A stretch of 43,701 bases of DNA, from the NCBI GenBank assembly GCA_945829235.1, contig CALZUA010000026.1, positions 1 through 43,701 on the forward strand, in the 5' to 3' direction. Of this stretch, positions 1 to 43,701 are shown one piece after another. A program made the position numbers and the translations under genes. The notes under the pieces were generated by a model. It worked only from the letters and a program-made list of their open reading frames with translations. It was not told the origin of the DNA and made no database searches. The stretch is from an uncultured Clostridia bacterium (GTDB taxonomy: Bacteria; Bacillota; Clostridia; Oscillospirales; Ruminococcaceae). Every line of letters begins with the position of its first letter. Position 1 is the stretch's first letter.

Positions 1-2
1 TT

Positions 3-419
3 TCGCCGTTTCTTATAAAGTTTGTCTGCGTGATGAGCGGAGTATGTACCGTTAGTATCAAATACGACATTGAACATATTATGCCAGCAAGTGGTGCAAA
101 TCTTCAGACAATTAGAGCTGATGCTAAAATTGATACCGAAGATGAATTCGTAGCTGTAGTAAACAAACTCGGAAATAAGATATTGCTTGAAGAAAAAATA
201 AACCGTTCTATAGGGAATGAATGGTTTAGCACAAAGGTTTCGACAAGGCTACATCAGAAAACCGGTTATATTGATAGTATTTATCCTATTGCAAAATCTT
301 TGGTAAAGCAATACCAAACAGCACAGAAACCTTATTGGACAAAAGACGATATTAACAACGCCACACAAATTGCGAGCAATAGAATTGCGGATTTCATTTT
401 TGCGACAGAACAGAATTGA
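3..419 (+). CDS. DUF1524 (GmrSD-type) HNH nuclease, C-terminal part
   Basis: The frame is open from the first bases of the window, so this is the 3' end of a larger gene. About 138 codons remain. The motif YDIEHIMP is the H-N-H entry motif of DUF1524, the C-terminal nuclease domain of GmrSD/DUF262 type IV restriction enzymes, which in characterised members cut modified phage DNA. The following LGNKILLEEKINRSIGN stretch also fits the DUF1524 pattern (N and zinc-associated core). The DUF262 NTPase part would lie upstream of the window. It sits beside a type I restriction locus, consistent with a defence-rich island. The family assignment rests on motif recognition only. Confidence 0.7.
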   Translation, partial: SPFLIKFVCVMSGVCTVSIKYDIEHIMPASGANLQTIRADAKIDTEDEFVAVVNKLGNKILLEEKINRSIGNEWFSTKVSTRLHQKTGYIDSIYPIAKSLVKQYQTAQKPYWTKDDINNATQIASNRIADFIFATEQN

Positions 420-443
420 TTTAATCTCTCAATCGAATAGCAA

Positions 444-475
444 CAAAGACCTGCGAAACTGTTTGCAGGTCTTTG
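444..475. terminator. Hairpin after the DUF1524 gene
   Basis: An 11-bp perfect stem (444-454 with 465-475, core AAAGACCTGC/GCAGGTCTTT) closes a 10-nt loop, 25 bases after the stop codon. No clear T-run follows, so termination is likely but not certain. Confidence 0.5.
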
Positions 476-544
476 CTGTTATATCAATGCTCTTGGAGGT
501 TTTCAATTAGAATATTTATACCCAACAACCGAACAGGTAGAGAA

Positions 545-575
545 AGCAAGGCGAGCGAGCCTTGCTAATTTTTTT
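545..575 (+). terminator. Rho-independent terminator
   Basis: Stem AGCAAGGC (545-552) pairs with GCCTTGCT (559-566) around a 6-nt loop, followed by AATTTTTTTA. It has the classic form. It abuts the TOPRIM fragment and appears to have been fused to it by rearrangement. Confidence 0.75.
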
Positions 576-864
576 ATCCAAAACGGATTTGAAGCAGAGC
601 GCACTTAAATCTCTTATGGAGCGTGGCTTACACCTCTATGCTTGCGTGGATAACGCCGAAGTAGGCGCACGGTTTATCTCGGAGAACAACCTCATTCCGT
701 GCAACAAGGTTTTGACTGACAGCGGAGTTAAGGACTTTAATGAGTTGCTCCAAAAGACCGTCAGCACCCGTGAGCTGATAGATAAATCTCAATCGGCTAA
801 AAATTTACCCACCGAGCCGAGTAAGGTAAAACCACCGCCACCCTCTCGTAAAGCTCGGCGATAG
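573..864 (+). pseudogene. TOPRIM-like protein fragment (C-terminal remnant)
   Basis: The frame has no ATG start and begins right at a terminator T-run; only a TTG inside the terminator stem could open it. The recognisable part, around YACVDNAEVGARF and then DSGVKDFNELLQ, resembles the end of DUF3991/TOPRIM proteins common in clostridial conjugative elements, where the usual motif is DNDEAG and the domain ends with a K-D-F/W-N motif. The acidic motif is degenerate here (VDNAEVG), so activity is unlikely. Its last 38 codons lie in the first copy of a 221-bp tandem repeat, and the same C-terminal codons recur in the other two copies. I read it as a gene tail left by deletion. Confidence 0.45.
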
Positions 865-1409
865 AGAAGATAAATTTCCGAGGTTGGGAAATTTATCTCC
901 CTACTCTGCCGCAGGTAATTTTTAACAGTAAGGAATTTTACCCCACCTGTGTTATCACTTAAAAGCCACTCCAAAAGAACGTCTGCACCCGTGAGCTGAT
1001 AGATAAATTTCAATCAGCTCAAAATTTATCTGCCGATACAAGCAGGGTAAAACCACCGCCGCACTCTCACAAAGCTCGGCGATAGAGAAGATAAATTTCC
1101 GAGGTCGGGAAATTTATCTTCCTACTCTGACACAGTTAAATTTTAACAACAAGGAATTTTACCTTGCCTGTGTTACCACTTAATAGCTTCTCCAAAAGAC
1201 CATCAGCACCTGTGAGCTGATAGATAAATCTCAATCAGCTCAAAATTTACCTACCGAGCCGAGCAAGGTAAAACCACCGCCGCACTCTCACAAAGCTCGG
1301 CGATAGAGAAGATAAATTTCCGAGGTCGGGAATTTTATCTCCCTGCTCTGACACAGGTAAATTTTAACAGCAAGGAATTTTACCTTGCCTGTGTTACCAC
1401 TTAAAAAAG
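748..1409. repeat. Three tandem 221-bp imperfect repeats
   Basis: Units begin at 748, 969 and 1190 with a constant period of 221 bp and scattered substitutions but no length change. Each unit carries the last codons of the TOPRIM remnant up to a TAG, then about 105 bp of non-coding DNA rich in inverted repeats. In unit 1, GATAAATTTCC (869-879) pairs perfectly with GGAAATTTATC (887-897). A second complementary pair (GGTAAAA with TTTTACC) spans most of the unit. The array fills most of the gene-free gap 865-1675. Confidence 0.85.
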
Positions 1410-1503
1410 AGGTGCGGAAGATTTTATCTTCCCAACGCTGTGCAAATCCATTTTGGAGTTTCGGAGTTTAAGTCGCTGACCGTTTGGGTAAGCGCACGGG
1501 GTT

Positions 1504-1580
1504 TCAGGGGTTTAACCCCTGACTCAATGCCTTATTATGAAGCTCTGCGTAACAATATGGCTATTGAGTATAGCCTTATT
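1504..1580. other. Candidate oriT region (two hairpins)
   Basis: Two inverted repeats lie just upstream of the relaxase remnant: TCAGGGGTT/AACCCCTGA at 1504-1522, and GGCTAT/ATAGCC at 1559-1575, followed by TTATTG. Nick regions of MobV/Pre relaxases are small hairpins directly upstream of the mob gene, so position and form fit an origin of transfer. No nick site can be proved from sequence. Confidence 0.35.
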
Positions 1581-1675
1581 GATTGAAGCCGAAAAAATAG
1601 CCCCAAAATCAAACACCAAAAAATAGCCGCACCGCAGAGGTAAATGGCGGCAACGAAAGAAGGAGGTATCCTACT

Positions 1676-2135
1676 ATGAGTGAGGTAAACGGCAAGACGC
1701 TCTCCATTTCCTTTAGGATAGACGAGGGGGTAATCGAACACAACAACAGAATTTTCATCGCCAAGAATGTGGACTGCGAACGGGTACAAGATAACATTAC
1801 CTATTGCCGACAGGACAATGTTCGGCGGCAGGGTTACTCTCTTCAAAGAGGGCTACGGCACTCTGACCTACCTCGCCCTAAAGCGGATTGATGTGGAGAA
1901 CAGGGTGAGTGAGCTGACCGCAGAGGTTGCAAGGCTGAAAAAGGAAAACGAGGAAGTTGTGGCAAGGAACGTAGCTTTAGAACAGAAAGTACAGGAGATT
2001 TACCCACTCAAAGAGAAACTGCGAAAGGCTGAAAACGAGATTGGAAGCCTGAAAGCAATGTACCAAAAGGTGTTGGAGTTTATCGAGGGATTGAAGCTCA
2101 CGCAGAAGCTGCAGAAGTTTTTGAGGGTGAGATGA
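1676..2135 (+). pseudogene. MobV/Pre-type relaxase remnant (internal deletion and frameshift)
   Basis: A strong ribosome site (AAGGAGGT, about 1661-1668) precedes an ATG whose product starts like a Mob/Pre relaxase: LSISFRIDEG, HNNRIFIAKNVD, then DNITY, the N-terminal signature of the family. After about 45 codons the frame becomes meaningless. A second frame (from about 1800 to 2135) carries a coiled coil rich in Glu, Lys and Leu, like the C-terminal tail of these proteins. The central catalytic region is gone; family members are usually 400 or more residues, against about 150 codons here. It is best read as a relaxase collapsed by deletion and frameshift. The C-terminal match is weaker than the N-terminal one. 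Confidence 0.6.
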
Positions 2136-2158
2136 TTGGGTATGAATAAACACACAAA

Positions 2159-2196
2159 AAGCCCACTCTTGCTAAAAGTGTATCAAAAATGGGCTT
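2159..2196. terminator. Weak hairpin between relaxase remnant and hsd operon
   Basis: AAGCCCA (2159-2165) pairs with TGGGCTT (2190-2196) across a long loop. It may be a weak bidirectional terminator separating the decayed relaxase from the hsd promoter. Confidence 0.35.
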
Positions 2197-2232
2197 ATTG
2201 GCTCGTCACAACTTTAATTTTTAGAAAAAATA

Positions 2233-2261
2233 TTGATTTATATGCTAGAATGTGGTATAAT
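2233..2261 (+). promoter_or_regulatory. Promoter of the hsd operon
   Basis: TTGATT (2233-2238), a 17-bp spacer, then TATAAT (2256-2261). It is 55 bases before hsdM and no other promoter of this quality is seen before hsdR. Confidence 0.8.
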
Positions 2262-2315
2262 TTAATTAAATATATCTAAATTCATAATTTAATCTTCTAT
2301 TTTGGAGGACCTGAA

Positions 2316-3824
2316 ATGAGTGAGAAGAACAATGCCAATATCGGCTTTGAAAAACAGATATGGGACGCTGCTTGCGTTCTTTGGGGGCACATTCCTGCCG
2401 CCGAATACAGAAAGGTAATCGTAGGTCTTATCTTCCTGCGATACATTTCAAGTGCTTTCGAGCGCAAGTATAATCAGCTTGTGGCAGACGGTGACGGTTT
2501 TGAGGACGACAAGGACGCTTACCTTATGGATAATATCTTCTATGTTCCCGAACAGGCTCGTTGGAACACAATCTCCGCTGCGGCTCACACTCCTGAAATC
2601 GGCTCTGTTATTGATGACGCTATGAGAGCTATTGAAGCCGAGAACAAATCGCTCAAAAATGTTCTTCCGAAGAATTACGCCAATCCCGATTTGGACAAGC
2701 GAGTTTTAGGCGATGTCGTAGATATTTTTACCAACAATATGGATATGGACGATACTGACGATAGCAAGGATTTGCTTGGTCGTACTTATGAATACTGTAT
2801 CGCTCAATTCGCCGCACACGAAGGCGTAAAGGGCGGCGAGTTCTATACTCCGTCAAGCATAGTAAAAACTATCGTGTCCATACTAAAGCCCTTTGAGAAT
2901 TGCCGAGTTTATGACCCCTGTTGCGGCTCCGGCGGTATGTTTGTGCAGTCGGTTAAGTTTGTAAAGGCGCACAGCGGAAATCGTGGCGATGTTTCAATAT
3001 ACGGGCAGGAGTCCAACGCAGACACTTGGAAAATGGCTAAAATGAATATGGCTATCCGTGGCATTGACGCCGATTTTGGTCCTTATCACGCTGACACATT
3101 CTTTAATGATTTACACAAATCTCTGAAAGCAGATTTTATAATGGCTAATCCTCCGTTTAACCTTTCAAATTGGGGACAGGACAAGCTGCTTGACGATATT
3201 CGTTGGAAATATGGCACACCTCCCGCAGGAAACGCCAACTATGCGTGGATACAGCATATGATACACCACCTTGCCCCGAACGGAAAAATCGGCTTGGTGC
3301 TTGCTAATGGTGCGCTCTCCACACAATCAAGCGGCGAGGGCGATATTCGCAAACGCATTATCGAGGACGATTTGGTTGAGGGCATAGTCGCTATGCCTAC
3401 GCAGCTGTTTTACAGCGTTACTATACCTGTTACTCTTTGGTTTATTTCAAAGAATAAGCAGCAGAAAGGCAAAACTCTGTTCATAGACGCTCGTAATATG
3501 GGCTATATGGTTGACCGCAAGCACAGGGATTTAACCGACGAGGAAATTCAGAAACTTGCCGATACCTTTGAACAGTTCCAAAACGGCACTCTTGAAGATG
3601 TCAAGGGTTTCTGCGCTGCAGTCACAACAGAAGATATTGCAAAGCAGGATTACATATTAACACCCGGTCGTTATGTTGGAATTGAGGAGCAAGAGGACGA
3701 CGGAGAGCCTTTTGAGGAGAAAATGGCAAGGCTTACATCTGAACTGTCGGATATGTTTGCAAAATCTCACGAATTGGAAGAAGAAATCCGTAGGAAGCTG
3801 GGGGCGATTGGATATGAGGTGTAA
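2316..3824 (+). CDS. hsdM: Type I restriction-modification DNA methyltransferase subunit M
   Basis: At 502 residues the protein has the usual HsdM length. An N-terminal helical HsdM_N domain is followed by the N6-adenine methyltransferase fold: SAM-binding motif I DPCCGSGG at residues 200-207 and catalytic motif IV NPPFN at 278-282. It transfers methyl groups from S-adenosylmethionine to adenine at the site chosen by HsdS, as an M2S complex, or R2M2S2 with HsdR. The start is fixed by GGAGGA about 8 bases upstream of the ATG. Its end overlaps the truncated hsdS by 11 bases. Both catalytic motifs are intact, so the methyltransferase should be active with any full-length HsdS. Confidence 0.97.
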   Translation: MSEKNNANIGFEKQIWDAACVLWGHIPAAEYRKVIVGLIFLRYISSAFERKYNQLVADGDGFEDDKDAYLMDNIFYVPEQARWNTISAAAHTPEIGSVIDDAMRAIEAENKSLKNVLPKNYANPDLDKRVLGDVVDIFTNNMDMDDTDDSKDLLGRTYEYCIAQFAAHEGVKGGEFYTPSSIVKTIVSILKPFENCRVYDPCCGSGGMFVQSVKFVKAHSGNRGDVSIYGQESNADTWKMAKMNMAIRGIDADFGPYHADTFFNDLHKSLKADFIMANPPFNLSNWGQDKLLDDIRWKYGTPPAGNANYAWIQHMIHHLAPNGKIGLVLANGALSTQSSGEGDIRKRIIEDDLVEGIVAMPTQLFYSVTIPVTLWFISKNKQQKGKTLFIDARNMGYMVDRKHRDLTDEEIQKLADTFEQFQNGTLEDVKGFCAAVTTEDIAKQDYILTPGRYVGIEEQEDDGEPFEEKMARLTSELSDMFAKSHELEEEIRRKLGAIGYEV

Positions 3825-4341
3825 GCTGTCAGAGGTTATGGAGTTAATTGGTGGAGGCACACCTAAAACAACAATATCCGAATATTGGAATGGTAATATC
3901 CCGTGGCTCTCCGTAAAAGATTTTAACAACGATTTCCGCTTTGTATACAGCACAGAGAAAACAATAACTGAACTTGGATTACAGAATTCTTCTACAAAAC
4001 TATTGCAAAAAGGCGATGTAATTATTTCTGCAAGAGGAACAGTTGGAGAAATTGCGACAATTCCATATCCAATGGCATTCAATCAATCGTGCTATGGAAT
4101 TAGAGCAAAAAAAGATATTGTAACAAGCGATTTCTTGTACTACTTGATTAAGCATAATGTTTCGGTCTTGAAGAAAAACACGCACGGTTCTGTTTTTGAT
4201 ACAATTACTCGCGATACATTTGACAATATAGATGTGAATATTCCTTCGATTGAACAACAAGAAAGAATAACGGGGATTTTAAGTCCTATTGATGAAAAAA
4301 TCGAGCTAAATATCAGAATAAACTGTAATTTAGCGGCTTAA
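3814..4341 (+). CDS. hsdS: Truncated HsdS (TRD1a half, OFF orientation)
   Basis: The ATG at 3814 overlaps the end of hsdM. The product of 175 residues holds one target recognition domain (N-terminal motif IGGGTP, then IPWLSVKDF and ISARGTVGEIA) and the start of the central conserved helix (ERITGILSPIDEKI), then stops two codons after the shared sequence AACTGTAATTTAG. A normal HsdS has two TRDs and about 390 residues. The missing second half lies directly downstream in reverse orientation (4338-4981). Inverting that segment at the shared core would give an in-frame protein of 387 residues. This is therefore a phase-variable half-gene in its OFF state, not random decay. Confidence 0.9.
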   Translation: MRCKLSEVMELIGGGTPKTTISEYWNGNIPWLSVKDFNNDFRFVYSTEKTITELGLQNSSTKLLQKGDVIISARGTVGEIATIPYPMAFNQSCYGIRAKKDIVTSDFLYYLIKHNVSVLKKNTHGSVFDTITRDTFDNIDVNIPSIEQQERITGILSPIDEKIELNIRINCNLAA

Positions 4342-4378
4342 ATCTCCACCTCTGATACGTCTATTTCGCCGTTCATCA
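4320..4378. repeat. Inversion site 1 (59-bp arm)
   Basis: Perfect 59-bp inverted copy of 7241-7299. It contains the shared core AAACTGTAATTTAG in plus orientation. The identity includes the last codons of the hsdS gene, on the opposite strand. Confidence 0.9.
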
Positions 4379-4981
4379 GCTTGGGGAGTAGAGTGTCACG
4401 GATTGCTGTTAGTGCTTTGTTCTCTGTTCTATTTGTGTTTATTGTTTCAAGCATCTCCGAAACTATATTGTTGAACCTATTCAGATACTCATTTTCAGGA
4501 ATACAGATGGGATACATCATTATCTGCTGCTTATCTCCTCGCGGCATTTTTGTTCCCTTTGCCCCAGAAACCATATAACTAAAGAATTTGTCAGCGTATA
4601 ATGTGCAATAAAGAAATACTGACCAATTATTTTTACGAGGAACAAAACACAGCACATCTGATGAACATCCGCAATCAGAATAGCAGTATAGGATTTTTTT
4701 GAAGTATGGTCGAATATTTGAGATAAGCACATTGCCCTTCCCGCAGGCTGTTGTCTGTTTGATAACGGGTAACGAAGAAGCCGGTAAAGCTCCTTGACGG
4801 TTTGGTTGCATATTTTCAGTAGAATAATATGTTTCTAACGACAGTTCGTCTATATTTACCTTGTCTTTAGAGTATTCGCATATATCTGCAAGAGTCCCCA
4901 TTTTCCAGCTTTCGGGTTTTATGCCACCAAACGGCTCAAAATCCACAAACCAAGACTTGTAAAGAGCCTGCGCTTGCTGCT
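4338..4981 (-). pseudogene. hsdS: Silent inverted HsdS half (TRD2b cassette)
   Basis: Read on the minus strand this encodes EQQAQALYKSWFVDFEPFGG, the typical link into the second target recognition domain of HsdS, then a TRD and the C-terminal helix ending in DVSEVEI. No ATG or ribosome site opens it; a GTG at 4946 is the only start-like codon. It appears to be a promoterless cassette that becomes coding only when joined to a 5' half. Its last 12 codons match those of the full-length hsdS at 6103-7281. The TRD differs from the second TRD of that gene, so moving it would change the recognised half-site. It overlaps the stop of the truncated hsdS by 4 bases tail to tail. Confidence 0.85.
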
Positions 4982-4995
4982 CTAAATTACAGTTT
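4967..4995. repeat. Inversion site 2 (29-bp arm)
   Basis: 29-bp perfect inverted copy of 6627-6655, with the core AAACTGTAATTTAG in minus orientation. Recombination with site 1 flips the 650-bp TRD2b cassette. Confidence 0.9.
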
Positions 4996-5013
4996 TCAAT
5001 ATAAAGTCCATTT

Positions 5014-5054
5014 CTCCTACGGGCGGTAGGAGTTAATACAAGGGATTGCCGCCC
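5014..5054 (+). promoter_or_regulatory. Mutually exclusive leader hairpins before the recombinase
   Basis: CTCCTAC (5014-5020) pairs with GTAGGAG (5026-5032). Alternatively GGGCGG (5021-5026) pairs with CCGCCC (5049-5054). Base 5026 is used by both and the first loop is the arm of the second, so only one can form. This may control expression of the recombinase. No experimental support is visible. Confidence 0.35.
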
Positions 5055-5090
5055 CTTTGTAGTCTATCTCTATTCTAAAGGAGAATGATT

Positions 5091-6089
5091 ATGAAGAACG
5101 AATTAATCGACGATATTATTCAAGGAATGCTTCCGTTCCTTGATAATGCTAAAATGAAACAGCTGTACAATGTAGTGCAGAAAGCCCTATCAAGCTACGA
5201 TGTTGCTAAAAGCGATAGCGAAAACGCTGTCTGTGATGTTGAGGTATCAAACCAAACCTTGCTATCCTCTTTTCTTTCGGCAAAGCGGATAGAGGGCTGT
5301 TCCGATAACACTCTGCGCTATTATCGAAAGACTATTGAAGCTATGATGTCAACCGTTGGTAAAAGCGTTTCTCATATTGTTACAGATGATTTGCGGCAAT
5401 ACCTGACCGACTATCAGAGTAAGAACAATTCAAGCAAAGTCACGATAGATAACATACGCCGCATATTGTCGAGCTTCTTCTCGTGGCTTGAGGACGAGGA
5501 TTGTATATTAAAAAGCCCTGTTCGCCGAATACACAAGGTAAAATCGGCTTCCATAATAAAGGAAACCTACACCGATGAAGCCCTTGAACAGATGCGTGAC
5601 AGCTGCGATAATCTACGTGATTTGGCGCTTATAGATATGCTTGCTTCAACGGGTATGCGTATCGGAGAGCTTGTGTTGCTCAACCGTAGCGATATAAACT
5701 TTGAGGAGCGAGAATGTGTTGTTTTCGGTAAGGGCAGTAAGGAGCGAATGGTATATTTTGACGCAAGGACGAAGATACATCTTCAGAACTACCTTGACAG
5801 CCGAACCGACAGCAACAAAGCCTTGTTTGTTACGCTAAAATCACCTTTCAACCGCATAAGTATCGGTGGCATAGAAACACGCTTGCGTGAAATGGGAAAA
5901 CAGCTGAACATTCAGAAAGTCCACCCGCACAAATTCCGCAGGACTATGGCAACAATGGCGATAGACAAAGGTATGCCGATAGAACAGCTGCAAAGGCTGC
6001 TGGGACATCAGAAAATTGATACAACTTTGCAATATGCAATGGTTAAGCAGAGCAACGTAAAAATTGCTCATAGGAAATATATAGGATAG
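5091..6089 (+). CDS. Tyrosine recombinase (putative hsdS invertase)
   Basis: Phage-integrase family, 332 residues: an N-terminal SAM-like core-binding domain (about 45-130) and a catalytic domain with R190 (TGMRIGE), a Lys in the KGSKER turn, H280 and R283 (HPHKFRR), H306 (LLGHQ) and nucleophile Y315. The catalytic set is complete. AAAGGAG at 5077-5083 is 7 bases from the ATG at 5091 and only 1 from the ATG at 5085, so 5091 is preferred. The gene sits between the inverted hsdS cassette and the full-length hsdS, flanked by all four copies of the shared core. Such placement is typical of invertases that shuffle hsdS genes. It is itself inside two of the possible inversion intervals. Confidence 0.9.
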   Translation: MKNELIDDIIQGMLPFLDNAKMKQLYNVVQKALSSYDVAKSDSENAVCDVEVSNQTLLSSFLSAKRIEGCSDNTLRYYRKTIEAMMSTVGKSVSHIVTDDLRQYLTDYQSKNNSSKVTIDNIRRILSSFFSWLEDEDCILKSPVRRIHKVKSASIIKETYTDEALEQMRDSCDNLRDLALIDMLASTGMRIGELVLLNRSDINFEERECVVFGKGSKERMVYFDARTKIHLQNYLDSRTDSNKALFVTLKSPFNRISIGGIETRLREMGKQLNIQKVHPHKFRRTMATMAIDKGMPIEQLQRLLGHQKIDTTLQYAMVKQSNVKIAHRKYIG

Positions 6090-6102
6090 CGAGGAATGTG
6101 TA

Positions 6103-7281
6103 ATGGGCAGTTGGATAGATTGCACTTTAGCTGATTTGGGTACTGTTGTTGGTGGTGCAACTCCATCGACAAAGCAAGAAGAAAACTATCTTAACGGTAC
6201 TATTCCGTGGATAACACCAAAGGATTTATCTACATTAAGCGGAAGATTTATATCCCGTGGCGAACGAAATATTACTCAACGTGGATTGGATAGCTGTTCG
6301 GCACAGCTTATGCCAAAGCATTCCGTGTTGTTTTCTTCGAGAGCACCGATAGGATATGTTGCTATCTCCAAATGTGAACTCTGCACTAATCAAGGGTTTA
6401 AAAGCATAGTGCCGAATAGTAGAACTGATTATATGTTCTTATACTATTTGCTTAAATATAATAAGAATGCTATTGAGAATATGGGAAGCGGAACTACATT
6501 TAAAGAGGTTTCGGGTAGCACAATGAAAGGCATTCGTGTTCGTGTTCCTGCTGATAAAGAAGAACAAACTCGTATAGCGGGTATTCTTTCAGCAATAGAT
6601 GATAAGATTGAGGAAAACGAGCGAATAAACTGTAATTTAGAGCAGCAAGCGCAGGAAATCTTCAATTCAGAATTCTTGCAGTTTGATACCGTTCCTGACG
6701 GGTGGAAAGAAAGCGATTTGTTAAAAATTGCCGATTATCTTAACGGGTTAGCTATGCAAAAATACCGTCCAAAAGATGATGAAACAGGAATTCCTGTATT
6801 AAAAATAAAAGAACTGCGTCAAGGCGCTTGCGATGCAAGCAGTGAATTATGCTCTCCGAACATAAAAGCCGAATATATTGTTAATAATGGCGATGTCATT
6901 TTTTCTTGGTCAGGCAGCCTGCTTGTTGATTTTTGGTGCGGTGGGATATGTGGACTAAACCAACATCTTTTCAAGGTAACTTCAACCAAATACGAGAAAT
7001 GGTTTTATTACGCTTGGACTAAATATCATTTGCAAAGGTTTATCGCTATTGCAGCTGATATGGCTACTACTATGGGACATATCAAGAGAGAAGAATTAGC
7101 GAAAGCAAATGTGCTAATTCCATCCGGCGAGGACTATCATCGTATAGGAGAGTGTCTTTCACCAATATACGACCTAATCATAAGTAATAGAGTAGAAAAC
7201 CAAAGGCTTGCAACTCTCCGCGATACGCTCTTGTCCAAGTTGATGAACGGCGAAATAGACGTATCAGAGGTGGAGATTTAA
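6103..7281 (+). CDS. hsdS: Type I restriction-modification specificity subunit S (full length, ON)
   Basis: 392 residues with two target recognition domains. TRD1b (about 1-150) carries GGATPST and IPWITPKDL. The central conserved helices follow (AGILSAIDDKIEENERINCNLEQQAQEIF, given here as the region 160-190), then TRD2a (about 195-350), then the C-terminal conserved helix ending DVSEVEI. Each TRD reads half of a bipartite target. The gene starts 13 bases after the recombinase stop, behind a modest GAGGAA ribosome site. The recombination core lies at 6627-6640, exactly between the two TRDs. With TRD1a and TRD2b at the neighbouring loci, four specificities can be built, all in frame (386-393 residues). 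Confidence 0.95.
   Translation: MGSWIDCTLADLGTVVGGATPSTKQEENYLNGTIPWITPKDLSTLSGRFISRGERNITQRGLDSCSAQLMPKHSVLFSSRAPIGYVAISKCELCTNQGFKSIVPNSRTDYMFLYYLLKYNKNAIENMGSGTTFKEVSGSTMKGIRVRVPADKEEQTRIAGILSAIDDKIEENERINCNLEQQAQEIFNSEFLQFDTVPDGWKESDLLKIADYLNGLAMQKYRPKDDETGIPVLKIKELRQGACDASSELCSPNIKAEYIVNNGDVIFSWSGSLLVDFWCGGICGLNQHLFKVTSTKYEKWFYYAWTKYHLQRFIAIAADMATTMGHIKREELAKANVLIPSGEDYHRIGECLSPIYDLIISNRVENQRLATLRDTLLSKLMNGEIDVSEVEI
6627..6655. repeat. Inversion site 3 (29-bp arm, between the TRDs)
   Basis: Inverted partner of site 2, with the core AAACTGTAATTTAG in plus orientation, in the linker between the two TRDs of the intact hsdS. It is a direct repeat of site 1 over the core and the preceding GAAT. 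Confidence 0.9.
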
Positions 7282-7299
7282 GCCGCTAAATTACAGTTT
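7241..7299. repeat. Inversion site 4 (59-bp arm, after hsdS)
   Basis: Perfect inverted partner of site 1, covering the last hsdS codons and 18 bases beyond the stop. The core is in minus orientation. Flipping between sites 3 and 4 would truncate this hsdS exactly as the first one is truncated now. Confidence 0.9.
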
Positions 7300-7321
7300 C
7301 ATTTTGGAAAGGAGAAATGAT

Positions 7322-8065
7322 ATGTCAAAAATTAGCATTGATATTGAATACATAAAAACTAGTCTTAAGAACATTGGATATGAGATTAGTGATTGTATAG
7401 AAAGAGAAAACAATGGCATAAATTGGCAGTTAAAATTTAGTAACAGCGGAGCAATTGTCACTATATATGACTCCAACAAAACTAAAAATACAGTTGTAAA
7501 TGGCAAGGTTGATAGTGATGAAAAGTCCTCTTTGAAATGCATTGTTGATTCTTTAAAATCAAAAGAACTGGCTATTGACTCTTTGAATGCAGAAATTATT
7601 AATCTGATTAGAAGCAGAAAAGAAGATTACTATTATGATTTCAAGCAAAAACCGCACGATAATAGCGAAGATTTGTTACATGACATCTTATGCCTGTCCA
7701 ACAATTTGGAAAATCGTGATGCTTATTTGGTGCTTGGTGTTTCTGATGATTATACTGTTGTAGGCGTCGATAGCGACTGGAAATCAAATAATATTTTTGA
7801 TTTTATTAAAACGCAACATTTTGCTGGAGACCACGTTCCGGAAATTGAAGTCAAAGACATGTATTACAAATATATAAGAATTGTCGTAATAATATGCAGG
7901 AGTTCAAAAAATGTTCCATTCTATTTAACTGAAAGGTATAAAGGAATTAACGAAAATCAAATATATACTCGTTTAGGCGATACAAACACGCCCAAAAATA
8001 GAAGTGCTAATTACAGCGAAATCGAAAAATTATGGCGATTCCATTTTGATAGAGAAAACGAATAA
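7322..8065 (+). CDS. AlbA_2 (Schlafen-like) domain protein in the hsd operon
   Basis: 247 residues. The second half (about 105-235) fits the AlbA_2/Schlafen fold: an acidic E-x-x-x-x-DFK segment (KEDYYYDFKQKP), a hydrophobic turn AYLVLGVSDD followed by VVGVDSD, and a late segment with IYTRLGDTNTP, matching the usual Y-x-R-x-G-x-x-x-x-x-A motif. The N-terminal 95 residues are not recognised. The start at 7322 is set by GGAAAGGAG 7 bases upstream; a TTG at 7304 overlaps that site. Family members bind nucleic acid and some cleave RNA. It lies between hsdS and hsdR, 16 bases from the latter, so it is probably co-transcribed. Its role in this system is unknown. Confidence 0.7.
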   Translation: MSKISIDIEYIKTSLKNIGYEISDCIERENNGINWQLKFSNSGAIVTIYDSNKTKNTVVNGKVDSDEKSSLKCIVDSLKSKELAIDSLNAEIINLIRSRKEDYYYDFKQKPHDNSEDLLHDILCLSNNLENRDAYLVLGVSDDYTVVGVDSDWKSNNIFDFIKTQHFAGDHVPEIEVKDMYYKYIRIVVIICRSSKNVPFYLTERYKGINENQIYTRLGDTNTPKNRSANYSEIEKLWRFHFDRENE

Positions 8066-8080
8066 AAAGGAGAAGTGATT

Positions 8081-8647
8081 ATGTCAGAATATGTCGAAGC
8101 CAACTATGAAAACGCTATAATAGACCTATTTCAAAGTAATTTGGGATACGACTATGCCTATGGTCCGAACATAGAACGCAATTTCAACTCCCCGCTATAC
8201 GATGAAATCCTTGAAGAAAGTCTGCGCCGCCTTAACCCGAAAGCGCCTTATGACGCTATTCAAGACGCATTGCATAAGCTCCGCAACTTTGAGAACGGCG
8301 AGCTGGTGCAGAAAAATGCCGTGTTTATGGACTACTTGCAGAATGGTGTACCCGTCCGTTATACAGAAAAGGGAGAGGAACGCTCTGCGCTCGTCTATCT
8401 TGTGGATTATGAGAACATCGACAAAAACTCCTTTATTATCGCTAATCAATGGACTGTCGTTGAGAATGCAGAAAAGCGCCCCGATGTTATTATTTTTCTG
8501 AACGGTCTGCCTGTGGGCGTGTTTGAGCTGAAATCCCCCTCCCGTGAAGAAACCGACGCTTCAGAAGCATACTTACAGCTCCGCAACTATATGTACGATA
8601 TTCCCTCGCTGTTTATCTATAACGCTATCCTCGTTATGTCTGACTAA
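8081..8647 (+). pseudogene. hsdR: HsdR, N-terminal (nuclease) fragment, ended by in-frame stop
   Basis: The first 188 residues of a type I restriction subunit R. The PD-(D/E)XK nuclease centre is complete: D135, then E149-L-K151 (VGVFELKSP), followed by a QxxxY-like motif (LQLRNY). Translation stops at TAA 8645-8647 after NAILVMSD. In intact HsdR proteins this position reads SDG followed by a run leading into the G-E/D-R-F-M segment, which here continues in the same frame after the stop. The ATG at 8081 has AAAAGGAG 8 bases upstream; GTG at 8075 is too close to that site. On its own the fragment lacks the motor. A sequencing error cannot be excluded. Confidence 0.85.
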
Positions 8648-8692
8648 CTCACATCAAAGGCAGGCACAATCACTTCGGGCGAAGATAGATTT

Positions 8693-11119
8693 ATGGAGTG
8701 GAAAACAACAGACGGCGACTACGAGAATACGCGGTATGCACAATTCGATACTTTCTTTGAGGGCATTTTCCAAAAAGAGCGTTTCCTTGATATACTGAAA
8801 AACTTTATCTGCTTTTCCGATGATGGAACAAAGGAAATCAAGATACTTGCAGGCTATCATCAGTATTTTGCGGTTAAAAAAGCGATTGAGTCCACCAAAA
8901 AGGCAACCGTAACAGACGGCAAGGGCGGCGTGTTCTGGCATACGCAAGGAAGCGGAAAATCGCTGTCAATGGTGTTCTACGCTCATTTGTTGCAATCGGC
9001 ACTCAATAGCCCTACAATCGTTGTAATGACCGACAGGAACGACCTTGATGACCAACTTTACGGGCAGTTTGCAAAGTGTAAGAATTTCCTGCGGCAAGAC
9101 CCTGTTCACGCTGAAAGCCGTGAGCATTTGAAATCTCTGCTTGCGGGAAGAAAAGCCAACGGAATAATCTTTACCACTATGCAAAAATTTGAGGAAGCGG
9201 ACGAAGCCCTTTCCGAACGCAGAAACATTGTCGTTATGGCTGATGAAGCCCACCGAGGACAGTACGGACTTGCCGAAAGCGTTGAAGCCGAAACAGGTAA
9301 ACTGAAATACGGCACAGCTCGTATAATAAGAAACAATCTCCCGAACGCAACATTCATAGGGTTTACGGGTACTCCTATCTCGTCAAAGGACAGAAGCACA
9401 AGAGAGGTATTCGGCGATTACATAGATATTTATGATATGACACAGGCTGTTGAGGACGGAGCAACTCGCCCTGTTTACTACGAAAGCCGTGTTGTCAAAC
9501 TCAAACTTGATGAAGCTACTATCAAGCTGATTGACAAGGAATACGATATAATGGCGGCAAATGCCGAAGCAAGCGTAATTGAGCAAAGCAAGCACGAATT
9601 GAGCCGTATGGAAGCAATTCTCGGCAATGACGCTACAATAAACACTCTTGTTACCGATATTCTCGACCACTACGAAAACAACAGAGAAAACCTGCTGACA
9701 GGAAAAGCGATGATAGTTGCGTATTCAAGAGAAATCGCAATGAAAATCTATCGCAGAATACTTGAAATCCACCCTGATTGGACGGAAAAGGTTGCTGTTG
9801 TAATGACATCAAGCAACAAAGACCCCGAAGAATGGCGTGATGTTATCGGCAACAAGGCTCACAAGAACGAGCTTGCGAAAACATTCAAGGATAACAATAG
9901 CCCGCTGAAAATTGCAATCGTAGTTGATATGTGGCTTACGGGCTTTGACGTTCCCTCGCTGGCTACTATGTATGTCTATAAGCCTATGAGCGGATATAAT
10001 CTTATGCAGGCTATCGCAAGAGTAAACCGTGTGTTCCGTGACAAGGAAGGCGGTCTTGTTGTTGACTATGTGGGCATAGCTTCGGCTTTGAAACAGGCTA
10101 TGAACGATTATACCGTTCGTGACAGGAAAAACTACGGTGATACCGATGTCGGAAAGGTGGCTTATCCGAAATTCCTTGAAAAGCTTTCACGCTGCCAAGA
10201 CCTGTTCCACGGATACGATTATCATAATTTCAATACAGGAAGCGACCTTGACCGTGCAAAGACTATCAGCGGTGCAGTAAACTTTATTATTGCTCCCGCA
10301 AGAGAAGCGGATAAAGAGGAGTTCCTGAAAGAAGCTCTTATGCTTCATCAGTCGCTTTCTCTCTGCTCCTCGTTGGTTGACGAGCAACTCCGTATAGAAG
10401 CAGCTTTCTTTGAAGCTGTCCGTGTGCTTGTTATGCGACTTTCAAATCAAGGCGGCGACAAAAAGATTTCCCTGCCCGAAATGAACGCTCGCATAAACGA
10501 ATTGCTCAAACACAGTATCAAGAGCGACGGTGTTATCAATCTCTTTTCAGATGTGAAAGAAGAATTCTCTCTGTTCGACCCTAAATTCCTTGAAGATGTC
10601 GCAAAGATGAAAGAGAAAAACCTCGCCGTAGAGTTGCTGAAGAAACTGATTGCCGAACAGATACATATTTACCGCCGCACAAATGTGGTAAAATCGGAGA
10701 AATTCTCCGAGATTATACAGCGAACGATGAATGCTTATCTCAACGGAATGCTCACAAACGAGCAGGTTATCGAAGAACTTATGAAAATGGCGAAGGATAT
10801 TTCCAACGCCGCCAAAGAGGGAGAAGAACTCGGTCTTACCGCCGATGAGCTGGCTTTCTATGACGCACTTACCAAACCGCAGGCAGTAAAGGACTTTTAC
10901 GAAAACTCCGAACTTATAGCGATTTCAAAGGAACTTACCGAAACGCTGCGGAAGAATAAGACGATTGATTGGCAGAAAAAGGACTCGGCAAGAGCAAGAA
11001 TGCGTATGCTCATTAAGAAGCTGCTGAAAAGCCACAGATACCCGCCAGAGGGTATGGAGGACGCAGTTCAGACGGTTATGACACAGTGCGAATTGTGGAC
11101 GGATAATGTGTTCGACTGA
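8693..11119 (+). pseudogene. hsdR: HsdR, C-terminal (translocase) fragment
   Basis: Same frame as the nuclease fragment, with no stop between 8648 and the end. It carries the superfamily 2 helicase motor: Walker A GSGKS (residues 290-294 of the uninterrupted protein), DEAH (388-391), FTGTP, and motif [10 protein letters not shown], then the helical C-terminal domain that binds HsdM. Read through, the product would be 1,012 residues, normal for HsdR. The first ATG is at 8693 with no good ribosome site, so independent translation looks poor. The motor has no sign of other decay, so the lesion is recent, regulated, or an artefact. Confidence 0.85.
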
Positions 11120-11135
11120 TGTTCCTCTGATAATA

Positions 11136-11153
11136 GGTGCTACATATAGCACC
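11136..11153. repeat. 18-bp palindrome, copy 1
   Basis: GGTGCTA-CATA-TAGCACC, a perfect 7-bp stem, 17 bases after hsdR. It is identical to 11537-11554 and 15234-15251. Confidence 0.8.
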
Positions 11154-11183
11154 GCCGACTTTTCTTTTTCAAATCTGAAACAA

Positions 11184-11223
11184 AAAATCGCTGTCCACTC
11201 TCGTCAGAGCAGGCGGCGATTTT
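11184..11223 (-). terminator. Terminator of the small minus-strand gene
   Basis: AAAATCGC and GCGATTTT pair around a 24-base loop. Read on the minus strand, the stem starts directly after the stop codon and ends in a T-run (TTTTTTG). It may also end hsdR transcription. Confidence 0.65.
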
Positions 11224-11465
11224 CTATTCCTGTTTAGTTTCTTCTGCACCATAGTGTGCGGCGATAGCGTCCATTATCTGATTGAGCCGAACCTCTCCGA
11301 TACCGCTGACCGAGCCTATAACCTCACGAAGCTCGTCAAGGTCGATTTGGCTGTCGTTCGCTCCCTCTTGGTAGATACCCGTGAGGAAATCATTCATCTG
11401 CTCTCTGTTCATAGCCTTGATTTTCTTGTAAGTATCACGCTGATTTGGCTCTTTTCATCTAACAT
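11224..11465 (-). pseudogene. Small island protein with a probable 1-base frameshift
   Basis: An ATG at 11465 has AAGGAG 9 bases upstream, yet its frame ends after 18 codons. From the codon around 11450 the adjacent frame runs on through KKIKAMNREQM to a stop at 11224. Adding one A to the run of four A's near 11453 would join both into one protein of about 80 residues. The downstream part is acidic and has a helix-hairpin-helix-like SGIGEVRL turn. I do not recognise the family. A truncated copy of its last codons and terminator is found at 15251-15355. An in-frame ATG at 11412 gives 62 residues but has no ribosome site. Confidence 0.5.
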
Positions 11466-11499
11466 AGTGCAAAAACTCCTTGTATAAAGTTCTATAATA

Positions 11500-11528
11500 A
11501 TGATAACATACTGTGCTTAAAAAGTCAA
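11500..11528 (-). promoter_or_regulatory. Promoter of the small minus-strand gene
   Basis: On the minus strand: TTGACT (11523-11528), a 17-bp spacer, TATCAT (11500-11505). The 18-bp palindrome copy 2 lies 8 bases upstream of the -35 box. Confidence 0.6.
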
Positions 11529-11536
11529 TATAAAAA

Positions 11537-11554
11537 GGTGCTACATATAGCACC
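11537..11554. repeat. 18-bp palindrome, copy 2
   Basis: Identical to copy 1. Copies 1 and 2 bracket the 400-bp unit holding the small gene, its promoter and its terminator. Confidence 0.8.
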
Positions 11555-11561
11555 GAAAAGA

Positions 11562-11586
11562 AAACTCCCCGATTTTCGGGGAGTTT
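11562..11586 (-). terminator. Terminator of the lipoprotein gene
   Basis: An 11-bp stem (AAACTCCCCGA with TCGGGGAGTTT) and a TTT loop, followed on the minus strand by TTCTTTT. It lies 8 bases after the stop codon. Confidence 0.8.
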
Positions 11587-11593
11587 GGTTATG

Positions 11594-12307
11594 TTAGCCG
11601 TTTGCTGCTTCGTAGAGTTCTTCTATGTGAGCGTAATCGTAGGTTTTGCCCTTGTAGGTAACCGAAATATTTTTGCAGTCGTAAAAAGAAGAAATACCGA
11701 TTTTAGTCACGCTGTCAGGGATAGTAATAGATGTAAGGCTTTTGCACCTCGCAAAGGCACCTTCAACAATTTCGGTCACGCTAGTCGGAATAGTTATTGA
11801 TGTAAGGTTTCTGCAACGAAGAAATACAGAATTAGTGATTATAGTCACACCATCCGGAATAATTATTGATGTTAGCCCTGAACATTCCTCAAAAGCACCC
11901 GCATTGATTGCAGTCACACTGTCCGGGATATTTATTGATATAAGTTCTGTACAACCATAAAAAGCACTACGACCGATTTCAGTCAAGCCGTCCGGGAGTA
12001 TTACTTCCTTAAGATTTGTGCAATCACTGAATGCCCCTTCGCCAATTTCAGTCACGCCATCGGGAACAACAACTTCTGTTGCTTCTTTGTCGCATTTAAC
12101 AACGACATTATTTTCAATAGTCAGACATTTGGGGTAGTTTTCTTCCGCTGTACTGTTTGTGCCGCTCTCCTGTGAGGTGCTTGAATTGTTGTTTCCCGAA
12201 AGCTGCGGCTCTGAACTGTTATTCAACGGCTCTTTGTTGTCAGAACAACCGACAAGCGAAACCGCCGCAACGACCGCCGCTAAAACTAACGCTATTTTTC
12301 TTCTCAT
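11594..12307 (-). CDS. BspA-type leucine-rich repeat lipoprotein
   Basis: 237 residues from the ATG at 12307, which has AAGGAGG about 10 bases upstream. An upstream in-frame ATG at 12349 lacks a ribosome site. Residues 1-21 form a lipoprotein signal (basic start, hydrophobic core, lipobox LVGC). A Ser/Asn/Glu-rich linker follows, then five to six LRR_5 repeats of about 23 residues with the pattern IP-x-x-V/L-T-x-I-x-x-x-A/S-F-x-x-C-x-x-L. Members of this family are surface-anchored and often mediate adhesion or protein binding. It is the last of three minus-strand genes with short gaps, so it could be co-transcribed with the nuclease and the PHP fusion. Its terminator is clear. Confidence 0.88.
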   Translation of the reverse strand: MRRKIALVLAAVVAAVSLVGCSDNKEPLNNSSEPQLSGNNNSSTSQESGTNSTAEENYPKCLTIENNVVVKCDKEATEVVVPDGVTEIGEGAFSDCTNLKEVILPDGLTEIGRSAFYGCTELISINIPDSVTAINAGAFEECSGLTSIIIPDGVTIITNSVFLRCRNLTSITIPTSVTEIVEGAFARCKSLTSITIPDSVTKIGISSFYDCKNISVTYKGKTYDYAHIEELYEAANG

Positions 12308-12345
12308 ATTGATAATCCTCCTTATAAAAATAATGTGTTTTATGG

Positions 12346-13437
12346 TCACTCTATATCCTGCTTGTCAACCACGCCTGCCAGCAGTTCCTCAAGGCCCTCC
12401 TTAACCTTTAAGTCATCTTTCAGCTCTCTTGGCGCATTCAGCTGAATTTTTTGGGATTTGTCATCGGTTATGTATTTCCATTGATGCTTGTCATTGTATG
12501 ATGTCCAACCGGCGCATTTTCCTTGTTTTATCGGAGCAACTATATAAAGATTTGTTTCAACGCATATCCACGCGACAACATTGCCTTTTTTCTTTACCGA
12601 AAGCACAATATGCGACACGCCGTCGACTTTTTTATCGCAGTCGCAAAGCTTATAAGTATCACCGCAATCGAGGATTTTACGAATGTAATTTCTTCGGATT
12701 TCATTCCATATTTCATCGTGGTGCTTTAGCAAAAGGATAGCTCCCTTTATTTCATCGCTGTTTTCGGGCTTTTGCTTCAGCATATCTTTAATCATATTCA
12801 GTTCGTTACTATCTTTTGCCATCTTATCAATAACCTCCATAAAATTTCTTATCACAGATTTGATGGTTTCCGTTGCGACTTTGATGTTACAAACCTCTGT
12901 CAGCCAGTTTTTTATATCTTCCGTAAATGAAATGCAGACTATCTGCTCGTCCTTCAAACCGTCCTCACCCTCGCCCTTACTTTTGTCCGAAGGCGAATGC
13001 TTGTTGGGAGTGAGATAATATATTTGGGCATCTTTGCTGTCGCCGAAATAGAATTTGTAATAGTCCTTCAATTGCTCGTTCTGGTCGCCCGCCCAGATTT
13101 TCACCTCAATGGGATAAATCTTGTCCTTCAGGTAAATCACAATGTCAACCCGTCGTCCGTTATCGGTACTATCCTCAAGAGTGATTATCGCTTCTTCGAG
13201 ATTACCCCCGAAATCCTCATCGTGCAGAACATTGCGGATAAAAAGCCGCAGCGGTTCAGTGCCAAGACCGTGCTTGCCTTTGGGTTCAAGCAGATTTCCG
13301 ATAAACTTGCACATAATCACTTCCTTGTACTCCACGCCCAAAACCTCAAAAATGTTGTACTCATCAGAAATGGAACACGAATTTCTGCCGCATTTTGAGA
13401 TTTCCTTTAACAGAGTTTCCAATTTTCCATTGCTCAT
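12346..13437 (-). CDS. PD-(D/E)XK nuclease family protein (PDDEXK_4-like)
   Basis: 363 residues. The nuclease core is visible: D98 in RRVDIVIYL, then E111-V-K113 in YPIEVKIWAGDQ and a conserved Q nearby, in the typical alpha-beta-beta context. The N-terminal part (NIFEVLGVEYKEVIMCKFIGNLL, given as residues about 29-50) with an E-x-x-H/C-like start is characteristic of the PDDEXK_4 family, often found singly in defence islands. The C-terminal 120 residues may bind the substrate. The start has AGGAGGT 8 bases upstream. It lies 57 bases after the PHP fusion gene and 38 before the lipoprotein gene on the same strand. Its target is unknown. Confidence 0.8.
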   Translation of the reverse strand: MSNGKLETLLKEISKCGRNSCSISDEYNIFEVLGVEYKEVIMCKFIGNLLEPKGKHGLGTEPLRLFIRNVLHDEDFGGNLEEAIITLEDSTDNGRRVDIVIYLKDKIYPIEVKIWAGDQNEQLKDYYKFYFGDSKDAQIYYLTPNKHSPSDKSKGEGEDGLKDEQIVCISFTEDIKNWLTEVCNIKVATETIKSVIRNFMEVIDKMAKDSNELNMIKDMLKQKPENSDEIKGAILLLKHHDEIWNEIRRNYIRKILDCGDTYKLCDCDKKVDGVSHIVLSVKKKGNVVAWICVETNLYIVAPIKQGKCAGWTSYNDKHQWKYITDDKSQKIQLNAPRELKDDLKVKEGLEELLAGVVDKQDIE

Positions 13438-13494
13438 TTAATGACCTCCTATATTAGTTTCAAGTTTCATAATTAAATTATACTGCTAATAATC

Positions 13495-14802
13495 CTATGT
13501 GTCAATAACACCTCCCTTGATTTCCTTTGCAAAACACAATATCCGTTCATTATCCCAATTGAGGGCATATTTTTCAGCGTAATCACGGACAAGCCTCTCG
13601 GCTTCTTCCCGTCCGGCAAGCTGTCGTTGCTCGCTGTAACCGGGCAGCGGCGACATTTCATCAATCATATCTGCAATGCGATTGGTGTTTGTTACAACGA
13701 CCTCATACGCTTTTTCCTCACCGAGATATTTGAACAAGTCAAGCATACATTCGGTTTCACAAAGCGAAAGTCCGACAACATCTTCTCCGTCAACATACCG
13801 TGGCTCATCACCGAGAAGAATGTGGAAAATTATCTCTTCGTCCCGGCAATAATAGACGTTACCCGCCGCGCAAACAGGAATATCAAGCTGCGTTCCCAAG
13901 CGTATTATCTTCAGTACATTTTCCCTCGGCATAGTGTGACAAATCTCCAGATAGTCATAAAACCTCGCGATTTCGATAAGCTCTTTCTCCGATTTTCCGG
14001 CGGCAATTGCTCGGAAAAGCTCGCCTGTTTCGCTCCCGCTCCCGACTATCAGACCGTTTCGCAGCTCTGAAATCTTCTTCTTCGTGAGATATGCCGCGCC
14101 GCTGATTTTATACAGATTTTCCAGCCCGATTTGGTTTTTCGCGATTATAACAAGCGTAGTCTGCATATCGGGAAAATTGCACTCCATACCATAAATGAGT
14201 TTTATCCCGCAAGCTGTGAGGTAAGCCTCGGTAAAAGCCTGTACAGTGGAGTAGTCGGTGATGGCAATAGCTGTTTGTCCGAATTCCGCCGTCTGTACAA
14301 TCAGTTCCTCCACCGAACAAACACCCGCCGCCGACATATTTGTATGAAGGTGGAGCTCCACACGTTCTTGTCTGTGGTTCAGCGCATTCAGAATTTTGTG
14401 GTATATCAACAGATTGGGATAGCAGCCGTAATCCGAAAAAACAGAAATCCCGTTGTGATAATAATGCTCCAGAATTGCCGCCGCACAGCCTGCGCTGCGA
14501 CCTTGACCATACTCGCACTGACAGATGATATCAAGTCCGCTGTTGTAGCTATCGATAATAAACTCCGCTGTTCTGTTTGCTTCGGGGAAGAACGTGTCGA
14601 AGCTGCCGCCGCTGTCATACAGTTCTTCTCTGTCAATGTCATCAATCCCGATATACAAAACCCTGTCGCAAACGCCGCTGTAATCCACACGGTTCTCATT
14701 GTCACCGACATCATAAAAACTTATTACCGCACAGTTCTTAAAGGATATTTCGGCAGAAATAAGGTTCTCGATGGTTTTGCGGGAATAAAATGCTACGCAC
14801 AT
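13495..14802 (-). CDS. Phosphatase-like domain fused to a PolC-type PHP domain
   Basis: 435 residues with GGAGG 8 bases before the ATG. Residues 1-140 resemble a cysteine-based protein phosphatase: CX5R loop C96-EYGQG-R102-S preceded by a beta strand (IICQ). Residues 147-430 match the PHP domain of the Gram-positive replicative polymerase PolC: VELHLHTNMS (H151, H153), AIAITD, IYGMEC (E207), FYDYLEI, GEEKAYEVVVTNT. The exonuclease normally inserted in the PolC PHP and the whole polymerase are absent. Two expected metal-binding histidines appear as tyrosine (Y184 in ITDY; Y317 in GNVYY), so PHP activity may be reduced or lost. Next downstream is the PD-(D/E)XK nuclease. Known function: none that I recognise. 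Confidence 0.75.
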   Translation of the reverse strand: MCVAFYSRKTIENLISAEISFKNCAVISFYDVGDNENRVDYSGVCDRVLYIGIDDIDREELYDSGGSFDTFFPEANRTAEFIIDSYNSGLDIICQCEYGQGRSAGCAAAILEHYYHNGISVFSDYGCYPNLLIYHKILNALNHRQERVELHLHTNMSAAGVCSVEELIVQTAEFGQTAIAITDYSTVQAFTEAYLTACGIKLIYGMECNFPDMQTTLVIIAKNQIGLENLYKISGAAYLTKKKISELRNGLIVGSGSETGELFRAIAAGKSEKELIEIARFYDYLEICHTMPRENVLKIIRLGTQLDIPVCAAGNVYYCRDEEIIFHILLGDEPRYVDGEDVVGLSLCETECMLDLFKYLGEEKAYEVVVTNTNRIADMIDEMSPLPGYSEQRQLAGREEAERLVRDYAEKYALNWDNERILCFAKEIKGGVIDT

Positions 14803-14970
14803 AATTTTTCCTCCATTTCATTTAGTTTTTATTTGCCCTTGCTTATACTTATAACCGTATTTTGAAAGCAAAGTTAGTCCAAAAATCCCAAAAAAGCTGT
14901 ACAAAATTTTAGGTAAAATTTTGGTTAATATGACAAACAGCGTATTTTGCAATCAATCAAAATCATCGGA

Positions 14971-15210
14971 TTACAATAACCGCCCATTCAATCGAATAGG
15001 CGGTTTTCTTGAAATCAAGGCACACACACCAATGCCCTTGTGGTCAGATAATGTTTTATCATAGTTCCATTCTTCATTCTGTATAGTCGCGCCCTGAATG
15101 TACACTCGAAATCGTCTTATGGTAGATAGGAGCGGTATACTCTTATGTGCTATCTCCGCAGAAACAAAGGCGGCACTTATTTCACCGTAAACTCCGGAAA
15201 GAAAAAAGCA
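14971..15210 (-). pseudogene. Unidentified minus-strand coding remnant
   Basis: A frame of about 78 codons with no start codon has protein-like composition (for example RFRVYIQGATIQNEEWNYD and DHKGIGVCALIS). No family is recognised. The frame begins after a stop next to the repeated unit at 15234, which suggests a truncated gene. It could equally be chance. Confidence 0.25.
14978..15010 (+). terminator. Possible terminator
   Basis: AACCGCC (14978-14984) pairs with GGCGGTT (14999-15005), followed by TTCTT. No plus-strand gene is seen upstream. Confidence 0.4.
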
Positions 15211-15233
15211 TTATACAGATTGATATATATAAA

Positions 15234-15251
15234 GGTGCTACATATAGCACC
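15234..15251. repeat. 18-bp palindrome, copy 3
   Basis: Identical to copies 1 and 2. It opens a second copy of the unit that follows copy 1. Confidence 0.8.
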
Positions 15252-15355
15252 GCCGATTTTTCTTTTCAAATCTGAAACAAAAAATCGCTGTCCACTCATC
15301 AAAGCGGGCGGCGATTTTCTATTTCTGTTCAGCTTCTTCATCTGTACCGTAGGGT
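15234..15355. repeat. Second copy of palindrome-terminator-gene tail unit
   Basis: About 120 bp nearly identical to 11136-11257: the palindrome, the terminator stem around the ATCGC motif, then on the minus strand the last codons of the small island protein (here YGTDEEAEQK-stop). The rest of the gene is missing. Confidence 0.75.
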
Positions 15356-15441
15356 ACTGCTTGATGAAGCAAATTTTAAGTTAATCCAGACAACCGGAAG
15401 AAAAATGGCTAAAAAAAGGGGGGATATGAAAGAAAAAGACT

Positions 15442-15470
15442 TTGAAATTAACAGATTTCAATGGTATAAT
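15442..15470 (+). promoter_or_regulatory. Promoter of the candidate RNA
   Basis: TTGAAA (15442-15447), a 17-bp spacer, TATAAT (15465-15470). No open frame with a ribosome site follows for 600 bases. Confidence 0.75.
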
Positions 15471-15476
15471 ATAATT

Positions 15477-15893
15477 AGTTTAGGGACAAGGCTTGAAAAA
15501 GGGGTATGTCCGAACACTAACAGTTCTTTGACAATTTAACGAGCAAGCACAAAATACTGTATCTGTGTGGTGCGATGACTTTCTGTTGCGGAATTCCGAT
15601 AGTTTGCACATACCCGTCGTGAAATAATATAGTCATAAGGACTTTGAGGGCGAGAGTTTGCAAAGGAGAATGAAGCAATCAGCCGAAAAGCTAACGCAAG
15701 CCGAGTAGTAAAGAAACGAGCAATAAGAATTCCATACCGATACGGTAATAATGATACTTCCGGCGACGGCTATGCCACAGGAATGGCTAGAGGTGAAACC
15801 CCTATGCGTAGGAGCGTGATTGCCTACGGCTTGCTTTAACAGCCAACAAAGTATAACAATAGGGCGGCTGTTTTTGAACCACCGCCCTTTTTA
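15477..15893 (+). ncRNA. Candidate structured non-coding RNA, about 415 nt
   Basis: The unit has a strong promoter, a rho-independent terminator and no convincing reading frame. Long-range complementarities support a fold: GGGTATGT (15502-15509) with ACATACCC (15608-15615), and GCAAGCCG (15696-15703) with CGGCTTGC (15827-15834). Local helices include TACCG/CGGTA (15736-15748) and CGTAGG (15807-15812) with CCTACG (15823-15828). GGAATTC (15590-15596) can also pair with GAATTCC (15728-15734). I could not assign it to tmRNA, RNase P, 6S RNA, a group I or group II intron, or any large RNA family I know. It lies upstream of tnpW and tnpX. Exact ends are inferred from promoter and terminator positions. 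Confidence 0.6.
15861..15893 (+). terminator. Terminator of the candidate RNA
   Basis: AGGGCGG (15861-15867) pairs with CCGCCCT (15882-15888), followed by TTTTTAT. Confidence 0.8.
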
Positions 15894-15928
15894 TAGTCTG
15901 TTTACACAAAAAAGTGTTATTAGTGTGG

Positions 15929-16012
15929 TGCAACACGATGTTGCATAGTGTTCGCCAAAAATGCGGCAAGGACGCCGCATAACCAAGCGAACACAATGCT
16001 ACATATAGCACC
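15929..16012. repeat. Compound palindrome upstream of tnpW
   Basis: TGCAACA/TGTTGCA (15929-15945) is followed by a two-storey hairpin: GTGTTCGC (15948-15955) with GCGAACAC (15987-15994), enclosing ATGCGGC (15961-15967) with GCCGCAT (15974-15980). GCAT/ATGC extends the outer stem past one mismatch. Its right edge merges into the fourth copy of the 18-bp palindrome (15997-16012, TGCTACATATAGCACC). It may be a recombinase, relaxase or regulator site. It accounts for most of the gap 15893-16084. Confidence 0.7.
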
Positions 16013-16084
16013 TTTAGATTTCTATATTCTGTATTTAACATTCCTTTGTGTAAGCAAATTGTATGATTTTGAAAGGAGCTGCTA

Positions 16085-16255
16085 ATGGAAATCAATATCA
16101 AGAAATCCGAAGCTGTTCGGCAAATGGATACAAATGAAGTAACCATTGGTCAGACAACATATGTTGTGAGAACAAACGCAAAGAGTGTTCCCAAGGCTTT
16201 TGTAAAGAAAACCATACAAAAATTACTTTTCGGCACTTTAAAGCAGAAAAGATAG
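16085..16255 (+). CDS. tnpW: TnpW-like small transposon-encoded protein
   Basis: 56 residues, starting 7-8 bases after AAAGGAG. The first 28 residues (MEINIKKSE, QMDTNEVTIGQTTYVV) match the TnpW family found beside TnpX recombinases in Tn4451-like clostridial elements. The last half, a basic helix ending QKLLFGTLKQKR, differs from the tail I expect for the family and may have been replaced. The gene is 89 bases before the recombinase and has its own promoter downstream, so the two may be regulated separately. TnpW function is not established. Confidence 0.65.
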   Translation: MEINIKKSEAVRQMDTNEVTIGQTTYVVRTNAKSVPKAFVKKTIQKLLFGTLKQKR

Positions 16256-16263
16256 AAAACCTA

Positions 16264-16292
16264 TGGACAATCCGCTCTCGCCGTGCTATAAT
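16264..16292 (+). promoter_or_regulatory. Promoter of the serine recombinase
   Basis: TGGACA (16264-16269), a 17-bp spacer, TATAAT (16287-16292), 52 bases before the start codon. Confidence 0.75.
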
Positions 16293-16344
16293 AAAAATAA
16301 GGTATGGAACTGCGTTTTGTTCAAGCGGCGAGAGGAGGAGAATT

Positions 16345-17985
16345 ATGAACTTGAACGACGCAACAACCGCAAGCAATGGAGTAACTGCTCTCTACTGCCG
16401 TTTAAGCTGTGATGATGATAACGAGGGCGAAAGCCTTTCAATCGAAAATCAGAAGAAGCTGCTTACGCAGTATGCCGATGAAAAAGGCTTTTTCAACACC
16501 CGATTTTATGTTGATGACGGAATATCGGGTACGACATTTGAGCGTGACGGCTTCAAGCGTATGATGAGCGATGTTCAAAGCGGTGAGGTCAAAACGGTGA
16601 TAGTCAAGGATATGAGCCGTTTCGGACGAGATTACATTCAAGTAGGTTTGTACACGGAGATACTTTTTCCGCAGAACAACGTCCGTTTTATCGCTATAAA
16701 TGACAGCTACGACAGCGTAAACGGTGACAACGACTTCATTCCGTTCAAGAATATTATGAACGAATGGTACGCAAAGGATACAAGCAAGAAAATCAAGGCG
16801 GTCAATCGGGCAAAGGCACGGGCAGGCGAACATCTCACATCAAATGTGCCGTTTGGTTATGTCAAAAATCCCGATAATCCTAAACAATGGATAATCGACG
16901 AAGAGGCAGCCGAAATTGTTCGGGAGATATTTCAGCTTTGTTTGCAAGGTCTGAATACAAACCAAATAGCAAACAGCCTTTGCGAAAGGCGAGTTCTAAT
17001 CCCCACGGCTTATAAGTCGGTTCACGGAGTTGTCAAACGCAAGTTCGCAGAGGACACAAAATTCTCTTGGAACAGCGATACGGTATCTCGCATTCTCGCC
17101 AATCGTTGTTATGCAGGCGATACGGTGAACGGAAAAACCACGAAGAAGTCATTCAAAATCAAGAAACGCATTGACATATCGCCCGATGAATGGCAAATAG
17201 TACCGGACACACACGAAGCAATAATTGACCGTGACACTTGGGAGCTGGTGCAGAAAATCCGGCAAGGCAGACGGCGCAACGTAAGGCACAACTACCAAAT
17301 ACCGATTTTGTCGGGACATCTGTTCTGCGCTGACTGTGGGAGCAAGCTCTATTATGTAAAACCGCCGAAACAGGCTGAATACTACTGCTGTGCAGGATAC
17401 CGCAAGCGCAAGGGATTTTGCACGGGACATCACATCAGAGCAGATGTTGTGGAACAGCTTTTGATACGGCAAATCAACAGCGTTATGGAGTATGTTTCGG
17501 AGTATGAGGACGAATTCATTCGTCAAGTGATGGAACGAGGAACAGCCGAACAACTGAAGCAGACCAATTCGCTGAAGAAAAACATTGACACAGCAAAGCG
17601 GCGTATTGAACAAATCGACAGCGTAATCTCTCAACTTTACGAGGACAAGGTTGTCGGGGAAATCACTGCCGAAATGTTCACAAAGCTCTCAGCAAAGTAC
17701 ATAGCAGAGCAGGAAGAACAGAACGCTGCTTTGAAAGCGGCTCAAAAGGAGCTGGCGACTCTTGAAGCGAAGAAAACCGATACGACAAAGTTTATCGACT
17801 TGGTGAGGGAATACTCGCAAATCACCGAGCTTACGCCCCAAATCCTCAACGAGTTCATCGACAAAGTGACCGTTCATCAAGCCGTTAAGGTTGACGGCAA
17901 ACGCCGACAGGACATTGAGGTTTACTTTAATGGTGTCGGGCAAATTTTGCCTGACGCAGAAAAAAAGCCCGAAACAACCGAGTAA
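16345..17985 (+). CDS. TnpX-type large serine recombinase
   Basis: 546 residues. The N-terminal resolvase domain holds catalytic S21 in YCRLS and the DDGISGTTFERDGFKRM and VKDMSRFGRDY motifs. A recombinase domain follows (about 165-290), then a zinc-ribbon region with paired cysteines (CADCGSK, YYCCAGY, CTGHH), a long coiled coil (about 385-490) and a short C-terminal tail of the DUF4368 type. Such enzymes excise and insert Tn4451-like elements without a DDE mechanism. The start has GAGGAGGAG just upstream. The protein looks intact, so it may still act on related elements. It ends about 230 bases from the tRNA-fMet gene, close to the presumed island edge. Confidence 0.92.
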   Translation: MNLNDATTASNGVTALYCRLSCDDDNEGESLSIENQKKLLTQYADEKGFFNTRFYVDDGISGTTFERDGFKRMMSDVQSGEVKTVIVKDMSRFGRDYIQVGLYTEILFPQNNVRFIAINDSYDSVNGDNDFIPFKNIMNEWYAKDTSKKIKAVNRAKARAGEHLTSNVPFGYVKNPDNPKQWIIDEEAAEIVREIFQLCLQGLNTNQIANSLCERRVLIPTAYKSVHGVVKRKFAEDTKFSWNSDTVSRILANRCYAGDTVNGKTTKKSFKIKKRIDISPDEWQIVPDTHEAIIDRDTWELVQKIRQGRRRNVRHNYQIPILSGHLFCADCGSKLYYVKPPKQAEYYCCAGYRKRKGFCTGHHIRADVVEQLLIRQINSVMEYVSEYEDEFIRQVMERGTAEQLKQTNSLKKNIDTAKRRIEQIDSVISQLYEDKVVGEITAEMFTKLSAKYIAEQEEQNAALKAAQKELATLEAKKTDTTKFIDLVREYSQITELTPQILNEFIDKVTVHQAVKVDGKRRQDIEVYFNGVGQILPDAEKKPETTE

Positions 17986-18099
17986 ACGGTCATTTCGGAC
18001 TTTGGCGGGAATTTATATCCCTAATCTACCCTCGCATATTCGGGAATAATGATATAAATTGTTCATATTTTTCCTATAAATCTGGGATTTTCAGAATTG

Positions 18100-18121
18100 T
18101 TTTGCATACATTTTGCATACA
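18100..18121. repeat. Tandem 11-bp repeat at the island edge
   Basis: TTTTGCATACA occurs twice head to tail, between the recombinase and the tRNA gene. It could be an accessory recombinase-binding site or scar. No matching copy was found at the left. Confidence 0.5.
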
Positions 18122-18180
18122 TTTTTTATGATTTTTAATGAAATTTAGTGGTATTTTATCGACTTTTGAAGAGATAGCAA

Positions 18181-18211
18181 AAACCGCTTAACCCTAGTGG
18201 TTAAGCGGTTT
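18181..18211 (-). terminator. Terminator of tRNA-fMet
   Basis: A 13-bp stem AAACCGCTTAACC/GGTTAAGCGGTTT with a 5-nt loop, followed on the minus strand by a T-run. Confidence 0.9.
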
Positions 18212-18216
18212 CACGC

Positions 18217-18293
<77 letters not shown>

Positions 18294-18353
18294 ATATATT
18301 GTCGAACAACTTTCTGTTACATTATTGCAACCGTTTGTCACTCAACAAAAAGT

Positions 18354-18382
18354 ATTATACCACAAAAACAATCTTTTGTCAA
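18354..18382 (-). promoter_or_regulatory. Promoter of tRNA-fMet
   Basis: On the minus strand: TTGACA (18377-18382), a 17-bp spacer, TATAAT (18354-18359). Both boxes are consensus, as expected for a stable RNA. Confidence 0.9.
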
Positions 18383-18428
18383 TAGTTTTTTAAAAAATAT
18401 TTTGGAAATTTTCGACAAAAAGTGCAAA

Positions 18429-18453
18429 AAGGCGGGGAAGGGCTCCCCGCCTT
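18429..18453 (-). terminator. Terminator of pfkA
   Basis: A 10-bp G/C-rich stem (AAGGCGGGGA with TCCCCGCCTT), followed on the minus strand by a T-run. It lies 5 bases after the stop codon. Confidence 0.9.
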
Positions 18454-18458
18454 GATTT

Positions 18459-19544
18459 TTAGTTACCGAAGGAAATGCCGATTTCCTTTGCCGTGAGAAC
18501 CATCATGTTGTTCTCGTCAACAAATTTTGTTTTCATAGCAACGTCGGCGAGCTTGTTCTCGGTGATTTTGCCGTCAACCATTGCCACGGTGTAGCCGAAT
18601 TTCTCCTGTTTGAGGAGTCTTGCCGCGTGAGCACCGAACTGCGTTGCAAGAATACGGTCGTAAGCTGACGGAGAGCCGCCTCTCAGAATGTGACCGGGAA
18701 CAACTGTTCTTGTTTCAAGACCGGTTTTCTCGGTAATTGCTTTGGCAATACGTGCGGTTGCCGTAACCTCGCCGCGCTCGGCTCTTGCCTTAGCGCGCTC
18801 TTTTTTCTTCAGCTTTGCTTCCTCAACATCAAAAGCGCCCTCTGCGGCGGCGATAATCGAGAACGCTTTACCCGCGTCAGCTCTCTTCTGGCAAGCCTTT
18901 GCAACCTTGTCGATATCGAACGGAATTTCGGGAATGAGGATAATATCTGCGCCGCCCGCGAGACCGCTGTACAGCGTGAGCCAGCCTGCCTTGTTGCCCA
19001 TAATTTCGATAACCATAATTCTGCTGTGGGAATTTGCGGTTGTGTGGATTCGGTCGATAACCTCCGTGCCGATATCAACGGCAGTGTGGAAGCCGAAAGT
19101 TACATCGGTGCCGAAGATATCGTTGTCGATGGTTTTGGGCAGACCGATGACGTGCAAGCCTTCCTCGGAGAGCATATTTGCGGTCTTGTGAGTGCCGTTT
19201 CCGCCGAGCGTGAACAAGCAGTCGAGCTTGAGGTTTTTGTAGGTGTCCTTCATTTCCTTGACCTTATCAACCTTGTCGTCCTCGATAATCTGCATCATCT
19301 TGTAAGGCGTGCGCTTGGTACCGAGGATAGTACCGCCTGTGGTGAGGATACCCGAGAAATCCGACGGCTCCATAACCTTGTAATCGCCGTGAATTAGCCC
19401 GTGATAACCGTCGTGGATTCCGACAATTTCAACCTTGTCCTCGCCGAAAGCCTCGTAGGTTGCTTTGGCAACGCCGCGGATTGTCGCGTTAAGTCCGGGG
19501 CAGTCACCGCCGCTTGTAAGAATACCGATTCTGAGTTTAGCCAT
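18459..19544 (-). CDS. pfkA: 6-phosphofructokinase family
   Basis: 361 residues. Family motifs are TSGGDCPGLNA at the N terminus, GGTILGTKR, LPKTIDND with the catalytic Asp, IEIMG, EG, and RGGSPSAYDR in the C-terminal part. It phosphorylates fructose 6-phosphate in glycolysis. The phosphoryl-donor loop reads GGNGTHKTA where ATP enzymes have GGDGS, so the donor (ATP or pyrophosphate) is uncertain: the Gly is the ATP-type residue, the Asn is unusual, and the length is above the 320 of typical ATP enzymes. The start at 19544 has AGGAGGG about 8 bases upstream; an earlier in-frame ATG lies inside dnaI. It follows dnaI after 22 bases. Confidence 0.92.
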   Translation of the reverse strand: MAKLRIGILTSGGDCPGLNATIRGVAKATYEAFGEDKVEIVGIHDGYHGLIHGDYKVMEPSDFSGILTTGGTILGTKRTPYKMMQIIEDDKVDKVKEMKDTYKNLKLDCLFTLGGNGTHKTANMLSEEGLHVIGLPKTIDNDIFGTDVTFGFHTAVDIGTEVIDRIHTTANSHSRIMVIEIMGNKAGWLTLYSGLAGGADIILIPEIPFDIDKVAKACQKRADAGKAFSIIAAAEGAFDVEEAKLKKKERAKARAERGEVTATARIAKAITEKTGLETRTVVPGHILRGGSPSAYDRILATQFGAHAARLLKQEKFGYTVAMVDGKITENKLADVAMKTKFVDENNMMVLTAKEIGISFGN

Positions 19545-19566
19545 AATTTTTCCCTCCTGAATTATT

Positions 19567-20529
19567 TTACAATTTAAATCTGTTGTCATCGCCCTTAAAA
19601 CCAAGAATGTTCATACTGAAAAGTCTTGACAGAATTCTGTCGTTGTATTTGTTCTGAAGTTCCGCGGGTGAAAGATTTGTGCTTACGATAAGCGGGAGTG
19701 CGCGGCAAATTCTGCCGTTAATTATTTCGTAGAGCAGGGAAGAAGTGCGCTCATTTGTGTTTTCCGCACCCAAGTCATCGAGAATAAGCAGGTCGCACGC
19801 CGAGATAACCGAAAGCGTATCTCCGGTACTTCTGCCGAATTGTTCGTTATCGATGGTTCGGAGAAGCTCGGGCACTGAATTGTACACCACGCAAAATTCC
19901 TTTTCGATAACCCTTGCCGCAATCGCCAGCGAAAGGTGAGTTTTTCCTAGACCGGTTCCGCCTATCATAAGCAGACCTTTTTCGTTACCCTTGAAATTGT
20001 CCGCAAAATCAACGCAAATCCGGAAAATCTTATTCATTTCCTCGCGAGGATTGTCGTTGTTTTTCGAGTGTTCGGGGTAAAGCGACAGGTTGAAGCTCTC
20101 GAAAGTGCAGGGCTTAAGCGGAGAACGCTTGTTCAGCTCGTCTGCGGCAAGCTTGTTTGCGCGTTTTTTCAAGCACTCGCACCATTCACCGTTTACGGTT
20201 CCCGTATCACCGCATTTTGTGCAAGTGTAGATTTGGTCGAGATAATTCTTATCGTAACCGTTTTCTGTGAGCAGACGTTCCATTTCACGTTGAACAGCGA
20301 GATTTTCCTCGGAAGCGGCTTTTATTTTTTCTTTAACATTCGGACTATTTGCCGCAATAAGCGAAACCACGCTTGACGTAGTTTCGGCGAGTTTTATTTC
20401 CAAGTTGATAAAGCGCGGGATTTTTTGGAGAATTTCAGCGTGCCGCCGTACCTCAAGGAGTTGGTTTTCGGAATGGATTTTTTCAATTTCCTCGCGGGCT
20501 TTTATGATATAATCTTTGCTAATAGGCAT
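19567..20529 (-). CDS. dnaI: DnaI/DnaC-type helicase loader ATPase
   Basis: 320 residues. The N-terminal region (1-100) is helical. A zinc motif follows with C103, C106, C117 and C119 (CTKCGDTG, WCEC), then a AAA+ domain with Walker A GGTGLGKTH (190-198), Walker B LLILDDLGAE, and sensor residues near STNLSP and the arginine-containing NDRILSRLFS. This fits the Firmicute loader that places the replicative helicase on DNA during primosome assembly. It directly follows dnaD (14-base gap). This pairing is common in Clostridia. An IstB-like transposition ATPase is an alternative, but the zinc motif and dnaD neighbour argue for DnaI. Confidence 0.88.
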   Translation of the reverse strand: MPISKDYIIKAREEIEKIHSENQLLEVRRHAEILQKIPRFINLEIKLAETTSSVVSLIAANSPNVKEKIKAASEENLAVQREMERLLTENGYDKNYLDQIYTCTKCGDTGTVNGEWCECLKKRANKLAADELNKRSPLKPCTFESFNLSLYPEHSKNNDNPREEMNKIFRICVDFADNFKGNEKGLLMIGGTGLGKTHLSLAIAARVIEKEFCVVYNSVPELLRTIDNEQFGRSTGDTLSVISACDLLILDDLGAENTNERTSSLLYEIINGRICRALPLIVSTNLSPAELQNKYNDRILSRLFSMNILGFKGDDNRFKL

Positions 20530-20543
20530 AAGAAACCTCCGCT

Positions 20544-21557
20544 TTATCTGCTATTATTGATTTTTGACATAATATCGTTAATATCAAACGACGAATTTTC
20601 ACTTTTTGCGGAGCTTGCCGTTTTAACAGGCTTTTTCCGCGTCAAATCTGCGGCTTCCACGGCTTGTTTTGTGTAAAGTCCCGCGTTCTTCCAATTTTCG
20701 AGAATTTTGTTCGCGTATTCAAACTTAAACTCTTGCTTTGCGTTGACAGTTTTTTCGTAGCAAAGCATAATCATATCCTCAGAGAAATTCCATTCCTCCG
20801 TCCAAACGCGGATATATTCCTTCATTTTTTCGGTAAGCTTGGAATTAAGCTCCATAGCCTCGCGCAACCGTTCGGAGATACTATTGTTTCTTTCGAGAGC
20901 GAGAATTTTCTCGTTAGCCGCGTCAACGGTGTCGATACCCTCGTCTGCCCAGTTTTGCGCGCATGAAAGTATGTAAGCGGGGCTGGTTTTTCCGATTTTG
21001 AAGCAGTATTGCAAAAGCATAAGCGCCGCGCCGACATTCAGCCCGTAGTGGTCTGTAATCGTAATAAGCATCTGATTTTCGTTCGATTTCAGCGGGTGTG
21101 CGTAGAGCTTTTCCGCCTCACTGAACAGCATTTGGATTTCGCTGTCGGACTTAATTCTCTCGGCAATATCTCTCGAGCTAATCACAGCGGGCTTGATTAG
21201 CTCTTTCTTGGCAAACTTTTGAGGAACGCATTCGGGCGCGTTTTCGCTCAACACAAGCTGTTCCGCCTCTTCCTTATCGGACTTTTCCGAGAAAAGCGCG
21301 CGGTTTTCACCATCGTTTTCGTAGCGGATAATGCCGCGCTGAATCCAGAAAAGCGCCGCGTCCTCGAGTTCACCCGCCTCACGAAAACCGAGGTCATCAC
21401 GGAGCTTGTCATCTGAGAAGTTTTTCCCGCCGTGCCTTAGAAGGTACAGCAGGAGCTTAAGCGAGTTTTCCCCCGCAATTTTGATATATTTATCAACAAC
21501 GCTTGCGGGAACAGCAAAAACGCTGTTCCATTCGCCAACGTTCAATGAATAATTCAT
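20544..21557 (-). CDS. dnaD: DnaD domain primosome protein
   Basis: 337 residues from the ATG at 21557, just behind AGGTGATTG; a longer frame to 21602 has no better site. The N-terminal part (1-100) is a winged-helix-like domain with LLLYLLRHGGKNFSDDKLRDDLG-type helices (residues about 30-52). A linker of charged residues follows, then two DnaD_2-type helical modules around 120-190 and 230-300, the second containing WTEEWNFSEDMIMLCYEKTV and YANKILENWKNAG (residues about 240-285), the conserved Y-x-x-x-I-L-x-x-W signature. DnaD proteins remodel DNA at origins and restart sites and recruit the loader. Organised with dnaI. Confidence 0.9.
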   Translation of the reverse strand: MNYSLNVGEWNSVFAVPASVVDKYIKIAGENSLKLLLYLLRHGGKNFSDDKLRDDLGFREAGELEDAALFWIQRGIIRYENDGENRALFSEKSDKEEAEQLVLSENAPECVPQKFAKKELIKPAVISSRDIAERIKSDSEIQMLFSEAEKLYAHPLKSNENQMLITITDHYGLNVGAALMLLQYCFKIGKTSPAYILSCAQNWADEGIDTVDAANEKILALERNNSISERLREAMELNSKLTEKMKEYIRVWTEEWNFSEDMIMLCYEKTVNAKQEFKFEYANKILENWKNAGLYTKQAVEAADLTRKKPVKTASSAKSENSSFDINDIMSKINNSR

Positions 21558-21605
21558 ACAATCACCTAGATTTATAATACCACAAATCCGTTCGATTTGC
21601 AAGAC

Positions 21606-23939
21606 TTATTGAAATTTTTTCTTTTTTCTGTTGAAAAACGCCTTGATGATAAGAGCAAGAACCGGTTGCAAAACGAGAGCAATTCCCGCGATAACACCAA
21701 GCGCTATCCATTCCAACGAGAGCAGGGGAGTTATGTAGAAAAGGTTCGGGAAAAGGAGTACCGCGCCGATAAAAATTGCCGCCAAAGCGCCGCACATAAC
21801 GCCGCGTTTGAGGTCAAACGGAATGCAGACATAGATGAGCGTTTCAAAGCAGATTGCCGCCGTGAGAAACAGCGCCATAACCGAGATGTGTTCGCCCGAG
21901 AAGCCGTACATTGCTCCCGCGGCTTCGAGAAGCGAAATTCCGACTGCCACGGAAATACCGCCCGGAGCGGCTTTTTTGAGAATGTTTGCGATAAAGTGAC
22001 CGCGGACGATGTTGAAATTCGGTTCAAGCGCCAACAGGAATGACGGAATACCTATCATAATCGAGCTGATGAGCGTGAGCTGAATAGGCTTGAACGGGTA
22101 CGGATATTGCAGAATAAGGAAAATTGCCGCCAACAGGAACGAGAAAATCGTTTTTACAAGGAACAGCGCCGCTGAGCGCTCGATGTTGTTTATACAGCGG
22201 CGTCCCTCGGCAACAGCAAGCGGGAGAGTTGAAAACTCCGAGTTCATCAGGACAAGCTGAGAAACGCTTCGCGCCGCGTCGCTTCCCGCTTGAATTGCAA
22301 TCGAGCAGTCCGCTTCTTTAAGCGCGGGAACATCGTTTACGCCGTCGCCCATCATCGCAACGGTTTTTCCCGATGCTTTGAGCGATTTCACAAGCGCGAG
22401 TTTTTGTTCGGGCAAAACTCTGCCGAAAACCGTGTATTTAAGCGCCGCCGCGGGGATTTCCTCATCGGACAGCTTCGACATATCAACATAATTTTCCGCG
22501 CCCTCAAGACCGGCTCTCCCGGCGGCACCGGCAACGGTTTTCGGGTCATCGCCCGAAATAACCTTGAGCTGAACACCCTGCTCCCTGAAGAACTTGAGCG
22601 CGGCAGGCGAGGACTCACGGATTTTGTCGGAGAGCACCACAAGCGCCTTTGCCGAGATATCATCGGGCAAATTGTACCCCTCGCAAGCTTTTTCCGAGAA
22701 CGCAAGAGCGAGCACTCTCATTCCCTTGTCGGAGTACTTTTCGCACATTTCAGCAACATCTGCGTATTTTTCCCCGAGAACAAAGCTCGGTGCTCCGAAA
22801 ACAAGCGTGCCGTAGTCCTCAAACTCAGCGGCACTCCATTTTCTTGCCGAGGAGAACGCAACCGTGCCTTTGAGCGTAAGCCCCGAGTCGCCCGAGTAGC
22901 TCTCGGCAACTGCGGAGAGTGTGAGATTTTTGTCGTTGAATGCCGATGAGAACGCTTTGAGCGCCTTGTCAACGTCAAAGCTCTCGTCCAGCCGAACGGT
23001 TTCCTCAACCTTCATTTTGCCCTCGGTAATCGTGCCGGTTTTGTCAAGGCAGAGAACGTCTGCTCTCGCCAGCGATTCCGCGCAGTAGAGGTCTTGACAG
23101 AGCGTCTGTTTCATCGCAAGCTTAATCGAGCTTACCGCAAGCGCGATGCTCGTCAGCAGCATAAGTCCCTCGGGAATCATTCCGATAAGAGCGGCTGATG
23201 TTGTCGTAACGCTTTCCTCGAGAGTGTTTCCAACGCCGAAAAACGTTTTGCAGAACAGTATTATACCGAACGGGAAAATGCAGAACGATACGGTCTTGAT
23301 GATTTTGTTTATCGAGTTCATCATAACGGAGTTGTGCTTTTTATGCTTTTTTGCACCGGCGGTAATCTTGCCGGACGCGCTTTCCGAGCCGACGCGGGTT
23401 GCCTGCGCCTTGCACTCGCCCGAGGTGATGAAGCTACCCGAAAACAGCTCGCTTTCGGCTTTCTTGGGAATGGGGTCGCTTTCACCCGTGAGCAGGCTCT
23501 CGTCCGCCTCGCATTCACCCTCGAGCACAATTCCGTCCGCGCAGACCTGCTTGCCGCTGGACAGAACCATAATATCGCCCACAACTACCTCGGATACCGA
23601 GATAACCTTCTCCACGCCGTCGCGGATAACGTATGCCTTTGGTGCGGACAACACGGAGAGCTTGTCGAGAACACGCTTCGAGCGGATTTCCTGAAAAATT
23701 CCGATAGCGGTGTTTCCGAGAACAACTCCCATAAACAACATATTTTTCCAGCTCCCGACAAGCGCAAGAGCAACCGCAAGAATAACGTTTATCAAATTGA
23801 ACAGGGTGAAAATATTGTCGAAAAAGATTTTCTTCACGCTTTTTGTCTTGACCTCGCCCTCGCCGTTTGAAAGCCCGTTTCGCGCGCGCTCCTCGGCTTC
23901 GGCTTGGGAAAGACCTGTGTTAATGTCGGTAAATTCCAT
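21606..23939 (-). CDS. Cation-transporting P-type ATPase (CtpE-like)
   Basis: 777 residues. It has the A-domain TGES, the phosphorylation motif DKTGTITEG with D299, the P-domain GDDPKTV and the GDGVNDVPALKEAD hinge. Transmembrane segments are predicted near residues 45-90, 210-280 and in the last 180 residues. No heavy-metal-binding domain or CPC motif is seen, so it is not a P1B metal pump. The short N terminus (TGLSQAEAEERARNG) and overall length resemble bacterial CtpE-type ATPases, some of which move calcium. The substrate is not provable from sequence. The promoter contains an inverted repeat, which suggests repression. It lies upstream of dnaD with a 48-base gap. Confidence 0.85.
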   Translation of the reverse strand: MEFTDINTGLSQAEAEERARNGLSNGEGEVKTKSVKKIFFDNIFTLFNLINVILAVALALVGSWKNMLFMGVVLGNTAIGIFQEIRSKRVLDKLSVLSAPKAYVIRDGVEKVISVSEVVVGDIMVLSSGKQVCADGIVLEGECEADESLLTGESDPIPKKAESELFSGSFITSGECKAQATRVGSESASGKITAGAKKHKKHNSVMMNSINKIIKTVSFCIFPFGIILFCKTFFGVGNTLEESVTTTSAALIGMIPEGLMLLTSIALAVSSIKLAMKQTLCQDLYCAESLARADVLCLDKTGTITEGKMKVEETVRLDESFDVDKALKAFSSAFNDKNLTLSAVAESYSGDSGLTLKGTVAFSSARKWSAAEFEDYGTLVFGAPSFVLGEKYADVAEMCEKYSDKGMRVLALAFSEKACEGYNLPDDISAKALVVLSDKIRESSPAALKFFREQGVQLKVISGDDPKTVAGAAGRAGLEGAENYVDMSKLSDEEIPAAALKYTVFGRVLPEQKLALVKSLKASGKTVAMMGDGVNDVPALKEADCSIAIQAGSDAARSVSQLVLMNSEFSTLPLAVAEGRRCINNIERSAALFLVKTIFSFLLAAIFLILQYPYPFKPIQLTLISSIMIGIPSFLLALEPNFNIVRGHFIANILKKAAPGGISVAVGISLLEAAGAMYGFSGEHISVMALFLTAAICFETLIYVCIPFDLKRGVMCGALAAIFIGAVLLFPNLFYITPLLSLEWIALGVIAGIALVLQPVLALIIKAFFNRKKKKFQ

Positions 23940-23968
23940 AATTTTCTCCTAAAAATTTATTCATATTT

Positions 23969-23997
23969 ATTATAGTCGAAATTCGACAAAGTGTCAA
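23969..23997 (-). promoter_or_regulatory. P-type ATPase promoter with operator-like dyad
   Basis: On the minus strand: TTGACA (23992-23997), a 17-bp spacer, TATAAT (23969-23974). The spacer contains the perfect dyad GTCGAA-A-TTCGAC (23975-23987). A dyad between -35 and -10 is a typical repressor position. Confidence 0.8.
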
Positions 23998-24035
23998 GAC
24001 AATTATGACAGTTTTATGAAAAAATTCATTCACAC

Positions 24036-24064
24036 TTGATTTTTTATTTTTCGTATGATATAAT
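24036..24064 (+). promoter_or_regulatory. Promoter of citrate synthase
   Basis: TTGATT (24036-24041), a 17-bp spacer, TATAAT (24059-24064), 45 bases before the start codon. Confidence 0.85.
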
Positions 24065-24109
24065 TATAGTAATACGTTTTTTGCTTTTTGAAAAGAAAGG
24101 GGATTATTG

Positions 24110-25441
24110 ATGAACGAAGAAATCAGACAGTATGCCCACGAAAAGGAACAGCTTTGCGCGAAAAACGACGCGATTTCCGATGAGCTTTACGGAAAATACG
24201 GCGTAAACCGCGGACTGCGCGATATCAACGGAAAGGGCGTTCTCACGGGACTTACCACAATATCGAAAATGGTTGCATTCAAGGACGTGGACGGTGTACA
24301 GACGCCCTGTGACGGCGAGCTGTGGTATCGCGGCTATAACGTCAAGGACTTGGTTGCAATGACCGAAAACGGCTTTGGCTTCGAGAAAACCGCATATTTG
24401 CTGATTTTCGGTGAAATGCCGTCCGAAGAGGAAGAAAAGAAGTTTGCGGAGATTTTGGGAGAATGCCGCTGTCTGCCGACAAATTTCACGCGCGATGTTA
24501 TAATGAAAGCGCCCGGCAAGGATATTATGAACTCTATGACGAGAAGTATCCTTACGCTTGCTTCCTACGACCCGACAACCCTTTCGGGAAAGCTTGAGGA
24601 CAGCCTTTTGCAGTGCATTATGCTGATTGCGCGTTTTCCGATGCTTGCGGCATACGCTTATCACGCGTACAACCACTACGAAAACGACGAAAGTATGTAC
24701 ATTCACCGTCCTAATCCCGCGCTCTCAACGGCGGAAAACCTGCTTATGATGCTTCGTCCGGACAAACAGTTCACGCACCTTGAAGCAAAGGTTCTCGATG
24801 TCGCGCTTATGCTTCATATGGAGCACGGCGGCGGCAACAACTCGACCTTTACAACGCGTGTTGTTACTTCATCCGGCTCGGACACCTATTCGACAATAGC
24901 CGCGGCGATGTCCTCGCTCAAAGGCCCGAAGCACGGCGGTGCGAACATCAAGGTTATGGAGATGATGGAGAATATCCGCGAAAACGTACACGACACAAGC
25001 GATTACGACGAGGTTTACGCTTATCTCGGGAAAATTCTCGCGGGCGAAGCGTTTGACCACAAGGGCTTGATTTACGGAATGGGACACGCGGTTTATTCGC
25101 TCTCCGACCCGCGCGAGAGGATTTTCAGGAGCTTTGTCGAAAAGCTTGCTGTTGAAAAGCACCGCGAGGACGATATGCGTCTGTACGAGTTTGTCGAGGA
25201 CGCCGCGCCGAAGCTGATTGCCCAAAAGCGCAAGATAATGAAGGGTGTTTCGCCGAATGTGGACTTTTACAGCGGCTTTGTGTACGATATGCTGGGGATA
25301 CCCGTGGAGCTGTACACCGCGATTTTCGCTATCGCGAGAATTGTCGGCTGGAGCGCGCACCGCATAGAGGAGCTGAACACCGCAGGAAAAATAATCCGTC
25401 CCGCTTATATGAGCGTTATGAAGAAACACGGCGAAGAATAA
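24110..25441 (+). CDS. gltA: Citrate synthase
   Basis: 443 residues. The three catalytic positions are visible: H239 in MEHGGGNNS, H326 in GMGHAVYSLSDPR and D385 in NVDFYSG. The PKHGGAN loop is also present. It condenses acetyl-CoA and oxaloacetate to citrate, presumably to supply 2-oxoglutarate for glutamate synthesis in an anaerobe. The ATG at 24110 has AAAGGGG about 8 bases upstream; the TTG just before it is not needed. It has its own promoter and is monocistronic as far as seen. A 2-methylcitrate synthase role cannot be excluded from sequence alone. Confidence 0.93.
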   Translation: MNEEIRQYAHEKEQLCAKNDAISDELYGKYGVNRGLRDINGKGVLTGLTTISKMVAFKDVDGVQTPCDGELWYRGYNVKDLVAMTENGFGFEKTAYLLIFGEMPSEEEEKKFAEILGECRCLPTNFTRDVIMKAPGKDIMNSMTRSILTLASYDPTTLSGKLEDSLLQCIMLIARFPMLAAYAYHAYNHYENDESMYIHRPNPALSTAENLLMMLRPDKQFTHLEAKVLDVALMLHMEHGGGNNSTFTTRVVTSSGSDTYSTIAAAMSSLKGPKHGGANIKVMEMMENIRENVHDTSDYDEVYAYLGKILAGEAFDHKGLIYGMGHAVYSLSDPRERIFRSFVEKLAVEKHREDDMRLYEFVEDAAPKLIAQKRKIMKGVSPNVDFYSGFVYDMLGIPVELYTAIFAIARIVGWSAHRIEELNTAGKIIRPAYMSVMKKHGEE

Positions 25442-25454
25442 TTTGCAAAACCTC

Positions 25455-25483
25455 TTGAAAAGCGCGGAAGAATGTTATATAAT
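25455..25483 (+). promoter_or_regulatory. Promoter of the zapA-U32 operon
   Basis: TTGAAA (25455-25460), a 17-bp spacer, TATAAT (25478-25483). Confidence 0.85.
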
Positions 25484-25541
25484 ATATATTAGGTTAATTT
25501 GTGAAAAACCGCAAAATTCATAATGAAAGGGAGTTTGCCCT

Positions 25542-27113
25542 ATGCTTAACGAGATTGTTTCGATTAAAATTCGCGGAAAGACTTACAACCTCAGAACCGA
25601 TAATCGTGATTTGCTTATTGCCGCCGCAAAAGCGGTTGACGAGAAAATTGCGGGGTACTGCGGCTCAAATCAAGATTTCAGCAAGGCAGACGCGGCGGTT
25701 TTTTCCGCGCTGGAGTGCTTTAATGAAATTGAAGAGCTGAAATCGGGGCTTTCGCAGGTGAAATCCGAGCTTGAGCGGCTGAAATCGGGAGAAGAAGCCG
25801 CGAAGAATGCTGTTGAGGAGAACAAGGCGCTCAAAACCGAAAACGCGCAACTCTTGAAGGTTAAGGACGAGTTTGAGAAACTGTCGAAGCGTTTTTCGGA
25901 GCTTGAAGGAAAAAACGAGCAACTTGCAGAAACTCTCAAAGAGGCAAACAACAAGGCTTCCGAAGCTGTGGCTTTGAAAAATCAACTCGATGAAGCGAAG
26001 AAAAACGCCGAGTCCCTTGAAAGGAAAAACGCTCAGCTTTCCGCGTCATCAAAGGACAGCGCCGATGCGCTTGAAAAACAGAAGAAGCTGGTTGCCGAGA
26101 AGGACAAGCGTATTTCTGAGTTGCAAAAGGAAAACGAAAAAGCGGTGAGTGTTTCTTCGGAGAACAAGCGTTTGCTTGAAAAGGTGGAAAAGGCGCAGAA
26201 TTTTGAGGAGGCTTATCATCGCGAGAAAAAGCGTTCGGAAAGCCTTGAAATCGAGAGAAATACGCTCAAGGCGGCAAACGACACGTTGAACAGGAGTATG
26301 TCGGATTTCAAGAGCAGAGCTGAAAATGCCGAGAAAAAGGCAAAGAAGCTCGACGATGAAATCAAGGTTAAGGACGAACAGCTCAAAAAGAGCGCCGAAA
26401 GCACCGATGCCGAGAAGAAGCTCTCCGAGCAACTTGCCAAGGTTACGAAGGATTACGAGGAGTTGGTTTCGGCTTACGATGAGCTTGACAAGGCAAACGT
26501 TGCGCTGAAACAGGAAAAGTCTGCTCTTGAAGCGGGAAAAGGCGAGCAGGACAAGTTGCAGAAAGAGCTGAGCGACAAGTCGGGTGAGCTTGAAAAGGCG
26601 AAGTCCGAGTTGAACGACAAATCGGGTGAGCTTGAAAAGGCGAAGTCCGAGTTGAACAGCAAGTCGGGTGAGCTTGAAAAGGCACAGTCCGAGTTGAACA
26701 GCAAGTCGGGTGAGCTTGAAAAGGCACAGACCGAGTTGAACAGCAAGTCGGGTGAGCTTGAAAAGGCACAGACCGAGTTGAACAACAAGTCGGGTGAGCT
26801 TGAAAAGGCACAGTCCGAGTTGAACAGCAAGTCGGGTGAGCTTGAAAAGGCGAAGTCTGAGCTGAGCGAAAAAGTTGCTGAGGTTGATGAACTAAAGACA
26901 AAACTCGCGCAGATTGAAAGCGAAAACGTTTCTATGAAAGAAACGAGCGGTGCGGATTTGAGAGTCGAGTTTGAGAAGCTCAAGGAGAAAAACGAGGAGC
27001 TTTCCGAGAAAAACGCAGAGCTTGCAAAGGAAGTCAAGTCGCTGAAAAAGACGAACGCGTCGCTTGACAAACAGCTCAAAGAAATGCTTGAGGACGGTCA
27101 GCTTACATTATGA
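25542..27113 (+). CDS. zapA: ZapA-domain protein with very long coiled coil
   Basis: 523 residues, against about 90-100 for ordinary ZapA. Residues 1-65 match ZapA: IVSIKIRGKTYNLRTDNRD, then AKAVDEKI and a helix. Everything after about 65 is predicted coiled coil, very rich in Glu, Lys, Ser, Leu and Ala with almost no Pro. Residues 346-443 are seven 14-residue repeats (KSGELEKAKSELN type). ZapA binds FtsZ and stabilises the division ring, so a long rod could span from the ring to another partner; this is inference. The start has AAAGGGAG about 10 bases upstream. It overlaps the U32 peptidase gene by 4 bases (ATGA), so translation is coupled. Confidence 0.8.
   Translation: MLNEIVSIKIRGKTYNLRTDNRDLLIAAAKAVDEKIAGYCGSNQDFSKADAAVFSALECFNEIEELKSGLSQVKSELERLKSGEEAAKNAVEENKALKTENAQLLKVKDEFEKLSKRFSELEGKNEQLAETLKEANNKASEAVALKNQLDEAKKNAESLERKNAQLSASSKDSADALEKQKKLVAEKDKRISELQKENEKAVSVSSENKRLLEKVEKAQNFEEAYHREKKRSESLEIERNTLKAANDTLNRSMSDFKSRAENAEKKAKKLDDEIKVKDEQLKKSAESTDAEKKLSEQLAKVTKDYEELVSAYDELDKANVALKQEKSALEAGKGEQDKLQKELSDKSGELEKAKSELNDKSGELEKAKSELNSKSGELEKAQSELNSKSGELEKAQTELNSKSGELEKAQTELNNKSGELEKAQSELNSKSGELEKAKSELSEKVAEVDELKTKLAQIESENVSMKETSGADLRVEFEKLKEKNEELSEKNAELAKEVKSLKKTNASLDKQLKEMLEDGQLTL
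26577..26870. repeat. 42-bp tandem repeat, seven copies, within zapA
   Basis: Units begin at 26577, 26619, 26661, 26703, 26745, 26787 and 26829, with a few substitutions each. 42 bp is 14 codons, so copy-number change keeps the frame. Confidence 0.95.
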
Positions 27114-29149
27114 ACGAGATTTTAGCTCCGTGCGGGGGAGCGCAGAGCTTGCCCGCGGCGCTTAATACGGGCGCGGACGCAGTTTATGTCGGTATGAAAA
27201 GATTTTCGGCGCGTAAAAACGCCGAAAATTTTTCTGATGAGGAGCTTGCGGCGGCGGTTCGTGAGTGCCACAAGCGCGGCGTGAAGCTGTATGTCACGTT
27301 GAACACGCTGATTTACGATGATGAAATCGAGGATTTGGCTGAGTGCGTGAAAACAGCGGCACAATGCGGCGCGGACGGTCTGATTATACAGGATTTGGGT
27401 GCGGCGTTCATTGCAAAAAAAGTATGCCCCGAGCTTCCGCAACACGCGTCAACGCAGATGTCGTTGAACAGCGTGAGCGGCGTGAAAGTTGCCGAGAAAA
27501 TGGGATTTTCGCGGGTTGTCATCGGTCGCGAGCTTTCGGAAAAGGAAATCCGCGAAATCAAGTCAAAAACCTCAGCCGAGCTTGAGATTTTCGTACACGG
27601 CGCGCTTTGCGTGTGCGTGAGCGGGCAGTGCTATATGAGCAGTGTGCTCGGCGGCAGAAGCGGCAGTCGCGGGCTTTGCGCGCAACCGTGCCGTCTGGAC
27701 TTTTCGTACAAGGACCGGCACAACGTGATTTCGCTGAAAGACAGTTCGATAATCGGGCATCTGCGGGAGTTGCCGGAGATTGCTTCGTTCAAAATCGAGG
27801 GCAGAATGAAGCGCCCCGAGTACGTCGCGTGCGCCACGGACGCTTGCAGAAAGAGCCTTGATGGTGAATTTTACGACAAAAACCGCCTCGGCGAGATTTT
27901 TTCGCGCGGCGGTTTAACCGATGAATATTTTACAGGTAAAATGAATAATATGCAAGGGGTTCGCGGCAAAGAGGACGTTGAAAACTCCGCGAAAGCGTTG
28001 AACGGTATAAAAGAGCTTTATAAAGCGGAATATCCGAGAATTACCGCGGATATTTCGGTTAAAATCGCTGAAAAAATCACCGCGAAAGCAAGTTGCACTT
28101 ACGGTGAAATTTCGGTTGAAATCGAAGCAGTTCCCGAGCAGGCGAGGGGAACTGCTATTAACGCGGAAAATGTTGTTGAACGAATGAAAAAGCTCGGCGG
28201 AACGCAGTTTAAAGCGGGAAAAATCACCGCTGAGGTTGATGATGGACTGTACGTTTCGGCGGCTGTTCTGAACGCGTTGAGGCGAGAAATTTGTCAAAAG
28301 CTGGAAACGCTGGTTCTCGAGAAAAACACGCCGAAATACAGCATTTTACCGTTTGAATATTCTCACGAAAAGTTGAATAATATTCACAAATCCGTGCAAT
28401 TTCGTGCAGAGGTTTCCGATGAAAACCAGCTTGAACAGGCGCTGAAACTGCCGTTTGAGCTGATTTACGCGCCGATGGGTTTTCTGTCGGAAAGCACGCC
28501 GTGCAAGGAAAAAATCGCGATAATACCGCCGTTTATCCTCTCGGACTGCGAGAGCGAAACGGAAAAACGGCTGGAGAAACTGCGGGAATTTGGCTTTGCA
28601 AAGGCACTTGCGCAAACTCTCGGGCACGCGTTTATGTTGAAAAAGCACGGCTTTTCGGTACTCGGGGGATTTCGTATGAACGTGCTGAACTCGCTCTCGG
28701 CGCGGGTTTGCGAGGATTTTGACTTCGAGGATATCACTCTCTCGTTCGAGGGAACGGCGGCGAAATTGTCCGAAATCAACTGCTCGATACCGCGCGGAAT
28801 TGTCGCGTACGGGCGTTTGCCGCTTATGATAACGCGCAGATGCCCGATATCGGACGGCGCGCCGTGCGGCAGAAAAACGCCGTTCGGCGAGGGAAAGCCC
28901 TGCGGCGAGGCGCTCCTTGACCGAATGGGAAACCGCGTTCCGGTGCAGTGCGGGGGCAATTCGGTTGAGTTGCTCAATCCCGATGTGCTGGTGATGAGCG
29001 ATAAAAGGAAAATACTGGAAAAGTTTGACTTTGCCGTGCTGAGGTTCACCGATGAAACCGAGCTTGCTCCGATACTCGAAATGTACAAAAACGGCAAAAA
29101 GCCAGACGGAAAGCTGACTCGCGGGTTGTATTTCCGAGGTGCACTATAA
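27110..29149 (+). CDS. Peptidase U32 family protein (RlhA/YhbU-like)
   Basis: 679 residues. The N-terminal TIM-barrel matches U32: LAPCGG, DAVYVGM, FSARKNAENF, LYVTLNTL, HASTQMSLNS and the signature E-I-F-V-H-G-A-L-C-V, followed by SGQCYMSS and a cysteine cluster with CAQPC. SFKIEGRMK ends the core. The long C-terminal part (about 300-640) fits the DUF3656/collagenase-like extension, with a late CGRKTPFGEGKPCGE region. Characterised relatives act in tRNA or rRNA hydroxylation together with iron-sulfur chemistry rather than as proteases. The zapA-like gene before it overlaps by 4 bases. The same gene pair is common in Clostridia. Confidence 0.85.
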   Translation: MNEILAPCGGAQSLPAALNTGADAVYVGMKRFSARKNAENFSDEELAAAVRECHKRGVKLYVTLNTLIYDDEIEDLAECVKTAAQCGADGLIIQDLGAAFIAKKVCPELPQHASTQMSLNSVSGVKVAEKMGFSRVVIGRELSEKEIREIKSKTSAELEIFVHGALCVCVSGQCYMSSVLGGRSGSRGLCAQPCRLDFSYKDRHNVISLKDSSIIGHLRELPEIASFKIEGRMKRPEYVACATDACRKSLDGEFYDKNRLGEIFSRGGLTDEYFTGKMNNMQGVRGKEDVENSAKALNGIKELYKAEYPRITADISVKIAEKITAKASCTYGEISVEIEAVPEQARGTAINAENVVERMKKLGGTQFKAGKITAEVDDGLYVSAAVLNALRREICQKLETLVLEKNTPKYSILPFEYSHEKLNNIHKSVQFRAEVSDENQLEQALKLPFELIYAPMGFLSESTPCKEKIAIIPPFILSDCESETEKRLEKLREFGFAKALAQTLGHAFMLKKHGFSVLGGFRMNVLNSLSARVCEDFDFEDITLSFEGTAAKLSEINCSIPRGIVAYGRLPLMITRRCPISDGAPCGRKTPFGEGKPCGEALLDRMGNRVPVQCGGNSVELLNPDVLVMSDKRKILEKFDFAVLRFTDETELAPILEMYKNGKKPDGKLTRGLYFRGAL

Positions 29150-29155
29150 AAACAA

Positions 29156-29179
29156 AGCCCTCTCGCATTTGAGAGGGCT
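29156..29179. terminator. Hairpin between the U32 gene and the YjfB-like gene
   Basis: AGCCCTCTC (29156-29164) pairs with GAGAGGGCT (29171-29179). The minus-strand side is followed by a T-rich run, the plus side is not. It probably serves both convergent genes. Confidence 0.6.
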
Positions 29180-29194
29180 GAAATATTGCACAAA

Positions 29195-29221
29195 AAATGC
29201 TCACGAAAACCGAGAGCATTT
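29195..29221 (-). terminator. Terminator of the YjfB-like gene
   Basis: AAATGCTC (29195-29202) pairs with GAGCATTT (29214-29221). On the minus strand it is followed by TTTTTTG. Confidence 0.75.
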
Positions 29222-29233
29222 GTTAGTTTTGCA

Positions 29234-29419
29234 TTAAACCAAAACATTCAGAAGCGTCCCTTTTCCATCAGGAGAAGGCATATTCGCCATCATATCGGTG
29301 ATTGTTTCCATAGTTTGCTCGGTAGCTTCCATATTTTTCTTGAGCATTCCGACAGACAGCGCATTCTGAAGATTAGCGCTCGCCATATCCATCGAGAGCT
29401 GAGCAATTGACATTTCCAT
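29234..29419 (-). CDS. YjfB family putative motility protein
   Basis: 61 residues. The start, MSIAQLSMDMASANLQNALSV, then VGMLKKNME, follows the YjfB family pattern (I-A-x-L-S-M-x-M, V-x-x-x-V-L/M-K-K-x-M-D/E). Family members are small, helical, found in motile Firmicutes and called putative motility proteins, without an established function. AAGGAGG precedes the ATG by 11 bases. It is divergent from cheV across a 200-base gap, which supports a link with chemotaxis or motility. Confidence 0.75.
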   Translation of the reverse strand: MEMSIAQLSMDMASANLQNALSVGMLKKNMEATEQTMETITDMMANMPSPDGKGTLLNVLV

Positions 29420-29529
29420 AAAAACACGCCTCCTTATAACTTTTTCTCATTATAACACATTTTTTTCACCCTGTCAAGTGATTTTTTGCAACTTTTTTTA
29501 ATTTTAATAAAAAATGCGCTGAAAATCTC

Positions 29530-29558
29530 TTGATTTTTTGGAAAAAATGTTGTATAAT
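29530..29558 (+). promoter_or_regulatory. Promoter of cheV
   Basis: TTGATT (29530-29535), a 17-bp spacer, TATAAT (29553-29558). Confidence 0.85.
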
Positions 29559-29626
29559 AGAAATGTTAAATAGTGGCTGGGACTTTTTGGTCATTATTAC
29601 TAAAAAATCAAAAGGAGCTTTGTGAA

Positions 29627-30520
29627 ATGGAAAATAATATCCTCCTTGAAAGCGGCACAAACGAGCTTGAAGTGCTGGAATTTATGGTTGGAACGCAGAA
29701 TTTCGGCATTAACATTGCAAAAGTTAACGAGATAATGAACTATCAGCCGATGATACCCGTGCCCGACTCGCCTCCCGAGTTTGAGGGCGTGTTCACGCCT
29801 CGTGATAAGGTAATTTCGGTTATCGATTTACATAAGGTTCTGCACAAGGAAAGCACCGACCCGAGCCATGATTTGCTCATCATCTGCCACTTTAACCAAA
29901 TGGACGTTGGTTTTCATGTTTCGTCCGTGAAGGGAATTCAGCGCATTTCGTGGGAGGATATCGAAAAGCCGCCGAGAATTTCGGGCGACGGCTCATCGAA
30001 CATTGCGACGGGTATTGCGAAGCTCTCCGACAGAATTATACTCATTCTCGATTTCGAGAAGATTGTTTCGGATATCAACCGCTCTGCGGTTATCGATGCG
30101 ACGGGCGCAACTAAAGTTGACGAGGACAAGTCCGAGAAGCATATTGTTATCGCCGAGGACTCGCCGTTCCTTAACACGCTTATTCAGAACACGCTTGCTG
30201 AGGCGGGCTATAAGAACGTTGTTTCTTTCGACAACGGCAAGGACGCGTGGGACTACATCAGCGGTCACAAGACACTCGGCGGCAATATCCTTGACCAGAT
30301 TTCCTGCCTGATAAGCGATATTGAGATGCCGAAAATGGACGGTCACCACCTCACAAAGCTGATTAAGGACGATGAGGTTCTGAAGAAAATCCCCGTTTAT
30401 TTGTTCTCGTCGCTGATTAACGACCAGATGCGGATTAAGGGTGAGAGCGTCGGCGCGGACGCGCAGTTCTCCAAGCCCCAAATCGGCAACCTTATCAACT
30501 ATATCAACGAGCATATCTGA
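29627..30520 (+). CDS. cheV: Chemotaxis protein CheV (CheW-receiver fusion)
   Basis: 297 residues. Residues 10-150 are a CheW-like domain (ELEVLEFMVG, FGINIAKVNEIM, VFTPRDKVISVIDL). Residues 177-297 are a response-regulator receiver with acidic ED near 183, phosphorylation site D231 in SDIEMPKMDG and a conserved Lys in FSKP. CheV couples receptors to the kinase CheA, and its phosphorylation supports adaptation. The ATG at 29627 has AAAGGAG 10 bases upstream; a longer frame starting near the promoter is not supported. It is a single gene with its own promoter and terminator. It implies a chemotactic organism, although no other che gene is in the window. Confidence 0.94.
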   Translation: MENNILLESGTNELEVLEFMVGTQNFGINIAKVNEIMNYQPMIPVPDSPPEFEGVFTPRDKVISVIDLHKVLHKESTDPSHDLLIICHFNQMDVGFHVSSVKGIQRISWEDIEKPPRISGDGSSNIATGIAKLSDRIILILDFEKIVSDINRSAVIDATGATKVDEDKSEKHIVIAEDSPFLNTLIQNTLAEAGYKNVVSFDNGKDAWDYISGHKTLGGNILDQISCLISDIEMPKMDGHHLTKLIKDDEVLKKIPVYLFSSLINDQMRIKGESVGADAQFSKPQIGNLINYINEHI

Positions 30521-30535
30521 TTAAAATTACAGAAG

Positions 30536-30560
30536 CCCCGTGATTTTTCGCGGGGTTTTT
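30536..30560 (+). terminator. Terminator of cheV
   Basis: CCCCGTG (30536-30542) pairs with CGCGGGG (30549-30555, one G-U pair), followed by TTTTT. Confidence 0.85.
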
Positions 30561-30571
30561 ATTTGAAACAC

Positions 30572-30600
30572 TTGACTATATGAATAAAGTGTGGTACAAT
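30572..30600 (+). promoter_or_regulatory. Promoter of the COG0523 pair
   Basis: TTGACT (30572-30577), a 17-bp spacer, TACAAT (30595-30600). Confidence 0.8.
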
Positions 30601-30613
30601 ATATAGTGGAGTT

Positions 30614-30641
30614 GTGTTTTATCGGTTTGCGATATAGACAC
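30614..30641. promoter_or_regulatory. Inverted repeat downstream of the COG0523 promoter
   Basis: TATCG (30620-30624) and CGATA (30630-30634) form a dyad flanked by GTGT (30614-30617) and ACAC (30638-30641). It lies in the early leader, a possible metal-repressor operator. It does not match the Zur box I know. Confidence 0.35.
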
Positions 30642-30667
30642 TAAATATTTGAAAGAAGGTTTTTTAA

Positions 30668-31783
30668 ATGACAAAGATTGACGTTTTTTCGGGATTTCTC
30701 GGTGCGGGAAAAACCACGCTCATCAAGAAATTGCTGAAAGAAGGCTATAACGGTGAAAAGCTGGTTCTTATCGAGAACGAATTCGGCGAAATCGGCATTG
30801 ACGGCGGCTTTATGAAGGACGCGGGAATTGAAGTTACCGAGATGAATCAGGGCTGTATTTGCTGTTCACTTGTCGGCAATTTCGGAAAGGCGCTCCAGAA
30901 GGTGCTGGACGAGTACGCGCCCGACAGAATTTTAATCGAGCCGTCCGGCGTCGGAAAGCTCTCCGATGTAATTAAGGCGGTTATGGATATCGACAGCGAC
31001 CAAATCGTACTGAACAGCTACACGACGGTTTGTGACGCGTCCAAAATCAAGATGTATATGAAGAATTTCGGCGAGTTCTACAAAAATCAGGTTGAAACGG
31101 CAAAGACGATTGTTCTGAGCCGTTCGCAGAAGCTCACCGATGAAAAGCTCGCGGAAGCGGTTGCGATGATTAAAGAGCTCAACGACCACGCGACAATCGT
31201 TACCACGAATTGGGACGAAATCAGCGGTGCGCAAATTCTCGCGGCAATGGAGAACGAAAACAAGTTTGCCGAGGATTTGCTCAAGGAGGAGCTTGAACAT
31301 CATCATCATCATCACGATGACGAGCACGAGCATCATCACCACCACGAGGATGGCGAGGAGTGCCACTGCCACGACCACGAGCATCACCACCACGATGATG
31401 ACGAGCACGAGCACCATCATCACGACCACGATGAACACGAGCATCATCACCACGAGGACGGTGAGGAGTGCCACTGTCATGACCACGACCACGAGCATCA
31501 TCACCACCACGCGGACGAGGTTTTCACGTCAATGGGTATCGAAACCGCGAAAAAGTTCACGAAAGAAGAGCTTGAAAATGCGCTCGGGAAGCTCTCCGGC
31601 GAGGAATTCGGCATTGTTCTGAGAGCGAAGGGAATTGTCGCGGGCGACAACGGCTGGTACGAGTTCGATTTCGTTCCCGAGGAGTACGAAATCAGAAAAG
31701 GCTCGGCTGATGTTACGGGAAAAATGTGCGTAATCGGCTCGAAGCTTGCTGAGGACAAAATTAAGGCTTTGTTTGGAGTGTAA
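30668..31783 (+). CDS. COG0523 (CobW/YciC-like) GTPase with 39-His stretch
   Basis: 371 residues. The G3E GTPase core has Walker A GFLGAGKTT (9-17), ENEFGEIGID, and the metal-binding C63-I-C65-C66 motif (GCICCS). Residues 211-281 hold 39 His and 4 Cys among 71 residues, with many Asp and Glu. The CobW C-terminal domain follows but is short (about 85 residues). COG0523 proteins move or insert metals; a His-rich stretch of this size suggests zinc (or nickel/cobalt) storage and delivery. The His block contains a duplicated module (EDGEECHCHDH occurs twice). The next gene is a second GTPase 3 bases downstream, so they are co-expressed. Confidence 0.92.
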   Translation: MTKIDVFSGFLGAGKTTLIKKLLKEGYNGEKLVLIENEFGEIGIDGGFMKDAGIEVTEMNQGCICCSLVGNFGKALQKVLDEYAPDRILIEPSGVGKLSDVIKAVMDIDSDQIVLNSYTTVCDASKIKMYMKNFGEFYKNQVETAKTIVLSRSQKLTDEKLAEAVAMIKELNDHATIVTTNWDEISGAQILAAMENENKFAEDLLKEELEHHHHHHDDEHEHHHHHEDGEECHCHDHEHHHHDDDEHEHHHHDHDEHEHHHHEDGEECHCHDHDHEHHHHHADEVFTSMGIETAKKFTKEELENALGKLSGEEFGIVLRAKGIVAGDNGWYEFDFVPEEYEIRKGSADVTGKMCVIGSKLAEDKIKALFGV

Positions 31784-31786
31784 ACT

Positions 31787-32734
31787 ATGGAATTACCCGT
31801 TTATTTAATGACAGGTTTTCTGGAGAGCGGCAAGACGTCGTTTATTCTGGAAACGCTGAATGACAAGCAGTTCAGCCGCGGCGAGAGAACCCTTGTAATT
31901 GCCTGTGAACAGGGCGAGGTTGAGTATGACGAGAGGATTTTGAAAGCGTCAAAGTCGGTTGTCGAGTATATCGAGGACGAGGCTGACTTCAATGCCGAAA
32001 ATCTGAACGCGCTTGTTGCCAAGCACAAGCCGTCGCGCATTATGCTTGAGTACAACGGTATGTGGAGCCTGCGCGATATGGCTGTGAAAGCGCCGAAGGA
32101 CTGGATTTTTTATCAGATTTTTATGTTCGTTGACCACTCGCGCTTTGATATGTACCTGAACAATATGCGCCAGCTTTTGTCCGATGATATCGCGGTTTCG
32201 GATTTGATTATCTTTAACCGCTGCGAGCAGGGAAAGGTTGACAAAAAGCGTCTGCGCCGTGTAATAAAGCCGCTCAATCCGAGAATTGATATGATGTTCG
32301 AGTATATGGACGGCTCGATTGAACAGGGATTTCAGGGCGAGGACGAAATGCCGTTTGACGTAAAAGCAAATCCGATTGATATCGTACACGACGATTTCGG
32401 CTTGTGGTATGTTGATATTATGAGCAACGCCGCGCGCTATAAGGACAAGAATATTCGCGTTCGCGGAATGGTGTACCGCGCGTCAAACATTCCGAAGGGT
32501 TATTTCGTGATTTCAAGGCGCGCGATGACCTGCTGTGCTGATGATATTCAGGTTGTCGGCATACTCGTAAAATCGCCCGATGAAACGAAGTTCAAGGACG
32601 GAGATTGGGTTGAGGTATCGGGAAAAATTGTCGCGGAAAAGCAGGCGGCTTATAAGGGAGTAGGTCCCGTTATTCTCGCGGACAGCGTTCTCCCGACAGA
32701 AAAAGCCGACAGCGAGCTTGTTTACTTCAACTAA
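31787..32734 (+). CDS. COG0523-like GTPase fused to a TIGR03943/YcgQ-like domain
   Basis: 315 residues. The N-terminal 190 residues are a G3E GTPase: Walker A GFLESGKTS, an acidic CEQGEVEYD switch region, LEYNGMWSL, and the NRCE base-recognition motif. The CxCC metal motif is absent. Residues about 205-300 resemble the C-terminal beta-barrel of TIGR03943 (YcgQ) proteins: DIMSNAARYKDKNIRVRGMVYR, then FVISRRAMTCCADDIQVVGILV with the characteristic CC-A-D motif. YcgQ works with the permease-like YcgR, usually near zinc-responsive genes. The fusion therefore ties a GTPase to a putative metal-transport accessory domain. The start is 3 bases after the preceding gene. The domain match is by eye. Confidence 0.75.
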   Translation: MELPVYLMTGFLESGKTSFILETLNDKQFSRGERTLVIACEQGEVEYDERILKASKSVVEYIEDEADFNAENLNALVAKHKPSRIMLEYNGMWSLRDMAVKAPKDWIFYQIFMFVDHSRFDMYLNNMRQLLSDDIAVSDLIIFNRCEQGKVDKKRLRRVIKPLNPRIDMMFEYMDGSIEQGFQGEDEMPFDVKANPIDIVHDDFGLWYVDIMSNAARYKDKNIRVRGMVYRASNIPKGYFVISRRAMTCCADDIQVVGILVKSPDETKFKDGDWVEVSGKIVAEKQAAYKGVGPVILADSVLPTEKADSELVYFN

Positions 32735-32746
32735 AACGAGGTTTTT

Positions 32747-34015
32747 ATGAAGCTTAGATTTTACAACGCGAAAATTCTCACAATGGAGAATGAAAACATC
32801 ATAAACGGCGAACTTTGCACCGATAACGGCAGGATTTCTTACGTTGGCGAGGAGCGGCAAAACGGCGATTTTGACCGTGAAATCGACCTTGCGGGAAATC
32901 TGATAATCCCCGGTTTCAAGAACGCGCACACCCATACTGCGATGACGTTTCTGCGGTCGTTTGCGGACGATTTGCCGCTGAACGATTGGCTGTACAATCA
33001 GGTTTTTCCGCACGAGGCAAAGCTCACCGAGGAAGCAGTTTACGTTTTCACCAAGCTCGGCATTATGGAGTACCTCACAAGCGGCATAACAGCGAGTTTT
33101 GATATGTATATGAAGCTCCCTGCTTATGCAAGAGCGAATGCGGAAATGGGTTTCAGAACGGTGCTTTGCGGCTCTATCAACGATTTCGGCGGCACTGTCG
33201 AGAGCATCGAGGAGGAGTACAACACCTATAATAACTACAACCCGCTGATTTCGTATCAACTTGGTTTTCACGCGGAGTACACGACAAAGCTGGAAACTCT
33301 CGAGGGAATGGCGAAGCTTGCTCAAAAATACAAAGCGCCGCTTTTTGCCCACAACAGCGAAACCAAAGCCGAGGTTGACGGGTGTTTTGAGCGGTACAAG
33401 CTGTCACCAACTCAGCTTTTTGACAAGCTTGGAATGTTCGAGCACGGCGGCGGTGGTTTTCACTGCGTTTGGTTTGATGAAAAGGATATGGAAATTTTCC
33501 GCGAGAAGAATTTGTGGATGGTGACAAATCCTGCGTCAAATCTGAAGTTGGCAAGCGGTGTTGCGCCGATTTGCGAGATGAAGCGCAGGGGAATGAAGAA
33601 TTTTGCGATAGGCACGGACGGTGCCGCTTCTAACAACTGCCTTGATATGTTCCGCGAGATGTTTCTTGTCGCGGGACTGCAAAAGGTACGCGAAAACGAC
33701 GCGGCGGCGTGCCCGGCTTTTGACGTGCTTGAAATGGCAACAAAAGGCGGTGCGCTGGCAATGGGACTTGCGGACTGCGATGTTCTGGCGGCGGGGAAGT
33801 GCGCGGATTTTGCCGTTATCGACCTAAATCAGCCGAATATGCAACCGCTCCATAATATCGCAAAAAATCTTGTTTACGCCGGCTCAAAGCAAAATGTGAA
33901 GATGACGGTTGTTGACGGGAAAATTTTGTACGAGAACGGCACTTTCACAACCGTTGACGCGGGTGAGATTTACGCTCGGGCAAACCGTTTGGCGAGAGAA
34001 CTTTGCGGGGATTGA
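32747..34015 (+). CDS. Amidohydrolase of the MTA/SAH deaminase (MtaD) type
   Basis: 422 residues. Metal ligands are visible: H61 and H63 in AHTHTAMT, a His in GFHAEYT, a His in AHNSET, and the catalytic Asp in GTDGAASNN. The flanking small beta-domain is made from both ends (VDGKILYENG near the C terminus). The GFxNxHTHxxM and HNSET motifs fit 5-methylthioadenosine/S-adenosylhomocysteine deaminases, which remove the 6-amino group of the adenine; other aminohydrolases such as guanine deaminase are less likely. It starts 12 bases after the GTPase fusion. The 3' end is partly repeated directly downstream. Confidence 0.88.
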   Translation: MKLRFYNAKILTMENENIINGELCTDNGRISYVGEERQNGDFDREIDLAGNLIIPGFKNAHTHTAMTFLRSFADDLPLNDWLYNQVFPHEAKLTEEAVYVFTKLGIMEYLTSGITASFDMYMKLPAYARANAEMGFRTVLCGSINDFGGTVESIEEEYNTYNNYNPLISYQLGFHAEYTTKLETLEGMAKLAQKYKAPLFAHNSETKAEVDGCFERYKLSPTQLFDKLGMFEHGGGGFHCVWFDEKDMEIFREKNLWMVTNPASNLKLASGVAPICEMKRRGMKNFAIGTDGAASNNCLDMFREMFLVAGLQKVRENDAAACPAFDVLEMATKGGALAMGLADCDVLAAGKCADFAVIDLNQPNMQPLHNIAKNLVYAGSKQNVKMTVVDGKILYENGTFTTVDAGEIYARANRLARELCGD

Positions 34016-34016
34016 G

Positions 34017-34175
34017 CGCGGATTATGCTGTTATCGACCACCAATTTACGGATACGAAAATGACGGTTGTTGACGGGAAAATTTTGTACGAAAACGGCAC
34101 TTTCACGACAGTTGACGCAGGCGAGATTTACGCGCATGCAAACCGTTTGGCGATGTAGCTTTGCGGAGACCAACT
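34017..34175 (+). pseudogene. Partial second copy of the amidohydrolase 3' end
   Basis: About 150 bases repeat the end of the amidohydrolase gene with several substitutions and an internal deletion. The copy keeps MTVVDGKILYENGTFTTVD and GEIYA-ANRLA before a stop. It is either an old tandem duplication or the tail of a paralogous gene lost when the IS110 element arrived next to it. Confidence 0.75.
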
Positions 34176-34206
34176 ATGAAAAGTCAATAGGTAAAACTGA
34201 CAAAAA

Positions 34207-35116
34207 TTAGGCGACAAGTTTGGCAGGGATGATGGAGTATCAGAAGTCAAGAGCTTAAAAATAACTCTGGTGAGCTTGTGAGCAACATGACCAAGAGCGC
34301 CGTAATGGTTAAGTCCCTGAGAGCGTTTAAGGTCATAATAAGCTTTGAAGATTGGGTCATTCAGCGTGAGTTGCCAAGCGGAATTGATAAGAGCATAGCG
34401 AAGCAAGGCAGAACCACGCTTGGACATACGGGTAGATTTCGCAGTGAACTGCCCGGATTGACGAGAGGAGAGAGCCAGACTTTTTAGAGCTTCGGCTGTA
34501 TCTTTTCCAAAGCGCCCACGCGACACCTTTGAGAGAAGAGTGGACAAAGTTGATTGTCCACAAATTCAATGCCTGACGGCATTGAATTTCGGCGGCAATC
34601 TCCTAGGGTGAAGAATACTTCTTAAGCAAAGCATAGGAAGCAACGATATGTATTCCGGATTTGAAGAACTTACCGAATTCGGGGAAAACAAGATTGACAT
34701 ATCCTGCAAGCTGTATTTTCAGTCGCGTCTTGGACTTTTTGAGATTCTGACGAAAACGGCATAGTGTTCTCAGCTTAACAGAATCGGCATCACGATGAGA
34801 ATACAGTTGATAAGAATTGACCATCAGCGATTTGATAATCAGCATAGTGTCAACCTTGTCTGTTTTGGTTTTGCGAATCGCAGTTTTGCGCAGAGTAGCT
34901 GTCTGAATAGGGTTGATGACAGCAAGCTTGTAACCGGATTCATAAAGAAAGCAGATTAGGTTTTCAGAATAAATGCCGGTGGATTCAAGACCAATGAGTA
35001 CCTCGCTACGTTCAAATTCCGACAGCTTTTTGAGCAAAAGACAGAGGCCCTCGGCGTTGTTCTGAAACGGCGGCATAATGCGTGTCTTTAGCAACATCAA
35101 TTCCAACAAAAATCAT
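34207..35116 (-). pseudogene. IS110 family transposase, degenerate
   Basis: On the minus strand: start MIFVGIDVAKDTH (ATG 35116), then after a deletion and frameshift the RuvC-like DEDD part (GLESTGIYSENL, INPIQT, TKTDKVDT), then a TAG within KKYSSP-stop-EIAAEI, then RGRFGKD. An internal deletion of about 110 residues joins ALKSLALSS to RQSGQF, followed by MSKRGSALLRYAL, and a last frameshift hides the PAKLVA end. Intact IS110 transposases have about 400 residues; about 300 codons remain here. They use a RuvC-like plus serine-containing domain and an element-encoded bridge RNA. This copy cannot be active. Confidence 0.88.
34562..34589. repeat. 28-bp perfect palindrome inside the IS110 remnant
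   Basis: AAATTCAATGCC-TGAC-GGCATTGAATTT, 12-bp arms and a 4-nt loop. It sits between codons that would otherwise be adjacent in the transposase, so it looks like a small inserted palindromic element. Confidence 0.75.
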
Positions 35117-35433
35117 AGTAATCGCCTCGAAAAAAGTAGCACCGCTTGTCCACTTGATTTTATCCGCGTATCCTTGCGTGAAATGAAAAGTCACCTGAAC
35201 GGGCTTTATCCAGCTATAAACATCTTGAATAAAATCGTGGCAATAAACTCCATCTAGCCGTCCTGCGGCAAGGCACAATAAAAAGTCCACGGTGTTCAAG
35301 CTAATTATACCACATTTCAGCAACATTTCGTCGGTTTTCGCCGAAAATTTGAACAGTTCCTTCACTTCGGAGATGAGCGTAAATCTTATGAAAGGATTTG
35401 ATATGGTACTCAACTATATCATACAAGGATAAT
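35117..35433. other. IS110 non-coding end and leader of the epimerase gene
   Basis: No gene is seen. On the minus strand this is the region upstream of the transposase start, where IS110 elements carry a bridge RNA. The IS boundary could not be set because IS110 lacks terminal inverted repeats and target duplications. The last 100 bases probably belong to the epimerase leader. Confidence 0.45.
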
Positions 35434-36333
35434 ATGAAGATTTTGGTAACGGGCGGAACTGTTTTCGTAAGCCGTTTTACAGCGGAATATTTCGCGAAAA
35501 ACAACGAGGTGTACGTCCTTAACCGCGGCACAAAATCGCAGTCCGAGGGCGTTCACGCGATTGTTTGCGACAGGCACGAGCTTGGCGATACTCTCAAAAA
35601 GCACGAGTTTGACGCGGTGCTGGACATCTGCGGGTACAACGAAACCGACGTGCGCGATTTGCTCGGCGGTTTGGGGAACTTCGGGACATACATTTTCGTA
35701 AGCTCCAGCGCGGTTTATCCCGAAACGCGCTCTCAGCCGTTTCGCGAAAAAGATGAAATCGGAGAAAATAAGATTTGGGGCGATTACGGAGTGAACAAAA
35801 TTAACGCAGAGCGCTTTCTTATGGCGAACTGCAAAAACGCCTACATAATCCGCCCGCCGTACCTTTATGGGAAGATGAACAATTTGTACCGCGAAGCATT
35901 TGTTTTCGAGTGCGCGGAGCAAAATCGCCCGTTTTTTGTGCCGCGTGACGGGAAAATGCGCTTGCAGTTTTTCGATATCGAGGATATGTGTCGATTTATG
36001 GAAATTCTGCTCGAACAACAGCCGAAACAGCGCGTTTTCAATGTCGGAAATCCCGAGAGTGTAAGCGTTATCGAATGGGTAGAACTCTGCTATAAAACGC
36101 TTGGAAAAACACAGGAATTTCGCTTCGTTGAGCCAAATATCGAGCAGAGAAGCTATTTCCCGTTTTACAACTACGAATATTTTCTCAATGTTGAGAAAAT
36201 GCTTGAATTGATGAACGAAACGAAGTCGATGGAAGAGGGCTTGAAGCAGTCTTACGCGTGGTTTAAGGACAATCGCGCAGAGGTTCGCAGAAAGAATTAT
36301 TTTGAATTTATTGATAAGGATTTGAGAGGATAA
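35434..36333 (+). CDS. NAD-dependent epimerase/dehydratase (extended SDR)
   Basis: 299 residues from the ATG at 35434 (AAGGAT 6 bases upstream; a longer frame to 35398 has no ribosome site). The Rossmann start reads KILVTGGTVFVSRF; the usual TGGTGFIG glycine pattern is altered at two glycines (V10, S13). The catalytic pair is Y-x-x-x-K in YGVNKINAE, preceded by SSSAVYPET. The RPPYLYG and D-I-E-D-M segments fit nucleotide-sugar epimerases and related reductases. The substrate is unknown. It is followed after 1 base by the YgiQ gene, so they are co-transcribed. Confidence 0.85.
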   Translation: MKILVTGGTVFVSRFTAEYFAKNNEVYVLNRGTKSQSEGVHAIVCDRHELGDTLKKHEFDAVLDICGYNETDVRDLLGGLGNFGTYIFVSSSAVYPETRSQPFREKDEIGENKIWGDYGVNKINAERFLMANCKNAYIIRPPYLYGKMNNLYREAFVFECAEQNRPFFVPRDGKMRLQFFDIEDMCRFMEILLEQQPKQRVFNVGNPESVSVIEWVELCYKTLGKTQEFRFVEPNIEQRSYFPFYNYEYFLNVEKMLELMNETKSMEEGLKQSYAWFKDNRAEVRRKNYFEFIDKDLRG

Positions 36334-36334
36334 T

Positions 36335-38206
36335 ATGCCATTTTTACCGGTATGCAAAAGTGATTTGGAGGAGCGCGGAATAAATCAGCTTGACTTTATC
36401 TGCGTGACAGGCGATGCTTATATCGACCACCCGACGTTCGGAATCGCGATAATTTCGCGAATGATAGAAGCGGCGGGCTTTTCTGTTGGTATAATTTCCC
36501 AGCCGCTCTGCGACAAGGATTTTCTGGCGCTCGGACAGCCAAAGCACTGCTTTATGGTAACGGGCGGGAATATCGACAGTATGGTGTCGAACTACACGGT
36601 TGCTCTGAAAAAGCGCAACGACGACGCTTATTCACCCGGCGGGAAAGGCGGAAAGCGTCCCGACCGCGCTGTTATAACTTATTGTAAAGCGCTGAAGCGG
36701 CTGTTTCCCGATACCGAAATCGAAATCGGCGGTCTTGAAGCGTCCTTGCGGCGTTTCGCGCACTACGATTACTGGAGCGACAGCGTTATGCCGTCAATTT
36801 TGGTTGACAGCGGCGCGGATTTTCTGATGTACGGAATGGGTGAGGTTACGCTCTCGGAGATGTTAAACCGCTTTAAACAGGGGCAGAAGCTCGCCGATAT
36901 GCACGATTTGCGCGGAATTTGCTACCTCACAAAGCCTGAAAACACACCGCTCGGCGCGGTTCAGTGCGATAGTTACGAGATTGTCCGCGAGAACAAAAAA
37001 GCCTACGCGAAATCCTGCCGAAAGCAGTACGACGAGCAGGACGAGATGTACGGGAGAACCATTGTCCAGCGCCACGGTAATATGATGCTTGTGCAGAACC
37101 CGCCGCAACGCTCGGTAACGCAGAAGGAGTTCGATTACGCGTACGAGTTGCCGTATATGCGGACGTATCACCCGATGTACGAAAAAGACGGCGGCGTGCC
37201 CGCGATACAGGAAGTCGAGTTTTCGATAACTCACAACCGCGGTTGCTTTGGTTTTTGCAATTTCTGTTCAATCGCGCTTCATCAGGGACGAAAGGTTCAG
37301 ACGAGAAGCGAGGATTCGGTGTACAACGAGGCTGTTATGCTCTCGGAAAAGCCGAATTTCAAGGGTTATATACACGATGTTGGCGGTCCGACCGCAAATT
37401 TCCGTCACCCGTCCTGTGATAAACAGGAGGAGCACGGCTTGTGCAAAGGACGAAAATGCCTTGCACCCACGCCCTGCAAGAACATCAACGCCGACCATTC
37501 CGATTATATCGCGCTTTTGCGGCGGTTGCGCTCGATAAAGGGCGTGAAGAAGGTGTTTATACGCTCGGGGATTCGCTTTGATTATATGTTGCTTGAGAAG
37601 AACAACAAGTTTCTTGATGAACTGGTTGAATATCACGTCAGCGGACAGCTAAAGGTAGCTCCCGAGCACGCTTCAAACCGCGTTCTCGATTATATGGGAA
37701 AGCCCCACATCGAGGTTTACGAGGAGTTTGAGAAACGGTTTTATGCGTCAACCAAAAAGTGCGGAAAAGAGCAGTATCTCGTGCCGTATCTGATGTCGTC
37801 GCACCCCGGCTGCACACTTGCGGACGCGATTGAGCTGGCGCTTTTCGAGAAAAAGCACAACATTCGCCCCGAGCAGGTTCAGGACTTTTACCCAACCCCC
37901 GGCACTATTTCCACGGCAATGTTCTACACGGGGCTTGACCCGTACACGCTCGAGCCGGTTTTTGTTCCGAGAACAACTGAGCAAAAGGCTATGCAACGCG
38001 CTTTGTTGCAGTATTTTATGCCGAAAAACCGCGCGCTTGTTGAGAAAGCGCTGACGATAGCAAAACGCCGCGACTTAATCGGCTTTGGGAAGGATTGCCT
38101 GATTGCACCGTCCAAGACTGCCGAAAAGACCGCAAAACCCGAAAGGAACAGAAATGGCGAAAACAAGAAAAGCAAGAACCTACCGCAAAAGAAAAAGAAG
38201 CGCTAA
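36335..38206 (+). CDS. YgiQ family radical SAM protein
   Basis: 623 residues. The N-terminal part holds the UPF0313/YgiQ region (FLPVCKSDL, DAYIDHPTFG, CFMVTGGNIDSMV). The radical SAM cluster is C304-x3-C308-x2-C311 (GCFGFCNFCS), and the long C-terminal extension has DFYPTPGT and GKDCLIAP. The family carries a 4Fe-4S cluster and cleaves S-adenosylmethionine, but its physiological reaction is not known. The last 35 residues are a basic, lysine-rich tail. A ribosome site (GAGAGGAT) precedes the ATG. The next gene starts inside its 3' end. Confidence 0.93.
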   Translation: MPFLPVCKSDLEERGINQLDFICVTGDAYIDHPTFGIAIISRMIEAAGFSVGIISQPLCDKDFLALGQPKHCFMVTGGNIDSMVSNYTVALKKRNDDAYSPGGKGGKRPDRAVITYCKALKRLFPDTEIEIGGLEASLRRFAHYDYWSDSVMPSILVDSGADFLMYGMGEVTLSEMLNRFKQGQKLADMHDLRGICYLTKPENTPLGAVQCDSYEIVRENKKAYAKSCRKQYDEQDEMYGRTIVQRHGNMMLVQNPPQRSVTQKEFDYAYELPYMRTYHPMYEKDGGVPAIQEVEFSITHNRGCFGFCNFCSIALHQGRKVQTRSEDSVYNEAVMLSEKPNFKGYIHDVGGPTANFRHPSCDKQEEHGLCKGRKCLAPTPCKNINADHSDYIALLRRLRSIKGVKKVFIRSGIRFDYMLLEKNNKFLDELVEYHVSGQLKVAPEHASNRVLDYMGKPHIEVYEEFEKRFYASTKKCGKEQYLVPYLMSSHPGCTLADAIELALFEKKHNIRPEQVQDFYPTPGTISTAMFYTGLDPYTLEPVFVPRTTEQKAMQRALLQYFMPKNRALVEKALTIAKRRDLIGFGKDCLIAPSKTAEKTAKPERNRNGENKKSKNLPQKKKKR

Positions 38207-39164
38207 GCGGGTTTTAAACAATATTTTGTCGGCGGTTTTGCTGATAATTCTGACAGCCGCGCTGTTTGTTTTCATCAACGAGCGGTTCATCAAGTGGGAT
38301 TTTGTCCCGACCTCCGCGGATATTGTACACTTTTTCGGAGGCGGCGGGAAGCCTTATGTTAAGCCGCTTGACAGCGAAGCGGCGGTGTATTTTCTCGATG
38401 TCGGGCAGGGCGACTGCGAGCTTATCCGAACGAAGAATTGCAACATTCTGATAGACTGCGGCGATGATGAACGCGTTGACGAGGTTGTGGGGTTTATCAA
38501 CTATTCGGGCGTGGAGAAACTGGACTATGTGATTGCCACGCACCCGCACTCCGACCACATCGGCGGTATGTACAGGATTTTGGAGAAATTTGACGTGGGA
38601 ACGGTTATTCTTCCGGCATTGCCCGAGGGCATTGTCCCCGAAATCGTTTTTTATCGTAAAATGCTGAATGTTATCGACAAAAAAGGCATAAATATCGAGT
38701 ACGCCGAGGCGGGCAAAAAGTATGAGCTTAGCGAGAAAAACACGCTTGAAATCATCGCGCCGCTCTACGACCATTACGATGATTTGAATAATTTTTCGAT
38801 AACCGCACGTTACACTCACGGCGATAACTCGTTTTTGTTCACGGGCGATATCGAGAGCCTTGCCGAGCTTGATATTCTCGACAACGGCTTGGACGTTCGC
38901 GCGGACGTGCTGAAAATCGCTCATCACGGAAGCGCAGGTTCGAGTAGCAAGGCTTTTTTGGATAAGGTTAAGCCGCAGATTGCCGTGATTGAGGTTGCCG
39001 AGGTGAACGATTACGGGCACCCGCGCGCCGAGGTTTTCGAGCGGCTCGGGCAGGTCGGTTGCAAGGAAATCTACACAACCGCCGCCGATGGAAATGTCGT
39101 TATCGTAAGTGATGGTGCTTTTCTGAAGGTCAAGACGGAAACAGCCGAAATTGCCGCGGCATAG
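38154..39164 (+). CDS. Membrane-anchored ComEC-like metallo-hydrolase
   Basis: 336 residues. A very basic N terminus (about 1-25) is followed by one membrane segment (about 28-46), so the catalytic part is predicted outside. The metallo-beta-lactamase fold has H130-P-H132-S-D134-H135 (THPHSDH), VYFLDVGQGD at its start, FTGDIE and AHHGSAGSS. These features match the stand-alone counterpart of the ComEC/Rec2 C-terminal domain, a presumed nuclease or phosphodiesterase. The ATG at 38154 has AAAGGAA 6 bases upstream and overlaps ygiQ by 53 bases; an earlier frame start at 38103 is unsupported. Confidence 0.85.
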   Translation: MAKTRKARTYRKRKRSAKRVLNNILSAVLLIILTAALFVFINERFIKWDFVPTSADIVHFFGGGGKPYVKPLDSEAAVYFLDVGQGDCELIRTKNCNILIDCGDDERVDEVVGFINYSGVEKLDYVIATHPHSDHIGGMYRILEKFDVGTVILPALPEGIVPEIVFYRKMLNVIDKKGINIEYAEAGKKYELSEKNTLEIIAPLYDHYDDLNNFSITARYTHGDNSFLFTGDIESLAELDILDNGLDVRADVLKIAHHGSAGSSSKAFLDKVKPQIAVIEVAEVNDYGHPRAEVFERLGQVGCKEIYTTAADGNVVIVSDGAFLKVKTETAEIAAA

Positions 39165-39237
39165 TTGTCAAAATGCACAAAAATTCGCGCTAATTTTGGT
39201 TGGATATGATTAAAAACACGTTTTTTTGACAAGGTTA

Positions 39238-39266
39238 TTGAAGTGAACGGGAAAAAGTTGTATAAT
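39238..39266 (+). promoter_or_regulatory. Promoter of typA
   Basis: TTGAAG (39238-39243), a 17-bp spacer, TATAAT (39261-39266). Confidence 0.75.
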
Positions 39267-39314
39267 AATAAATTGGGTTAAATACAAAATCAAAACAAAG
39301 GAAAGTGAACAAAT

Positions 39315-41138
39315 TTGGTTAGAGAAGATTTAAGGAACATTGCGATAATCGCGCACGTTGACCACGGAAAGACAACGCTTGTTGACGAGATGTTAAAGCA
39401 GGGTGGTGCGTTTCGCGAAAATCAGGTTGTAAACGACCGCGTTATGGACAGCAACGACCTCGAGCGCGAGCGCGGAATTACAATCCTCGCGAAGAACACC
39501 TCTTGTATGTACAACGGCGTGAAAATCAACATTGTCGATACCCCCGGCCACGCGGATTTTTCGGGCGAGGTTGAGCGTATTCTTAAGATGGTAAACGGCG
39601 TTTTGTTGCTCGTAGACAGCTTTGAGGGAACAATGCCGCAGACGCGTTTTGTGCTTCAGAAGGCGCTGGAGCTTGGGCACAAGATAATTGTTGTCGTAAA
39701 CAAAACCGACCGTCCCGATGCGCGCAATCACGAGGTTGTCGATGAGGTTCTGGAGCTTTTGCTCGACCTTGACGCAACCGAGGAACAGCTCGACAGCCCC
39801 GTTGTTTTCTGCTCGGGCAGACTTGGCTGTTCGTCCTACAACCCCGATGAAATGGGTACCGATTTCAAGCCGCTTTTTGAGAAGATTATCGAGCATATTC
39901 CCGCACCCGAGGGCGATGAAACGGGTGAAATGCAAGTTCTCGTTTCGTCAATCGACTACAACGATTACGTTGGAAGAATTGCCGTAGGACGTGTTGAGCG
40001 CGGCGTTATCAAGCAGAACCAAGAGGTTATGGTCTGCGATTACCACAACAGAACCGCGCCCTTTAAGGCAAAAATCGTGTCGCTCAATCAGTTCGAGGGA
40101 CTGAACAAGGTTCCCGTTGAAAGCGCGACAGTTGGCGATATTATCGCATTTTCGGGCATCGAGGGCGTTACAATCGGTCAGACAATCACATCCGTTGCCG
40201 CTCCCGAAGCGTTGCCGTTCGTTAAAATCAGCGAGCCTACCGTTGAAATGACGTTTTCGGTTAACACATCGCCGTTTGCCGGTCGCGAGGGCAAATTCGT
40301 TACTTCTCGCCAGATAAGAGAGCGCCTGATGCGTGAAACGCTGAAGGACGTTTCGCTGAGAGTATCGGACAGCGATACCGCAGACGCGCTGAATGTTGCG
40401 GGACGCGGTGAAATGCACCTGTCAATCCTCATTGAAACAATGCGCAGAGAGGGCTACGAGCTTTCGGTAAGCACGCCGAGAGTTCTTTATAAGGAAATAG
40501 ACGGTGTGAAATGCGAGCCTGTCGAGCGTCTTGTAATAGACGTTCCCGAAACAGCAGTTGGTTCGGTTATGGAAAAAATGGGACAGCGCAAGGGCGAGCT
40601 TGTTGAAATGCACCCTGTCGGCAATCGCACAAGACTTGAATATCTCGTTCCGTCGCGCGGACTTTTCGGCTATCGAAGCGAGTTTTTGACCGACACCAAG
40701 GGCGAGGGCGTTATGAACTCGGTTTTCGACAGCTATAAGCCGTATTACGGTGAAATTCCGAGAAGAACGGTAGGTTCGCTTGTCGCGTGGGAAACAGGAA
40801 CTTCGATTACCTACGGTCTGTTCAACGCTCAGGAGAGAGGCACACTGTTTATCGGAGCGGGCGTTCCCGTTTACGAGGGAATGATTGTCGGCGTTTCACC
40901 GAAGGCGGGCGATATTGTCGTAAACGTCTGCAAGAAAAAGCACCTCACGAACACGCGTGCTTCCGGCTCGGACGACGCTCTGCGGCTTATTCCGTGCAAG
41001 CAGATGAGCCTTGAGGAGAGCCTTGAGTTTATTCAGGACGACGAGCTTGTCGAGGTTACTCCGAAAAATATACGCATCAGAAAGACAATTCTTGAACGCG
41101 ACCTGCGCTTGAAAGCGGAGGCAAAGCAGAAAAAGTAA
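39315..41138 (+). CDS. typA: Ribosome-associated GTPase TypA/BipA
   Basis: 607 residues. GTPase motifs: G1 AHVDHGKTT (13-21), G2 RGITI, G3 DTPGHADF, G4 NKTD. EF-G-like domains follow, with [20 protein letters not shown] and the TypA-specific C terminus ([12 protein letters not shown] and later YEGMIVG). It binds the ribosome and affects 50S assembly and stress adaptation. A TTG start at 39315 is chosen because GGAAAG lies upstream at the right distance and the product begins [15 protein letters not shown] as in relatives; no ATG is nearby. It has its own promoter. Confidence 0.97.
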
Positions 41139-41159
41139 AATTGATTTGGAGAAACGCTT

Positions 41160-41624
41160 ATGGAAATTGTTATGTTAAGAGAACACCCCGAGCTTGCCGA
41201 AAGAGCGGCACAGTGGTATCACTCAAAGTGGGGAATACCGCTTAATGCTTATGTGGAGAGCATTTCCGACTGTCTGAAGCGCGAGAAAAGTGTTCCGCAG
41301 TGGTATTTGACAATGGAGAACGGCGAGATTGTCGGCGGGCTTGGCGTTATCGAAAACGATTTTCACGAGCGAAAAGACCTTGCGCCGAATGTTTGCGCGG
41401 TTTACACCGAAAAAGCGCATCGTTGTAAGGGAATTGCGGGAAAATTGCTGAATTTTGTCTGCGAGGATATGGAAAAATTCGGGATTGACACGCTTTACCT
41501 CTTGACCGAACACACGTCCTTTTACGAAAGATACGGCTGGGAATTTTTGTGTATGGTTCGCGAAGAGGGCAAGGAAGAGGAAACCGCGAGGTGCTACGTT
41601 CACCGCGCAAAGCCTGAAAAATGA
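41160..41624 (+). CDS. GNAT family N-acetyltransferase
   Basis: 154 residues. The acetyl-CoA site shows as a variant of the R/Q-x-x-G-x-G/A motif, HRCKGIAGKLL (about 82-92), preceded by VYTEKAHR and followed by LYLLTEHTSFYERYGWEF, typical for GNAT strands 5 to 7. The substrate is not known. The start follows GGAGAAAC by about 5 bases. Its TGA overlaps the ATG of the pseudouridine synthase gene by 4 bases, so the two are translated together. It lies 21 bases after typA, so it may belong to the same transcript. Confidence 0.85.
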   Translation: MEIVMLREHPELAERAAQWYHSKWGIPLNAYVESISDCLKREKSVPQWYLTMENGEIVGGLGVIENDFHERKDLAPNVCAVYTEKAHRCKGIAGKLLNFVCEDMEKFGIDTLYLLTEHTSFYERYGWEFLCMVREEGKEEETARCYVHRAKPEK

Positions 41625-42589
41625 CGGAAATCACGATTGGGAAAAACGATGCGGGACAGCGCGCTGACCGCTTTTTGTCGAAAGCGTACCCGAATTTGAA
41701 GTCATCGCTTGTCTGCAAGCTGATGAGAAAAAAGCGGATTAAGCTGAACGGAGCGCGGGTTGAGCCGAACGTTATCCTGAAAGAGGGCGACGTTTTCAGG
41801 TTTTATCTGAGCGATGAGTTGCTTTCGAAGAAACCGCTTGAACGCGCGAACGATTTTCGGGATATTTCCGCGGAAATAAAAGTAATCTACGAGGACGAGA
41901 ATATACTGCTTTGCGACAAGCCGTGCGGGCTGGTTGTTCACGAGGACAACGACAACACCGCTGATACGCTGATAAACCGCATTTTGAGCTATCTTTATCA
42001 AAAGGGCGAGTTTGTGCCCGAGGACGAGAACAGCTTTACACCCGCGCTTGTGAACCGAATTGACCGCAACACAAGCGGGATTGTTATTGCGGCGAAAAAC
42101 GCGGAGGCTTTGCGTATCCTGAACCAAAAGTTGCGCGACAGGGAACTGGAGAAGCTGTATCTCTGCGCGGTTTTCGGCGTTCCGAAGCCAAATGAGGCGG
42201 TTATGACGGCGTATCTGAAGAAAATTTCCGAGGAAAACCGCGTTGTAATTTCGGACAAACAACAGCCGGATTTCTTGACCATCAAGACGAAATACCGCGT
42301 CCTTGAGAGCCGCGGCGAGCTTTCGCTTGTCGAGGTGGACTTGCTCACGGGGCGAACTCACCAAATCCGCGCGCATTTCTCGCACATCGGCTGTCCGCTT
42401 CTCGGTGACGGCAAATACGGCGACAATTCGCTAAACAAAAAGTACGGCGCGAAAACGCAGGCGCTTTGCTCGTACAAGCTGAAATTTTGCTTTACAACGG
42501 ACGCGGGTGCGCTCTCCTATTTAAATGGACGCGAATTTTCGGTTGCAAATCCCGAGGAGCTTTGGTTTGTGCAATTGTTCAAAAAATAG
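41621..42589 (+). CDS. RluA family pseudouridine synthase
   Basis: 322 residues. An S4 RNA-binding domain (about 12-70: RADRFLSKAYPNLKSSLVCKL is at 14-34) precedes the synthase domain with catalytic D148 in NRIDRNTSG (usual HRLDxxTSG). Later come LLTGRTHQIRAHFSHIGCPLLGDGKYG segments typical of the family (about residues 241-268). It converts specific uridines of 23S rRNA (RluC/RluD type) or tRNA to pseudouridine. The exact target cannot be read. The last 60 residues are lineage-specific. Confidence 0.9.
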   Translation: MTEITIGKNDAGQRADRFLSKAYPNLKSSLVCKLMRKKRIKLNGARVEPNVILKEGDVFRFYLSDELLSKKPLERANDFRDISAEIKVIYEDENILLCDKPCGLVVHEDNDNTADTLINRILSYLYQKGEFVPEDENSFTPALVNRIDRNTSGIVIAAKNAEALRILNQKLRDRELEKLYLCAVFGVPKPNEAVMTAYLKKISEENRVVISDKQQPDFLTIKTKYRVLESRGELSLVEVDLLTGRTHQIRAHFSHIGCPLLGDGKYGDNSLNKKYGAKTQALCSYKLKFCFTTDAGALSYLNGREFSVANPEELWFVQLFKK

Positions 42590-42750
42590 CTTTTGGTATT
42601 GGTTTATCGATATGTTCGGTACAAAATGTTGTGTATCAATTTATTGAATTTCCATATATAATGGGCTTTTTTGTAGCTGTTTTGTGGAAATTGCACAAAA
42701 TCAACCGTGTAAAATTTACATAAATCGGCGCGAAAAATTGACAAAGTATC

Positions 42751-42779
42751 TTGATAAAAGCGCGGAAATTTTGTATAAT
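42751..42779 (+). promoter_or_regulatory. Promoter of gap
   Basis: TTGATA (42751-42756), a 17-bp spacer, TATAAT (42774-42779). Confidence 0.85.
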
Positions 42780-42797
42780 AGATATGATAAGATATCA

Positions 42798-42819
42798 TTG
42801 TCGAGTTAACCCTCGGCAA
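42798..42819 (+). promoter_or_regulatory. Leader hairpin of gap
   Basis: TTGTCGAG (42798-42805) pairs with CTCGGCAA (42812-42819, one G-U pair) right after the expected transcription start. A T-run follows 10 bases later. It may stabilise the transcript or act as a weak attenuator. The rest of the gap 42590-42750 holds nothing recognisable. Confidence 0.35.
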
Positions 42820-42857
42820 GAAATATAATTTTTTTTAATTTCAGGAGGTAGATTCCA

Positions 42858-43701
42858 ATGGCAGTTAAAGTTGCAATTAACGGTTTCGGACGTATAGGAC
42901 GTCTTGCGTTCAGACAGATGTTTGGCGCAGAGGGATATGAGGTAGTTGCTATCAACGACCTTACCAAGCCTTCAATGCTCGCAAATCTTTTGAAGTATGA
43001 TACCGCGCAGAAGGGCTACTGCGGCGTTATCGGCGAAAATCTTCACACTGTTTCCGCTGACGATGAGGCTAACACCATCACTGTTGACGGCAAGACTCTC
43101 AAGATTTACGCAGAGAAGGACGCAAAGGACCTTCCTTGGGGTGAAATCGGCGTAGACGTTGTTCTCGAGTGCACCGGTTTCTACTGCTCTAAGGACAAGA
43201 GCCAGGCTCACATTGATGCAGGCGCAAAGAAGGTTGTTATTTCTGCTCCCGCAGGCAACGACCTTAAGACCATCGTTTACAGCGTAAACGAGAACACTCT
43301 TACTAAGGACGACCAGATTATTTCTGCCGCTTCCTGCACCACCAACTGCCTTGCTCCTATGGCAAAGGCTCTCAACGATTATGCTCCTATCCAGAGCGGT
43401 ATCATGAGCACCATTCACGCTTACACCGGCGACCAGATGATTCTCGACGGTCCTCACAGAAAGGGTGACCTCCGCAGAGCAAGAGCAGGCGCTGCTAACA
43501 TCGTTCCTAACTCTACCGGTGCTGCTAAGGCAATCGGTCTTGTAATTCCCGAGCTGAACGGCAAGCTCATCGGTTCTGCACAGCGCGTTCCTGTTCCCAC
43601 CGGTTCGACCACTATCCTTACCGCTGTTGTTAAGGGTGCAAACGTAACCAAGGAAGGCATCAACGCTGCTATGAAGGCTGCTGCTTCCGAGTCCTTCGGC
43701 T
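42858..43701 (+). CDS. gap: Glyceraldehyde-3-phosphate dehydrogenase (3' end outside window)
   Basis: 281 codons are present and the gene runs off the window end. NAD-binding start [10 protein letters not shown], catalytic C160 in SCTTNC, the [12 protein letters not shown] region with the catalytic His, and [20 protein letters not shown]. It oxidises glyceraldehyde 3-phosphate in glycolysis. AGGAGGT precedes the ATG by 9 bases. Codon use looks strongly biased (many AAC, GAC, AAG, CTT), as expected for a highly expressed gene. It has its own strong promoter and a structured leader. Confidence 0.97.

Follow-up and report, generated by a model that had tools for sequence, protein, structure and literature searches.

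The Type I restriction–modification locus described here is probably a four-site hsdS switch that works by paired exchanges, with a leader RNA holding the output of its recombinase low. It lies in a 43,701-nucleotide stretch (the window) of a contig from an uncultured, gut-type Clostridia bacterium of the Ruminococcaceae. The arrangement of its relatives across many species points to one, and only one, assembled hsdS at any time. Among the systems described in the literature, the nearest match found was SsuCC20p from Streptococcus suis (PMC10790761).

Organization of the locus

Between hsdM and hsdR, the locus holds two successive pairs of a 5′ half and a 3′ cassette, with the recombinase between the pairs (Table 1). 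An earlier note on this DNA had described a complete tyrosine recombinase (R) flanked by hsdS halves, two 5′ and two 3′ ones, and Pfam, PADLOC, and the open reading frames bear this out. The note had also called the upstream hsdS copy OFF, and this holds in the form of a truncation: half A, whose start overlaps the end of hsdM, stops after 175 amino acids with the C-terminal sequence NCNLAA. The sole complete hsdS of the locus is C–D (6103–7281, Pfam Methylase_S). A Pfam search with the inverted 3′ half (4338–4946) at an E value of 0.001 gave no match. Homologues of hsdR are open across the matched stretch in 73 of the 75 sequences compared (window included). With hsdR interrupted in the window, any switching may alter methylation with no accompanying restriction. 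A near-match search of positions 2316–11,119 against plasmids gave no match. A promoter-like TTGATT-17-TATAAT precedes hsdM (2233–2261); it is a consensus match only, of a kind found 19 times versus 16.9 in shuffled sequences.

Table 1. Features of the hsdS switch locus and its neighbors (positions in the window)
Feature	Position	Strand	Evidence or remark
hsdM, Type I methyltransferase subunit	2316..3824	+	Pfam N6_Mtase 3.3e-111 and HsdM_N
5′ hsdS half A, truncated at present	3814..4341	+	Methylase_S 3.5e-32; translation
Recombination site s1	4320..4333	+	A side; presently abuts 3′ end of cassette B
3′ hsdS cassette B, inverted	4334..4981 (ORF 4338–4946)	-	PADLOC Specificity_I 6.9e-37 (best Type I specificity profile); in-frame joins to A and C
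Recombination site s2	4982..4995	-	Recombinase side; abuts 5′ end of cassette B
Leader RNA candidate (H-type pseudoknot and Shine–Dalgarno hairpin)	4996..5090	+	Model match, pair counts, fold z
Tyrosine recombinase R, XerA/XerD-like	5085..6089	+	Phage_integrase 5.5e-31; NF040815 238.2 bits (cut-off 220); 4a8e 1.3e-24
5′ hsdS half C	6103..6640	+	Pfam Methylase_S
Recombination site s3	6627..6640	+	Links C to 5′ end of cassette D
3′ hsdS cassette D, reading orientation	6641..7285	+	Methylase_S, two stretches in complete gene
Recombination site s4	7286..7299	-	Downstream side; abuts 3′ end of cassette D
SLFN/AlbA_2 neighbor gene between hsdS and hsdR	7304..8065	+	SLFN_AlbA_2 1.4e-12; PADLOC PDC-S50
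hsdR, broken by in-frame TAA (8645–8647)	8075..11119	+	HSDR_N, then SWI2/SNF2 and C-terminal domains

Recombination sites and joins

The core AAACTGTAATTTAG is present in four identical 14-bp copies of alternating orientation (4320, +; 4982, -; 6627, +; 7286, -), exactly to the base as read before. Also confirmed from the sequence were the perfect inverted pairs of 59 bp (4320–4378 and 7241–7299) and 29 bp (4967–4995 and 6627–6655), each of which sits within a longer, imperfect pair (114 and 60 nt, respectively). With up to two mismatches, the core has four matches in the window versus 0.45 expected, a number reached in 0 of 100 shuffles, and the rest of the 3.23-Mb genome holds no further copy at up to one mismatch. 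The sites have the form TAAA-N6-TTTA, with the spacer CTGTAA, and face inward around each cassette. AAACTGTAATTTA is present at all four sites. At s1 and s3 it is preceded by T, but s2 has A and s4 has G in that place, where T predominates in relatives (92% at s2, 82% at s4). Joining the halves at the core gave open frames of 1164 (A–B), 1161 (A–D), 1182 (C–B), and 1179 nt (C–D), stop included, in agreement with the four in-frame joins proposed earlier.

This copy may be decaying, given that two of its sites (s2 and s4) are without the usual first T and that its hsdR is broken. The same two features, together with the single arrangement available for this lineage, would also fit a frozen relic whose arrangement no longer changes. 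We consider this rather unlikely, since the recombinase and its leader are intact and each of the four hsdS joins gives an intact frame.

The recombinase and its leader RNA

The recombinase domain of R is whole, and its catalytic residues, which we take to be R, K, H, R, H, and Y, fall in invariant alignment columns. Read from the sequence, the ATG at 5091 is a better spaced start than that at 5085. The leader consists of a covarying pseudoknot and a hairpin that encloses the ribosome-binding site of R. Its model matches positions 4997–5090 at 3.0e-12, with the window row belonging to the training set, and the fold z is -2.51. A consensus fold was rejected as the full leader structure; it recovers the second pseudoknot helix only, because crossing helices are not writable there, and both helices were then counted directly by their pairs across relatives. 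An Rfam search of positions 4300–7400 gave two weak matches (E values of 0.55 and 4.1), neither inside the leader, and no description of this RNA was found in Rfam or in a literature search. With its ribosome-binding site in a hairpin, the leader probably limits how much recombinase is made. On the + strand between s2 and half C, there is no ORF of at least 60 amino acids besides R that could encode a homologue of the tvrAT toxin–antitoxin.

Arrangement of related loci

The layout is widespread in Bacillota. The state of each locus was called from cassette orientation, using the open frames read from the sites rather than whole genes; these replaced a first approach based on a C-terminal motif. 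The site search demanded alike cores within a locus. All 92 sequences with both site pairs readable have alternating site orientation as in the window. Both slots were readable in 89 sequences, of which 82 are distinct after removal of duplicates (seven groups were collapsed to one each). Among these 82, 43 are C-joined, 36 are A-joined, three have neither half joined (L053, L093, and L130), and none has both. Exactly one hsdS is joined in 79 of 82 (p = 1.9e-20 versus independent slots), in 75/78 loci with R forward and hsdM visible, and in 10/11 loci of a later set with R forward (p = 0.006). The window, with one complete hsdS (C–D) and R in the direction of hsdM, follows the same rule. The exceptions are the three loci named above and L184, with neither half joined, and L017, L078, L180, and L194, in which R is backward and sites are present. 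Which half is joined does not follow a quick tree of the recombinases: 25 changes were counted, versus a mean of 26.0 after shuffling, and 82 of 200 shuffles needed 25 or fewer.

Several sequences were set aside: L007, L008, and L010 (short loci with R on the minus strand, skipped by the script), those with fewer than two site pairs, L035, L047, and L108 (in each of which one slot could not be read), L155 (a copy of L016), and L078 (three sites). L046, L048, L070, L089, L099, and L120, with hsdM on the opposite strand to R and no two readable pairs, fall outside the orientation count. Many relatives at about 55–66% identity showed no such sites by script and are outside the counts. A stop interrupts the C half of L040, 23 codons ahead of the site; in L049, some bases preceding s1 are unread; and slot 3 of L126 is open from both ends.

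Comparison with known systems

According to the passages on SsuCC20p (PMC10790761), that system has four alleles, three seen in culture and the fourth at a low level in larvae, and depends on xerD. Every S. suis assembly with a complete locus has one complete hsdS, with xerD never turned, whereas in five S. agalactiae strains xerD is inverted and sites are lost. The window shares with SsuCC20p the gene order, with hsdM ahead of a first half and cassette and xerD ahead of a second; four alleles (in the window, as joins only); one complete hsdS with an unturned recombinase, as in S. suis; and the use of the hsdS behind the recombinase. In SsuCC20p, two identical sets of inverted 14-bp TAAA-N6-TTTA sites surround both 3′ halves; the sites of the window come close to this, with the first T missing at s2 and s4. 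It differs in its spacer (TCATCA in SsuCC20p), in its clostridial host, and in the interrupted hsdR, and the passages on SsuCC20p make no mention of a recombinase leader RNA. Lactococcus and Enterococcus loci with the published SsuCC20p site have recombinases 60.8–61.7% identical to R.

The tvr locus (SpnIV) of Streptococcus pneumoniae, as described in PMC6265443, likewise has a recombinase between hsdS parts, a shared short core, and an RNA structure limiting the recombinase, as proposed for the window. In tvr, however, this RNA is a transcription attenuator rather than a candidate hairpin on the ribosome-binding site, all repeats have one orientation instead of +, -, +, -, and there are circle excision, two complete hsdS genes allowed (2+2), and tvrAT homologues. 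SpnIII (ivr, cod) of S. pneumoniae inverts hsdS parts by a tyrosine recombinase, as is inferred for the window, but has several unlike inverted-repeat sets (15, 85, and 333 bp), and only its hsdM-adjacent hsdS is active (both as quoted in PMC10790761). A REBASE survey of duplicated hsdS loci with inverted repeats of at least 20 bp (991 loci; PMC7394358) concerns the same general kind of locus; its abstract and section text describe no such site, leader, or one-complete rule.

Proposed mechanism of switching

By enumeration, free single exchanges reach 16 arrangements, and paired exchanges over all four sites give four and no more, every one of them having a single joined hsdS. Inverting 4333/4981 alone is predicted to join both hsdS genes, inverting 6640/7285 alone to leave neither joined, and inverting 4333/7285 alone to turn R around. 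On the family counts and the enumeration, the plain single-inversion reading was dropped. From the earlier note, the hsdS switch, its own recombinase, and up to four specificities are retained, but not single inversions as the working steps: in the pooled 89 loci with R in the hsdM direction, none has both and four have neither half joined, and a backward R is rare. The deletion forms it considered, via the direct repeats s1 × s3 or s2 × s4, are possible in principle by enumeration, the survey covering recombinase-bearing loci.

Here, we propose that two fixed 5′ halves, A behind hsdM and C behind R, compete for the two 3′ cassettes B and D. R would rejoin the halves at the sites, with the join point in HsdS between the two target-recognition domains. 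Exchanges most likely occur in pairs using all four sites, and any pairing (12/34, 13/24, or 14/23) would move the locus between A–B, A–D, C–B, and C–D, each state having one complete hsdS, R unturned, and no DNA lost. The source genome would have been caught in C–D, with A ending as a half-protein. That the source strain switches and that the exchanges are physically paired are suggestions drawn from sequence comparison.

Pairs of relatives show such rearrangements. Between the Lactococcus plasmids pJM2A and pUCCL627F, the cassettes are 100% identical but swapped and inverted with R unturned, as in 14/23; the flanks are 99.75–100% identical and the R–C block 98.5%, its alignment running into the cassette edges. 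This is the only clean double swap; the other pairs are less similar overall or have one cassette replaced or duplicated. In L031 and L156 (flanks 88–90%, R–leader block 98.8%), one cassette, 99.5% identical, is in slot 1 versus slot 3 in the same direction, as in 13/24. In L054 and L059 (flanks 97–99.9%), slot 1 is turned in place at 99.8%, and slot 3 holds a different cassette in the opposite direction. L135 and L093 each hold two identical cassettes. Frame lengths suggested a single cassette flip between L159 and L184, which were not treated as a pair because a DNA comparison gave no match reaching 100 bp and 80%.

Excision and reinsertion of an R-bearing circle via the direct sites s1/s3 and s2/s4, as in tvr, would keep the direction of R and the one-joined rule; its net effect equals pairing 13/24, and L031/L156 resemble it for one cassette. 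Alone it is insufficient, because it would lead from C–D to A–D only and never use cassette B, although B is open as well as D. The two Lactococcus plasmids, with cassettes swapped and inverted, moreover need 14/23, and we regard the excision route as very improbable.

The same pattern could come from selection on arrangements. Recombination would then be free between any one pair of sites, and cells with two joined hsdS genes, with none, or with a turned R would be removed, so that the pattern reflects fitness, for example, that of a one-direction hsdM-to-hsdR operon. Because the cores are alike within a locus (a likeness the site search requires), every combination of two sites is a possible substrate; loci with neither half joined or with R turned do occur; and no promoter-like site is listed on the + strand of the leader, which fits one operon. 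However, both-joined loci, a state without obvious cost that is present in tvr as 2+2, number zero, and long reads from an SsuCC20p culture also lack these forms, going by the passages in PMC10790761. We regard this explanation as unlikely.

Implications

The SsuCC20p authors considered their system restricted to streptococci and left its mechanism open, to judge from those passages of PMC10790761. The family data extend their observation to a rule over many species, beyond streptococci. The rule is testable, as paired exchange predicts 4 of the 16 arrangements and no others. We find it plausible, without leaning to it, that these loci form a broad Bacillota family of hsdS switches under a four-site rule of two exchanges at once, having a single recombinase, a closed set of four states, always one specificity, and a pseudoknot leader that holds output down and for which neither Rfam nor the literature search gave a description. 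If true, mutual exclusion would be built into the switch itself, which would be unusual for a DNA switch, and the leader would offer a handle on the frequency of epigenetic switching in gut Clostridia.

Arrangement of the window locus

The window locus comprises, in order, hsdM, the 5' hsdS half A, core site s1, the inverted 3' cassette B, s2, a tyrosine recombinase (R), a second 5' half C, s3, cassette D, s4, an SLFN/AlbA_2 gene, and hsdR. The earlier note had described four cores in this layout and four possible hsdS joins (1164, 1161, 1179, and 1182 nt), all open, and its description was borne out in every part. With one mismatch allowed, a search of the 3.23-Mb genome found no copy of the core beyond these four. 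The cassette 3' end (E) is carried by s1 and s4, and the 5' start (S) by s2 and s3. In the window, a 5' half meeting an E end stops after N-x-N-L-A-A, and a stop after six codons was found at the E end of 143 of 164 cassettes (82 distinct loci).

Features of the window with their positions
Feature	Position	Description
Repeat upstream of hsdM	743-1406	221-bp unit, three direct copies, 85-90% alike
Recombinase leader	4996-5090	Between s2 and R; conserved in the close recombinase clade
hsdR stop	8645-8647	In-frame TAA, splitting the gene

Site pattern among relatives

Scanning a single genome for each species gave 200 stretches encoding relatives of R, of which the best 80 (66-73% identical) were taken; the sample was enlarged by 36 loci from further genome regions, and 12 of 17 plasmid or phage matches were retrieved. 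The site script, run on 134 sequences including the window (three were skipped), sought one 11-base core (AAA-N6-TT) with two copies on either side of R, in any orientation. Two site pairs were found in 92 of the 134, and all 92 alternated as +-|+-; where sites are nearly palindromic, the sign of s1 is a script convention, and the alternation is not. Eleven kinds of spacer occurred between loci, each constant within its locus, a constancy built into the search.

Some relatives were arranged differently. In L041 and L092, the recombinase module and one cassette are apparently tandemly duplicated (two recombinases and six sites). L048, L070, and L089 lie on short contigs with hsdM divergent from the recombinase; core-like sequences lie close to the contig ends of L048 and L070, and the layout is either a different one or the result of assemblies breaking where junctions are mixed. 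In L114, L115, L118, and L122, two copies of AAATTGAAA in direct orientation flank recombinases of ~60-65% identity; these loci may form a sister type that differs in site arrangement. L137, on an archaeal (Methanosphaera) plasmid, encodes a 57% identical recombinase beside DUF2207 genes, with no annotated hsd genes within the stretch shown.

A single joined hsdS in most loci

The joined state of each slot (slot 1 behind A, slot 3 behind C) was read as the cassette end facing the 5' half, from the open frame starting at the site; it thus reflects cassette orientation, and some 5' halves (half C in L040, half A in L049) are broken or have unread sequence; slot 3 of L126 is open from both ends. 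The state was readable in 89 of the 92 sequences, 82 of them distinct: C was joined in 43, as in the window (C-D, A truncated), A in 36, neither in three (L053, L093, and L130), and both in none. R pointed in the hsdM direction in 78 of the 79 distinct loci with visible hsdM, the exception being L017; R is also turned in the three-site L078, and several loci lacking two readable pairs have different gene orders. A later set of 79 loci contributed 14 readable ones, 13 after removal of a copy; R was forward in 11 (turned in L180 and L194), and 10 of these 11 were exclusive, neither half being joined in L184. Pooled, 85 of 89 R-forward loci were exclusive. On a quick recombinase tree, the A-joined or C-joined label was scattered like a shuffled label, indicating that the joined state changes fast relative to the recombinase sequence.

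Probable paired exchange and its rival

For the enumeration, every site was taken to join a cassette end to a left flank, which is A, R, C, or the downstream side. One-at-a-time exchanges that lose no DNA lead to 16 arrangements, among them those with both halves joined, with neither, or with R turned. When exchanges occur in pairs that together use all four sites, the only arrangements reached are A-B, A-D, C-B, and C-D, always exclusive and with R unturned, and this set holds nearly all relatives. Selection on arrangements remains a rival to paired exchange; against it, for SsuCC20p, an hsdS switch of Streptococcus suis, long reads from one culture contained none of the disallowed forms (PMC10790761).

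That report describes the same layout as the window locus, with 14-bp sites (TAAATGATGATTTA/TAAATCATCATTTA) and four alleles; every S. suis assembly with a complete locus has one complete hsdS and an unturned xerD, and switching depends on xerD. In five S. agalactiae strains, xerD is inverted and the sites are lost. Its authors left the mechanism open and suggested coordinated double recombination (PMC10790761). The one-complete rule is thus already known for one system; searches of the open-access literature turned up neither its occurrence across Bacillota nor the closed-set argument. The exact published SsuCC20p site is present in Lactococcus and Enterococcus plasmid loci.

Some related loci appear to differ by moves of the paired-exchange kind. 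Between Lactococcus plasmids pJM2A and pUCCL627F (both flanks 99.75-100% identical, aligned stretch spanning R and C 98.5%), both cassettes are 100% identical, swapped, and inverted, with R unturned; pJM1A carries a single kind of cassette in both places. Between L054 and L059 (flanks 97-99.9%), the slot 1 cassette is turned in place (99.8%), and the slot 3 cassette is different and faces the opposite way. The less close L031 and L156 (flanks 88-90%, block around R 98.8%) have one cassette in common (99.5%), which sits in slot 1 of one locus and slot 3 of the other and points in the same direction. L012 and L013 differ only in the slot 3 cassette, which indicates that cassettes are also replaced from outside. 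The pairs L012/L013, L065/L066, and L085/L088 are near-identical over most of their length with one different 3' cassette, pointing to cassette exchange between bacteria.

A candidate structured leader upstream of the recombinase

A set of 64 leaders was reduced to 36 by removing five divergent ones and near copies. Two crossing helices (a pseudoknot) were paired in 87% and 97% of cells, with 82 cells changed on both sides versus 25.5 for shuffles and 3-16 for slid controls, and a covariation score of 0.474 versus 0.261, although related rows may beat shuffles without structure; the number of further pair types (19 versus 19.8) was not above shuffles. The Shine-Dalgarno sequence lies within the final hairpin, GTCGTTCTC...GAGAAYGAC. 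A pattern search located the hairpin arms in 32 of 36 rows, and visual inspection pointed to compensating changes in L056, L058, L069, L107, and L112. Most rows of alignment A1 share a GGRAC-like stretch in the long loop, and the fold of the window leader is better than that of most shuffles (z -2.51, 3 of 200 at least as good).

In 20 of 54 nontraining loci, the covariance model placed the leader immediately upstream of R (E of 5e-8 or less); some of these loci are near copies of training rows, and in some of the 20 s2 lies several hundred bases from R. Except for L124, no match was obtained in the more distant loci supplied from the L097-L137 range, nor in L046, L048, L070, and L089, whose recombinases are 68-71% identical. 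The window leader was the only strong match in its own genome; among 245 genomes of the class, six (its own included) had strong matches, each beside one of the recombinases identified here, and two matches were weak. No Rfam family matched the leader. We infer that the leader limits the recombinase; the RNA brake at the tvr locus of S. pneumoniae is of a different kind (PMC6265443).

State of the window copy

Of 75 hsdR sequences compared, the window included, 73 are open over the matched stretch, and the two with a stop are the window and L040. The hsdR stop and the absence of the usual first T from s2 and s4 suggest that this copy has lost some or all of its restriction and may switch less well, although the stop may also be a sequencing error. 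The modification and specificity genes are intact and hsdR is split; therefore, the window system may methylate without restricting.
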